From positions 558,001 to 622,000 of the forward strand of contig NW_020289982.1 in assembly GCF_003144245.1 (NCBI RefSeq): 64,000 nt of DNA, in the 5' to 3' direction. The notes under the pieces are model-generated. The model worked only from the letters and a program-made list of their open reading frames with translations. It ran no database searches and was not told the origin of the DNA. Numbering within the stretch: position 1 is the first letter of the stretch; each line of letters starts with the position of its first letter. The position numbers and the translations under genes were made by a program. This DNA comes from Jaminaea rosea. Lineage: Eukaryota; Basidiomycota; Exobasidiomycetes; Microstromatales. Positions 1 to 64,000 of this stretch are shown in pieces.

Positions 1-1210
1 CGCTCTCGATGTAGCTCAGCGCTTGCTCTGGTTGCTGGCGGTACGAGTAGAATTGAGCGAGGAAGTAGAGAGTCCACAGATACGACGAGGGGGGCTCATC
101 GCTTGATGTCGATGGCGAGTACTTTTGCAGCAAGGCCAGCGCCACTCGTTCAGCTGCGCTACACTTATCAGAGTCGGAAAGGAGCGATTTGATGTCGGCA
201 AAGATGCTGGGTACGCCCTTGGTGAGGGCTCGCGAGAGATATGCCTCGAACGCAGAGCTGAAAGCTTCGTTGGATCCGGCAAGATGTGTGAGCTCCATAC
301 GCTTGGCGCATTGGCTGCGAGGGAAGAGTGTTTGCAGCTCACGCAGAGCCGCAACGGCTTCCTGGTCGTTGCCCGCAGCGGCCTTGCTCTGCACCCAACC
401 CGAGACGTACTGCTGGTCTTCGGGGTTGGCGTCTATCAGCTTGCGCCACAGCGCTTGAGCCTTGTCCAGTTGATTGAGGGCGAGGAGAGCCTTGCCCTCC
501 ATGACCTGCGCTGTTCGCCTGTCAACGATGCGCGAAGAAGACTCGGCGAGGTGGTTGAGCAGGTCCTGATGCCTGCCTGCCTCGAGGAGGATCGAGGCGC
601 GGTAGAGAAGCATCTCTGAGTGCTCATATGAGCGCTTGGGCACGTCTCTGCATGTTGACTGCCATTGAGCGAGGACCTTCTCTGCCTCGTCGAGCCTGCC
701 AGCGAGATGGTACGCAGTTGCAAGTGCTGCCCAGTTGTTACGGAGATGGGGTTGCATACGAAGGAGGTTGACCCTGTTGTCAATGAGTGCCGGATAGTTG
801 CGTGACTGCATGTACATGTATGAGGATTCGCGAATGAGATTCAAGTTGGTGCCACCCTCGATGCGCAGCGCCTGGCCATAACACTTGATTGCCTCTTCGT
901 AGTTCTTGTCCATGCGATTCAAGATGCCCAATGCATGCCAACAGATGAAGCTCATCAGATCTTTGCGGACACCCTGCTTGGCCAGCTCCAAGCCTTGCTG
1001 GCGATCGCCTGTTGAGGCGAGGAGCAGGCCCTTCATGCACAGCGTCTCGCCATGCTCAGGATGCTTCTTGAGAATCGTGTCCGCCGTCTTGAGACCGAGC
1101 TTGAACTTCTTGGTCTCGTATTCCTGGATCAGCCGAGTGAAGAGGGCTCGCTCTTTGGTAGGCAGAGCCGTTCCCGGACCGGCGGCCACCGCTCTTCCCT
1201 TTGGCGGCAT
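1..1210 (-). CDS. NAT1: NatA N-terminal acetyltransferase auxiliary subunit (Naa15/Nat1), partial
   Basis: This is the N-terminal 403 residues of the TPR-repeat scaffold that anchors the NatA catalytic subunit to ribosomes for co-translational N-terminal acetylation. The start is the ATG at 1210, and the frame is open to the window edge without an intron, so the C-terminal half lies outside. Family signatures are visible in order: the Leu/Thr/Lys-rich opening with LFTRLIQEYETKKFKLGLK, then HPEHGETLCMKGL, then CWHALGILNRMDKNYEEAIK, then RNNWAALATAYHLAG, all as in Naa15 TPR motifs. The yeast protein is 854 residues, so about half is present. The gene is transcribed away from eEF2, with which it shares a 630-bp intergenic region. 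Identity is based on remembered family sequence and is very likely. Confidence 0.9.
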   Translation of the reverse strand, partial: MPPKGRAVAAGPGTALPTKERALFTRLIQEYETKKFKLGLKTADTILKKHPEHGETLCMKGLLLASTGDRQQGLELAKQGVRKDLMSFICWHALGILNRMDKNYEEAIKCYGQALRIEGGTNLNLIRESSYMYMQSRNYPALIDNRVNLLRMQPHLRNNWAALATAYHLAGRLDEAEKVLAQWQSTCRDVPKRSYEHSEMLLYRASILLEAGRHQDLLNHLAESSSRIVDRRTAQVMEGKALLALNQLDKAQALWRKLIDANPEDQQYVSGWVQSKAAAGNDQEAVAALRELQTLFPRSQCAKRMELTHLAGSNEAFSSAFEAYLSRALTKGVPSIFADIKSLLSDSDKCSAAERVALALLQKYSPSTSSDEPPSSYLWTLYFLAQFYSYRQQPEQALSYIES

Positions 1211-1842
1211 CTCGACGACAGAAGAAGGAGGTATGCGATGCTGGTAATGATGGCCAATCTCGTCAACCTGTTGCTCACGGCCCCACTTGACTTCTCGACG
1301 TCTGACGCCCGTCGTTGGCTCCGCTCCGCCTTGACCGGTCCTTCTCGACATCGACTCAAAGTCGGAGCGGACCCGATGGTGGCTCATGCACCTTTCTCTT
1401 GCTGCTCGCTCGCTCAGCGCTCAGCTTTGCCAGTCGTCGAGTCGTCTGCCTCTGCGCGGCCAGTCGAAGCTGGACCACGCGGCACGAGGGCGGCGAGGAA
1501 GCAAGGCGGGCGCGGCCAGCTCGCCGACGACTTTGGTGCGTGGCACGGCCTCGTTTTTTCGCTGTGGTGCGACGAGCGGCGGGCGTGCGGGCGGGCAAGA
1601 CGGCACGCAGAGCAAAGGCAAAGGCGCAAAGCCAATCGTGGGCCTCGTCCTCGCTCTTCTTCCTCCTTACCACACCGCGAGGGCATCTCTCACACCTCCT
1701 ACCACCTATAACCTCCGTTCCCTTTCGACAAAAGTTCAGGTCACTTTTTGTCGACTACTTCGCACTCTGGGTGTGTGCTCTTCTTTAATCTCTCCTACAA
1801 CTACTCTACCCCGCCCACCGATCCGAAAGGACTTTCGTCAAG
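1211..1842. promoter_or_regulatory. Divergent intergenic region NAA15 / eEF2
   Basis: These 632 bases lie between the start of the NAA15 gene and the start codon of eEF2 and must hold both promoters and both 5' leaders. The eEF2-proximal part (about 1660-1842) is rich in C and T on the plus strand, as is common upstream of strongly expressed translation genes in fungi. Several open frames here are compositional and show no protein-like features. I see no clear TATA box. Confidence 0.5.
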
Positions 1843-4781
1843 ATGTGAGTATCCGCAAGATGGAATGAACGCATACAGATGTGCTCCGCAGAGTGAACGA
1901 GGCGTTGGGCGAGGGAGAGATCATATCAGCGCAGAGCAAGATCAAGATGGTGGCCGAGGCGCCGGCTGGGAAGAGACCTTTTACGCAATGGAGGAGACGT
2001 CAGTCGATGCTCGTCACCAAACAACAAAAACAACTTTAATATACCCTGAGCCAAGTCGGGAGGGATGAGAGAGGACGAGGGAGAAGGCAAGGGGACGAGG
2101 GATCGGGAATTGCTTGTCTCAGCCCACTGCACCTATCGAATGGTTCCCTGACACTCCTCCTTTCTCTCGCAGGGTTCTTTTCACCGTTGACCAGATCCGT
2201 GGTCTCATGGACAAACGTGAGTAAATGCTGCAACCAATGAAGTCACCTGCGAACTCGAAGCTCATCTCTTCCGCCTCTCGCTCGCCTCTCGCATGCAGCC
2301 ACGAACATTCGTAACATCTCGGTCATTGCCCACGTCGACCACGGCAAGTCGACGCTCACCGACTCGCTCGTCTCCAAGGCCGGTATCATTGCCTCGGCCA
2401 AGGCTGGTGACACTCGTTTCATGGACACCCGTGATGACGAGAAGGAGCGTGGTATCACCATCAAGTCGACTGCCATCTCCATGTACTTCCCCATGAACAA
2501 GGACGAGCTCACCGCCATCAAGGAGCCCGCCGACGGCAACGAGTTCTTGATCAACCTCATCGACTCGCCCGGTCACGTTGACTTCTCGTCCGAGGTCACC
2601 GCTGCCCTCCGTGTCACCGACGGTGCCCTCGTCGTCGTCGACTGCATTGAGGGTGTCTGTGTCCAGACCGAGACTGTGCTGCGTCAGGCCCTCACCGAGC
2701 GCATCAAGCCCGTCGTGTGCGTCAACAAGGTTGACCGTGCTCTCCTCGAGCTCCAGGTCGGCAAGGAGGACCTCTTCCAGACCTTCTCGCGTACCATCGA
2801 GTCCGTCAACGTTATCATCGCCACCTACGCCGACAAGGTGCTCGGCGATGTCATGGTCTACCCCGAGCAGGGCACCGTCGCCTTCGCTTCCGGCCTCCAC
2901 GGCTGGGCCTTCACCCTCCGCCAATTCGCCCATCGCTACGCCAAGAAGTTCGGTGTCGACAAGGACAAGATGATGCAGAAGCTCTGGGGCGACAACTACT
3001 TCAACCCCAAGACCAAGAAGTGGTCGACCAAGGACTCGGACGCCGATGGCAAGCCTCTTGAGCGTGCCTTCAACATGTTCGTCCTTGACCCCATCTACCG
3101 CATCTTCGACTCGATCATGAACTTCAAGAAGGACGAGGCCACCAAGCTCCTTGAGAAGCTCGAGGTCGCCCTCACTCAGGACGAGAAGGACCTCGAGGGC
3201 AAGGCTCTCCTCAAGGTCGTCATGCGCAAGTTCCTGCCCGCTGGTGACGCCCTCCTGGAGATGATTGTCATCAACCTCCCCTCGCCCAAGACGGCGCAGA
3301 AGTACCGTGTCGAGGCTCTCTACGAGGGTCCTCTCGACGACGAGTCGGCCATCGGTATCCGTGACTGCGACCCCAACGGACCCCTCATGCTCTACGTTTC
3401 CAAGATGGTCCCCACCTCGGACAAGGGCCGCTTCTACGCCTTCGGCCGTATCTTCTCGGGTACCGTCCGCTCGGGCCCCAAGATCCGTATCCAGGGCCCC
3501 AACTACACCCCCGGCAAGAAGGAGGACCTCTTCGTCAAGTCGATCCAGCGTACCGTCCTCATGATGGGACGTTACATCGAGCCCATCGAGGACTGCCCCG
3601 CCGGAAACATCATTGGTCTCGTCGGTGTCGACCAGTTCCTGCTCAAGAGCGGTACCCTCACCTCGTCCGAGACGGCCCACAACATGAAGGTCATGCGCTT
3701 CTCCGTCTCGCCCGTCGTGCAGGTCGCCGTCGAGGTCAAGAACGCCAACGACTTGCCCAAGCTCGTCGAGGGTCTCAAGCGTCTCTCCAAGTCGGACCCC
3801 TGTGTCCAGGCATGGATCTCCGAGACTGGTGAGCACATTGTCGCCGGTGCCGGTGAGCTCCACCTCGAGATTGTCCTCAAGGACCTCGAGGAGGACCACG
3901 CCCAGATCCCCCTCAAGATCTCGGACCCTGTCGTCGGATACCGTGAGACTGTCCAGGCCGAGTCGTCGATGACTGCTCTGTCCAAGTCGCAGAACAAGCA
4001 CAACCGTCTGTACGTCACTGCGCAGCCCCTCGACGAGGAGCTCTCCAAGGCTATCGAGCAGGGCAAGGTCAACCCGCGTGACGATGTCAAGATCCGCGCC
4101 CGTTTCCTTGCCGACGAGTACGGATGGGACGTCACTGACGCCCGTAAGATTTGGTGCTTCGGTCCCGAGACCACCGGCCCCAACCTTCTCGTCGACACGA
4201 CCAAGGGAGTGCAGTACCTCAACGAGATCAAGGACTCGTGCGTTGCCGCCTTCCAGTGGGCCTCCAAGGAGGGCCCTTGTGCCGAGGAGCCCGTCCGTGG
4301 TGTCCGCTTCAACATCATGGATGTCACCCTCCACACCGACGCCATCCACCGCGGTGGTGGTCAGCTCATCCCCACCTGCCGTCGTGTCTGCTACGCCGCC
4401 TCCCTCCTCGCGCAGCCCGGTCTCCAGGAGCCCGTCTACTCCGTCGAGATCCAGTGCCCGGAGGACGGACTTGGAGGTATCTACTCGACGCTCAACAAGC
4501 GTCGTGGTCACGTCTACGCCGAGGAGCAGCGCCCCGGTACCCCCATGTACACCGTCAAGGCATACCTGCCCGTCGCCGAGTCCTTCGGCTTCAACGCCGA
4601 GCTCCGTGCCAACACCGGTGGTCGTGCCTTCCCCCAGTCCGTCTTCGACCACTACGCCCTCATGGGTGGTGTCGCGAACGACAAGACTGGCAAGCTCTAC
4701 GAGCTCGTCAAGAAGATCCGCACGAGGAAGGGTCTCAAGGAGGACGTGCCGCCTCTTGACACTTACTACGACAAGCTCTAA
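1843..4781 (+). CDS. EFT1: Translation elongation factor 2 (eEF2)
   Basis: eEF2 is the GTPase that moves tRNA and mRNA through the ribosome. Exons are 1843-1844, 2173-2216 and 2299-4781, giving 842 residues, the same length as yeast eEF2. The ATG is split: AT is the end of exon 1 and G the first base of exon 2 (intron 1, gtgagt...cag, 328 nt; intron 2, gtgagt...cag, 82 nt). Residues 2-16 then read as a normal eEF2 N-terminus ending GLMDKP. The P-loop AHVDHGKS is at 26-33, the switch I region ends ERGITIKST, and the diphthamide loop [10 protein letters not shown] places the modified histidine at 699. The C-terminus YYDKL is canonical. Residue 57, a threonine in yeast and animals, is methionine here. 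The coding exon has strong C-ending codon bias, consistent with very high expression. It is convergent with the Trf4-like gene, 225 bp apart. Confidence 0.97.
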
Positions 4782-5006
4782 TCGATTAGTCGTAGCGCAG
4801 TGATAAAAGGAAAGGTGTCACGTAGTGGAAGTCTGCTCAGTCTCTTCTGCTTCTCTTCTCATCTCTCTCATCGATCAATCTTCATTTCCGTTTCCTCTCT
4901 ATGCGATCGTCTGGCAACGAAGTCTGGTCACGCAAGACGTCTGTCTGTACAGCAAAGCGTTGGATTGTCTGACTTGATGTCTGCCGACGCGAGGCCCTCT
5001 GACTCT

Positions 5007-7786
5007 CTACGTGCCCGACGCGGTAGCAGGCCCCGTTGGCACACCCGCCATCGTTGCTCCACCGCCTCGAGATCCAGAGCTGCTTCTGTTGGCGTTGCGG
5101 AACTTCCCTCCCCCTCCCCTGCCTCTCCCCCGCCCCCTCCCAAAGCTAGACCCCGTACCATTCGTGGCACTACTGCTCCCCGTGGTACTGTAGCCTGCCG
5201 AATCTGGTCGCAGCCCTCCCCTACCCCTGCTGCTGCCACCGCGAGCCCCACCGGCACGAGGAAAGGGTGCAGCAGGAGGCAGAGCAAGGCTAGCAGTATC
5301 ACTGCTCCCACTGTGTGGCCTTGCCGGGAGATCGGTGAAGATACTGCCGCCTGGAGCATTGCCACCCCGACTCTTTCGTCCTCTACGCGATTTCTTTGCC
5401 TTTCCTGCTCCCTCACGTCCTGAGCCCAAACCCATGCCATCAAGCTCAACGTCCAGGTCAGAGCTGCTTAGCTCTGCAGCTAGCTTGGCAGCGAATGCCG
5501 CCCTGGCCTCTTCACTTGCTCCTCCCTCACCCTCTCCCTGAACGGCAGCCGCAGCAGCCGTAGCGGCGGCCACGCGTTTCTCGCGGCGCTCCACGCGCGC
5601 TTTCTCCTGCTCTTCTCGGCTCAGCGCCTCGACGTACTCATAAGGTAGGCAGAGCTGACTGAGCAGCAGTGGGCCAGGTGCAATGCCTGTGACTTCTCCC
5701 ACGGGTAAGTCCACAGATTCCTGCTTGATCGTGCCCTCCTCAATCATGCGCACCGCGCGCGAGAACTCAACGTCTATCCTGTCTGCCGGGACCCGGTGAA
5801 TGTTCTTTGCCGTGTTGCGATCCAGGATAAAAGGGTCCCGAATGACGATGCGGTCTGACTCCCATTCGAGGGGCTGATCGGGATCGTGATCCCTTGCGCG
5901 GGTGCGAGGAGCTTGCTCTGCGCCTGGAATGAGGAGCTGCTCGCCGTCTGACGACGATGAGGAGGCCGAGTCGGACGAAGAAGACTCACTAGCAGCAACC
6001 CCTCGCGGGATGCCGTCTCCCAGCCCGTTGGCTTCTTGCCAGGCACGACGAGTCTGGATGGTATTTGACTTGCGGGGGGCGCCGTGCTTGACGTCGATTA
6101 CGTAGTCTCGCTTGGACAGGGACGAGTACCATTGAATGAAGCCGATGAAGTCCCGACCGAGAGTCGTGATTGCGTCTTCGCCTGAAGCGTCTGTGCTTCG
6201 GTGTAGCCCTACGTCGGCCGTGCAGGGGAGATTGCCAAACTTCTCTGGATGAGCAGCCCGCTGCTGGTCCCATTGCTCTTTGTTGATTTCTTGTGCCAGA
6301 CGTCGTCCTTCTTCGTCCCCAGCGCGCAGGTAGTACGTCCAGCCGCCGTCTCTGATCCCGCGATGCTCGGCGAGCGAGGTGTCTAGGTAGGTGACGTCGT
6401 ACCTTGTTGCCTCTGGGCGCCGCGCGTCCGTGGTGGAGCCTGGACGAGGGTCCCCAGCACGGCGACGGGGTAGCTTTGGCGCGCGAAAGATGTAGTTGCG
6501 AGGGATACCCTGAGAGGCAAGAAGTGCATCATTCTGCAGTGAAGGGAGGAGTCGTTGGGTCTGTAAATATTGGATGACGCTGTCCGACCAGGCGAGGGAG
6601 AAAGATGTGAGCGCGAGTGTCATCACATGAACACGTCTTGCGTTTCGCACTCACAGCAGCACGATCGAGTAGCTGGAGAGACTGCTCCCCTGTCCTCCTT
6701 CTCCCGATGGATCATTGAGCTTCCTCCTCTTTAGCCAATGCTTGACGGCAAAGCACAGCGGCCTGAACGTCTGCTCCCTCAAAGTTGCATATGCCTTGAT
6801 CAGGCCTGAATTGTGCCTTCCGAATCTGTCGTTGACACTAATATCACCGCTCAGCCCCGTGTCGAGATCCTTGAATTTGACAATGGGGACATTTGCGCCC
6901 GTAATCGGGAAGACTTGGGTGAACAGAGGACGGCCCTGCCGGGATGGGCTTGCACCGCCGTAGCGACGTAGAGCCTTGGCCACGTTACGGACGTCGTACC
7001 ACGAGGGGAGGTCTTCATCATCGTCGGCGCCGTCCTCCTCGTCACTGAGCCCCGGTACGCGAACGCGAAGCTCGGGAGGTGTGCCGACGCCAAAGGGTCT
7101 ACTCGGGTCGAGGAGGGCGAGATCGATGTCTGATGTGGCGGTGACGATGCCAGTGACTGAAGAGCCAAAAGGTGCGATTTCGAGGGCGCAGCGAGGCCAG
7201 GCTTTGGTGATACAGGCCTGAACATCCCTGACGATCTTGCTGCGCTTTTCCTCTTGACGAGGGGAAGGACGGGTACTCTGATCGAAGCGAGAAGGGAGGT
7301 CCGTCAGCATCTCAGAGGCGCCGTAGGCATCATTCTCGCCTGCCCACTCACGTTCCAGTGCTGGGCCAATTGCCTGCCAAGTGACGCCTCAATAGTCTTG
7401 TCCTCACCCTGCAGGGCCCAATGACTGCACTCTTGCTCTTCTCGTTCGATTGTTCTCTGCCACTTTTGAATGATATCCTGTCTCATGCTGGCCTCATGCT
7501 CCCTCCTCTCTCTCCTCCTCTGCAACTCGGCCTCACGCCTGTGCTGTTGCTCGATCTCGCGCCTTTGGAGCTGCGCCTGTCGCTCGAGCGCGGGACCAGT
7601 GGGTGGCTGAGCACCCGGCGCTTGCGTCTCTCCCGTTTGCAGAACAGGGATCAGCTGCTGCGGAGGCAGGACCTGAATGTGATCTACTGGCCCTGCACCT
7701 TGCACCTCGGTCACCTGCTGTCGCGGGGCTTTTGGTTTTGGCTTAAAGCGCCGTGATGGCTGGCCGTCAGCGTTGGGCGTCGCCAT
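5007..7786 (-). CDS. Non-canonical poly(A) polymerase, Trf4/Cid14 type
   Basis: This is a nuclear nucleotidyltransferase that, as the catalytic part of a TRAMP-like complex, adds short A tails to aberrant RNAs for exosome decay. Exons on the minus strand are 7786-7352, 7277-6655 and 6579-5007, giving 876 residues. The catalytic core has FGSSVTG (Gly-Ser about 183-184), the paired aspartates of SDID (195 and 197) and the third at 290 in GDISVN. It is followed by SSYSIV...VIQYLQ of the helical domain and the PAP-associated region. The N-terminus (1-140) is Gln/Arg/Glu-rich and probably coiled coil. The C-terminus carries Ser-rich acid tracts and RGG-like repeats (GRGRGRGRGGGG), as in Trf4/Cid14 relatives. 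Introns are 74 and 75 nt. The first could also end 33 nt earlier, in frame. It is divergent from the XLF-like gene. Confidence 0.87.
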
Positions 7787-8034
7787 ACTGAGGACGATGC
7801 TGTGAGGTTGTTGTTGTTGTTGGTGAGGTTGCCAAGGAGCTGAGCGCCTCGCTACTTTTCCGTTTGCTCATCAAGATCCGTGCTTCGCTTCCACTCGTCG
7901 AGTCGTCCGTCTCTCCACGCGAGGAGAGGTGGAGTTGAGACCAAGAGGCGGACTGAGCGTCCGTCGTTTACGGGGCTGCTTTGTGCATACAACCTCAATA
8001 TCCTCCTCGACGCTCGCCCTCATCGCAGAGGGGC
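7787..8034. promoter_or_regulatory. Shared divergent promoter, Trf4-like / XLF-like genes
   Basis: These 248 bp separate two divergent start codons. Just upstream of the Trf4-like ATG there is a short GTT repeat (7806-7821), which reads as CAA repeats in that gene's leader. No TATA box or other named site is convincing. Confidence 0.4.
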
Positions 8035-9514
8035 ATGCAAAGAGCTGATGAATGGAGTCATGAGCTCCATCGTGCTCTGCTTGCTGCTCCCTTCATTCTG
8101 AGGTCCACTCGAGGTCAGGATGGTCTTGCTCACCAGCTGCTCCTGGTGCGTTAACGCCTGAGCTCGACGCCTGCCGCACCTGGCGCCTGACCTCTTTACT
8201 CCCAAATCGTAGAAAGTGCTTGCTCATGCCCGATCTCAAACGCTTGCAATAGTCGTCATACCTCTGTCTTCGCTGGCTGTACTCTATGAAGGCCTCTCAT
8301 TTCGAACGCTTCAACGACGGACCAAATGCTCCCCACCGCTATCGACGGCGTCCTCACAGTCACAGACCCAACCGAGAGGAGGCATCGACTCTTTGACATC
8401 CCATCCCTTCTCGCTCTCATCCTCCTCATCCATCAGTGATACTCTCTTCGACCATCTATCGACATGGGTACGCAGAGCCGTCACAGGCGAAGCAGGCAGC
8501 GAGGAGGCCTGGTTGGACTGCGAGCTGGGCCGGAGTGAGGCCACGCTCGAGTGCCATTTCAAGGTGTCAGCACCGCAGCAGCAGACGATCGACGTGTCGT
8601 TCGACCTCTCAGCGCTCGACCGAGATGAGGGGCCGGCCTTTCTTCGCGACCACCTTCTCGCGCCATCAATCAGTCTGGCTGCGAGAGGTCTGGCAAGCCA
8701 GCGGCCGGCCGCAGAAGGAGCCGAGCAGCGCTCGATGGGGGACGTCATGAGCGACCTCTTTCACCAGACAGAGCTGAATGCCAGCTTTGCAGACTACACG
8801 CGAACCCTCAATGGAGTCTCAGAGGAGGAGGCTGTCAGGGCTGGAGCCTCGTCGCTGCCTGCTCTGACGCAAGACAAGCCAGCCTCACCTCATCACTTCT
8901 CACCAGATGCCACGCTCTCTTCCTCGCCCGTCGATGGAGAGCAAGCCAACGCACGGGTAAGCAGCCGTAGTCGCAGCACAACAAGAAGCCGCACGCGCTC
9001 CGCCTCGCCCGGAGTAGCGGCGCAATCGGCGTCAGCGTCAGCCTTGTCACTATCACCGCCAGCTTCCTCATCGGCGGAGCCAGCGCGGCCACCTCCCGCG
9101 CCAATCTCACCGCCGCCAAGGCATCAATCCTCTTCCCCTTCGATGGCGTTGAGCCCACCTCGTGCTCCTCCCAGCCAGGATCGAGCAGCTGGCACAACTG
9201 CTGTGCAAGCCAAGGACGATGACGATGAAGATTCAGAGGAAGAGATGCTTCCCTCGCAGTCGCAACGCCCATCCCAGCAGGCCCGACCATCTCAATCCGC
9301 AGCACCGCCAAGTAGCTTCTCGTCCACAATGTCACCTCCAGCTACACCTTCAAAGCGTAGAGCAGGGGCTCCCGTCGTCGCCCCGAGCACCATGCACGCG
9401 CCGAGTACCCCTTCGAAGGACGGGAGCAGGGAAAATGCGGTCGCAGGCCCGAGTAGGGGTGGTAGAGGAGCGAGCTCGTATCGGAGAGGGTTGGCGAAGA
9501 GGCAGAGGATATGA
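8035..9514 (+). CDS. XLF/Nej1-like non-homologous end-joining factor
   Basis: The likely product is the XLF (Cernunnos/Nej1) factor that bridges DNA ends with XRCC4/Lif1 and ligase IV. Exons 8035-8145 and 8213-9514 give 470 residues. The 67-nt intron (gtgcgt...tag) has a perfect ctgac branch site. Removing it joins DGLAHQLLL to KVLAHARSQTLAIVV, which follows the human XLF head (LAENSLLAKVF...YALLVSDLQQVW). Further on, SEATLECHFKVSA and the segment ending LLAPSISLAARGLA follow human SEATFSCDC...LIRPLMGMSLALQ. The rest (about 190-470) is disordered, rich in Ser, Pro and Ala, and ends in a basic tail. Fungal XLF proteins are divergent, so identity rests on this pattern match and not on a catalytic motif. 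Without the intron the downstream frame has no ATG start near its beginning. Confidence 0.68.
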
Positions 9515-9643
9515 GCCGGAGACCAGATATCAAACATGCCCAGAGACGCTGCTACTCCATCCAGCATTGCTTGATGCAGCTGCTCGTCCTCGACTCGAAT
9601 CGTATGTACAACAGTGACTTGAACCTCGATCCTGCAATGCTCT

Positions 9644-12600
9644 TCAGTTCCCGCGCCAAGGCGTCTCTCCCTTTGCCCTCATCCTCACTTCCCTCATCCC
9701 ACCCTCCTCCTCACGCATCAACCTCTCCCTCTCGTGCGCAATCGCCCTGACCCACAAGTCGCGCTCCATCTTGGATCGGGCGCGCATCACGAGCGTGGTG
9801 TGCGACGAGTCCGAGAGGGAGGGAATGGGCGCCGTGCTCGGCGTCGAGGAGGATGACTGTTGACCCTCATCACGTTGCACCCTCCCGCCATCCTCTCCTT
9901 CGGTAGGGGGTGGCGCACCCTTCTCACCGTGCGCAACCCCTTTCTCCTTGGCCTCCTCTGCCTTGCGCGCAAGCGGCGTAGCAACGGGGTCGGCCGGCTG
10001 ATTACCTGCGCGCACAGGGCGGTACCGGATGACAAAGGTGCAGTCCTCATCCTCATCGACGCTCAACAATCCATCCGAGTACATGCGGGGGACCTTGTGC
10101 CTGCCTCCTCCGCCCGCATTGCCACCGCCGAAGGCTCCGTACCCTTCGCCATTGCCGCCAGTATCGGTAGCCCCACCAGAGGCGAATTGACCCAGCGAGC
10201 CCGCTCCTTCGGACCTGCCCGCTGCCCCGACCTCCTGCTCAGTCAGCTTGCCCGTCCAAACGTACGAGTCCCTCAAGGGAATGATCTTGGCTTCGTTCTC
10301 CTGCCGCTTGTAAAAGATACCAGCATTCTGCCTTCCCCTCGCCGTGCGCGTTGAAGTGAGGAGCTTGAAGCTGAGCAAGCGGCCAGATACGAGGAGGTAG
10401 AAGCGTGACCGGAAGGGAGAAAGGGGACGAGGCTTGACGAAGAGGTGACCTGAGTGGATAATGCCTCTGCAGCCGGCGATTGAGCACCAGTGCCAGATGT
10501 TCCCGAGAAGAAGGGCGCGCGTGGCATTGTCGATGGGCGTCGAGTGAGAGGCTAGCGCTCCTCCGGCATGGTGGTTGTCCTGTTCCTTGCGCCGGCGAAT
10601 GAGCGCAGGATCACACCCGCTTACCTCCATGAGCTCCAGTGCGTCGACCTTCTCCCTTCGCTTCCAGTAAACGCTCAGATCGTGCATGCGAGCCACCCAC
10701 TCCTTTGCCACCGAGCGCGAGTAAGCTTCAAAGCGGGTGGAGCGACCATTTGTCATCACCACCTCGAATTGCCTTGCGCGACGCAGGGCAGTACGATCAC
10801 CTCCGTTGGCCATGGCGATGTTCAGCCCCTCCTCGCCGCCCAAGTCGGGCTCATCGTCGGGCGCATTCTCCTGTGGCGTGGGCATGGGCATGGGCATGCT
10901 CACGGGCGGGTCCAGCCCTGGCTTGCGCGTATGACCTTCCTCGTCGGTGGCGCCGAGGTAGCGGATAGCATAGATGCTTTTGACGTCGATGAAGCCGTCA
11001 GCGTTGCTGATCTGGTCAAATTGACGTCGACGCTCGAATGCGCGATACGCCTCCATCTGGGCGGCGACCTCGTCTGCTGTGCTGGCCACCGAGGCAATGG
11101 TGTCCAGGACGTGCTGACGTAGAGCGCCAGCCGTATCATCGCGTGCACGTTTGCGGCCGGCGCGAGTGCGCGGTGGACGTGACTGCGGGCCGGATAGCAC
11201 TCCGCTCGCTCGTCGAGCCGAGTTCGCACTGCCCCTTCGTTGCCCATCTGCACCGCTCTCGTCGCTGTACCCGTACCCGCCGCCAAGGTACGAAGCGCTC
11301 CTGCTCCTGCTGAGAGGCCGACTGCCTGAGATCCTCGAGTTTCCTCCCACTCCTTGCTCGTACGCCGCAGACGACTCTACTCCTACAGCAATGTGCCTAT
11401 CCGGAGGAAAAGCTTTGGACGCTTTGAGAACGAACGCCTGGTAGTCGTGCGTAGACACGTAAAGCCTCGTCAGAGCCCCGGAGACGGGCTTCACACGCCA
11501 TAGGAACCCTTCCAGGCCGGGAGGCTCAGCCATCTTCTTTCCATCGGGCATGAGTACCGTAGTAGGGTAGTGGCTCGCCGCCCTAAACTCGAGCAAGGCA
11601 GGCTGGCGCGCTTCTTTCAGCACCGAGCCACAAAGGACCGACCAGTCGCGCGGCTGATTGTCGAGAGTAGTGTCGTGGATGACCCAGTCCAGTGTCAAGC
11701 CTCGCCGCCAGGCGAGCTCGAACCTCGCTCCGCGTTTGAGGGCGATTTGTAGTGGTTCCTCCCACTCTGGCACCCCCTTCAACATGCGAAGGATGGTCCG
11801 TGACAGGTGCGCGCGATTGATCAGCGTGTAACCTTCCCCACCGCCACGGTGCGTGCCGTTAGTGAGTGCGAGCTCCCCCTCGCCGCAAGCGACTTGCTGC
11901 GTCACCTCATCAGCCTCGTCAGCGGGCATTTCCTCTGGAATAGGGAACTTGATCCTCAGATCCAGCACGGGAATGTGCACTTCCAGTGTCTCTGGTATCA
12001 GCCCGCCAACTTCTCGCCACAAGTCCCACACCCAATCTGCTGCCACACTTATACCCCTCGCGTCGAACAAGAGGATATTGGTGCCTGACTTGCGTAGGTT
12101 GAGCATTCGATGCTTCCCGCCGCCGGATATGTGCGTTGCAGCAAAGTGTTGTGAGTAGGTAAGGCAGAAGATGCGGTCGACGTGGCTGAACATGGAGAGG
12201 TAGGTTGAGCCTCGCGACAGGGGAATGACGAAGGAGAGGTGCAGACGGTGAGAGTGGCCGGACAGGCTGCGCAAATGGGTAGGAGTTCGTGGAATGTCAG
12301 CTGAAGGTGCTTATGAGAGAGTAGTGACGCCGGATACTCACCGACTTGTCTTGGACGGATCACTCCACAGTTCCACTCTCCCCATCCGCAGCACAACGAT
12401 GTACTCTCTCCACTCTCCCGGGTGCACGTTGAACTTGCGCACGATAGTCTCGTCCAAGTCTTGCGGTAAGGTCTCATTGGGAATCCAATCATTCTTGACT
12501 AGCATGCGATCACGTCGAAGTATAGAACGACGAGTGAGCCACTCTTCCTCCGCGTCTGCGGGTTGTTGAGAGGCAGAGGGCGCTTCGTGGCGAGGAGAAA

Positions 12601-15600
12601 GAAAGGAAAGATGAGGACGCTCCGTGTTTGGAGAGGGAGAGGCGGAGGATGCTGTGTACTCGCGGGAAAGGACTTCTTCGGGAGGCGCTGGTGCGGAGTC
12701 GCCTGGCCTGCGTTGGCGTAGAGCAAGGATTCCGCCCCCACCGCCAATGCTGGAGTTGCCTGCAGCACCTCCATTGGGCGGTTGAAGTAGCGGAGAGGAC
12801 GTGCTGCTCTTGAAGGTCGGCCTCGGGAGAAGCTTGTCGAATTGGACCGTCTTACGCGTTTCTCCAGCATCTCCATTCGCCACCTTGCCATTCATGCCAA
12901 CGGTCGGAGGTGCTAGCCCTCCGTGACTGCCAGGCGATCCAAATGCTCCCGCCGGCCGCGCATCATGTACCACAATACTGTTCGTGCTCACCTTTCCCCT
13001 CAAGAGAGGCGTGTCGCTGCCTATGACAGACGGCGCTTGAGGCGCAGAGGAGCTCATGGTGCGAGCTTTGTGCCCAAATCCCCCAAAGGTGTCCCCATTT
13101 GCGAATGAAGTAGGCGAGGCATGCGATGTAGGTGAGGAGGTCAGGTTCATCACTACCGCATGGTCACTGGCCGTATCTGCCGAAGCTTCGCCCTTGATCG
13201 CTGGGGAGCGCAGAGCTTGGTCGGAGGGCTTGCGAAGAAGCTGGAAGGTCGTCTCGGGGTACTTCTCGTCTGCAGAGAGGGGAGGCTCTGGGTGGGTCGT
13301 TGCTTCCTGAAGAGTCATGCGTCGAGGTGCTGCGTCTTCTTCGCTGTCTTGAGACAGAGTGCGAGGGCTCAACACAATCGGCTCGCCGAGCTGAGCTCTT
13401 GAGCCAGCTGATGCTTCAGTCGCCTCCTCCTGGCCAGGCTCCGCATCAACAAAGTAATCCTTGGCCGACTCCCAGCCTGTTTTACTCGTTTCGAGAGGAG
13501 CAGACGCCCCCGCTGGCGGTGGCGGAGAAGCCAGATCCTCAAGCTTGAGCTGGGGAACATTCTCCCTAGCTGCTGCAATGCTTGTTGATTGGTCCATCAC
13601 GCCACTGTGCTCCTCGCCGATGGTGGAAGGGCCCCGCTTGAATGTCGGCCTTGCTGAAGCGTCCTTGCTGCCACCGCCACTCTTGGGTCCAACCTTACGG
13701 TCGAATGACCTAGTTGCCTCTCTCAGTCGCTGCTCAGCTCGGTCCTTGATCCCCTTTGCTACCTTACCCGAGGACTGAATAGAGCTGGAGTGCTTAGACA
13801 TCATTGAAGCCACATCCGACCAGCCGTGCCTTGCTTCGATCCCAACTGCAGATTCTGTATTCGTAGTTGGCGAGGTAGGCTGCTGCTTGGGCATGATGAG
13901 GGACTTGGGTCGGGGCGACTCTCGGACTGCGGTACGTCGGGGGATAGGAGAGTCCGAGACCTTCGTTTTGGTTGGAGACTGAGGCGGAGAGGCGGGAGCC
14001 GCAGGTTGAGAGGGGTGCAGGGCCTTCATTGATGCTCCAGAGCTGGCATTGCCATTCGAAGTCAATGTCTTGTCGGCTTCTCCCTCCGACTTGCCTCCAT
14101 CAGAGACCTTCGCTTCACGATCCCTCCGCTGCTGGCGATTGAGCCAGCGTTGATGCCCGTCGCCGCCGTCTTCACTTCCCTCCTTCTGCTCTTGGCGCTG
14201 ATCTTGCATCATGCTTGCATCTTTAGCAAACTGATTGAGCACAGCAGAGGGCGTTCGGTGGAGGGAGCGAGGCCCGTCCATCTCACCCCTCCTCGGCCCA
14301 TCCTCACGCGCAGCATCCTCGGGCGGCTCCTCAATGATCACATCCGGCGCGCCCGCTGAGACACGTCTCCTGTGTGAGAGCGAGCTTTCTCCACCCGCAC
14401 TGCCTCGTCGCTTCTCGTCCCTCTCCCTGTCCAGCATAACCGCTTTGACCTCCCTCTCGCGATGCTCGACAACGTCCCAGAATCTCGAGCCAACTTCGAA
14501 GCTCTGCCCTACCCACTTGGTGCCTCCCGCGCTCGTCCCCACCTGACCAGGAGCAACGCCACCCTTCCATCTGCGCCGTGTCTCCTTGACTTTGCCAGCC
14601 AGCTCAGCAGCACTCGCTCCTCGCTGCCTCAACTTATCTGGCGAGTCGGCAGGAGTTTCGCGAGAGACAAAGGCGGAAGGCTTGAAGACGCGGACGATGC
14701 GTGCGCGGAAGCCGCCCGAAGCACCGAATGAGCCAGCGCCCAAAGAGGCGGCGAAGCGTCCTGTGGCGGATGAGAAGTTGCTGCCTAATGTCTGGGCAGT
14801 TGAGGCGCGACTCATACGAGAGTAGCGGGAAGTCTCCCGCTCATGGCTGTGGCCGCCATGAAGGCGTGACGCCGTTGAGACGTCTCGCTGTGGGTGTCTC
14901 CGTGGAGTGGTGAAGTGTGCGACAGAGGTAGAGCGCGTCTGCTGCTGTTGCGAGTCTTTGGTCGCTTCAGCTTCGCTGCTGCCTTGCATGCGGTGCATGT
15001 TGAGGATGCCTCCTGTCTTGGCTTCTGAGCTTTCCGTTGGATGCGTTGCTGAACTCTGCGGGTCTTGACATCCCTTTTTCGCATACTCGCCACGTAGCGA
15101 TTGGCGGGAAGAACGTTGTGATGGGGTGAGTGATTGGATCGAAGGGACGCCGCGTAAGGTTAAACGCTTGTCACGGGGTGAGACGGGCTCGTCCGAGGGA
15201 ACCTGAAGATGTATTGGACCTGGATGATCTCGTCCTTGATAGGCATCGTCCAGAGTAACGTCGAAGGGTGTCGAGGACATTGGTAGACCCTTATGCGCCC
15301 TTCTCCACGCAGCTACGGCTTGTGAGGGCTGTCCGGGTACACTCGAGCTGCTGTCTGCCCTTCCCTTGCCCTTGCCACTAGCAGACATGTCGAAAGACAG
15401 TCGACGACTGTCCGACGGGACAGCGAGACTTGTGCTTGCAACTCTCGACCCAGCATCTGGTAGGTCGGCGCCGAGAGAAGCCATGGCGGAGCCCTCTCTT
15501 CGGATGCCTGAAGCTTTTCGGCTGCTACGTCCTCCAGGCGGCGTGGACGATCTGGCTAAAAGTCGCGAGTCGTTCCTCGAGGACGTGTCCGCAGGCATGG

Positions 15601-16060
15601 ATGCAGCAGAGGCAAAGCTGACGGCTGAAGCGGCAGATGGATCCCTGCGCATTGCCCATCTGGATGAGCGAGTTCGAGAGGAAGAGTTTGCAATGATGTC
15701 CGAGTGGAATGAAGGCTGGCGACGTGTGTGAGGAGCTTTGCTCGATTCTCCAAGTCTTTGCCCTCCTACGGTGTCTTCGCCCTCTTCCTCGTCTTCCTCC
15801 GCCGGTCCGCGAAGGAGGACGAAGCCTTCCCTGCCCGCAATTGCAATGCCGATGGGATCTGTTGTTTCATCGTCTTGTCTCAATGCTGCTGCGACCCTCG
15901 ATGCATGCTGTAGCGAGACGGGTGAGGGACCAAGGTAGTACCGTCTAAAAGGCTGGTGCGCATGCGGGTCGCCTTGCGTTCGTAATGAATGAGGATGGTG
16001 GCTGTCCGATGCAGTTGAGTCCGATGCTGGATGCTGCTGGACATCGAGGTAGGACGCCAT
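9644..16060 (-). CDS. Very large PH-domain protein, Spo71/Mug56-like
   Basis: Exons 16060-12342 and 12266-9644 (75-nt intron, gtgagt...cag) give 2113 residues. The first ~1250 residues are low-complexity, rich in Ser, Pro, Arg and Ala, and look disordered. The conserved part spans the splice: GEWREYIVVLRMGRVELW, then LSFVIPLSRGSTYLSMFS, VDRIFCLTY, RKSGTNILLFDARG, ADWVWDLWREVGG and HIPVLDLRIKFPIPEEM. This looks like the PH-type module of fungal Spo71/Mug56 proteins, which act at the forespore membrane during sporulation. A further split PH-like region lies near the C-terminus (PFRSRFYLLVSGRLLSFKLL and later FVIRYRPVRAG, MERDLWVRAIAHERERL). The frame stays open to an ATG at 16420, only 6 bp from the hydrolase start. 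I chose 16060 because it leaves a promoter. The family name is from memory and moderately certain. Confidence 0.66.
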
Positions 16061-16426
16061 GTTGCGCGTGTGTAGGTCTGTGAGTCTACGATTCCATGCT
16101 GATGGTGAAGGAAAGGAGCAAGGGGAGCAATTCTCCGTTCCTGACGTTTGTGTTGACGAGGAGACAAGGGGAGCGAGTTGCTCTCGGAGCTCTCGAATAT
16201 GCGGCGAAAGGGGCCGACGAGCCTCTGCTTCCGCCTGCATCCTCGATGCTGCGCTTCTGCAGTCCACGACGCCCAGAGCCGGCGGGGCGAGCAACACAGG
16301 CCGAAGCGAAGCAGCGGGCGGCTCGATGGACTTGGCCTTTGGCCGGCATTGAAGGCGCCCGATTGATTCCAAGCTGGACCGGCCAACCAGAGGCAACGCT
16401 TCTTCTTTTCCCACATCCATTCCATC
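16061..16426. promoter_or_regulatory. Divergent intergenic region, PH protein / hydrolase
   Basis: This 366-bp gap exists only if the PH-domain gene starts at 16060. On the minus strand the same frame is open to 16420, so part could be coding. Purine- and pyrimidine-rich patches are the only visible structure. Confidence 0.35.
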
Positions 16427-17561
16427 ATGTCCGCATCCTCACAGCGCAAAGAGACGGAGATCAAGATTCCCTTCCCCTCGCGCTCCGACCACAAGATCGA
16501 TCTCGCAGGCATCCTCTCGCAGCATGATCCGTCCTCCTCAGCAGTGCGTCGTCCCCTGGCTCTGATCTTGCACGGCGTCCTCTCCCACAAGTCCCAATCC
16601 TTTCACCCTCTCCTCGCCTCGTCCCTCCCCATTGACTCGCTGCGCTTCGATTTCAGAGGCAATGCTGACTCGCCGCTGCTCGAGGGCCAGGAATGGGATA
16701 TGGCTGGATTCCACGAGGATTGTCGTGATTTGGACGCCGTCGTCGAATGGATGGAGGAAGAGTATGGCTACCAGGTCGAAGCTATCATCGGGCATTCACG
16801 CGGGAGCCTCATTGGGTGGAAATGGATGAGTGAGGCTTATGGAGATGATGATTTGCAAGGTGGTAGCACTGTAGACAACGAGGAGAGGCGGTGGATTCAG
16901 AAGAGAAGACAACGAGGAGCAGGCAGCGGGAGAGCACCGCCAGCGTGGGTCAGTCTGTGTGGACGATGGAACATGGATAGGATACACGATCGCGATCAGG
17001 TGTATGCGGAGCAATTCAAGGACAAGGGCTTTTTTGAGTGGAAGGTGAGCGGGCGCCAATCCCTATCTGCCTATCAAGGCGCACGCTCTAACATCCTCCT
17101 TCTGCCCCCGTCATCCCTTCCGTCAGGCCAAAGTAGCTGGGAAGCAAGTCACCGCCCGCGTCACTCCTGCTGCAGTAGAATCCTTCGCCTCCTACCCAAT
17201 TGCTTCTTACGTCTCTCGGTACCCCTCACACTCCCCGCCACTCCTCATCCACGGCACCTCAGACGAGACGGTCCCCTCTGCCGATGTCGGGTATTACATC
17301 AATGGCCTCTCCGCCAAGCATGCACGCACTCAGTCGGGGACGGGCTCGACGTGGGGTCAAGTCCACCTGGTCGAGGGAGCGAATCACATGCTGCGCGGCA
17401 AGTACGACGAGGTGGTGGCGGTCATCAAGCAGTGGTACGAAGCGCAACGGCGGGGGTCAAGTAATGAGGATGGCCCGCAGATGGCACTGGAGGCTAGCCA
17501 GGAGGGGGATGTGCTGGAGAGAAGCTGGAATGAGACGGGTGCGGGCAAAGGGAAGCTCTAG
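16427..17561 (+). CDS. Alpha/beta hydrolase family protein
   Basis: Exons 16427-17044 and 17127-17561 (82-nt intron, gtgagc...cag, phase 0) encode 350 residues. The fold is clear: LALILHG as the oxyanion-side strand (44-50), RFDFRGNADS, and the nucleophile elbow GHSRGS with Ser124. After the intron come LLIHGTSDETVP with Asp252 and VEGANHML with His293, completing a Ser-Asp-His triad. It is most like cytosolic serine hydrolases of unknown substrate found across fungi; no signal peptide or membrane segment is visible. The 40-residue insertion after SEAYGDDD is polar and probably a surface loop. It is convergent with the RNA polymerase I gene, 88 bp apart. The substrate cannot be told from sequence. 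Confidence 0.88.
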
Positions 17562-17649
17562 AGGGGCGTCTATTCGATCTTGTCACAATTGTACCATTGC
17601 AGAGCCACGTCGATAATCCACAACCACGATGAACACTCATCCCCTACAT

Positions 17650-20600
17650 CTACGCCGCAGCCGCCACCTGAGGCATAGGCGCAGTTGCCGCTTGCGGGAG
17701 GGGCAAACGGACCTGCATACTGCCCGTACCCACGGGCACTGGCCTGCCTACTACGAGATTAGCACTAGGCCCATTCATCTCATCGCTCTCGCCATGTAGA
17801 GCTGCCTGTCCCAAGAAGGCCATGGTCATCTCGAAGCTGGCCTTAAGCAAGGGGCTCTCGTTGTTGGCGATACCACCACGAGAGAAGGGCCTAAATCCAC
17901 CATCGCAGGTCTGATAGTCGGCAATGAGGTAGAGATGACGCATCGAGACGTCGATACCGTACGTCCCGAAGATGCCCGACATCTCGGCTACGATTGCAGC
18001 GCGAGCTGCCTCGACTCCGTAGGTGTGCAGGAGGGCACCGACGTCGTTGGTGTACAGTCGGTCGAGGTCCACCACGCCGTGTGCAAAGTCCCAGATGCCG
18101 CGCAAGTTGATACCTTCTGCCGTGAAGCTTCGCTCCGTCACGCCGGGCTCGGCAGGAGGGATGAGGATGCGAGAGATGCGCGGGATCTCATGGACGACAG
18201 AGAGTCGACAAGCGCGCTCGACGACGTTCATCAAGAGGAGCTTGTCCTCGTTACTGCCCAGTTGGAGGGAAAGGGACGCCCAGCTTCCCTTCTTGGAGTC
18301 AAAACGGAAGGAGGTGACGAACTTGCTCGATTCCTGGAGACCAGCCTCAAGATTGGCAACTCGGTCTGCAATGTCCGTTGGCATGGCATCGCCTTCTTCC
18401 TCAGAGTCGGAGTCGTCACCATCGCGCATGCTGTGGCCATTGGTGTTCTCCTTGCCGCTGTTGGCAAAAGCGGCCTCGATGCTCTCAGCAGTATCAGGTC
18501 GACCCTCATCATCGTCTGAGTCCGCCACGTCCTCGTACGAAGCGAAAGCCCCAGCCTTGCGTTTGCGCTTCGCATCGTCTGCGTCACCGTCATTGTTCGC
18601 CTCGTCCTCGTCTTCGGGCTCGTCGTCCGAGTCTGAGTCTTGCGCTGCGCGGTTGGAAGCTTGAGCTTTGGCTGATGCTGCGGAGGCTGAACCCTTCTTG
18701 CCTTGCGCAGCGTCTCCGTCGCCCGCGGCGGCCTCGTCGTCTTGCTGCGCCGCAGGCGTATCATTGAAGGTCTCGCCACGTCCAATGGCGGCCTGTTGGC
18801 GCACCCGATCCTTGCGTAGCCTCTTCAACTCTTTGACGATCTCTTGCTCCAAGATGGGAACAAAGGTCGCCTCGAGCGCAGCAAAGATGCCCTCCAGCTT
18901 GACGTTGTACTCCTCCGAACACTCAGCCATGGGGAAAAGGTTCAAGCGCACCTCGTACGTCTTCTGCCTCTTCCAGCCTGTCTCAAGGGACTTGCCGCTC
19001 ATCTTCTCGGTGACGACTGCATTCTCCACCACCTGGCTCAACAGTAGCCTCGAGCCATCCTTGCAGAAGGTGCGCATCTGCTCGTCCGTGATGCTATCCA
19101 GCACAGGAAGCTTCATGATCGGGGTGCGAATGTTCTGCGAGGCGGTCATGACAATCTCTCGCAGACGCGGGATACCAAGGGTGACGTTTGCGGCACCGTG
19201 CCCGGCAAAGTGGAAGGTATTGAGCGTCATCTGCGTGGAAGGCTCGCCTACTCCTTGAGCAGCAAGGAGACCGACCGACTCGCCTGGGTCGACGAGGCCG
19301 CGTAGGTAGAGAACAGAGATGAGGGCCTTGAAGCGTTCAGGGTCGAGAGGCTGGCGTGAGGACGCCAGCTTGGCTGCTGTGGATGCGACGGCTGCCGCAC
19401 CGTCCTCGTCGCCGTGCTTGCGCTTGTTCTTCGACTTCTTCGACTCCTTGAGTAGGCCTGACGCGTTCTTGCCCACCCAAGCCTCGACGTCCCTTGCAAA
19501 GCTCTCGCTCATGGATCCCAGGTAGCGCGCAGGGTTCCATTGGCTCATAACCGGGGCGTACTTGTGCGGCTTAGCGAGAGCCTTCTTCAAGTGCTTCTTG
19601 ATCGCCTCGGTATCCTCCGTCTTGAACACCTGGGCGAGCTGCTTCGGGTTGTAGCGATTGACATACGTCGTGAAGTTCTGCGCCGTGAAATCAAACTGGT
19701 CCAGGTACTTGGATCGGGTTGTGTCCAAGCCGTCTTCGCCGTAGTTGAACTGCAGAACCGAGCCATCGGCGTTGCGCACCGAGGAGTCGTACGCAACCTT
19801 GTACCCTTCGAGATGCTTGATCAGACAGCGCTGCAGGTATCCGGAGGAAGCCGTCTTGACGGCCGTGTCGATCAGTCCTTCACGTCCCGCCATGCAGTGG
19901 AAGTAGTACTCCTGCGGCTTGATTCCCGTCAAGAAGCGACCCTCTATGAACCCACCGGCACGCATTGAGGTATCAAAAGCTTTGAAGCTCGGCAGAGTCT
20001 TTCCTGAGATCATCGTGGGCACACGTCGTCCCTCAAGCGCTTGAGCACCCAGTAGGCACGAGATCTGCGAGACGTTGACTGGCGAGCCCTTGGCGCCTGA
20101 GACGGTCATCATCTGCATGTTGTTCTCCGGGAACACCTTTGCTAGGCCGTTCGGAATGCAAGAGTCGATGACGCTTGATGCGAGCTTGTTGCTGGCAGAC
20201 ATCATGGCTGCATCGAGGGCAGCCATCTTGGAATCATCGCGCAGCACCTCCTCGAGACGGATGCGCAGATTGTACTCCAGATCTGGGTCGTCCTTGCTCT
20301 TGTCGCCGAGACCGACATTGTCCAGCGCCGCAGTCTTACCGTCTCCCATACCTGCGTTGAGCAGGGAGCGTCGCTCTGTGTCTCCCTTGCTGCTGAGGAT
20401 GAGGTCGTCCATGCGGCAGGTGAAGGCAGAGTGCTGCAGCCACTTGGTGAAGAGGCGCGAGAAGATCGAGAGGAGCTTGCCAGCAGACTCGGAGCCGTAC
20501 AGCTCAAAGACGGCATGCACCGTTCCGTACGCAGAGGCACCGATCTGGTTCTTGTCGAACACACCAGAGAGGAGCTCGCCATCCTCGATGATGACATCCT

Positions 20601-23225
20601 GCTCAAGAGCGTGCGCTTTGCCCCAGTACTTGCCGCCTACCTTGGCCTTGCTCTTGATGTTCAGCCCTGCAGCGTTTGCGGGCTTCAAATTGAGAAGAAT
20701 CGTCGAGATGACCTGCTTTCCTGTCCAGCGCGGCTGCGGGCGAAGGATAGCGGGGGGAAGTGTCTGGATGCGGTCGTATGGCAAGTAGTCGTCCTCCGTC
20801 CTCAGAGCGCCATAGAGGAGCTGCTGATACTCGGCGCGCGTGAGCAACGTGTTCTTCGACGTCATCCACACAGCAGCGACGACGTGGTCTTGAATGAGAC
20901 CGCGCAATGGCTTGCCGCTCGTGGGCACGAGGAACTGATTGTCTGTGTTGGCAATGTTGTAGCACTCGGCGCGTGCAGCCTGACTCTGGGGGAAGTGCAT
21001 GTTCATCTCGTCTCCGTCAAAGTCGGCGTTGTACGAATTGCAGTTGGCGTAGTGCATGCGGATTGTGCGCTCTCCCGTCAGTACCTTGGCGCGGTGAGCC
21101 ATCATGGACGGCTTATGGAGTGTGGGCTGACGATTCAGGAGGAGGATATCTCCGTCGCGAAGATGGCGGAGCACTTGTTTGTTTGCGACCAGAGTGCGAG
21201 TCGATGCGCCCAGACCGCCAAAGGCGCCCTTTGCTTGTCGACCCTCTTGCGGCGTGAGCAGCTGATTTGCCAACGCTGTGCGCTGTTCAAGCGTCAGGCG
21301 ACCGAGCAGGGTCTCCGTCCCATCCTCAGCTCTCACAGCTACGGCGCCCGGATGCTTGTCCGGCCCATTGATGACGAGCTGCCTCATCAAATGCACATTC
21401 GCAGCCGTCACCGGCTCTGGGTAGGTGAGCTTCTTTGCAAAGACGGGCGGGACACCGATCTCGTTTGTCTCGATGTTGACGTCGGGCGAGATGACGGATC
21501 GAGCGGCAAAGTTGACACGCTTGCCCATCATGTGCTTGCGGAACAAGCCCTCCTTCTTCTCAAGTGCCTGCTTGACACCTGGAGGGTTGAGGCGACCTTG
21601 CGACTCGGGAGAGGGGTTCTTGCTCGAGTCGATGAAAGAGTTGACCTCTACCTGCAGCTGGAACATGGCCGAGAAGAGGCGGTCGAACCCTTCGCGACGC
21701 TTGGCGCCCCATTCCTTTTGCGCCCGCATAACCTCGTCCTCGTCCATCTCGCCGTTCTCGCCCAGAGCGTTGTGCTTGACCTTGAGCTCGTCGAGGGCAG
21801 CATTGAGTTCTCGCACCTTGATGCATGCCTTCAAAATGTTGGTTAGGAGCGAGTTCTGCGGGTTCTCAAAGGTGGAATCGCCCATGACGGAGGCAGGACG
21901 GAAGCGAGTAGGAGCGACTGAGATGACGTCCATGAAGAAAGCGTCTGCGCTCGCTCCATTGGGCGTCTCAAAGGGGTTGGTGGATGATGAGGATGACTCT
22001 GTCACATCGCCGAGGATACGATCTGATCTGCCGCTCTCAAAGACTCCTCGACGCCCGAAGATGAGGGAGCAGATGGTCGACTCTCGCTCAAAGAGGCGTC
22101 GCAGGTTTCCTCTGCACTCGACTGGTGGCATGACACGCGTTGAGCCACCCGCTACCTTGCTGGCCTTGCTTGCCTCCTTGAGTCCCGCCTTGTCGATGGG
22201 CTGGTGCTCCTGAGCATCGCTAGCGTCTTGGAAAGAGGAGCCACCAATGACGTCTGGCCTCGTGATGCCGAGAACAGCGTGCAGCGCCTTGTCCTTTGGG
22301 CTGAGATCGCCCTCGACGATCTTGATAAAGCCATCCTTTCGCAACGTGGGGCTGACAGCCTGACATGCGCGACACTTTCTCTGCGTGATGACGGCCTTCA
22401 AGAACTCAGCAATGACTGCCTTCCTGGCGGCGTATGCTAGCTGGCCATGCGCCTGGCCTCGTCGAACTCCTCTTCTTGTTGCGTGATAGATGTGCGTGCC
22501 GACGATGCCGTCGATGCGCTTGCGGAATTCATCAATGGACTCAAGCTGCTGATCTGCCATGGCTTGCACATCGATTTGACCATCGCCGTCTGCTGCGTCA
22601 GCGCCATTGGGCTGAGCGTTGGACAGCTGAGCGTTCTCATTGTCGGCAAAGTTGGACTGGCCGAGTAGTGACTCCTGGCCAATGTCATCCGCTTCTTGGA
22701 CGAGGCCGTACTCGAGAAGGCGCAGCTTGGCGATGTACAGGATCCTGTTGTGAGGTAGCACATGTCAGCGTGATGCTCAGCAATGCAATTGTTGTTTCCT
22801 TGGCGCACACTCACATCTGGAATGGCGGAATCTTGAATCGATGGCAGAAGAGGCAAGTCCCACGCAACAAGTTGTAGCCGTGCGTCATGAAGAGAGGGTG
22901 GAAGACGGGTTGCGGGAGCTCGATATGACCAAAGTGGCCAGGACATTGAAAGTGATTGAGCCGGCAGGTGGTACAACTGAGCGTGAGGAAGAGTCAGCTC
23001 GGAGCTCAAGCAATGCTGCGCCCTGGGGCTCATCGCTCACATGTCATCCTTCTTCATCGGACCGAATGCAGGGTCGTACAGTCCTCCAGCTGTGGGGGTC
23101 TGTGTACCATCAAGGAGGACCGGGTTGGTAATCTGCTTGACAGACATGGCCCGAATCTCCTTTGTCGAGAGGAGCGAGAAGCTCGTCCCCTCGATTGTCG
23201 ACGAGATTGGGCGGGTGATGTCCAT
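17650..23225 (-). CDS. RPA190: RNA polymerase I largest subunit (RPA190)
   Basis: This is the catalytic subunit that transcribes ribosomal RNA in the nucleolus. Exons 23225-23041, 22976-22815 and 22744-17650 (introns 64 and 70 nt) give 1813 residues; yeast has 1664. The N-terminus reads SVKQITNPVLLD and GGLYDPAFGP. The first zinc module is formed across intron 1 (CTTC...CPGHFGHIELPQPVFHPLF), with LLRGTCLFCHRF next. The magnesium-binding loop NADFDGDEMNMHFPQS is intact, as are the bridge-helix and trigger-loop region with GLVDPGESVGLLAAQGVGEPSTQMTLNTFHFAG-type sequence. A Pol I-specific acidic insertion (Asp/Glu/Ser-rich, encoded near 18380-18780) lies in the jaw. The start at 23225 gives the short family-typical N-terminus. 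It is divergent from the NDUFAF6-like gene. Confidence 0.95.
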
Positions 23226-23614
23226 GTTGGCGGGTAGGGGCCAATGGCTCTCGTCGTCACTCTCTCCCACGCAAGTCGAGGTGAAGGAGCGTGTATGCTG
23301 GCGAGCAGGGACGACGAGGTGCGGGCGACGGTGAGGGCGAGGATGAGGAAGCGGCAACGAAGGAGCAGCGAGCGAGCGAGCGGAAGACGACACCCACACT
23401 TTCTCCCAACTCGGGCCAAATTTCTCTCGCGCCGCTCCGACGAAGAAAGCTCGTCGTCTCACTTTGGCCCTTTCTTCCGCTCCGATCAGAGAGGCGAGGC
23501 TTGAGGTTGTGGAGCAACGGCTCAGACGGAAGGGCGACTGGCTCGACCTTTACTCATCAACTTTCGAGCCTCGAGTCGTCGATCCTTCTCAACGGGCCAC
23601 CGCCATTAACCACC
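23226..23614. promoter_or_regulatory. Divergent intergenic region, RPA190 / NDUFAF6-like
   Basis: The 389 bp between the two start codons hold both promoters. Open frames on both strands run through it but show only Arg/Ser-rich shadow composition. A CGAG/GCGA-rich patch at 23366-23384 is the only repeat-like structure seen. Confidence 0.4.
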
Positions 23615-24772
23615 ATGACAGGAAAAGCTCTTTCAACCAACGCAATCCGCATTGCTCGCGGTAGAGCATCAGTAGTTTCGCGCCCGACACTCCTTCGCAG
23701 CTATGCCAGCCATGCAAGCCAACAGCCTGCACCTGCCCCGCCTTCTCAGCAGCAACGCAAGTCCAATACCGTCTCGTCGTCAGCTCAACCAGACCCGTCT
23801 CTAGCCCCGCTTCGCATCCTCCATCCTCCTTCTCACCTGGCTTCTTACTTTTGGCCGACTCCACTGCGACGTCACTACCTCACGCTGCAGTCCCTCTTCC
23901 TAGAGCTGGCGCATGTCCCCTCGACGGTATCAGGCGAGATCCTCGGACGCATCAGGTATGGATGGTGGCGCGATGCCATCGGTGCATGCTACCGTGGCGA
24001 AGGTAGGAGATACAAGCATCCAATCATCGTAGCGCTGGAGGAGCTGATATGGGATCAAGAGGTCAGAAAGAGGGGAGGGGTAGTGCAAGACCACTTCGAG
24101 GCCATAGTGGACGCATGGGAGACTGCTCTGTCGTCGTCCCCAACGGCCCCATCACTGCAGCAACTAGAGGCAGCAGCAGAGCGCATCTACTCTCGGCAGC
24201 TCTACCTCCAGCTCAATCTCGCAGGCGTCGACGACCGCGCAACAGACGAGATCTTCTCCCACCTAGGCAAGGCGCATGGCCTTGTCGAGGCAATCGTGGA
24301 CACGCCGATGCGAATGGGCGTCAAGCTGACGCCGAGCAAGGATACAGGTGCAGACGGCAATGTCGTGGGCAGAGTAGCAAAAAATCGCAAACCGCCGATG
24401 AGCGAGGTTGCTCGTGGTCTCATCCTGCCTGCCGAGTATCTTGAGAAGCACGGGGTGGTCGAGGAAGAAGTAAAACGACAAGGTGGAATGGCGAAAGGCT
24501 TCAAGGACGCAGTCTTCGAAACAGCTACGCGGGCGAATGACTACCTCATCACTGCCAGAAGGGATATCAGGGAGAATTTGCAGGGGGGAAAAGTAGGCAA
24601 TGAAGCAGGGCGAGCGGTGCTGGTGGGAGCGGCGACGATACCGCATCTACTGGAAAGGCTGGAGCGATACGACTTTGATCCTTTCGAGCCCAAATTTAGG
24701 ATGGAGGCCAGAGGGCACGGCTGGAGGCTGCCATTGAAAATGTACAGAGTCGGGTGGACGGGCAAGCTCTAG
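23615..24772 (+). CDS. Mitochondrial complex I assembly factor, NDUFAF6/phytoene-synthase-like
   Basis: A single exon encodes 385 residues. The ATG at 23615 has a good context (CACC before it) and starts a presequence-like N-terminus rich in Arg, Ser and Ala (ALSTNAIRIARGRASVVSR). The body matches the squalene/phytoene synthase-like fold of NDUFAF6: RRHYLTLQSLFLELAHVP, GRIRYGWWRDAIGACYRG, IYSRQLYLQLNLAGV, then AHGLVEAIVDTPMRMG and RAVLVGAATIPHLLERLERYDFDPFEPK. Human NDUFAF6 is needed for early assembly of the ND1 module, and this fold family has usually lost the Asp-rich prenyl-transfer motifs; I see no DxxxD pair here either. Its presence suggests a respiratory chain with complex I. It lies in tandem with the N-myristoyltransferase gene. 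Confidence 0.85.
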   Translation: MTGKALSTNAIRIARGRASVVSRPTLLRSYASHASQQPAPAPPSQQQRKSNTVSSSAQPDPSLAPLRILHPPSHLASYFWPTPLRRHYLTLQSLFLELAHVPSTVSGEILGRIRYGWWRDAIGACYRGEGRRYKHPIIVALEELIWDQEVRKRGGVVQDHFEAIVDAWETALSSSPTAPSLQQLEAAAERIYSRQLYLQLNLAGVDDRATDEIFSHLGKAHGLVEAIVDTPMRMGVKLTPSKDTGADGNVVGRVAKNRKPPMSEVARGLILPAEYLEKHGVVEEEVKRQGGMAKGFKDAVFETATRANDYLITARRDIRENLQGGKVGNEAGRAVLVGAATIPHLLERLERYDFDPFEPKFRMEARGHGWRLPLKMYRVGWTGKL

Positions 24773-24919
24773 CTTACTGCGAGCAATGAATCGCTATCTA
24801 TGTTGAGAAGTGGCCAGACGTGCCGGCGTTCAGGGTCTTGATTGGTGTTGGTTGCGTTTCAGCCACGCGAGTCGAGATCCCCGCTCGCTGCGAGAGATCC
24901 GTGCAGCCGAAAAGAGGAG

Positions 24920-24953
24920 GCGGCGGTGCGGCGGTGCGGCGGTGCGGTGCGCT
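24920..24953 (+). repeat. Short GC-rich tandem repeat in a 5' leader
   Basis: About three copies of a 9-base unit (cggcggtgc) lie 50-80 bp before the N-myristoyltransferase start. It is too short to assign a role and could vary in length between strains. Confidence 0.7.
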
Positions 24954-24999
24954 TTGACCCTTGTTCCTTTCCTCTCGACTCCAATCCAACACCTCGATC

Positions 25000-27078
25000 A
25001 TGTCCTCTTCATCGTCATCTGATGCGCCTGGCAAGGCAGCAGAGACGCCTGCCCAAGGATCTGCTGCTGAAGTTACGCTGTCCCCTGCTGCGGCGCCGGC
25101 AGAAGACGTTGCCGATGCAGAAGAAGAAGGCGACGACGATATTGAAGGCGAGGAAGCCCCAGCCCTCGAGCCAGGAGGAACCCTCACCTCCAAGCAGCGC
25201 AAGAAGAAGAAGAGCAAAGCTGCTCAGAAGCTCAAGAAGAAGTTGGGACTCAACAGCAACTCGGACACCGCTGCCTCATCTTCATCCTCGTCCTCAGCCG
25301 CCAATCCGCAAGTCACCCCGGACATGCTCTCCCAAGTCCACTCAGCCGTTTCTGCCGAACATGGCTCAGATGCTGCTTCCAAGGTCAATGTCAAGAACCT
25401 GCAAGAAGTGCTCCGCTTGATGACACTGGAGCGCAATGCCACACTTGAGGGTCAGAAGAACAGGGGAATGTCAGCGAGCGTCAAGCAGATCAAGGACCAC
25501 AAGTTCTGGTGAGCCAGCCAAGATCCGCGCGAGGGTGAGGCTTCTATCTGCTGATTCTCCTTTTCTTCTCCTTTGCAGGAAAACTCAGCCCGTTATGAAA
25601 CAGTCTGATGCTCCTCCCACCACTGCAGAAGAAGAAGGCCCAATCGAGCCTTCTGCTCCCCCCGAAAAGGTCCGTCAAGAGCCTCTGCCTCTGCCGAGCG
25701 ACTTCGAATGGGTCACAATCGACATTGATAACTCTGAGGAGCTCAAGGAGGTGTACGAGCTACTGAGCGAAAACTACGTCGAAGACGATGATGCGAGCCT
25801 GCGATTCAACTACTCTGCGGATTTCCTGCACTGGGTCTTGAAGCATCCGGGCTATGACAAGAGCTGTGAGTGCCGTCGGCGAGGATCAACGTCAAGGAGC
25901 ATGCCGCTGACGGCTCTTCCTCCATTGCAGGGCACGTTGGCGTGAGAGTCTCCTCCACTCGCAAGCTTGTAGCCTTCATCAGCGGCATCCCGCACGAGCT
26001 GCGAGTCCGCTCGAAATCCTTCCAATCCGCCGAGATCAACTTCCTCTGCGTCCACAAGAAGTTGCGCTCCAAGCGTCTCACGCCAGTCCTTATCAAGGAA
26101 GTCACGCGAAGATGCCACTTGAAGGGCATCTTCCAGGCCATCTACACCGTCGGAGCCGTACTCCCCACGCCGATGAGTTGCGCCCGCTATTACCATCGAA
26201 CAATCAATGCGGAGAAGCTGCTCGAGATTGGGTTCGCAGCTGTCCCGCAGGGTATGAGCAAGGAGAGGTGGATCGCCCGCTACTCCCTGCCCAAGGAGAC
26301 GAAGCTGTCAGGGTTGAGAGAGATGGAGGAGAAGGACGTTCCAGCCGTTGGCAAGCTTCTCCGCCGCTACCTACGACGCTTCGATGTCGCACCGCGGTTC
26401 ACAGACGAGGAGGTGAAGCATGTGTTGCTCAGTGGAAACGGGAGATTGAAGGGCGGAAAGCAGGTAGTGTGGACGTACGTGGTAGAGCAAGAAGGAAGGA
26501 TCACGGACATGGCGTCCTTCTACTCGCTCCCTTCGAGCGTGCTCGACTCAAAGACACACAAGACGCTGGAGGCGGCGTACCTCTTCTACTACGCGACCGA
26601 TGCGGCCTTTACGGAGGAGCAGCCAGCGTCATCAGCGTCGGAGGCCACAGAGGACCAGGCCGGCTCCTCCAAATCCGACTCCCTTCCAGCCTGGCAGCGC
26701 TCTCACCTCACCTCCCTCTCCCCCTCCGAGCTCGCCGACGAGCGCAACGCCCCACACTGGCAGACCCAACCACCTACGGCTCATACCACTCGTCTACGCG
26801 CCCTCCTCACGGACATCCTCGTCCTCGCAGCCCAACAAGGCTTCGACGTATGCAATGCTCTTACTACCCTAGACAACAACTCCTTCCTATCTGACCTGCA
26901 CTTCGGACCGGGGGACGGCTTCTTGAGGTGGTACCTTTACAACTGGAGGACAAGACCGATCTGTGGTGGGATGGGCGGCAGACCGGGTGAGGGAGAGCTG
27001 GATCCCGCGGCAAAGAGTGCGGTCGAGGGTGGAAAGAGTTGGAGCTGGGGGAGCGGGTTGGGCGTTGCGATGGTGTAG
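25000..27078 (+). CDS. NMT1: Glycylpeptide N-tetradecanoyltransferase (N-myristoyltransferase)
   Basis: The enzyme moves myristate from myristoyl-CoA to N-terminal glycines. Exons 25000-25508, 25579-25865 and 25931-27078 (introns 70 and 65 nt) give 647 residues, against 455 in yeast; the excess is a disordered Ser/Ala/Glu N-terminus with a Lys-rich block (KQRKKKKSKAAQKLKKK) like the ribosome-targeting tract of animal enzymes. Core motifs: HKFWKTQPVMKQ, EPLPLPSDFEWVTID, FLHWVLKHPGYDKSWHVGVR (joined across intron 2), RKLVAFISGIP, EINFLCVHKKLRSKRLTPVL and FQAIYTVGAVLPTP. The end FLRWYLYNWRTRPICGG...GVAMV follows the yeast FYLFNYRAKPITGG...GVVML. The last residue, whose carboxylate is catalytic in this family, is Val and not Leu. 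It is convergent with the Phe-tRNA synthetase gene. Confidence 0.95.
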
Positions 27079-27259
27079 AGTCGGCGATGGTCGAGATGAC
27101 GCAGAGGGGAGGTGCTGCAGGTCCGGCCAAAAGGCGACGCAAGAGCGAAATCAGAAGAGAGGAAAAGGTAGCAAAGCAATCTACATTTGATTTCAGCAGA
27201 GCCTCTCGCTGGCCCCTTTACCCTCCATTCGCTCCTTCTTTTCCTCGCCCACCCACTAC

Positions 27260-29404
27260 TCAGAGGAAAGGCTCAACCTGCAATTCGAGCACAGCTGTTG
27301 GCCAGTCGAGACCGAAGGCAGCCAACACCTCAGGGTGCAACACGCCCAATTGTCCAACAGTGATGACCTCACCTCCCTTCCTGCCACCGAGGTGCAGCTT
27401 GGACGCCAGATTAGAGATGGCCGAAATGGCACTGTCCTTGCTGCTGCTGCTGCTGCTCTGCTGCTTCTTGTCTGCATCACCGAGATGCTTCTCCACATCC
27501 GTCGCACTCGCCGTCGGAGCAGCCCGCTTAGCCGCATCAACATCGTCACCCGTTGCGGGCGCCTTGATCTGTTGCTGGTTTGCCTCCTCCTTCTCCTCCT
27601 GCTCCCTGACCGGTGTACGGAACTTGACCACCGCCGCCCTCCCAGGCATGAAGGTTGGGTCGTCCGATTCCTCGATCCAGTAGCCACCCTTATCCCTTCC
27701 TGCGTGACCGCTCTCCTTCTTGCCTGCACTGCTCGACGACGACGACGCCGCCTCTCGTCCTCCTTGGAGGTAAGGTACATCCAAGACCCGCATCACCCTA
27801 CCCAGCAGGCCGTGAACCACCTCAAACTTGGCCTCGCGATCAGAATAGCTCGCTACTGCCCTGCGTTCATTCTTTGCGCATCTTTCCAGATCCTCGGCGT
27901 CTTGCCTTGCTACGTCGGAGACCTCGAATAGGCGCCAGGGCAAGCTGTGCTTGCGATTCTCGCGGAGGGTCTTGAGCAAGCCTGGCAGCAAGGTTGTTCG
28001 TACCATTTGGTATTCGAGCGACTTGGGGTTCTCTAGGAGGATGGCCTCGCTTCCCGGATCGGGGCGACGTAGTTGCTTGTATGCCTCGTCGTGAGAGCAG
28101 AGGATCAAGGAAAGGGCCTCCACCCATCCCGCATAGGCGAATTCTCGCCTGAGCACATCGCTAAGCTTGTTGATGGGCAGAGGAGCGGCGACTGTGTTTG
28201 TTGACGGGAAGCGACGCGGCAGGTGATCGAAGCCGTATGCTACTGCGACGTCCTCCATGAGGTCGCATTCGTGCAGAACATCTGGTCTTGTTGCGGGGAT
28301 GCTGACTTGCAGTACGTCTGGTGATTGAGGGGATTGAGTGGCTGAGTGACCCATTCGCTCCAGCAGCTTGATGGTCGTGGGCACATCGAGGTCGAGGCCC
28401 GTGCAAGAGTTGATGTAGGACAGGCGGCAGGTCGCAACGCGCGGTGACAGGTCTGGGGTGATGAGGCTCTTGCCATCCGAGTGGACGATCTTTACAGGTT
28501 CGACGCTGTATGTGAGGCAGAGGGGAAAAAGATGGTCAGCGCCTGCCCAGCGCCGCAACTACTCTTTGCTCCCTGTCACTTACGAAAACTTTTCCCCGCA
28601 GTACTCAGCAAACATGGAGACGAGCTCAGCCAGCGCGTGACTACATCTGGTCTCGTCTGTCCCCGTCATATCGATGAGCACATTCTTCGTGTTGAGGGTG
28701 ATCTTCGAATGATCTCCATTGATCACTGGCGGCAGTGAGCAGACCGTCTCTTCTGCGTCGAGAACGACAGGGTAGACGGGCGAGTCCCTGATAATGGACA
28801 GGTACTTCGAAAGGTGCTTGTCTTGCTCCAACGTAGTCATGAGCGTGGGCCCATCCATGACCTGTCCTGGCCTGTTGAGGGGAGCGAATTTGACATCCTT
28901 GGGGGCGAGGCCTTTGTAGGAGAAGGGCGCCTTGATCGTGTCAAGGTCGTGCGTTCCCATAGAGACGAGAGTACGACGACGGCCAAGGTTCTGATGCAGC
29001 TTGTCCTGCAGATCGATGAAGCTTGCGTAGTTTTCCGGCGTGAAGGTGACGTTACGCAGCACAGCGCCGAGGATCGTTGGGCGGATCTTGGAGACTTGGT
29101 CGTCAACGTGGATCTCGAGCATCTCCTTTGGCTGCATGACCTTGATATCCGGCTGCTTCATCTTCCCTAGGAAGACAAGAAGGGCTCTTGCGATTCCCTC
29201 ATGGCAAAGCAGATCATATCGGTTGGCAGGGATATCGATCTTGAGCTGCGGTCTCTCGCCATTGCCCGCTTTACGACATTCCTCCGTCGTGTCGTCGTCG
29301 AGCTCGATGCCGAATTGGAAGCAGAGCTCGTCGAATTCTTGTGTCGTGTAGTCTTTGCCTAGCGACTTGAAGAAGTTGGCCTTGTCGACCGAAACGGTAG
29401 GCAT
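27260..29404 (-). CDS. FRS1: Cytosolic phenylalanyl-tRNA synthetase beta subunit
   Basis: This is the beta chain of the (alpha-beta)2 enzyme that charges tRNA-Phe. Exons 29404-28584 and 28505-27260 (78-nt intron, gtaagt...cag) give 688 residues, about 95 longer than yeast or human. The N-terminus MPTVSVDKANFFKSLGK, the B3/B4 core with LKIDIPANRYDLLCHEG, the editing-domain region (SLPPVINGDHSKITLNTKN), the B5 region and the catalytic-like module (FAYAGWVEALSLILCSHDEA, PWRLFEVSDVA) are all present. The extra length is two low-complexity insertions in the C-terminal module: a Ser-rich one around residues 525-550 and a longer Glu/Gln/Ala/Ser one at about 573-652, just before the conserved GQLGVLHPEVLAAFGL. 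The start at 29404 is the family N-terminus; an upstream in-frame ATG at 29455 would add 17 residues. It is divergent from GPN2. Confidence 0.95.
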
Positions 29405-29623
29405 GGCGGCGAAGGTGAGCGGGTGGTGAGGGGTAAGAAGGATGAAATGCAGCACGAGACGCTCAACGGGACCTCAACGTCGACTTGGACCTCGACTGGA
29501 CTGACTCGCCTCGGCCCGACTGCGCGGTCTCGAGCTCGACAGGAAAGTCGAGACAGACACGGAAGTAGACTTGGACCGCTTGTCGCTCCTTGCCATCACT
29601 CCACTCCAGAGAATCAAGCCAGG

Positions 29624-31172
29624 ATGCCATTCGGCCAGCTTGTCATAGGTGCGCACCGTCTTGGCTCGCCAGGACCACTATCGTCGTTCCTCCAACAAAT
29701 ACTGACACCTCTCTTCCTTCGCTCTGCACTCAGGCTCGCCCGGCTCCGGCAAATCGACGTACTGTCGTGGGCTGCAGGACTTCCTAGGCGCCCTCCGTCG
29801 CCCTAATGTCCACATCGTCAACTTGGATCCTGCAAACTCCACGACTCCTTACCGCAGCTCAATAGATATCAATGCGCTCATATCCGTCCACGACATCATG
29901 GCCGAGCTTGGACTAGGACCAAATGGAGCAATGCTCTACGCAATCGAGTACTTGGAAGCCAACTTCGAGTGGCTGTTGCAGAGATTGAAGGAGCTCGGAG
30001 ATGAGGCGTACGTCGTCTTCGATCTGCCGGGACAGGTTGAGCTCAGCACAAACCATCCTAGTCTGACACGCATCGTCAAGCGGCTGGAGAAGGAAGCCGG
30101 GTGTAGGCTAGTGGCCGTCCATCTCGTCGACGCGACACACGCCCTTGACGCTCAGCGGTATGTCTCTTTGCTGTTGCTCTGCCTACGCGCCATGCTCCAC
30201 CTCGAGCTTCCCCACCTCAACGTGCTCAGCAAGGTGGACCTCCTGGGTCCTCTAAGTGGCGGGGAGCTGCCTATGCCACTCGAGAATTATACCGATCCAG
30301 ATGCTGAGGTTTGGCGGGAGGTCCTGGCTGGGGAAGGACAGCAGAGCGGTAGCGACGACGACTCGGATGCCGAAACAGCAGGCGCAGGTCCCTCCTCCCG
30401 ACGCCCTCCGCGCACCAGCATCCGGCCACGTAGACGATACGACGCCCTCAATGCTCGTTTGGTCGACGTCATCGAGGACTTCTCCCTGGTGGGCTTCGAG
30501 ACCCTGGCGGTCGAGGACAAGGAGAGTATGTACCGCCTTGTACGGACGGTGGACAAGGTCGGCGGATGGGTCTTCGTCCACGCCGGGGATGAGGGCGGCG
30601 CTGAGGATGGAGAGGATGATGAAGCTATGCCACCCGAATTGAGACGGGCGCTGATGGAAGACGAGCAAGAGAGAAGAAGAGCTGCGGGCGAGCCAACCGG
30701 ACCCGCGGGAGGAGGAGGGCAAAGGAATGGTGCCGCAGCGGCAGAAGCAGCATCAGCGCTCTCCCTCTTCACAACTCTAGATAGCGGCATTGTACCCGGA
30801 TGGGGCCGGCCAGAGGACGTAGAGGAGAGATACATTACCTCGTTCAGGCGCAAGACTGCTGCGGCGCGAGCTCAGGACGATGGGGAGAGAATGGAGCAAG
30901 ACGACGGGGTCCGAGGCAAAGACGGGTCAGGCGATGTCGACGAAGAAGAGTTCCAGCGTCAGGAGGAGGCGAGGATTTATGCTGCGTATCGGGAATGGAA
31001 GGCGGAGCAGGAGGGCAGAAAGGGCGGCAATGCGGAGCAGAGACAGGGAGCTGCTGATGATCAGCAGGCGGCTGTACAGAGAGCGACGGCCTCAAGACGC
31101 GTAGGCAATATCGAGATCAAGGAGAGGAGTCGGTCGAAAGCAGGCCAGCCAGCGGCGATGGGCATGCAGTGA
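29624..31172 (+). CDS. GPN2: GPN-loop GTPase 2
   Basis: GPN2 is a small GTPase that helps assemble and import RNA polymerases II and III. The first exon is only 25 nt (29624-29648); the second is 29734-31172, with an 85-nt intron that has a tactgac branch site and cag acceptor. The join gives MPFGQLVIGSPGSGKSTYC, the expected P-loop (residues 9-17). The defining Gly-Pro-Asn loop is at 70-72 (LGLGPNGAM), followed by YLEANFEWLLQRL, VVFDLPGQVELSTNHPSL and NVLSKVDLLGPL. At 487 residues it exceeds yeast (347) and human (310). The excess is a charged insertion after the G4 region and a Glu/Arg/Ala-rich tail after PGWGRPEDVEERY. The stop codon lies inside the first unit of a 26-bp tandem duplication. 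Confidence 0.93.
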
Positions 31173-31215
31173 AATGCTTGTACTCCTGCATGCAATGAAA
31201 TGCTTGTACTCCTGC
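31164..31215 (+). repeat. 26-bp tandem duplication across the GPN2 stop codon
   Basis: Bases 31164-31189 and 31190-31215 are two adjacent copies of one 26-base unit, differing only at 31169 versus 31195. The GPN2 stop (31170-31172) lies within the first copy, so the second copy is 3' UTR. Confidence 0.95.
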
Positions 31216-31275
31216 CATTCTTTCCTGGATATCTAGCAAAAGTCCGCCCCATTGATGTCCGTCATCCCTCTTCCC

Positions 31276-32916
31276 TCACTTGTCACTCCTCTCACCTCTT
31301 CCCATCACACATTCCTCATCCCAACTCAGCACCTTGCCACTCTTGGCGTCGCGCGGCCTGCCCTCATTGACCTCGCGATTGACCTTGGCCCGGAACATGT
31401 CAAGTGGGCAGAGCTCCGGACCCCCATCTGCCGCGGGCGAAGACGCCGGAGCGCACCAGGGCATGCGTACGGGTCGGCCATCGTAAAGGAGGCGAACGAA
31501 GTGCTGTGTTCGCGCTTCCTGGGCTTCTGCTCCTGAGCTTGCCTGCGGTTGAGCCTGTCGCCCTGCCTGCTTCCAAAGCTCCACCCCCACGCTCGCAGTG
31601 AAAGCCGGCCATCTCCTCCCGTCGTACAGGTCCAGCGTAGCCAGCATGCCGGCCAGGGTGGTATCGTGAGTAGAGTAGATGGCCATACGCAGCGGGACTT
31701 TCTCGCTTTTCTCATTCTCGCCCGGAGCAATCACCTCGCTGCTAGCAGCCTTTTCGTCCAAGCACCACTGCAGATCCCTCAGGAGAGGGCCCATCGCAAG
31801 GCGACGAAAGACCTTGCTCTTTTCTCCATCTCCTGCCTCTTCTTCCCGTCCAGATCGACCAGCAGAGTACCCGCCAAACCACTCGGCGCACACGGCTGCC
31901 TCCATCTTGTCGAGGGCCTCGCTCTGACCGCGCATCGGAGCAGGAACAGGCATGCTATGTGCCTTGGCGCATCTTAGACTGTCCGTCACCCCCGACAAGC
32001 GCGGATGACCATCCACCCGTAGCTTGACTGATCCGTCCTTACTGAGATGTGGTGCAATAAGGGGGTCAAGCGTAGAGAGCCAGGGATTGAGCAGCCTAGC
32101 TGCCTGGCGGGAGAAGTGGGCGTCTAGTCTCGCCAGGGTGGGGCAGGAGTAGGTGTTTGGGAGTAAGGATTCTTGATGTCCATTGCGGATGAATATGGTG
32201 GGACGGTATGCTTGCGAAGGGGATGATGATAATGAGGACGAGTGGTCTTGTGAGAGGGAGAGCAGGCCCTTGATCACTTGTGTTGCACTTTCCGTCGTCC
32301 GCGGCATGTTTGTGCTGCGCACGTAGAGCAACCCGCTCCCTTCGTCCTCCCTTGCCAGCTTGGCTGGGAGAAGGCCAAGTTGATCAACATAGACTGAGCG
32401 CAGATGCTGACCCATTTTGAGCGTCGAAGCTCTTCCTCGGTCTGTCAGCTCTCCGAGGAGGCATTCACCTCTGAGTGGAGCGGAGACGCGGGTTGATCCT
32501 TCCCCTGTTGGGTTGGGGGTACCTGCCATCAAAATGGTTGGCTCCACAGACTCGGGCACACGAAGGATAGGCATGGACTCGCTCCGTGCTTCTTTGCTGC
32601 TCTCTCCTGCGGCTAGGACAGTTGGCGAGTAAGGTTGGGCATTGGTAAAGCACAACGCCCAGCGCTCTGGCAGTGGTGGGTTTGCGGTGAGGAGGCGGGT
32701 GCGGACGGGAACTCGCTCCCCATGCCGAATGTAGTAGTGAACTTGGACGAGTTCAAGCGGCGTCGTGGAGGACGGAGAGGAAGCGTCGCTTGATGAAGTC
32801 GAGGGAGCAACAGGTCGGGTCCAAGGCCAAGGCCTTGTTGGGTGGACGGCGCTGATTCTCGGGTCGTCGCATGGTGGAGGCAAGGGTATTGCCGATGAGG
32901 ACGGATCAGAGGTCAT
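31276..32916 (-). CDS. Histidine phosphatase (branch 2, acid phosphatase-like)
   Basis: A single exon encodes 546 residues. The phosphoacceptor motif YIRHGERVPVRTR puts the catalytic histidine at 65, and the distal proton-donor motif STHDTTLAGM puts His417-Asp418 in place. This spacing is that of the branch 2 histidine phosphatases (acid phosphatase, phytase, ACP6/lysophosphatidic acid phosphatase). No secretion signal is seen: the N-terminus is Ser/Pro-rich, so an intracellular, ACP6-like enzyme is more likely than a secreted phytase. Two Ser-rich, low-complexity loops interrupt the middle. The substrate cannot be told from sequence. It is convergent with GPN2 (103 bp). Confidence 0.85.
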   Translation of the reverse strand: MTSDPSSSAIPLPPPCDDPRISAVHPTRPWPWTRPVAPSTSSSDASSPSSTTPLELVQVHYYIRHGERVPVRTRLLTANPPLPERWALCFTNAQPYSPTVLAAGESSKEARSESMPILRVPESVEPTILMAGTPNPTGEGSTRVSAPLRGECLLGELTDRGRASTLKMGQHLRSVYVDQLGLLPAKLAREDEGSGLLYVRSTNMPRTTESATQVIKGLLSLSQDHSSSLSSSPSQAYRPTIFIRNGHQESLLPNTYSCPTLARLDAHFSRQAARLLNPWLSTLDPLIAPHLSKDGSVKLRVDGHPRLSGVTDSLRCAKAHSMPVPAPMRGQSEALDKMEAAVCAEWFGGYSAGRSGREEEAGDGEKSKVFRRLAMGPLLRDLQWCLDEKAASSEVIAPGENEKSEKVPLRMAIYSTHDTTLAGMLATLDLYDGRRWPAFTASVGVELWKQAGRQAQPQASSGAEAQEARTQHFVRLLYDGRPVRMPWCAPASSPAADGGPELCPLDMFRAKVNREVNEGRPRDAKSGKVLSWDEECVMGRGERSDK

Positions 32917-33602
32917 GATAAGGGGTTGAAGGGAAGCGGACGTGTGTACCGCTGTTGCTACGATGGGAGATACCGGGGTTGGAGGTGAGGGTTAGAGCAG
33001 GAAGAAGTGGACGCACGCACGCCCACACGGGACGCACTTTGGTCAGCCCGCGTCTCCAAGGCAAGACGGAAAGCCGATAGCGGACAGAGATGAGCACGCG
33101 GGCCGAGCCAAGAGGGTAAACAATCAGGGTCCAGGCCGGTAAGATCTCGGTCTTGGACGACTACCAAGAGCGACGAGGGTGATGATCGATTTGAGTAGGT
33201 TCTGGTGGGAAGATGGAGCAAGGGCCCCGTTGTTGCCCCGACCCTTGCGCCGCGACTGCCGCCGGGCCGATTTCAAAGTTGCGTCCGTGCGCGGCTTCTC
33301 ACGGGGTGGATCATCGAATGCAGCGTCGTCCGACTCCCCACAATTGCAGCTATCTCTCCTCTCCACCACATCATTCCATCAGCATGCCGTCCTGTTTCTC
33401 ATCATTGCTACCGGCAAGGCGTGGCACCGTCACGCCTCAGTCACCAGACCCACATCGTCGCGAGTCCCTCTCATCTTCTGCCTTGCCAGTCGAAAAGCCA
33501 ACAGCCTACCCAGCATGCGCTCACTGCACCCAAGACACCTACCTGCTGCCTGCCTACGAGTCAGCAGCATCTCTCGGGCAAGCAACACCCTTCTCTGGCA
33601 CA
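32917..33602. promoter_or_regulatory. Divergent intergenic region, histidine phosphatase / M20 peptidase
   Basis: This 686-bp gap is long for the window. On the plus strand the frame of the M20 gene is open back to 33213 with further ATGs, so an N-terminal extension is possible. I see no other gene and no clear promoter element. Confidence 0.4.
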
Positions 33603-34956
33603 ATGAATAAGATCTCCAGCACCATCTCATCGTACATCCAATCTCTCGACTCGGAGCTTCGCGAGTTCAGTCTGAAGATGCATGCCCGACCTGAAGTGGC
33701 ATGGGAGGAGCGCAAGACGCACGACTTGTTCATTGACTTCTTCAAGGAGAAGCACAAGGAGTGGAAGATCACCCCTCACTTTGGAATGGAGACGGCTTTC
33801 AAGATGGAGTTTGAACATCTGCCCAAGGGATACAGGATGAAGAAGGGCGAGAAGCTGCCTACGATTGGATTCAATTCGGAGCTGGACGCCTTGCCTGGGA
33901 TTGGGCACGCTTGTGGACATGTGAGTGCGACAAAGCAGCGATCGAGATGAGATTTGGCGCTGACTTGCCCCCGCTGCGGCGCTTGCAGAACCTCATCGCC
34001 ATTGGCGGGATTGCTGCATCCCTCGCTGTTGCCGCGGCGCTGGTCAAGCACGACATCCCTGGCAAGGTGATTCTCCTCGGGACGCCGGCAGAGGAGGGTG
34101 AGTGAGAAGACTGCCCAGTCCTGGATCGACGGACGCTAACACCGACTTTCTCGCCTGCTCGCTCGCAGTTGGAGGCGGCAAAATCGCTCTCCTTGACAAA
34201 GGAGCATACAAGGACATGGATGCGTGCGCGATGATCCACCCGGCCCCGCTCTCGACCATCGGCTCTATGCTCGCCGTCGTCACCCTTGAGGTGACGTACA
34301 CTGGCCGTACATCTCACGCAGGGGCTGCTCCCTTCGAAGGTATCAATGCGCAGGACGCCGCCGTCCTCGCCTATAACAACATCGCTGTCTTGCGCCAGCA
34401 ACTCGAGCCTACGACACGCACTCATGGCATTATTCAGGGCCAGAACTGGGCTGCTAATGTGATCCCAGGCAAGAGCAAGGTGCTCTGGATGATTCGATCT
34501 ACCGACATCAAGAAGCTCAAGGACGTACGCGATCGAGTGAGGAACTGCTTTGAGGCAGCGGGGCTGGCCACGGGCTGTAAGGTGGAGATTGATGAGAAGC
34601 CGGCGTATGCGGATCTGCGCAACCAAGCCAGCATGGCGGCAGACTATGCGCAGTACATGAAGGAAGAGTACGACGAGACGTACGCTACCGACTCGTGGGC
34701 AGCCTCCACCGACTTTGGTAACGTCACCTACGCCCTGCCTGCTATCCACCCCATTTACGCCATCCCAGTCAAGGACCCAAAGACGGAGGGGAACCATACA
34801 GTGGGCTTTACAGCTGCAGCGAAGACGCCTGAGGCGCATAAGCTGACGTTGAAGGCCGCAGAAGGCATTGCGATCATTGGGGCGAGGGTCGTGGTTGAAG
34901 GCGAGTACCGGGAAAGGGTGAGGAAAGAGTGGGAGGAGTGGAAGAGCAAGCAGTAA
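33603..34956 (+). CDS. M20-family metallo-amidohydrolase (PM20D2/aminoacylase-like)
   Basis: Exons 33603-33920, 33989-34097 and 34169-34956 (introns 68 and 71 nt) encode 404 residues. Zinc-site motifs are assembled across the introns: ELDALPGIGHACGHN over intron 1, LLGTPAEEVGGGKI over intron 2, then CAMIHPAP. The dimerisation-domain signature TYTGRTSHAGAAPFEGINA and the late NHTVGFTAAA follow the family. This matches the PM20D2-like and AbgB-like amidohydrolases, which split amino-acid conjugates or dipeptides in the cytosol. No signal peptide is seen with the start at 33603 (context CACA before ATG). An ATG at 33384 in the same frame would add 73 residues of low-complexity sequence, so the start is not settled. 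It is convergent with the bL36m gene (96 bp). Confidence 0.88.
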
Positions 34957-35052
34957 GGGCGTGGAGACGCCGTTGATTTTGTCGAATCGAAGACATATTG
35001 TACAATTGTATGTATGCGAGAAGTGCATGGGAGGTCTGCTGGTCGTCTATGC

Positions 35053-35427
35053 TCATCCTTGACGCTGCTTGTGCTTAGGGTTGGACTTGCAGATGACCAT
35101 GAGTCTGCCTTTTCCTGATTAGAGGGGCGAAGGAGGCGGGAGAAGTCAGCTGGCGCGCAATTGCGTACCTGGTTCCATGCATTGCTCGTACTCACTCCTG
35201 ACGACGGAGCAATCATTGCACATCTTCTTGATGGCAGATCGAACCTTCATGCCTCGAGCCTGGTCGAGGATGGACGAGGATGAAGCTGAAGTGCGCTGCG
35301 CTGAGGGGTTGACGAGGAGGGATGGACGAGAGACCCTTGATGACATTGTCCTGACCGCGGCGAAAGCTGAGGGCATGGTGTTGACCGCTGAGCGTAGCGC
35401 CCATGGACGAAGGAGGAGGCTAGCCAT
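35053..35427 (-). CDS. RTC6: Mitochondrial ribosomal protein bL36m
   Basis: This is the small zinc-binding protein of the large mitochondrial ribosomal subunit. Exons 35427-35196 and 35114-35053 (81-nt intron, gtgagt...cag) encode 97 residues. The first ~55 residues are an Arg/Ser/Ala-rich presequence. The mature part is the complete bacterial-type L36 domain: MKVRSAIKKMCNDCSVVRR is completed across the intron by KGRLMVICKSNPKHKQRQG. The zinc ligands are the two Cys of MCNDC, the Cys of VICKS and the His of PKHKQ. Without the splice the domain is cut after its first half, so the intron is certain in practice. Its start is 187 bp from the divergent Mak11 gene. Confidence 0.95.
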
Positions 35428-35614
35428 GGTTGGTCGGTGGTGAGATGAGAAGATGAGAAGAGGGATGATGCATGCGCCCGTCTCCGAGCGGAGAGACACG
35501 CGCGGGCGGACTGGCGGACCGAAGTCGAGAATTTTGGCTGCAAGAAGCAACTTGATGAGCAACGTCGCCTTTGCTTCCTTCCTTTCAACGTCACTCTCTC
35601 AGCCGTCGCACAAC

Positions 35615-37576
35615 ATGGCACCATCCCTATCTAAGAAGCGCCAAAAAGAGGCAGCCTCGGCATCGAAGCCAGCGCTCGTCTTCAGAAAGAGCGCCAAAAG
35701 AGCAAAGACGGAGGCGGATGCTCCTGCACCTCCGGCTAAGAAGTCGAAGCCGACGCCAACGCCCCCGCCTACCAAGAAGGCCGCGCAGCCAGCACAGCCT
35801 GCGAAGCCGCTCAAGAGTGCAATGAAGAAGCCGTCACCTCGACAAGAGTCCGTTAAGAAGGCAGCTGCAGGCTCACGTCCGCCACCTCCCGCTGTCAAAA
35901 GGGCGGACGCCAAAGGAAAGGGTAAGGCTCCTGCCCCTTCCTCAGCCGCTGCTCCTCGCTCGTCCAGCACCAAGCCTGCTCCTGCTATCATGCCCACGAC
36001 TACCTGGATTCAGCCTCCCTCTCCACTTCCCTCAATGCGCATCATCGCTGGCTCTTACGAGCGCCTCCTCTATGGCCTGCAAGCGGATGTGCAGCCCAGC
36101 TCTACGCCCTCTTCGCTACAACTTGCTCTCAAGCCAATCTTCCAATTCACAGCCCACCCGTCCAGCATCAAGTGTCTCGCTACGGCGGGCCCTCACGCTA
36201 AGTGGCTGGTAACAGCAGGGGCGGACGAGTTGATCAAGATTTGGGACTTGCGCCGAAAGAAGGAGGTGGGCTCCCTCTCCGGCGCTGAGTCCTTCGGCCC
36301 TCCGATGAGCCTCTCTTTCCCTCTTCCTTCTCACCTGCTTTTGAGCGCAGAAGGGGTCATTCTGCTCTACCGTACGCGTGACTGGGCGCTGCTACACACA
36401 TTCAAGGGCCACACAGGTCGGGTAAACTTCGTCTCCACGCACCCATCTGCCAAGCTGGCCCTCTCGGGCGGCCAAGACGGCGTACTGCGTGCGTGGGACC
36501 TGACGCGGGGAAAGAACCTGGGAGGTACAAAGATGGGCATGGATACCGGAGGGGAGATGGAACAGCTGCGCTGGTTCGGAGGAGGCGGAAGAGGGGACTT
36601 CTTTGCCTTGCTGGGCAGGACGGTCGTAAGGATCTTCAGGAGGAACATGAATGAAGTGGCAAGGATCGGCGCTGGAACTACGACCGGCACCAGGTTGAAC
36701 GATATTGCAGTCTGGGATCTGAGCAGTCACCTGAACAAGGAGATGGAAGGGTTCGAGAGGCTCAAGGACCTCACCTTGATCCTGGTGGCAAGGGAGGACA
36801 AGAAGGTTGGCGTGTACCTCTTCGACAAGAAGAGGTTCGACGAGCTGGACAGGAAGGATGCGGAGAGGGAGGAGCAAGACGAGGAGGAAGACGGAGAGGA
36901 CGACGATGACGATGACGATGACGACGTCGACGAGTCGGAGCGCACCCTCCAATCCATCGCCACTCTGGAGGGTCACTCAAGTCGCGTCAAGTCTTTGGCC
37001 ATGCAGCCCCTCTCTCTACATCAAAAGGATGACGAACCCTCTTCAGCGTGGGTGCTCACTGCCACGACCATCTCTTCCGATGGACAAGTACGCATCTTCA
37101 ACCTCGATGCCATCACCCAGCTAGTCAGAGACGACCCGTCTACGTTCGCAGAAAAGGAGCTAGCTCTTCAGCCGTGCGCATCGTACGACACCAAAGGGGC
37201 GCGACTCACCACTCTCAGCGTCGTGGGCGGGGATGGGGCCCTTCCGCAGGGTCAGGCCGACAATGACGAGGAGGAGGATAGCGAGGATGATAAGGACGCA
37301 GCAAGGGGTGGCGCCGCGTCTGAGAGCGAATTCGAGTCTGAGTTCGAAGGCGACGCAGACGATAACGACGAGGCTGAGCTGAAGCGCCTCGAGGAGGTGG
37401 TGAGAAAGGCACAAAAGGCCGGCATTGATTTGGATGAGCTGGTCAGGATGGCTGGGGAGAGTGGTGAGGAGGGCAGCGATGGAGATGATGACATGGACGG
37501 CGAGGTGATCGGACTAGAGGGCGAGGAACAGGATGGGGATGACAGTGGTGATGAGGGCGAGGTGGAAAGTGATTGA
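35615..37576 (+). CDS. MAK11: WD40 ribosome-biogenesis protein Mak11/PAK1IP1-like
   Basis: A single exon encodes 653 residues. Residues 1-130 are Lys/Ala/Pro-rich and probably disordered with nuclear or nucleolar localisation signals. A beta-propeller follows: MRIIAGSYERLLYGL, FTAHPSSIKCLATAG, WLVTAGADELIKIWDLRRKKEVGSL, LLHTFKGHTGRVNFVSTHPSAKLALSGGQDGVLRAWDL, then GAGTTTGTRLNDIAVWD. This run is typical of Mak11 and human PAK1IP1, needed for 60S subunit maturation. A long acidic insertion (about 420-450, Glu/Asp runs) splits the last blades, and the C-terminus is another acidic tail. Yeast Mak11 is 468 residues, so the extra length is all low-complexity. It ends 30 bp from the convergent gluconokinase gene. 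Confidence 0.88.
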   Translation: MAPSLSKKRQKEAASASKPALVFRKSAKRAKTEADAPAPPAKKSKPTPTPPPTKKAAQPAQPAKPLKSAMKKPSPRQESVKKAAAGSRPPPPAVKRADAKGKGKAPAPSSAAAPRSSSTKPAPAIMPTTTWIQPPSPLPSMRIIAGSYERLLYGLQADVQPSSTPSSLQLALKPIFQFTAHPSSIKCLATAGPHAKWLVTAGADELIKIWDLRRKKEVGSLSGAESFGPPMSLSFPLPSHLLLSAEGVILLYRTRDWALLHTFKGHTGRVNFVSTHPSAKLALSGGQDGVLRAWDLTRGKNLGGTKMGMDTGGEMEQLRWFGGGGRGDFFALLGRTVVRIFRRNMNEVARIGAGTTTGTRLNDIAVWDLSSHLNKEMEGFERLKDLTLILVAREDKKVGVYLFDKKRFDELDRKDAEREEQDEEEDGEDDDDDDDDDVDESERTLQSIATLEGHSSRVKSLAMQPLSLHQKDDEPSSAWVLTATTISSDGQVRIFNLDAITQLVRDDPSTFAEKELALQPCASYDTKGARLTTLSVVGGDGALPQGQADNDEEEDSEDDKDAARGGAASESEFESEFEGDADDNDEAELKRLEEVVRKAQKAGIDLDELVRMAGESGEEGSDGDDDMDGEVIGLEGEEQDGDDSGDEGEVESD

Positions 37577-37606
37577 GATTGTTTCAATTAGATATCAGCA
37601 CTTTAA

Positions 37607-38489
37607 CTACGATTTCACCAAGCCAAGCTCTTTCCTTAGCCGCATCGCCGCTCGGCTCTCGACCTCTTCCCTACCTCCATCCTGCACCACGATCACCCCT
37701 TCCTCGCTGCCCTCCACCGGCTTTTCCAGCGTCTCCAGCTGACTTTTCAGCATCTCCTCCTTCATGAAGTGGCCCTTGCGTTCGTGCATTCGACGGAGGA
37801 GCTCGGTGGGGCTGACATCTACGTAGAGGTGGAGAGTGCGCAGTCCTGAGGCTGGAAGAGGAGGAGACGTAGGGGAAAGAGTGGAATGTGACCCACGAAG
37901 AAGGTCGCGATAAGAGCGCTTGAGGGAGGAGCAGGCAATGATCATCGCGGGTGGGCGATGCTGCGAGGGGGACGCTGCTGGCGCTGAGCTGGACGGCCCC
38001 GAATGGTCCTCTTCATCTTTGGCTTGCCTGACCGACTCTGCTACGTCTTCCTTGACGCTAGGGTGCGGCTCATGTCGCGAGGTCTCGAACACCTCAGCCA
38101 ATCGCTTCTGCTCGGCGCTTGTTTCGACTGGCGGGTTCTCCCCTTGTCTCTCCTTTGCACCACCATCGCCCAGCAACGTCTCTATCGCGGTCTCCCTAAT
38201 TCTCTTTAGCCACGGCTCCCGATCATTGTCGTTGAGCGGATGGCCTGAAGCCATCTTGGCAACGTTGGCGGGCGGATGGAGGTCATCCCCATCAATGAAG
38301 GGGATGCCGAGCGCGGAGGAGAGGGAAGCCCCGAGGGTCGACTTGCCGCTGCCTGATGTGCCCTGGCGAAGGCGAGGAGGCGCAGATAGATCAGCGTGCC
38401 TAGATGCCAGGCGCTCAGAATGAGATAATGCTCACCATCACAATGATCAGCGTGGCTGGCGCCGCATCGGATATCATTATCGGCGCCAT
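37607..38489 (-). CDS. Gluconokinase (GntK type)
   Basis: This enzyme phosphorylates gluconate to 6-phosphogluconate for the pentose phosphate pathway. Exons 38489-38436 and 38362-37607 (73-nt intron, gtgagc...cag) encode 269 residues. Joining them restores LIIVMGTSGSGKSTLGASL, with the P-loop at 19-27, followed by IPFIDGDDLHPPANVAKMASGHPLNDNDREPWL, the gluconate-binding signature. Later come ACSSLKRSYRDLLRG and the C-terminal HFMKEEMLKSQLETLE-like motif. The usual length is 175-200; the excess is a disordered insertion (about residues 75-140) rich in Glu, Ser and Pro, between the substrate loop and the CSALKxxYR helix. It shares a 231-bp divergent promoter with the metallophosphoesterase gene. 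Confidence 0.92.
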
Positions 38490-38720
38490 CGGGGAGGTGT
38501 TGGTTGGGGAGTCAGGAAGCGGCACCGTGTGTTGGGCGGTCCGAAGGAAGGAAAAACGGCGTGGCTCGAGCGCGACGCCCCCACTTGATTTGTGCTCTCG
38601 TCCCGACTTCGCGCCATCTTCCCATCTTCCCACGCCCACTCCGTGCAACGCCGATGCCGATGAGCGGCGAGGTTTGTTGAGCCTGGCTGATCAGCAGCAG
38701 CGCTGAGTCTTTTTCTGACG

Positions 38721-40682
38721 ATGGCCAGTAGATGGACATGGCGACGCTCGAGCCTTCTACTGGCATGGCTCATCGCTCTCCTCTTGCCGCTTCTCCTTGT
38801 CCTCAAGTCTTACTGGGCTCCTCTCGAGCATGTCCGCAGACTCCAGCCAGCGCGCCGACTTCCCAAGCTCAACCAGACAATCCGAGCTCTGGAATGGGGC
38901 CAAGTGCAGTTTCTCCACACGACCGATATCCACGGTCACTTGGCAGCGCATCACTCCCCTCTCCCACCCTCGACCTCATTCTCAGCAGACTGGGCGGATT
39001 GGGTCGCCTTCGTTGAGCTGATGCGCCGCAAAGCCACGGAGGAGGGGAGGGACCTCGTGGTCGTCGACACGGGAGACCTGGTGACCGGGCATGGCCTTTC
39101 AGACGCTACAAAGCCCAAGGGACGAGTGTCAAATGAGCTGGTGGGCATGGCAGGCTACGACGTGCTGACGATTGGGAATCATGAGTTGCTTGACGCGGAG
39201 GGCTTTGCGGATCTTCGTGAGCGCTTCGTGCCCCAATGCAATGGACGCTACCTCACGAGCAATGTCGATTTCTTCGACCCAAAGAAAGGGCAGTGGAGAC
39301 CAGTAGGGGAAAGATGGACCTCGTTCCTCCTGCCGGCTACGAGAAGGCGTATCACGGCACTGGGCCTCGTCTTCGACTTTCAGCCGCCAGTAGGGAACGT
39401 CTCTGTTCTTGAACCGGAGCTAACCTTCCGACAGGAGTGGCTCATCGAGCTGATGGCATCCCCTGAGGCGCAGCAAACGGACATCTGGCTCCTCGCTGGG
39501 CACATGCCGCTGGATCATGACGCCGAGGACCACTGGGACGCTGTCGTTGCGGGGCTACGAGCCCATATCGGCCCTAATAAGCCAATCGTGGCGCTTGGTG
39601 GACACACGCACGTGCGAGACTGTAGGCGCTACGATAAGAACAGCATGTTGCTCCAGTCGGGTCGATTTCACGAGACGGCAGGGTGGCTCAGTCTAGACTG
39701 GGACGGCGAAGAGCAGCCGACCTTCTCGAGGCGGTACATCGACTTGAATCCACTCAACCTGGCGCATCACCTGGGCAAGCCACTCACGTCCAAGCTGTTC
39801 GCGACGCCCAAGGCCAATGCGATTCGACGACTGCTGCGCAATGCCTTTTCGCATCTCGAGCTGGACATCGTACACGGTCATGCTCCGAGGGATTATTATC
39901 TGGAGCGATACCCGGCCAGTGATACGAGGAGCATTCTCAATGCCACGACAAGCGCACTGAATCACATCTTTGCGCAGCCTCCGGAACAAGGTAAGCGACT
40001 CGTCGTCCTCAACAGCGGGAGTCTACGCAGCGATCTGCGCGAGGGACCCTTCACAACGGGGGACCAGTACATCGTGTCGCCCTTTTCGGACTCCTTCTGG
40101 GTTGTACCGAGAGTGCCGTGGCGGATGGCGAGGCTGCTTGTCGAGCACCTCAACGGGGTGGCGACGCCCTCTGGTGGGGCGGAGGAGGTGATACATCATC
40201 GATCCGAAGAGAATGACGGCAGCAAGCAAGGAGCGCTAGCTGAACCTGGCTACGTGACGCAAGATCGGTGTGGACCAGGGGGTGATTGGTCGACCGATGG
40301 CGACGACGCAATCCATGCGCCGATCCCAGTTGTGCCGTTTGAGCCAGCCTACCTGTCCACTGCGACATTCACGGGCGAGGTCGAAGGGGAGGTCATTGTC
40401 GACGTTATCACCGTCCGCTACTTGCTGCCTCGCGTCGTGGACGCGCTTCGAGCTCTCGATCCCGCATGGTCTTCCGCTCACCACGAACCCTACGTCTACC
40501 ATGACGAGCAAGGGCAGGAATTCAAGACGCGGGATCTCTGGAAGAGGTACGCCGAACGCTTCTGGAATGGGCCAGAGGAGGGGCAGCAAAACGACCAATG
40601 GTGGAAGGCAAGGTGGGATGAGCTTCAGCGCCAGGCCGAAGCGGAGGGACACGAACTGTACGAGGTTGACGAAGGCATATAG
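38721..40682 (+). CDS. Membrane-anchored metallophosphoesterase (5'-nucleotidase family)
   Basis: A single exon encodes 653 residues. An N-terminal signal anchor (about 10-30, LLLAWLIALLLPLLLVL) is followed by a calcineurin-like phosphoesterase domain with all metal motifs in order: HTTDIHGH, DTGDLVTGHG, GNHE, LLAGHMPLDHD and GGHTHVRD. A 5'-nucleotidase-type C-terminal domain follows (LNSGSLRSDLREGPFT, QYIVSPFSDSFWV). The layout resembles yeast YHR202W, a vacuolar protein of unclear substrate. The catalytic domain is probably lumenal or extracellular. It ends 22 bp from the convergent glutathione transferase gene, so the 3' UTRs almost certainly overlap. Confidence 0.87.
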   Translation: MASRWTWRRSSLLLAWLIALLLPLLLVLKSYWAPLEHVRRLQPARRLPKLNQTIRALEWGQVQFLHTTDIHGHLAAHHSPLPPSTSFSADWADWVAFVELMRRKATEEGRDLVVVDTGDLVTGHGLSDATKPKGRVSNELVGMAGYDVLTIGNHELLDAEGFADLRERFVPQCNGRYLTSNVDFFDPKKGQWRPVGERWTSFLLPATRRRITALGLVFDFQPPVGNVSVLEPELTFRQEWLIELMASPEAQQTDIWLLAGHMPLDHDAEDHWDAVVAGLRAHIGPNKPIVALGGHTHVRDCRRYDKNSMLLQSGRFHETAGWLSLDWDGEEQPTFSRRYIDLNPLNLAHHLGKPLTSKLFATPKANAIRRLLRNAFSHLELDIVHGHAPRDYYLERYPASDTRSILNATTSALNHIFAQPPEQGKRLVVLNSGSLRSDLREGPFTTGDQYIVSPFSDSFWVVPRVPWRMARLLVEHLNGVATPSGGAEEVIHHRSEENDGSKQGALAEPGYVTQDRCGPGGDWSTDGDDAIHAPIPVVPFEPAYLSTATFTGEVEGEVIVDVITVRYLLPRVVDALRALDPAWSSAHHEPYVYHDEQGQEFKTRDLWKRYAERFWNGPEEGQQNDQWWKARWDELQRQAEAEGHELYEVDEGI

Positions 40683-40704
40683 ACAATAGACGATTCGTGC
40701 GACA

Positions 40705-41758
40705 TTAAGGGAGGCCGCCTGCAGAACACAAAGCGTGAGGTTAGCCGTGCCGCTCTGCTGAGACTCTCGCCTCCCGTGTACTCACGTCCTGAGTTGATGG
40801 CATTAGCCACTTGACTCGTGTTTGGCCTATTCTCAGCATATCGCGCATACGAGTCAAGGTAGAGATCCTCCGTACTCGTGGTAGCCTTGAAAGCCGGATG
40901 AGCAAAGATGGCCTGCGCCCACTTGTCGTATCGCGACCCCGGTGGGAACAACTCTGAGGACTGCAAGTCGAGCGAGCGATAGTGTTGCAGCACATTTGTT
41001 GCTCTGAAGACCCAAGGGGCCACCATGACGTCGACCCAACCCAACTCTTTGCGCCCAGCGTAGAAGGGTCCGCCGGCTGCTCCCTCGCTGCGATCGGCCT
41101 CTTCCAGTCGGTCTTGAAGCCATCGCAGCTCGTCTGTAAACTCTTTTCCGTACTCGACTTGCTTGTCTGCCTCCTGCGCTTGGAGGAAGCGATAAAAGGA
41201 CGGGATGAGTTTTCCGTTGAGGTGGTGCGAGACTAGTCGAGCCTGGGCTCGTGCGTAGACATTGGCCTCACTCCCGTCCATGGGTGGCAGGAGACGCTTG
41301 CTTGGCGACTTTGCATCCTCGACGTATCGCTCGTGCAGGTATTCCATGATGACCGTGCTCTCCCCTAAGCCTTGCACTTTCCCACTCTTCTGATCTTCCA
41401 GTCGCAGACTTGGCACGAGCCCTTTGGCATTAACCTCGAGGAGGATCTGCGGCTTTTCGTAAGGGTCTACTTCGACATAGCGGTAGGGAATGCCGAGGTA
41501 CTCGAGGGTGATCCATGCGCGGTGTACAAAGGGACAGAAGGCTGCGCCGAAGATTGTGAGGCCATTGGAGGGGAGGGTGGAGTGGGATTCAACGGTGCTG
41601 AGCGCTTGGCCGGTGCAGGCGCGGTGATACCCTGCGCTTGATTTGGCGGGGGCTGACATGGTTGCAAAGGGGCGTGTAGTGGCTGCGGCGATCGTCAGCC
41701 CGTGGGTGTGGCGAGGTAGCTTGCTTCTGTACGTGCTTCTGGAGGTGTTGAGGAGCAT
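40705..41758 (-). CDS. Omega-type glutathione S-transferase
   Basis: Exons 41758-40786 and 40718-40705 encode 328 residues. The last exon is only 14 nt and completes the tail as NSGRGLP; a 67-nt intron (gtgagt...cag) precedes it. The thioredoxin-like domain has FGAAFCPFVHRAWITLEYLGIPY with an active-site cysteine, as in omega-class enzymes, then VNAKGLVPSLR and GESTVIMEYLHE. The helical domain follows with FYRFLQAQ and LGWVDVMVAPW. Starting at 41758 gives an N-terminus rich in Arg, Ser and Thr that looks like a mitochondrial presequence; a second in-frame ATG at 41659 would give a 295-residue cytosolic form. Which is used is open. Omega enzymes act as thioltransferases and deglutathionylases. 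Confidence 0.88.
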
Positions 41759-42219
41759 TGCCAAGATGTCAAGCTCAACCTCCACATGAGGAGCGCCATT
41801 GCCGCCACGCCGTCCCTCGCTGCCGCCAACCGTGAGATGCCTACGGCTTAGCCGGCGGCGCGGACTATTCGCTGCGACTGTACTTGTGGCCTCCCGGCAT
41901 CTTGGTCTCTGGGCCAGCCTCATCCCTCGCTCGTCAAGACATTCAGTACTTCTTCCGGTCATGTGATGCAAGCTTGTCCTGGTCAGAGACTGCACACACC
42001 GCCCGCTGTAAAGAAGCGCCAGGCTAGAGTGGACTAGCGTTGGATCAAAGTCGTCATGTCGCGTTGAGTGGCCAGCCGCCGGGCGGGTCGGCAGGTAGTC
42101 TAGCGATGTCTGGTTCGCTGCCGCACAGTCGAGGCGAGGCCAAAAGCCAGAGGAGAGTCACTCAGTCACTCGACGCTGACGCTCCTCCTTGTCTCTACAC
42201 CAACCACTAGATCGCCATC
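41759..42219. promoter_or_regulatory. Divergent intergenic region, GST / orphan membrane protein
   Basis: 461 bp between two divergent starts. A minus-strand open frame continues through it upstream of the glutathione transferase but has no family similarity. No named promoter element stands out. Confidence 0.4.
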
Positions 42220-43728
42220 ATGACAGCCATCGACATGACAGCGTCCTCAGCGTGGTCATTCACCCTCGCTGCTACCCCAGCACTACTCAGCTATATCTTC
42301 GTAGCTCGAGTATCATGGGGCACGGCTGCTCGCGTATGGCACCTCCGCCGTATCGCCTTCATCTACGACGCTCAGCGACCCTTTGAGGCTACTGATCAGC
42401 AAGAGGCTGAGGATGTTGAACAGACCAAGAGTACAATGAAGCAGAAGCTGGCATTCTGTGCTATTTTCATGGCTGCCATCTTGGGCTACTTCCTAGTTGT
42501 ATTCGCGGCAATTCAGGGGAAACCTTTTGAGGCCCAACCTCTCAACATCTTGGTCCAGGCCATACCCTACCTCGGTGCTGCCACCGCGTCGTACTACGCC
42601 TCACTCGGCACGTACAAGCTCAGCTACGTCAACTCGAATCCTTCACGAGCCCTCTGCCGCAAACAGCACAAGGGCAAGGGCGAGGACCTTCTGCAAGTCG
42701 TCAAGACAAATCACGCCGACGATGGCACAGACACGCCCCCTCCTCGCATTCGCGTGGCTTCTGCTGTCGTTGCAAGCATCGTGGGATTGCTACTAGCCAG
42801 CATCCCTTACGGACCCTTGCTAGACTACACCTTCTTTGCCGTCGGCACTTGGTGTGCCGCTACTACCAGTGGCTTGCAAACGGCCGTCGGCTTTGCCATG
42901 TCCCTAGCCTTGTCGACGAAGCGCCCCTTCCGAGCTCTCGTGGTGCTCGTCTGTGCCATCTACACGCTCGGACTTTGCATCTCTGCCGCCCTCATTTTCT
43001 CCGGAGGCGACGACGGTGGCTCAAAGTCACACTCTACCAAGGAAGATCTCGACCTCTTCGGCGCCCCGGCCTTCATGCACGTCTCCAGCCTCATCTTCGC
43101 TTTCCACTACTTACAGACGACCGGCCTACTTCTCACACTACTGGCCATTGGCGCCCGCTTCGACATCGCTGTCAAGGCAGCGCAGCACGGCCGAAAGACG
43201 TACAACATCAGTCGCGAGATGGCAACAAGCGTTCTCGAGGAGAGTCGCTCTCTCTGTCGCCCTGTCAAGGGTGCAGACGGCAAGTTTCGCATTCCCATCG
43301 TCACGACGTCATATGCGCAAGCTTGCCCTCATGGTAAGCCGATGACGCTAGCCGATTCGACCACCTTCCGCGCCGGCCTCATCGTCTCTGCCGTCGTCTT
43401 CCTCTTCAGCGTCCCTCTGCACGAGTCCTCTGTCAACGTCATGACCCCTTCCGACGGCCGTCTCTTGCTCCTGTGGAACGTACCCGCTATCGCTGCAACC
43501 CCCTTCGCGGTGATCGTTATGATGTGGTCGGCGAGGAAGGCGCCTTTGAGCTTGTGGGGCTACGCCGAGGACTGGTCCGCACCCAAGGTTCCCAAGGCGG
43601 ATGAGGTCGATGAGACTGCGGAGGTTGCGAATTTGCTGGGTGAGGCCGAGGCAGGACAGGGAGAAAAGGAGGGGATGTGGTTGAGGGAGGACTGGGATTG
43701 CGACGGAGAGTGGAGCGAGAAGTGGTAG
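42220..43728 (+). CDS. Orphan multi-pass membrane protein
   Basis: A single exon encodes 502 residues that I do not recognise. About nine hydrophobic segments are visible, near residues 11-33, 73-97, 108-130, 180-200, 208-232, 237-260, 287-310, 388-407 and 428-447. Between segments 7 and 8 lies a polar loop of about 75 residues (KAAQHGRKTYNISREM onward), and the last 50 residues are acidic (WLREDWDCDGEWSEKW at the end). There is no transporter signature, no GPCR motif and no cleavable signal. Composition and codon use match the neighbours. It might be a fungal lineage-specific receptor-like or channel-like protein, but no function can be claimed. Confidence 0.75.
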   Translation: MTAIDMTASSAWSFTLAATPALLSYIFVARVSWGTAARVWHLRRIAFIYDAQRPFEATDQQEAEDVEQTKSTMKQKLAFCAIFMAAILGYFLVVFAAIQGKPFEAQPLNILVQAIPYLGAATASYYASLGTYKLSYVNSNPSRALCRKQHKGKGEDLLQVVKTNHADDGTDTPPPRIRVASAVVASIVGLLLASIPYGPLLDYTFFAVGTWCAATTSGLQTAVGFAMSLALSTKRPFRALVVLVCAIYTLGLCISAALIFSGGDDGGSKSHSTKEDLDLFGAPAFMHVSSLIFAFHYLQTTGLLLTLLAIGARFDIAVKAAQHGRKTYNISREMATSVLEESRSLCRPVKGADGKFRIPIVTTSYAQACPHGKPMTLADSTTFRAGLIVSAVVFLFSVPLHESSVNVMTPSDGRLLLLWNVPAIAATPFAVIVMMWSARKAPLSLWGYAEDWSAPKVPKADEVDETAEVANLLGEAEAGQGEKEGMWLREDWDCDGEWSEKW

Positions 43729-43954
43729 ACGTGCGAGCGAGGATCTGAAGACGTCTTGGTGCTGATGTGGACTGCAATATACAATTGCTTCTCTTTCATT
43801 GCCGTGACACCGTACTCGTCGGAGTCGCGGCGCGCTTCATCCCCGCATTCACGCACCGTTTGAAACCCCGCTCTCGTCTCCACACATGCACGCTCGGGCA
43901 AAATCAAAGCTCAGCGCATCTTTACATCCAAACCACATCGATCCGCTACCCAAC

Positions 43955-44383
43955 ATGTCCACCTCCAAGCGCCCATGGTACAAACCTACGCCCATCAATC
44001 GCGCGTTAGGTGGTCTCCTCTGCCTCTCCAATGCGCGCAAGGGCCCCCTCCTGTGCGGCGGCGGAGGATGCCATTGCTCTTGCTGTTCCCCCTCCCATCC
44101 ACCCGAGTCGGACGACGCGGCGCGCCAGGCCAGTGAGGCCGAGAAAGCCAAGGCGAGGAGCGAAGAACGTCAAGCTCGGTGGGACTATCGTAGCAAGAGG
44201 CTGGACGCAAGGGCTGAGAAGAGGAGTGAGAGAAAGGAGAAACGGCGAGAGAGGAAAGAGGCCAGGAGTGTGAGGGCCGCGAGGAGGAGCAGGAGTGGGA
44301 GGCAGCAGAGTGAGGATGAACAACAGGCGGCAACGACGACTTCGCCCGCTACGGAGGAACAGGCGCCGCCCTATACCCAATGA
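43955..44383 (+). CDS. Small Cys-rich, basic hypothetical protein
   Basis: A single exon could encode 142 residues from the ATG at 43955; another ATG at 43886 would add 23. The N-terminal 45 residues hold six cysteines, four of them in a tight cluster (GGGGCHCSCC at 35-44), after RPWYKPTPINRALGG. The rest is a highly charged Lys/Arg/Glu helix-like stretch (about 55-110) and a Gln/Thr-rich tail ending PPYTQ. The N-terminal Cys cluster could be a palmitoylation or metal site; this is a guess. No family is recognised, and it may be lineage-specific. The frame is long for its context and the opening looks protein-like, but expression evidence is needed. Confidence 0.45.
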   Translation: MSTSKRPWYKPTPINRALGGLLCLSNARKGPLLCGGGGCHCSCCSPSHPPESDDAARQASEAEKAKARSEERQARWDYRSKRLDARAEKRSERKEKRRERKEARSVRAARRSRSGRQQSEDEQQAATTTSPATEEQAPPYTQ

Positions 44384-45181
44384 GCATGGGCACAAAGGGG
44401 ATGGAGCCCCTCCGGTCACGCAGCTTCGTCGTTCGCCGCTATGAGGAGGGGACCAGCCCCGCGATGGTTGCACAGGAGGGAGCAGATGACAAGGGAGCAG
44501 ACGCAAGTGATACCGGTGGCTTTGGGGCTGCATTATTGCCAGAATGTAGTGCGGAGACAATGTCTGACTGTAGTCCCCTCAATACCAGGCCATACCCATC
44601 AAAGCGGGTGAGGTGTGCGTGTAGACGGCTGAGGTACCAAGCCGAATGAAGTGATTCTAGCTTGACGTGTTGCGCTAAGCCCGGTGTCTCACCTACGCGG
44701 TTGGGTCATTCAGTGCGCCAAGTGTCGCAGCATCGGGTTGTCGACGAGCAGAGAGCTTGCGGAGCTGTCAAGCGAGGTCAGAAGTGCGAACATGGACTGT
44801 TGATGAGGGAGGAAAGCGCCTCCGCCAGCACGCTCAAGCAACACCAGACGCCACTCAGGAAGACAGGAAGCGATTGCCAGCAGCGAGCCCAGCATTAGCC
44901 ATGGTCTGCCAGCTGAAGCGGCCACCTTCCTGAACGAGGGGCGACGCGGCCAAGGTGGTCGTGGACAGTCGGCAAGGAGCCTCGAGAAAACCCTCTTTCA
45001 TCGATGGAGACAGAGCATCCTGCTTTCACCGTCGTGCTCTGTCGCGCCTTAATGGGACGTGACGCAGACACGGAGCGACGCCAGAGATAGACTGAGTGTG
45101 AGGTGAAGGCGCTGCCGTCGAGTCGAGTAGACGTAAAGGAAAGACACGCTTTGCACTCGATACTATCTGAGCCCGCTCTGT
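44384..45181. other. Gene-poor interval
   Basis: Nearly 800 bp follow the small Cys-rich gene with no convincing coding frame. The open frames on both strands are short and lack protein-like composition. No repeat, tRNA or promoter element was recognised. It marks the left border of the accessory segment with the HNH-type genes. Confidence 0.5.
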
Positions 45182-47196
45182 TTACGCATCGTCGCCCTCG
45201 ATCTCGTCGTCATCATCGAACTCGCCGAGGATCCAATCAAGGCTCGTACGCCCTCCTTGACCGTCTTCGTCCTCTTCTTCTTCCTCTTCTTCGTAGTGCC
45301 CTTGCCTCCTATCCTCGTCTGCCTCTTGCTCTTCGTCGACCTCTTCCTCGTCCGTCTCATCCCGGGTATCCTCGATCTCCTCCTCATAACCCTCGAGCCA
45401 CCGCCTCTTTCGCGTCATGCCTGGCACACCAGCGTCTTGATCGGCAACTCTGACAAACTTGAGTCCACGAATTCGGGTGAGCAATTCGTGGAGGACCGTG
45501 TCGTCCAGACTCTCTCTTCGCAGGTGATTGAGCGGCACGCAGAGGAAGCGGACGCTACCGTCCTCGTACGGCTTGTCGGAGTTGGTGCGGTCCAGGCTCA
45601 TGGTTGAGAACGGCAGCGTGGCCCCAGACCGGTCGCAGCAGAGGCCGCCGCCGAGGCTTGCGTCTGTGGCCAACTTGAAGACGTGGCCAAAGGTAAGGTG
45701 GCCATCCTTCCTTGGGTCGCGCTTGCCGATGTTTTTGGCCCTGCGGATTGCCGCCCGTGCCCAGCCCCTGTAAGACGATGGGTGTCAGGCGGTTCCGTTC
45801 CGTGTCCGCGTCCTCTCCGCCCTCTTCCGTCTCACCTTCTGTAATCTCCTCTCTCCTCCCTTCTTTTCCTTAGAATTTGATACACTTAGCTTGAGTCGTT
45901 ACAATGGGCGGATAGGGTACGTTGCGGGATTAGCGACGGCTCATCATGGGGACTGCACCTTGCCTCACCTCTCAATCTTGTCCCCCGCAGCGCCCAAAGC
46001 GGGCGAAGCTGCCTCCGAGTCCACGCCCGCAGCGATCCAGATCTTATCACCTGAACTCAGCAAGTGCGAAGCGTCGGCGAACGCCTGGAATAGATGCCTC
46101 GCCGTCGACTCAGGGTAGCCGCTTTTGATGAAATTGCAGCCCAGGCAGCATGGTCTGTTTGTGACGGGGTCGTATATTGTACCCGGAACGATGCGGTCCG
46201 GCGAGAAGTTTGTCGAGGTGACCCCGACGCCCTTTGGATGCTTCTTGCCCTTGGTGTCTTTCCTCGCTCGTCGCTCGAAGGTCAATTCCACCCCGCACAG
46301 ATAACAAAAGGCGTCGTTCTCGACGGCGAAGAGCAGCGTCATCTCGAACAGCCTCTGGACCTCCTTCTCATGCCTGCCAGGGTCCTCGTTCCGCTTCTTG
46401 GAGGTCCGGTTCACGGCTTGCCTCGCCCACTCTTTGAGGAACTTGCGCTTTCCCTGCCAACGGACACTCTTCTCGCCGGCCTTCTCCGGATTGTCCCTCT
46501 TCCAACGCAGAAAGATCTCACCGGCCGCAGCGGACTCTTTGCGCATCCGTCTGAAGTCCTTTCTGGTAAAGACGTCGCGAATGCGCGTCTTGCGGACGCT
46601 GCGCTTGCCCTCCGCCCACCGCACGATCAGCTGCGCCAACTCCTGCTTGTCGAAAGCCAGAAGCCACCACATCTTCACCTGCTTGAATGAGTAAGTAAAA
46701 ATTGCCGTGCTGATGTGGCGGAGAATCCAGATTCCGTAGACCGCCTTGATGGTCCCGATCCGATCGACGTGCTCCAAAATAGTCTTGCGCAGTGTTTCCA
46801 GCTTTGGCAGGGCGTCTCGCACGCACTGGTCGTGACTATGCTGGTATCCACGAGGCACGTACGGGCTGCCCACGGGGAATAGGAAGTCGGGGAACACGGC
46901 GCCCGCGGACAGCTCGAACTGACGGAGCTCGACCTGCTCAAGCACTCGCTCGACGGTATCGTGCAGGGGGCACAGCCTCATCTGCGAGGTACTGGTAGTC
47001 GGAGGGGGGGGGGGGGTTGCAAATGGCAAAGGCGGGTGGAAGGTCAGTGCGAGACCGAGGCTGGGTGCCCGCCCGGATCATCACCTACCTCGCGGATCGC
47101 GATGTCGAGGTCAAGAGACTTGGCGGCCTGCACAATTTCTTGCGCCTGTCGCTCGTGGCCCACAGACTGCCAGCTGAGGGTCGTACAGCCGAGCAT
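45182..47196 (-). CDS. Putative double HNH/endonuclease VII-like nuclease
   Basis: Exons 47196-47089, 46981-45969 and 45767-45182 (introns 107 and 201 nt, both longer than typical here) encode 568 residues in one frame. Module 1 has C-x2-C at 262-265 (FCYLCGVEL), FSPDRIVPGTIYDP at 295-308 and CCLGCNFIKSGY with Cys 314, 315 and 318. This is the zinc-finger-plus-DR pattern of HNH/endonuclease VII folds. Module 2, mostly from exon 3, repeats it in weaker form: GLCCDRSGATLPF (417-418), MSLDRTNSDKPYEDG (430-444) and VRFLCVPLNHLRRES, with Cys450 and Asn454. The N-terminal 240 residues are helical and basic, without a known domain; the C-terminus is a 70-residue Asp/Glu tail. The start is the first ATG in the open frame, which itself extends upstream. 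Nuclease activity is inferred from pattern only. Confidence 0.62.
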
Positions 47197-47369
47197 TTCG
47201 GCCCAGGAGGACGCGGCCTTCGTCGTGAGCCAAGGGCGGACCCAGTCCCTCCACTGCGTGTTGAGCTTTGGTTCGGCTCGACTAGCCTGCGCTCAGACCC
47301 CTTCTTTGCCCTTATCTGGTCTCTTGAGCTCGAGTCTGTATCTCCTTCAGCTTCCTCCTTTTTGATCCG

Positions 47370-48428
47370 TCACTTTGAATCGACGTGCTTCACATTACTT
47401 TGCGTTGCTGACGCGTCGCCACCGTCAAGCGTGGACTTGATGAAGATGAGCTGCAGCGCTGCGTTCTGACGGCAGTATCGCAGCAGCAGAAAGGTCGGCA
47501 TATCATCGAGGTGCTGACGAACTACGTGGGTGTCGTCGTAGCGCCTGCGTAGCAGGGGAGTCAGTCCGGACACTGTAGACTTCGCAGAAGAGTCAGTGCT
47601 GCTCACCAGAAGTACACCAGCTTGTTCTGCGGCAACGACGCGAGTTGCAGCTGGTCGACAGTGAGGCCGCGGTCCGTCAAGTCCTTGCCACAGCCTCGAA
47701 GCGTCCGAGCAATGGCGTCGCCAATGTCGCCATTCATGAGACGTCGGACCCACTTCTTCGGCTTCGAACCGGCGCAGGCTGCTTCCTCGCTGCCGACCCC
47801 TTGGGCGTGGGCGTGGACCAGGCGCGACAGGTATCCTGCGCGCGGGCTGATCTCTTCGAGCTCCTCCTCGGCATCTTCTACCGTCATAGTCATGTCGTAT
47901 GCACTCGTGACGGTCGGGCGGGGGGAGCTGGACCCTCGCTGGGTTCGGTCGCGAGCGCTCTGCCTGGCCCTCTTGCGAGCTTTCTTGGCAGCCCTGTGTG
48001 TACGCAAAGTATGCTCTGGAGCGTCAGTTTGTGTCATGAGCAGTGATGCACGCAGCTCGCTCACTTGCGAGCGCCGGCGAGAATGAACTCGTTGAGCGAG
48101 GAGATCGACACATCGCTTGCGGTGTCGAGGTCGACCTCATCCTCACTCTGAGGACGAGCAACTCTGTCGAAGTCACGGAGCGGCAAGCTGTGAATCAGTT
48201 TTCCCGCCGTCTTGGCCCTTTGGCCACTGCCACTGACCTGTCTGCCTGCCTGAGGTCGCCCTTGGCCGCTCTGACCACCGACCTGGCGCACTGCGTCAAA
48301 GCCTTCTTGCGAGATTGCTTGACAAAGTCGTGGTTTGCCCCTGAGGCGCTGTTGCCGCTGGTACCCGCGTTGTATACGGTGGCGGCTGCGATGCTGAGAG
48401 CAGCGAGCCGGTCGACAAGGCTTGACAT
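47370..48428 (-). CDS. Orphan protein upstream of the HNH-type gene
   Basis: Four exons (48428-48238, 48187-48065, 47993-47607, 47544-47370; introns of 50, 71 and 62 nt) join in frame to give 291 residues, which supports a real gene. I do not recognise the product. The N-terminus is Ser/Ala-rich (MSSLVDRLAALSIAAATVYN), the middle is basic (AAKKARKRARQSARDRTQR) and then acidic (VEDAEEELEEISP). The C-terminal half looks folded: KKWVRRLMNGDIGDAIARTL, VDQLQLASLPQNKLVYFW, then RYDDTHVVRQHLDDMPTFLLLRYC. It ends 173 bp before the start of the HNH-type gene on the same strand. Joining the two into one gene was considered, but no good splice connects them. The first intron (50 nt, gtcagt donor) is the least certain. 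Confidence 0.55.
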
Positions 48429-48594
48429 GTTTATTTGTTGGTGAGTTGTGTTGGTGGGGCTTCGTTCTCAACGGGCGACGGGTAGGCGATTGACGACAAT
48501 CAGGGTTGGTAGTGTTGGTTGCAACGGAAAGAGCGGCGGGGGTCTTCTCAACCGACTATGCCCGTCCCTAAGTGGGGCGTACCGCTCGAGCGGA

Positions 48595-48761
48595 GCCCAG
48601 ATAGGTCGTGAGTGTGCGCGTGCTCATGAAGCAGGTACTGGGGTGCCCACAGGAATGAGGAAGTCCGGGAAGACGGCGTCGGCAGACAGCTCGAACTGCC
48701 CGCGCTCTACCCGCTCAAGCACCCGCTAGACGGCCTCGTGCAGGGGACCCAGCGCAGGCAT
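48595..48761 (-). pseudogene. Decayed fragment of the HNH-type gene (N-terminal part)
   Basis: The minus strand carries a degraded copy of the start of exon 2 of the intact gene at 45182-47196: it keeps PLHE, then RVLERVE, QFELSA, VFPDFL and PVGTPVP against PLHDTVERVLEQVE, QFELSAGAVFPDFLFPVGSPYVP. Similarity fades near 48595. It is a short, broken fragment with no room for a functional product. Confidence 0.75.
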
Positions 48762-48799
48762 AGCGAAGGGTCACCATACCCAGAGCCAGGTCCAGTGCT

Positions 48800-49680
48800 A
48801 CGATGAAGAGTCTTTGAAATTCCGCTGGCCGGAGCAGAGGCCTCATGACGCTTGAAGCCAGTCCTGCTTGCCGCCTCTCCGCACCAGCCCTTGACGAAGC
48901 TGCGCTTATTCAACCAATTCGTCCTCTGCTTTGCTACCTTCTCTGGGCTCTTCTCCCTCCACTGCCTCCACCTCTTGCCCTCTTCTTTGCATCATTCCTG
49001 CATGGTGTTGATATCTTGGCGAACCAAGAGGTGCTTGTTCCTTGTGCTACACACAGCCCGCCCACTCTCCGCCCACCTGACCAGCTGAGTGCCGAGGGCG
49101 GGCTTCATGAAGGCTACCAGCCAAGCGACTCTGAATGGCTTTGCATTGTACGCCAGCATGGTGAATAGCAAATGGCGGAGGCGCCATGCTGTGTGCACCT
49201 GGCATACGACCCGCACTCTGTCTCCAGCGGGGAGTGATGATTGCAAAGACTAATCGCTGCCCAAATTGCCTTGTTGAGGTCGACATGCTCGGCAGCAGTC
49301 ACAGCGCGCAGTGCCTTATCCAAGGCTTCAGCCTCAGCAGCTCGTTCTGCGTCCTGAACTTCCCGCTCGACACCTCCGCTGACTCCTTGGTAAACCGGTT
49401 CGTGACGCGAGAATACCATTGGCGGCCCGCGGGGATGTTGTGACCGAGTGATCTTGCCTTCATGACGGTCTTCTGCAGCTCCAAAGTGCGCTTGCAGTAG
49501 GCCATCGTGATGTCCGTGAACATGGCGGCCATCTTGTTGAAAGTCGGCGATGACGCTGGTGGATCTCTTCGACTTCTCCGAGTCACTCCCGCTTCCCCTC
49601 GATGTACGAGAAGAGGCTTGACTGCCTTCCTCTCCCGGATCGGCTCTGTGGGACGGCCGCGAAGGCAAGTAAGCGCCATG
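48800..49680 (-). pseudogene. Decayed second copy of the HNH-type gene (helical N-terminal region)
   Basis: Going down the minus strand, segments matching the intact gene in order are: an AEHVDLNKAIWAAI-like stretch (against LEHVDRIGTIKAVYGI), then RHLLFTMLAYNAKPFRVAWLVAF and QLVRWAES near 49160-49040 (against RHISTAIFTYSFKQVKMWWLLAF and QLIVRWAEG), then KRSFVKGW...SRTGFKRHE near 48900 (against KRKFLKEW...NRTSKKRNE). Neither zinc module is found. The part above about 49450 is related only weakly. The copy is broken and old, judging by protein identity near 40%. Confidence 0.65.
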
Positions 49681-50582
49681 CGACTAATGGCCTACTGAGA
49701 CACAGACTCAATCATGCAAGTCACACTCACCTCCCCAGCACGCACGCCTGCGGTGGATCTTCGAGCTGCAAAATCTCGAGCTTGCGCCGATGTGGCCAAA
49801 GCGCTTTCTCTTGTACTGGTAAGGCGGTGACAATGACTGGAGGCGCCTGGGCAGATTTAAGCTGAGCACGTCAGGTAGATGGTGAGCTTGGCGCGTGGAC
49901 CGCCGCCACATGAGACATGGCCAGCGCGATGAGCATGAAGAGTGAGTAGGGACTCCTTGCAGGTGCGCCATCGCGGATCAAGGCCAATGGCAGGCCGCGC
50001 TTTGGTTGGTAGATGCAGACGCAAGGTCGTGGATGAACTTGCGATGGAAGGTGAAGGACGGTCAGGCTCCCAGGGGGCGCTGGATACGGGCACAGCGCCG
50101 CTCTAGCTGATGATGTGTGCAGCCTGGGCGGTGTAGGCTTCCGGACAAGGTGTCAAAGTTGTACATGGTAGTTGAAGGGGGCTCTCGAGCGCGTTTGCGA
50201 GCTGCCCACACCTGCGAGGAGCAGACGACTGCGCATAGACGCTCGGTGACTGCACTGAGGCAGAAGGTGTGAAGCTGGTCTTGCGAGGTAGCTGGTGGAT
50301 TGGTGGTAGTGGTGAAGACGCTCGATGGGGCGACGCACTTGGCGTGCGGATGATTGCGAGCGGCGAGGGGTGATTAGCTATACGGAGGGTAGAGAGCTCA
50401 GCGAACGAAGAATGATTAAGGCACGAACACGGTCGGAGGATCAGCCGGACGAGGGCTCAGGGCGCGTGGCGTTGGCCTGTGCCTTGACACGAGACACAAG
50501 TAGGCACGAGCGATGGCATTAGAGTAGGACGCGAGCACAAAGAGAGGCACAAAGCATGATCGCAGAAACACATCCTTCTGTC
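49681..50582. other. Gene-poor interval beside the decayed copies
   Basis: About 0.9 kb with no convincing gene on either strand. The frames present are short and of shadow composition. It may hold further, unrecognisable remains of the HNH-type cluster. No inverted terminal repeats or target-site duplications were noticed at its borders. Confidence 0.45.
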
Positions 50583-52483
50583 TCACATCTCGCGCCGGCC
50601 GAGCATGAATTGAAGCAGCGCCAACGCAGAAGCGGGCGAATCGGTTGGGGTCATGTGCCCACTGTCGTCGATGATAGCGAAGAGGAGCCCTCGCTCGTTG
50701 ACGTAGGTGCCGTGCTTCTTTCCATCGGTGCCAATGAGCGCCTTCGTAGGCGGGTGGGCAAACCCTTGGGCGTTGGCCCAGGTCAGATTCTGGAGACCGA
50801 GCGCGGTACCGTTGGTTAGAATAAGACCATCGAGCTGCCCGTTGGAAATCACCGTACGCTTATTCTTCTCGATGACGCCGGCGAGGACCGTCTTGTCGGG
50901 CGATTGAGAGTTGTCACCGTCGGGGAAAACTCGACTGCCCAAGATGCTGGCCTGTGCGCACTGGCGCCAATTGATGTGAGGCGCGTGGAGATAGTCTTGC
51001 ACCTCGCGACGGCCGAAGAAGGTTGGGGGAGGGTTGGGCGTATTGGGGTTGCCGAGAGGATCCTTGTCAAAGGGCCCTGGTGGTCCACGATAATCGATTT
51101 TATAGATGTTCCAGTCTTTTCCCACCCCGGCCATGCTGGCATCTTCGTAAAGTCCGAAGCTGCCGCAGCCAATGTCGCTGTAGGAGGGAAGCTTGCCCTT
51201 GGGAGGGTAGTGAAGATTCTTCTCGGCGAAGCCGGTGTAGTTGCACTTGTCTGATGCAGCTTTGACCTTGCCGATTTGGGCATCGGTGACGTTCAGGATC
51301 TTCTTGTTCGCAACGAGGTACTCGTAGACGACGATGTCTTGCTGCAGTAGCTGATCCGTGACCACCCCGTCGACGATGTAGTTGCCTTGGACATCGACGC
51401 CATTCTTGTGCAGGTAAGACGTGATGTAGGGGACGTACAGGCCGGCATAGCTCTCGCCCGTAATGTAGAGCTTCTTGGCCTTGAGCTCAGGGAAGACACG
51501 ATACATGTTGTTGAGCCAGCCGCTGAATTGTTGGGCAACATCGTTCTCGTCCTTGGCCGTAGGCTGGCCGGTAGAGTAGCCGCTGTGTGAGGCAGGCACG
51601 TACGAGTCAGCAGGTCATTTCGAACTTGCAAAGAGGGTGATTGCGCGATACAAACGTGCCCACCGGCTGTTCGAGCCAAATGACAGTCGCCTGTGTGCCG
51701 TAGAAGATGTCAGTAGAGCACTCAAGGACACCGTCGATCCTCGCCAACCTACCTCGCGGGTCCAGGAGTCATTTGCTAAGACCGGCGGTTTGTCCTTGTC
51801 GAGCCATCGAATGGGTCCGTTCTCCTCGAGGAAACCGCTCAAGCTCGAGCAACCAGGGCCTCCATTACTGTATGCGCCCAGAAGAAGAGAAGTCAGAAGC
51901 CCATCTTCCTCTTTGCGACTGCTCTCGCATACTCACAGCCAAATGACAAGATCGTCCTTGCCCTTCGAGTTCTGATCAGCTCCAAACATCCAGTAGTACA
52001 ACGCCGTGTCATTTCCCGTTCTGAGCCTCTCGATGCTAGTGGGATCTAGATGCGCTTTTGGGTCGACGGGCATCAGACCAGCCCAACTCTCCGGTACGGC
52101 GAATGGGATGCCGGGGCTGTGGCCGTTGTCGACACTGTCAGCATCGGCTTGGACATCGGAATCACGCCAGCCACTCGCACTTACATGTGACTACCGACAT
52201 GATACTTGGCCGACGCCAGACTCTTGAAGCTTAACGTGCTCTTGATGTCGCCCTTGTTCTCGGTGGCACCAGGCTTCTGGGCGTAGTCGAGATGGGTGCT
52301 GAGGTCGGCGCTTTGAGGATCGCTCACAGCGCCGTGGCTTTGGTAGAGGTTGGCGACGTGGGCGGCAACATTCAGTGGCTTGCCATAGGCGGTAACCTCC
52401 TTGCCGGCCGTGGCCGGCGCTGCCTGTACGCCAGACGCCAGGGCGAGGCTGACTGCAAGATTCAAGAGAGGCAGAAGCCGCAT
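50583..52483 (-). CDS. Secreted serine carboxypeptidase (S10), copy 1
   Basis: Five exons (52483-52185, 52116-51937, 51867-51753, 51690-51656, 51582-50583; introns 68, 69, 62 and 73 nt) encode 542 residues. A signal peptide covers about 1-21 (LLPLLNLAVSLALASGVQA). Family motifs, several rebuilt across introns, are GIPFAVPESWAGLMP, DLVIWLNGGPGCSS, WLEQPVGTGYS, YITGESYAG with the nucleophile Ser254, NGQLDGLILTNG with Asp461 and DDSGHM with His519. It removes C-terminal residues from peptides, in the vacuole or outside the cell; the absence of an HDEL or anchor suggests secretion or vacuolar sorting. Potential N-glycosylation sites (NVT, NYT, NGT, NLT) are frequent. The neighbour 0.6 kb upstream is a paralogue in the same orientation, so the pair arose by tandem duplication. 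Confidence 0.93.
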
Positions 52484-53066
52484 GCTGGTGGTGGAGGAAG
52501 AGGTGTAAAGTATACAAGGACGGAGAAGAAGGCGTTAGCTGAGCAGAAAAGGGGGCGCTACGTTTCCATTGAGAAGGGCATCAGCTGTTCGCCTCTTGCC
52601 TCGAACGATGTCCGTACCGTCGAGCCATCGAGTGGCATTGTGGTGCCGCTTTCCACCTCTAGGAAGCGGGCCGCGAGGTCTATGCCGCACGACGGTATGA
52701 GCACCTGCAATGCAGGCAGAACGGACAATGGCGGCGAGCAAGTGATCATCGGCGGGCCGTGAGGAGGAAGCGGCGCTTCTCTCGAGCCTGGGCATATCTG
52801 CGTCCGCGGCGAGAATGACTGAGGGCGAGCGGGTCGGAGACATAGCATTACGGAGCAAAGAGGAAGGTAATGTTCAACAAAGCGGAGCATCAGTGGCAGT
52901 GTGAACATTCTCCGGAGCAATGAGATTGATGCTTGCGTGGGTGCGAGGCGGTCCAGTCGCGTGGGAATGACGCTAGCACCTCGTCGCTTGGGTCGTCAAG
53001 AGGTGGCAGTACCGTAGGAGACGGTCATAGCCCCCTCGCACGACTCTCGAATCTCTCTCTCCCTTC
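52484..53066. promoter_or_regulatory. Intergenic region between the two carboxypeptidase genes
   Basis: 583 bp containing the promoter of copy 1 and the 3' end of copy 2, both on the minus strand. On the minus strand a TATAC-containing AT-rich patch lies about 20-30 bp before the copy 1 ATG (52505-52517), more likely leader than TATA box. Nothing else stands out. Confidence 0.4.
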
Positions 53067-54881
53067 TCACATGTCACGACGTCCCAGCATGTACTCGAGA
53101 AGAGCGAGACCGGCTGAGGGAGAGTCTTCCGGGATCATGTGCCCGCTGTCGTCCACGATGGCAAAGAGCAAACCTCGCTCGCTCGTGTACGTGCCATGCC
53201 TCTTGCCGTCAAGACCGAGGAGGGCCTTGGTCGGGGCCTGCGAGAAGCCTTGCTTGCCATTCCACGTGAGGTCCTGAAGACCAAGCGCCGTGCCGTTTGT
53301 GATGAGCAGACCGTCAAGTTGGCCATTAGCGATGATAGTGCGCTGGTTCTTCTCGATGACGCCGGCAAGTACGGTCTTGTCAGGAGGGGGCGAGCCGTCG
53401 CCGAAGGGGAAAACAGGTCCATCGCACTGCTTCCAGTCCGGACGGCGGTGCGGGAAGTGCAGAGCATCCTGAACGTCGCGACGGCTGAACCAGGTCTGAG
53501 GACGCGTGTTTTGATTGGGATCACCTAGTGGGTCCAAGTCGAAAGGGCCGGGGGGCCCCTTGTAGTCTACCTTGTACACGTTAAAATACGAGTTGCTGGC
53601 CATTGCTTGCTCAAACAGGACGTCCTGTGTGTCGCAGCCATCTTTGTTGTATGCGGGGAGCCTTCCCTTGGGCGGGTAGTTGAGATTCTTGGCGGTGTAG
53701 CCCGTGTAGCCGCACTTGTCGGAGGCAGCCTTGACCTTGGCAATCTGTGCGTCCGTCAGGTTGAGCGTCTGCTTCATGGCAATGGCGTAGTCAAGCGACA
53801 CGACGTTGCCTTGCAGGTTGCGGTCGGTCACGACACCATCGACGATGAAGTTGCCGAGCACCTCGACGCCGTGCTTCTGGAAGTAGGAGGTAATGTACGG
53901 CACGTACATGCCAGCATAGCTCTCGCCCGTGATCCACAGTCGCTTCGGCTTGAGCTCGGGAAAGACCTTGAGGAAGTTGGAGAAAAATCCATGGAACTGG
54001 CGTGCGACATCGTCCTCGTTTCTTGCGGTTGCAACGCCGGTCGAAAACCCGCTGCGGAGAGGAAGGAGAAGAAGGTAAGTACGCTTTGTCTCGATCGTGA
54101 CAACAAAGATGATGATACTCGCGTTCCAATCGGCTGCTCTACGAAGAGAGTGTTGGCTTGCTTGGTCCATGAATCGTCGGGCTTGTACGGCGCTTTGGTC
54201 TTGTCAGTCCATCGAATGGGACCATTCTCCTCGAGCAAGCCGCTGAAGCTGGAGCATCCCGGTCCGCCGTTGCTGATAGCGAGCACGAATGTGGTGGCGA
54301 GCGGTCAGCCTGGCTCTATTTGCGGGACGCAACGAAAGACTCACAGCCAGATCACCAAGTCGTCCTTGCCCGGAGAATCAGCGTCGGCGCCCCAGAGCCA
54401 GAAGGAGAGGGCGGGCGTCTGACCGGTAACGAGGCTAGCGATGCTGTTGACGTCGAGCTTGGCGTTGCTACCGATGGGCATCAAGCCTGCCCATGAGGTT
54501 GGCACCTGAAATGGGATGCCAGGACTGCGAGTGATGCGAGGGTCAGCACGGCGCTGCGCCGGAAGCCTCAGGCTTTTGCGCGACTCACATCGTGTTGGCC
54601 ACCTGATATTTGGCAGCCGCCTTTCCAGCGAAGCTCAAAGTGCTGTTCGGAGCAGGCCCATCGGCTTGGGCAGCCTTGAAGCTCTCGGCCGCGAGTACAG
54701 TGGGCTCTTGAACAAACTTGACCTGCTCAGCACCCTTGTTGGACGCCTTGCTCTGATAGAAGGACGAGACGCGGTCGATGACATTGAGAGGCGAGCCGAG
54801 GTCTTCGGTGGGAGCCGACTGCGTAAGGCTTGACGTGAAGGCGACGCTGAGCGCGAGGCTCAGGGAAGATGACAATCGCAT
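53067..54881 (-). CDS. Secreted serine carboxypeptidase (S10), copy 2
   Basis: Four exons (54881-54589, 54524-54345, 54272-54123, 54051-53067) encode 535 residues; introns are 64, 72 and 71 nt. The third intron fits frame and family only with a GC donor (gcgagt...cag), giving VEQPIGTGFSTG. A signal peptide covers about 1-21. Motifs are GIPFQVPTSWAGLMP, WLNGGPGCSSFSG, WITGESYAGMYVPY with the nucleophile, NGQLDGLLITNG with the acid and DDSGHMIPEDS with the histidine. Copies 1 and 2 share intron positions except that copy 1 has one more, in the stretch between NDSWTRE and ATVIW. The two proteins are clearly paralogous over their whole length, including the propeptide. Confidence 0.93.
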
Positions 54882-56042
54882 GCTGTTCTAAGATGTGCAG
54901 GAAAGGATGGATCTACGTGAGGAGTGGAGATGTAGTCGAAGGAGTGGCGAGCGCGAAGATTTGCGCAAGATGAGACCAGGAGCTGAGACCGAGCAGGCGG
55001 CGGCGTGGATGACAGGCAAGAAAGTTGACGGAGGGGAGGAGATGTGAGTGGTACAGAGGGATGTACGGTCCTCTTATGCGTTCTTGCGAAGAGATATCGG
55101 AGAAAGAGGCAAGGCATGGCGCGAGAAGACGACCGCTCTCCGAGGCGAATCTGGGGCCATGGATCTCGGTAGCGGCCCGCCCATGATCACCGGCGGAGGC
55201 TCCGCGGCTCACGCGACGTAAGGCAGCAGGCGATCACAAGCGAGGCTAACAAAGCAAGCGGCGGCGGCGGCGAGCGAGCGGACGGGCGGGCGGCAAGAGG
55301 GTTCAAGTCGCTGACAAGCAGGCGGCCCGCAGATTGCGAGCAGGCGGCAGGCTGCCTTGACTGAATTGACTTGGGTGTGTGCGTTGAGTCAAGGGAACGG
55401 GGCAAACACGGGGAAGAATCGTCGACGGCTAGCCGTCCTATCCTGAGGCGATAAAGCGAAGCGGAACGGTCAACGGCGACGGTCAGGTGGGGCCCTTGGA
55501 GTGGAGTGAAGCGGTCTGAGCTCCTCTGAATGCACGCACGCACCGCCCGGCCCGTCGTTGCTGCATCCTGCTTTTCTTGCGCGAAAGGCTGCCAGGTCTG
55601 AGGGCATGTTCTGGGTGCCTAATCCAGCGTAGAATGCTGTGCCTAATTGCGGGCGCGAGCTTCCTCGAAGATACGGTCGTGCGAACGCAGCTAAGAAGAC
55701 TCGGAGCTTTTCGCCGCTTTTGCCGCAACAAGTGGAGCTGAGGGCGATGTAAGCTCTCGAGCAAGCGCTGAACCTTGACGAGAGAAAAGTAACAAACATG
55801 TGCGCCCACGAGCGTAGGCGATATCGTGCAGCGAGCTAGCATTGGGGCGCTCACGTCACCGAGCTCCGGCGAGGTAGCGACGGGAGCGCGGCTTTCTCTC
55901 AGACCTCAAGTGCTTGCGCTCATCGAGCTACCTCGACCAGCTTGCACTGGAAATCGCACGGACATCTGACTCAAGAATGGATATAAATTACAACACGGAG
56001 ACGATGATGATGGCAGACTGCGTCGGGTATGCGGCCGCCCGC
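54882..56042. other. Long intergenic region upstream of carboxypeptidase copy 2
   Basis: About 1.16 kb, the longest gap outside the HNH segment. The part near 54882-55100 is the promoter and leader of carboxypeptidase copy 2; the far end borders the 3' end of the Zn2Cys6 gene. A GCGG/GCGA-rich simple patch lies at 55257-55295. The open frames on the minus strand across 55187-55854 overlap each other and look like shadows. No tRNA was found. Confidence 0.45.
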
Positions 56043-58042
56043 TCAGATGGCTGGAAGGAAGTTGCCCGCAATCAACATCGGACAGCCCCACCCATCCCTG
56101 CGAATCGTAAACGAAAAGCAGCAGTGAATCTTGGTAATCGTAGGCTGCGCTGACGTCCTAGAAGCCTCCGCTTCTCCTTCCCCCTCGGCCGCGATGACGC
56201 TGTTCCTCCTACTCCCCGTGCCGCTCCTTCCCACAACACTTGTCGCAGCGCCCGACGCATCATTGCCCACCGCATTGCGCGAGAAAGTCCCCCTTGGCGC
56301 GCTGCCCTGCTTCGCTGTGAGAACGCAGCTGGTGAGTACCGCCTTCTGCCCTGGATCGAAGCTGACAGCGCCGTACTTCTCCCAGTAATTGCACGCGCTC
56401 TCTTCCTCCATCAGCTCGTAGATACAGAGTCGCCCCTCCCTCAGCTCCTCGTACGAGACTCCCACCAGCTCCGCAAACTCGCGATTGCCCTTGTAGATCT
56501 CGCCTGTCCTCCTCCACAGGCACGCAGGGATGCCCTGCGTGGAAAAGACGCGGTCGTAGTCGAGGAGGAGGCGCTCGAATGCTTCTTCGATGAAGATGAG
56601 ATCTACGTCGGAGAGGGACTGAGCGACTGCCCTGAAGCGTGGACGGAAGATGGAGAGGGGCTTTAGGATGCGCCGCTTGGCTGCCGGGGAGACGTTGCGC
56701 TCCATCCAGGTGTTGAGGCGGGCGTAGCCTTTCACGTAATTGTAGGGTCGCAAGAGGCCGGCGTCATATTTGGCTTGAATGACTTTGCTCAGGCGCTGTT
56801 CTCGAGGACCATCGACTTGGTCTGCTGCGGTGAGGAAGAACTTCTCCGTCTTGGTGGAGAAGCCCTTGAGTGTGGGTGGGGCGTACGCTCCCAGAGCCTC
56901 GCCGGTGCTGATCTGACGCTTGTGCGTGGGTGCAGGCGAGGTGTCCAGCGTAGGGCTGGGTCCACGCTTGCGTGTGTTGCGGGCTGGGGGAGACTGTTGC
57001 GACGCAATCGTGGAGTCGCCCCAGTTCATGGGATCGAAGGATGTCGAGGCAGCGCTGGGATCGTACGATGGCATCCCTTCGCCCGTATTGCTAGGACCGT
57101 CGAGTGACTCGAGGAATTCGCTGAGCAAATTGAACTCGTTGCCTCCTGCTGCATCGCCTCCACCACCTCCGAAGCCGCCGTATTGCATGCCATCTGAGCC
57201 GCCTAGTCCGAGGAAGCCAGCCCCTCCAAGCCCAGCAGCGGAGGACGTGATCTGTGACCAAGGATCTTGAGGCAGTGGCGGAACGGCACCTGATCCTTCA
57301 ATGGGGCCGGGAATCATGGATGGGTCTGAGCCCAGCGATTGACGCTGGCCAGCCAGACCAGCACCTGGACGAAAGACGTCGTTGATGCTTAGCTGGTCGT
57401 TGGAGCGAAGTGCTCCCGCTGGTGATTGCGACGAGTAGGGTCCGCCATTGGTTGACGCTGCGCCGGTGTTGGTGAGTGCAGATATGTAGGCTGATAGCGC
57501 TTCGGCATTGGGAGGTGAAGTGGCTGGGGGATTGGCAGCAAGAGGCGCAGCGGTTGGAGGAATCGAGGCGAGGCTGGACGAGGCCTCTGCGGCGCTGGTC
57601 GACGGCAGAACAGAGGTAGACGTGGCTGAGTCGGGCGACGAGGCCTTCTTCTTTGGCATGGCATGGTGAGCATGGCCGTGGCCCTTTCCTGGCGTCTCAT
57701 CGTGGCAGAGGTGGCCGATGTCGCGTTTGATGCTACGCAGCGGGGCCAGAATGGTGGGACAGACGGTCAGCAGCAGCTCGAAATCATCTCGACGAGCTCG
57801 TGCCCGCACCCTGCTCACCACCTCTTGCATGGTCTCTCAGAGTCGCAAGTCATATGACTGCGCCTGCAGTACACGCATGCCTGGCCGACCTTACGCTTCT
57901 TCTGCTCCTTCTTGCGGGCAGTCGAAGAGGACGATGATGATGCGGGCGCGTCCGTGGATGCACGAGGTGGCGGCGACATTGAGCCCTGAGAGGCTGCTGA
58001 TGTGCTCGGCCCTGTCTCCTCTGCCGACTGCTGCGTCGCCAT
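56043..58042 (-). CDS. Zn2Cys6-PAS transcription factor, Ert1/AcuK type
   Basis: Exons 58042-57819 and 57732-56043 (86-nt intron, gtgagc...tag) encode 637 residues. The splice falls inside the fifth cysteine codon of the zinc cluster and restores C-x2-C-x6-C-x5-C-x2-C-x8-C, in ACVYCRRSHMTCDSERPCKR followed by CIKRDIGHLC. This version of the binuclear cluster, ending IGHLCHDE, is typical of Ert1/AcuK/AcuM regulators of gluconeogenesis and nonfermentable carbon use. After a long disordered Ser/Ala/Gly middle comes the PAS-like domain: YARLNTWMERNVSP, FRAVAQSLSDVDLIFIEEAFERLLLDYDRVF, RTGEIYKGNREFAELVGVSYEELREG. The C-terminus contains a Gly/Ser/Ala loop and ends KIHCCFSFTIRRDGWGCPMLIAGNFLPAI. 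It is divergent from SSC1. Confidence 0.9.
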
Positions 58043-58503
58043 GACTGCGATGTACGCTGATGATGAGCGTGAGTGAGCGTGAGTGATGGGTGATTGGGGT
58101 CCAAGATGCACTTCGTTGCTCTCGAATCGGCGGCCGTGCGTGCTTGCATCTCCCCGCCTCTCGACGCCGCCTCCCAGTTCCGTCTGTCTGCCCGTGATTC
58201 GCTCGCGTGGCCTCTCTATCATTGCATGGTTCCGTCCCGATACCGACCCGCCGCCCGGCCCTCGACTTCTCGATTCTTCGCAGCCTCGTAAGCCTGGCCA
58301 CTCTCACTCAGCCTCAGCCTCAAGCCTCAGCCTCAGCCGGCGTCTCTGCCTGCCCATCCATCGCCTCCCGCCCGGCTCGCTCTGAAGGCTGCATTTTCCA
58401 AAGCCGCGCAGTCCGGCAGTCGACGTCGAGAGTCAGTCGATTCATCGTACGATCTTCCTCCTCCCTTCTCATCATATCAATCCCCCTCTCTCTCATCGCC
58501 ATC
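58043..58503. promoter_or_regulatory. Divergent promoter, Ert1-like / SSC1, with a possible heat-shock element
   Basis: 461 bp between two starts. At 58267-58279 the plus strand reads TTC-tc-GAT-tc-TTC, one base from the nTTCnnGAAnnTTCn heat-shock element, about 230 bp before the Hsp70 ATG. A CCTCAG hexamer-like repeat lies at 58311-58335. A pyrimidine-rich leader precedes the SSC1 start. Confidence 0.35.
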
Positions 58504-60792
<2,289 letters not shown>

Positions 60793-61241
60793 GCGATGCG
60801 CGGCGGCGAATGTGAAGGAATCAACTCAAAATGATGCTCGACGCTCGACGCTCGACGTGGCTGTTTCTCTTTTGTATCACCCCACCATCCACCATTGTCC
60901 CTTGCCACCACTCATGACACGTCTCGAGATTCGTAGAGAGGCATTCAATCAAGCATATTGACCAGCAGGGCACAGCGAGTGCGGCGTGGCGACGAGATGG
61001 AGTGTGAATGCGAGTGCGAAATGGGCCCGGGCGTAGGCAGGCGTAGCGGGCTGAGCTTCCTGGTGGAGGCGGGCATGGCGCTGGTGTGCGCGCGGAGGTG
61101 GAGCTGTCCCCGAGTGGCCCTCTCGGCTTCAACCAGCACACAATTGACCCGCCCGTCGAGGCCGAGAGCCGTGCCTTGGACTGCCTCGCTCATCTTCTTG
61201 ACATTACCATCGCAACAAACATCACGAACCAGATCATCAGA
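60793..61241. other. Intergenic region SSC1 / SOD
   Basis: 449 bp with the SSC1 3' UTR and the SOD promoter. A short duplicated string (cgacgctcga at 60839-60857) is present. An open frame on the plus strand (60958-61314) was considered as a SOD presequence but its phase does not fit the splice. Confidence 0.45.
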
Positions 61242-62111
61242 ATGGGTCAGTAGCAGAGAAGAGCGAGAGAGAAATCGGGGCAGCCTCGTACTGACATCTC
61301 AGTGCACCCGGTAGCCACCGCAAACGAGCACACTCTGCCCCAGCTGCCCTATGCCTACAATGCTCTTGAGCCCACTATCTCGGCTCAGATCATGGAGATT
61401 CACCACTCCAAGCACCACCAGACGTACGTCAACAATCTGAGTGAGTCAAAGAGCGCCAGAGATGCTGCGCAAATGACTTGCTTCCATCGACGCTGACTCC
61501 TGCTCAACCCTCCCCACGCACACGCGCAGACGCTGCTGAGAAGGCATACGCCTCTGCTGTTCAGAACAAGGACATTCGCACTCAAATTGCGACCCAGCAA
61601 GCCATCAAGTTCAACGGTGGAGGCCACATCAACCATTCCCTTTTCTGGAAGAACCTGGCTCCCACGTCCGAGGGCGGCGGATCACTGCAGGAGGGCAACC
61701 TCAAGCAGGCAATCGACCGCGACTTTGGATCGTTTGACAAGTTCCGCACCAAGTTCAACCAGACTGCGCTTGGGATTCAGGGATCCGGATGGGCCTGGCT
61801 TGGCTTCAAGGACGGCAGGCTCGACGTTGTCGCTGCCAAGGACCAGGACCCCCTGACGACGCACTACCCTATTCTCGGGCTGGACATGTGGGAGCATGGT
61901 GAGTACAAAGCCGAGCCGGTGGAAGAGAGCGCTTCACAGTCCAGTCAACTAATCGCCTCACTCTCTCTTGCCTCTGTCCTTGCCCCACTCAGCCTTCTAC
62001 CTGCAGCACCAGAACAACAAGGCCGCCTACGTCGACACTGTGTGGAAGGTCTTCAACTGGAAGGAGGCAGAGAAGCGCTTCCAAGATGCTCAGCAGAAGG
62101 CTTCTCTCTGA
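61242..62111 (+). CDS. Manganese superoxide dismutase (no visible presequence)
   Basis: The enzyme converts superoxide to oxygen and peroxide. Exons 61242-61245, 61303-61440, 61530-61898 and 61993-62111 (introns 57, 89 and 94 nt) encode 209 residues. The first exon carries only ATG and one base. The protein begins [20 protein letters not shown], so the catalytic domain starts at about residue 12 with no room for a mitochondrial presequence. Metal ligands are His35 ([15 protein letters not shown]), His83 ([10 protein letters not shown]), Asp166 and His170 (DMWEHAFYLQ). The [12 protein letters not shown] motif with its glutamine is that of Mn enzymes. Fungal cytosolic MnSODs without presequence exist (for example Candida Sod3), so cytosolic location is inferred. 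It ends QDAQQKASL, not a clear peroxisomal signal. Confidence 0.92.
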
Positions 62112-62537
62112 CTCCCTGGCAAGCAGGCAAAGAGCAGGGCGGCGCTTTGAAGTGTGAGATGGCAGGATTTGATCTTGCACGCCTCGTCGGATAGTGTCGC
62201 GACAGAAAACTGAAAATCGAAGCAATGTGTTTCTGGTCGAGCATTAGGGTGCCTTCCAAGCCCAAGTCGCAATGTGCGTTTCTCTCCTCACCATCACTGA
62301 GTATCACCGCCTCTTGCTTGCCCTACACGATGTCCGTCCGTGCCGCTCTCGCTCGTGTGGCTTGGTCCAAAGTCACAGGCTCGCTCCCCGCCTTCCGTCG
62401 CCCCGCTCGCTCCATCCGTCCGGTCATTGGCTGACTTCGCGCCTCGCGATCCCCAACTCTGACCCTCATTTCCACATCATCAACGCAATCATCGCACGCC
62501 ACCGCTGACCGAGCTAGAACGCAGCATCAGCTCAACG
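62112..62537. other. Intergenic region downstream of SOD
   Basis: 426 bp between the SOD stop and the next start on the same strand. It has a pyrimidine-rich stretch (62325-62440) with several short frames but no recognisable gene or site; an alternative upstream first exon for the next gene cannot be excluded. Confidence 0.4.
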
Positions 62538-64000
62538 ATGCCCGCTCTTCGGTCACGAGGTGGCGAAGCTTCACCTTCGCAGCAGAAACAGCGGTCATTG
62601 CGTAGCCAGGCGCCGCCGAGGTCATCTCAGGCTGGTGCGAGGACGACGCGAGCGGCAGCGGCAGCTTCTACCTCATCAGCTGGGCCATCGACGAGCAGAA
62701 AGAGGACGAGGAAGCAGTCCAGCGAGGGGGAGGATGAAGAGAGCGGAAACAGCAATGGCGAAGCTACGCCGCCTCCGCCTCGTCGGCCCACAGCAAAGAG
62801 GACCGGCGGTCCGCCAGGTATCACCGCTGCTCGACGTCGTCCCTTCTACGCTGCTGCCCGGCATGCCACGGCCGCAACCGACACAGATGAGGATGGAGAC
62901 GACAAGTCGCCTTCTCCGACGCCCCCGAGAGCTACGAGGCGCTCGTCTGGCCGGCTCTCAGGCACAAATGCGACGCCTGCATCTTCGAGGACAACGCGCA
63001 GTCGTGCCAGACCCAGAACCAATGACAACGCAGCCGCGACCAGGTCGCGGATCAGTCGACGGACGAATGTCAAATACGACGACAGCGAAGAAGAGGATGA
63101 GCTTAAAGAGCTAGATGTCGATGATGAAGAGGAGGACGAAGAGGATGGACCTAGCACTTCGATGAGGACACTGCGCAGGTCGACTCGAGGAGGTGATACA
63201 AGGCAATCAAGAGCCGGGAAGACAAAGCTCAATGCCCCGAGCAGGACTTTGCGAGGCACCAGGTCTGCTCAAGAGCTGAGCGAAGAGGACGACAGCCAGT
63301 CGGACGACGACAAAGACGACGACGACGAACCTGTCACTCAACGCACCATGCGAAGCAACAACGGCAAAGCACGTCGAGCATCAATGCGTCCCTCGCCGCC
63401 GGCCGTCACTAGGCGAGGTCTACGAGCCAGTAGACCCAGACTTTCGACCTTCTCTATCATACCAACGCCGCCGAAACGCCTAGCACTCGATGGCGAGGAC
63501 GAGGGCGATGACGAAGATGAAGATGATCGCCTCGTAGCATCTACCACCAACGGAGTCAGAAAGCCGCCTGCCAGGCGAAATGTCCAGCGCGTGCGATACC
63601 GTCTTGACAGAAGCGAAGAAGAAGAGGAACGAGGCGTTGGATCGAGCGATGACAATGAGATGACGAGCGACGAAGATGCTCTTCAAAGACGCCGCCAATC
63701 GCAGACCACCAGGAGCACTCGCAATCGCCAGACAGCTCTCAGGACCGAATCACGCCGTGCTCACACGTCCTCGGCATCCTCATCTTCATCATCCTCCGAG
63801 GTAGAGGTGATCGCAACGGCAAGGAAAGTGGCTTCCCGACAACCAGCTCGCAAGGCTGACAAGGCCCAGCCAAGATCACAGCCAGCTCGCACTCGCCAGC
63901 GCAGGGAGCGACTCAACATACTCGACACTGCAGCAGACGAAGAGCTGGATGAGAACAGCAGTAGCGAGACCAGCGAGGGATTGTCCGAGTCGCTGAATGG
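62538..64000 (+). CDS. Large disordered, probably nuclear protein, N-terminal part
   Basis: The frame opens with the ATG at 62538 and runs to the window edge without a stop or a needed intron: 487 residues, incomplete. I do not recognise a family. It alternates basic Arg/Ser/Thr blocks (for example KQSSEGEDEE, RRSSGRLSG, RTMRSNNGKARRAS) with acidic runs (VDDEEEDEEDG, DGEDEGDDEDEDD), and shows several TR/RT-rich repeats. No folded domain is visible. Such tails precede the domains of chromatin proteins such as Yta7/ATAD2 ATPases or remodelling subunits, but that is speculation. Nothing in it resembles repeats of mobile elements. Identity must come from the sequence to the right. Confidence 0.7.
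   Translation, partial: MPALRSRGGEASPSQQKQRSLRSQAPPRSSQAGARTTRAAAAASTSSAGPSTSRKRTRKQSSEGEDEESGNSNGEATPPPPRRPTAKRTGGPPGITAARRRPFYAAARHATAATDTDEDGDDKSPSPTPPRATRRSSGRLSGTNATPASSRTTRSRARPRTNDNAAATRSRISRRTNVKYDDSEEEDELKELDVDDEEEDEEDGPSTSMRTLRRSTRGGDTRQSRAGKTKLNAPSRTLRGTRSAQELSEEDDSQSDDDKDDDDEPVTQRTMRSNNGKARRASMRPSPPAVTRRGLRASRPRLSTFSIIPTPPKRLALDGEDEGDDEDEDDRLVASTTNGVRKPPARRNVQRVRYRLDRSEEEEERGVGSSDDNEMTSDEDALQRRRQSQTTRSTRNRQTALRTESRRAHTSSASSSSSSSEVEVIATARKVASRQPARKADKAQPRSQPARTRQRRERLNILDTAADEELDENSSSETSEGLSESLN

Follow-up and report, generated by a model that had tools for sequence, protein, structure and literature searches.

A scattered gene family of Jaminaea rosea encoding a putative two-site protein with PacI-like HNH modules

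INTRODUCTION

HNH enzymes that break both strands of DNA usually pair two identical chains, and T4 endonuclease VII also pairs two chains. PacI and Hpy99I are both described as homodimers in PMC4081073. A gene of the fungus Jaminaea rosea raises the question of whether two such sites may instead be carried by a single chain. It lies in a stretch of 64,000 nucleotides (contig NW_020289982.1, positions 558,001 to 622,000), which was analysed as a whole and is referred to below as the window. The first-pass annotation, made from the sequence alone, had noted two patterns of Cys, Asp-Arg and Asn residues in one 568-residue reading and had taken them for modules of the HNH or endonuclease VII type. 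Here we ask whether the two patterns belong to one gene, whether they are HNH modules and of which kind, and whether the protein is likely to be a nuclease.

RESULTS

Gene structure and motifs

The 568 codons and a stop were read from three joined exons on the minus strand. Both introns run from GT to AG, the splice signals being taken from the sequence. The exons, and the parts of the protein discussed below, are as follows.

47089 to 47196, minus strand: exon 1, 108 nt, residues 1-36; start as in the first-pass annotation, with the frame open further upstream
45969 to 46981, minus strand: exon 2, 1013 nt, with GT..AG borders; helical N-terminal region and module 1 (Cys4, D-R, N)
45182 to 45767, minus strand: exon 3, 586 nt; module 2 and acidic tail
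46025 to 46378, minus strand: module 1 stretch as folded, residues 238-355, with C262, C265, D298, R299, C315, C318 and N319
45410 to 45766, minus strand: module 2 stretch as folded, residues 375-493, with C417/C418, D433, R434 and N454; Cys-poor viral type
45182 to 45424, minus strand: acidic tail, last 80 residues, 39 Asp/Glu against 8 Lys/Arg, with a basic TRKRR at its start

As had been claimed, the three predicted exons join and both patterns lie in the one reading. The motifs are C262-x2-C265, S296-P-D298-R299 and C315-x2-C318-N319 in module 1 and C417/C418, S431-L-D433-R434, C450 and N454 in module 2. A related copy on contig C15 has both modules in one open frame, which supports the joining of exon 2 to exon 3 in the window. 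Regular expressions for the modules, composed after inspection of the sequence, were run on all six frames of the window and gave one match for module 1 and four for module 2, overlapping starts included. In 60 first-order Markov simulations of the window neither expression occurred.

Paralogues in the same genome

The gene is a member of a scattered, fast-changing, multi-copy family. Five family queries were searched against the 16.6-Mb genome and the fetched stretches were then read, giving, by eye, 14 copies at 13 places, i.e. 13 copies in addition to that in the window. These counts are lower bounds, the search scoring the best candidates alone. The family copies include some matches that are weak, with E from 0.001 to 0.1, and that were accepted because their motifs are in place. 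A candidate on C3 (L059), in which no motif was seen, was dropped. By contig, the copies are found on C8 (the window), C7 (two), C17, C9 (two in tandem), C15, C6, C5 (two), C10 (three) and C19.

Traces of both modules were visible in 12 of the 14 copies, with module 1 alone in the C10 copy near 110 kb and in the C19 copy. Among the matches listed, pairwise identity between copies is 25-53%. In the four copies measured, one of which crosses a stop, the distance from the last residue of the module-1 zinc knuckle to the Asp of module 2 is 114-122 residues. The acidic tail and a helical N-terminal region are present in several copies. By eye the N-terminal region had appeared to be present in all of them; BLAST of seven stretches, with E-values of 7e-15 to 4e-8, backed a common region in C9a, C9b and one of the C10 copies, whereas the support for the window was weak (E 0.003 with C9a). 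Stop codons are found in several copies, and the D or R of module 1 is altered in five of the 12 readable ones (C7 at 379 kb, C17, C6, and C10 at 413 and 110 kb). In module 2, the Asp is altered as well in the C10 copy at 413 kb, and Asn replaces it in the first C9 copy.

Sequence and profile comparisons

No Pfam or NCBIfam model matched the 568-residue protein. Against the Pfam HNH models, a comparison proposed in the first-pass annotation, the window protein had no match; a genome search with PF01844 found three places, two of them above the cut-off and none at the family loci. As a single sequence against the PDB, the protein gave a best E of 1.2, with ribosomal L24 chains leading and a Cap5 chain overlapping module 1 at 1.6. 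Searches with it found no relative in the viral contigs or the prokaryote genomes, and its eight phage records were at E 0.4 or worse. Scans of the viral contigs with a C5 copy and the C15 copy as queries also found no relatives. The HNH signals described below were obtained via paralogues and profiles, the window protein itself giving little as a query.

The profiles of the two modules matched each other (hhalign 92%, E 6.5e-7). Ten viral-contig proteins were matched by the module 2 profile at E 8.9e-10 and by the module 1 profile at E 4.8e-8. A second set, of five proteins with the Cys4 arrangement, was matched by module 1 at E 5.2e-7 and more weakly by module 2 at 2.8e-4. All five profile comparisons scored above 60 out of 60 column shuffles; L081, with a broken frame, had been left out of the viral alignment.

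Family copies also matched the PHROG families named endonuclease, HNH endonuclease and endonuclease VII, the best match being that of a C5 copy at 5.4e-11. The window protein matched the endonuclease VII family phrog_1035 at E 0.0014; its module 1 alone reached 0.018 at best among PHROG endonucleases and its module 2 alone matched no PHROG endonuclease family at E 1 or better. PHROG families labelled ‘Srd anti-sigma factor’ and ‘decoy of host sigma70’ were weakly matched. Phage records matched by a C5 module at E 1 or better number 64, the best of them at 4e-5, and in 30 the match spans at least 80% of the module; among the 25 matches listed out of these 64 there are 12 endonucleases, eight hypothetical proteins, three unannotated proteins, one Srd decoy and one anti-termination protein. 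In a single comparison, exon 3 of the window and a phage protein annotated as PacI-like HNH were 36% identical over a stretch of 56 residues (E 1e-8).

When the module profiles were searched against the PDB, PacI was the top match for module 1 (E 0.032) and the second for module 2 (E 0.065), behind an unrelated HisF chain, and D-R...N was aligned in both cases. Neither the PDB profile searches nor the Foldseek searches described below gave an E-value at 0.001 or better. The profiles show homology between the two modules, and between both of them and viral endonuclease-like families. Homology to the HNH/His-Me finger superfamily appears at profile level only, in the PHROG matches and in the viral relatives with their shuffle control.

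The profile relatives also bear on the nature of module 2, in which the first-pass annotation had seen a zinc site that was partly lost. Among the ten viral-contig relatives, a module with few Cys and with D-R, Y and N is the rule. Module 2, which retains D, R, Y and N in the window, is therefore more plausibly of this viral type than a decayed zinc module, and the idea of decay was rejected. Module 2 of the family shows the combination that marks phage SLDRID-type proteins, i.e. few Cys with D-R, Y and N.

Predicted folds

AlphaFold2 was run on the exon pieces together with viral rows, which may impose the fold. A strand-strand-helix arrangement was predicted for module 1 (pLDDT 70, pTM 0.58, nine other rows) and for module 2 (pLDDT 75, pTM 0.58, 12 other rows), with D-R in or at the first strand and N in the helix in both models. 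The core for which structure prediction had been proposed as a check was predicted at both module positions, with the viral rows in the input. Foldseek with module 1 gave PacI, Cap5 (five chains), McrA and Gme HNH (two chains) as its best nine rows, and with module 2 it gave Gme HNH (three chains), a Cas9 and PacI as its best five, with E above 0.01 throughout these rows. Cas9, Cap5 and McrA all contain HNH domains. Later rows are unrelated proteins, e.g. SAMHD1 and ribosomal proteins. The predicted folds of both modules best resemble HNH (ββα-metal) enzymes. The HNH-like reading of both stretches is thereby backed by the family profiles and by the predicted fold.

The active sites

Classic members of the endonuclease VII family have Asp-His at the active site. 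The HNH histidine was found in none of the eight module-1 rows of alignment A3 and in none of the nine module-2 rows of alignment A4, from which intron-split or too broken copies had been left out, and there is no Asp-His in these rows. Where the classic HNH or endonuclease VII site has a catalytic His beside the metal-binding Asp, both modules have Asp-Arg. The pairing of Asp-Arg with Asn that is characteristic of the PacI type is present in both (D298-R299/N319 and D433-R434/N454) and is aligned to PacI. In A4, D is conserved in eight of nine rows, R and Y in all nine and N in seven. In the window copy, D, R and N are intact in both modules and the Cys4 set is intact in module 1. The earlier assignment to an endonuclease VII/HNH type is supported as to HNH-like; the named structure indicated by both modules is PacI, with D-R and no HNH histidine, more than T4 endonuclease VII.

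According to PMC4081073, PacI is active with its D-R motif, PacI and Hpy99I each hold a single metal bound by Asp and Asn side chains, and the base is usually His in HNH enzymes, whereas PacI has a Tyr positioned for this role. By analogy, each intact module would bind one divalent metal via Asp (298, 433) and Asn (319, 454). Arg would occupy the usual place of the HNH histidine, as in PacI, and another residue (Tyr in PacI) would act as the base. With two sites per chain, a monomer could cut both DNA strands without pairing.

The 5' end and the surroundings of the gene

Four features lie upstream of exon 1.

47259 to 47399, minus strand: solo-LTR-like repeat, 141 bp, flanked by CGCAA/CGCAG; breaks an older open frame
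47607 to 48064, minus strand: upstream open frame, perhaps an exon that the gene had before the insertion; no Pfam match
48576 to 48755, minus strand: disrupted copy of the beginning of exon 2, 53% identical, 2 stops
48839 to 49234, minus strand: disrupted copy of a section further into exon 2, 34% identical, 1 stop; upstream of the preceding piece

The order of the last two pieces indicates that this copy has been rearranged. The genome contains 28 matches to the 141-bp repeat, several of them no more than 20 kb from the end of a contig, and copies are located in the window and in L099-L105, L016, L017, L018 and L053. It was termed solo-LTR-like because 11 of the 13 copies read begin with T before GTAATG-like letters and because of the flanking 5-bp duplications, which are exact in four of 13 and agree in at least four of five letters in eight of 13; the ends are T..CA. 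An intron-like element was considered and rejected given these ends and the short flanking duplications, and GT..AG splicing would shift the frame in the window.

When the repeat was excised and its flanks joined, one frame was open for 124 codons to the exon-1 donor, whereas with the repeat present none extends beyond 93. The restored frame suggests that the gene had a longer 5' part, which a solo-LTR-like insertion probably interrupted. In the earlier gene model the predicted exon joins are supported and the N-terminus is uncertain, the frame being open upstream of the ATG and the repeat lying at 47399-47259.

The repeat is also found near four of the 12 other family loci, where 0.12 would be expected in 73.5 kb (Poisson P 8e-6). 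Without L017, one of the two loci where the repeat was first noticed, the figures are three of 11 loci with 0.10 expected (P 2e-4). As read by eye, the repeat precedes the gene in all four loci and has the same orientation. At least some of the family thus occupies DNA that is rich in repeats and prone to change.

Several neighbouring frames were noted in passing. L106, between two repeat copies, was considered as a whole LTR retrotransposon and rejected: no reverse transcriptase was seen in the listed frames and the longest has no Pfam match. A 747-residue frame between the two repeats (L106:1347-3587, minus strand) includes a stretch that looks GIY-YIG-like by eye, VYIFVG...VYGGRTGWQ..R..EH, with no GIY-YIG-type match in Pfam or PHROGs. 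On the same strand and 3' of both C5 copies there are OTU-protease-like stretches (L055:3403-3987 and L019:about 5000-5250, in reverse-complement coordinates), with GDGxCQxRA and, in L055, GVGHY; the only Pfam match was Peptidase_C65 at 0.014, in one of the two. In the C5 copies the HNH modules are perhaps fused with an OTU domain. Beside the C6 copy are long frames with low-complexity stretches (L018:about 5071-6999, reverse-complement coordinates), one of more than 300 residues. The window itself has an adjoining 502-residue frame at 42220-43728 (plus strand) with several hydrophobic stretches, perhaps a membrane protein.

DISCUSSION

On balance, we consider it somewhat more likely than not that the gene belongs to a two-site, PacI-like HNH protein family, in which a Cys4 module is followed by a Cys-poor viral-type module in one chain, and that the product is a putative nuclease. 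We infer nuclease activity of the protein. The first-pass annotation knew of no named family with this double layout; it is absent from Pfam and NCBIfam, and no description of a double-module layout was found in searches of the open-licence PMC literature.

Known systems each share part of this arrangement. PacI (PDB 3LDY, 3M7K) has D-R...N aligned in both module profiles and is among the best fold matches of both. It differs in being, according to PMC4081073, a homodimer of a 142-residue chain with one catalytic module, whereas the fungal protein has two modules in a longer chain, and in having two zinc motifs where the fungal protein has one visible Cys4 set, module 2 being without. The phage ‘SLDRID’ endonuclease-like proteins (phrog_3322, phrog_3118, Xanthomonas phage XacN1 ORF457 and a protein of Podoviridae sp. 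ctYwJ313) resemble fungal module 2 in their Cys-poor layout and in D-R, Y and N (5.4e-11 with a C5 copy) but are short, single-module viral proteins of about 110-190 residues. The phage endonuclease VII family (phrog_1035) shares the order of the Cys4 module and is matched by the window protein, as given above; it differs from the fungal protein, which has Asp-Arg and no Pfam match. The nuclear His-Cys box nucleases I-PpoI and KolobokP are also eukaryotic His-Me finger nucleases, and KolobokP is found in repeat DNA (PMC9587614). They have a catalytic His and His/Cys zinc boxes and reside in group I introns or transposons, whereas the fungal family has Asp-Arg and intron-bearing genes.

Three other explanations must be weighed against that of a two-site nuclease. 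The serious rival, though we think it rather unlikely, is an HNH fold without nuclease activity, the modules now only binding nucleic acid or protein as regulators or decoys, and the family drifting under weak constraint. The absence of the HNH histidine from the A3 and A4 rows, the alteration of the module 1 D or R in five of 12 readable copies, the stops in several copies, the annotation of one viral relative as an Srd decoy and another as an anti-termination protein, and the weak PHROG matches to Srd anti-sigma factor and sigma70 decoy all point in this direction. Against it, PacI, to which both modules are aligned, is active with D-R (PMC4081073). Neither module of the window copy has lost D, R or N, and its module 1 retains the Cys4 set; the high conservation of D, R, Y and N in A4 likewise argues against a non-nuclease role.

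The remaining two explanations carry less weight. The window copy might be a dying gene, disrupted at its 5' end and no longer yielding a product, whatever the role of the other family members. The 141-bp solo-LTR-like insertion does break the upstream 124-codon open frame, and broken pieces of a related copy adjoin, but beyond the insertion 1707 nt of coding sequence continue through three exons without a stop, the splice signals are good and neither site is damaged, and we regard this as quite improbable. That both patterns are chance motifs unrelated to HNH enzymes would agree with the lack of a Pfam or NCBIfam match and with a single-sequence PDB search that gave nothing below E 1.2 and was led by ribosomal L24 chains. 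This explanation is largely refuted by the paralogues, the shuffle-controlled profile matches, the viral relatives and the predicted folds, and its probability is very small.

Returning to the two-site, PacI-like protein, a fuller and more speculative account, which we think unlikely as it stands, is that in a fungal lineage two kinds of phage-type HNH module were fused into a single-chain, two-site PacI-like nuclease that expanded as a rapidly diverging family in repeat-rich DNA and has a selfish or genome-defence role, acting on DNA. One chain with two different HNH modules would add a new architecture to those of eukaryotic nuclear nucleases, and the family would be a case of phage-type modules established in a fungus and multiplied within one genome, outside Pfam.
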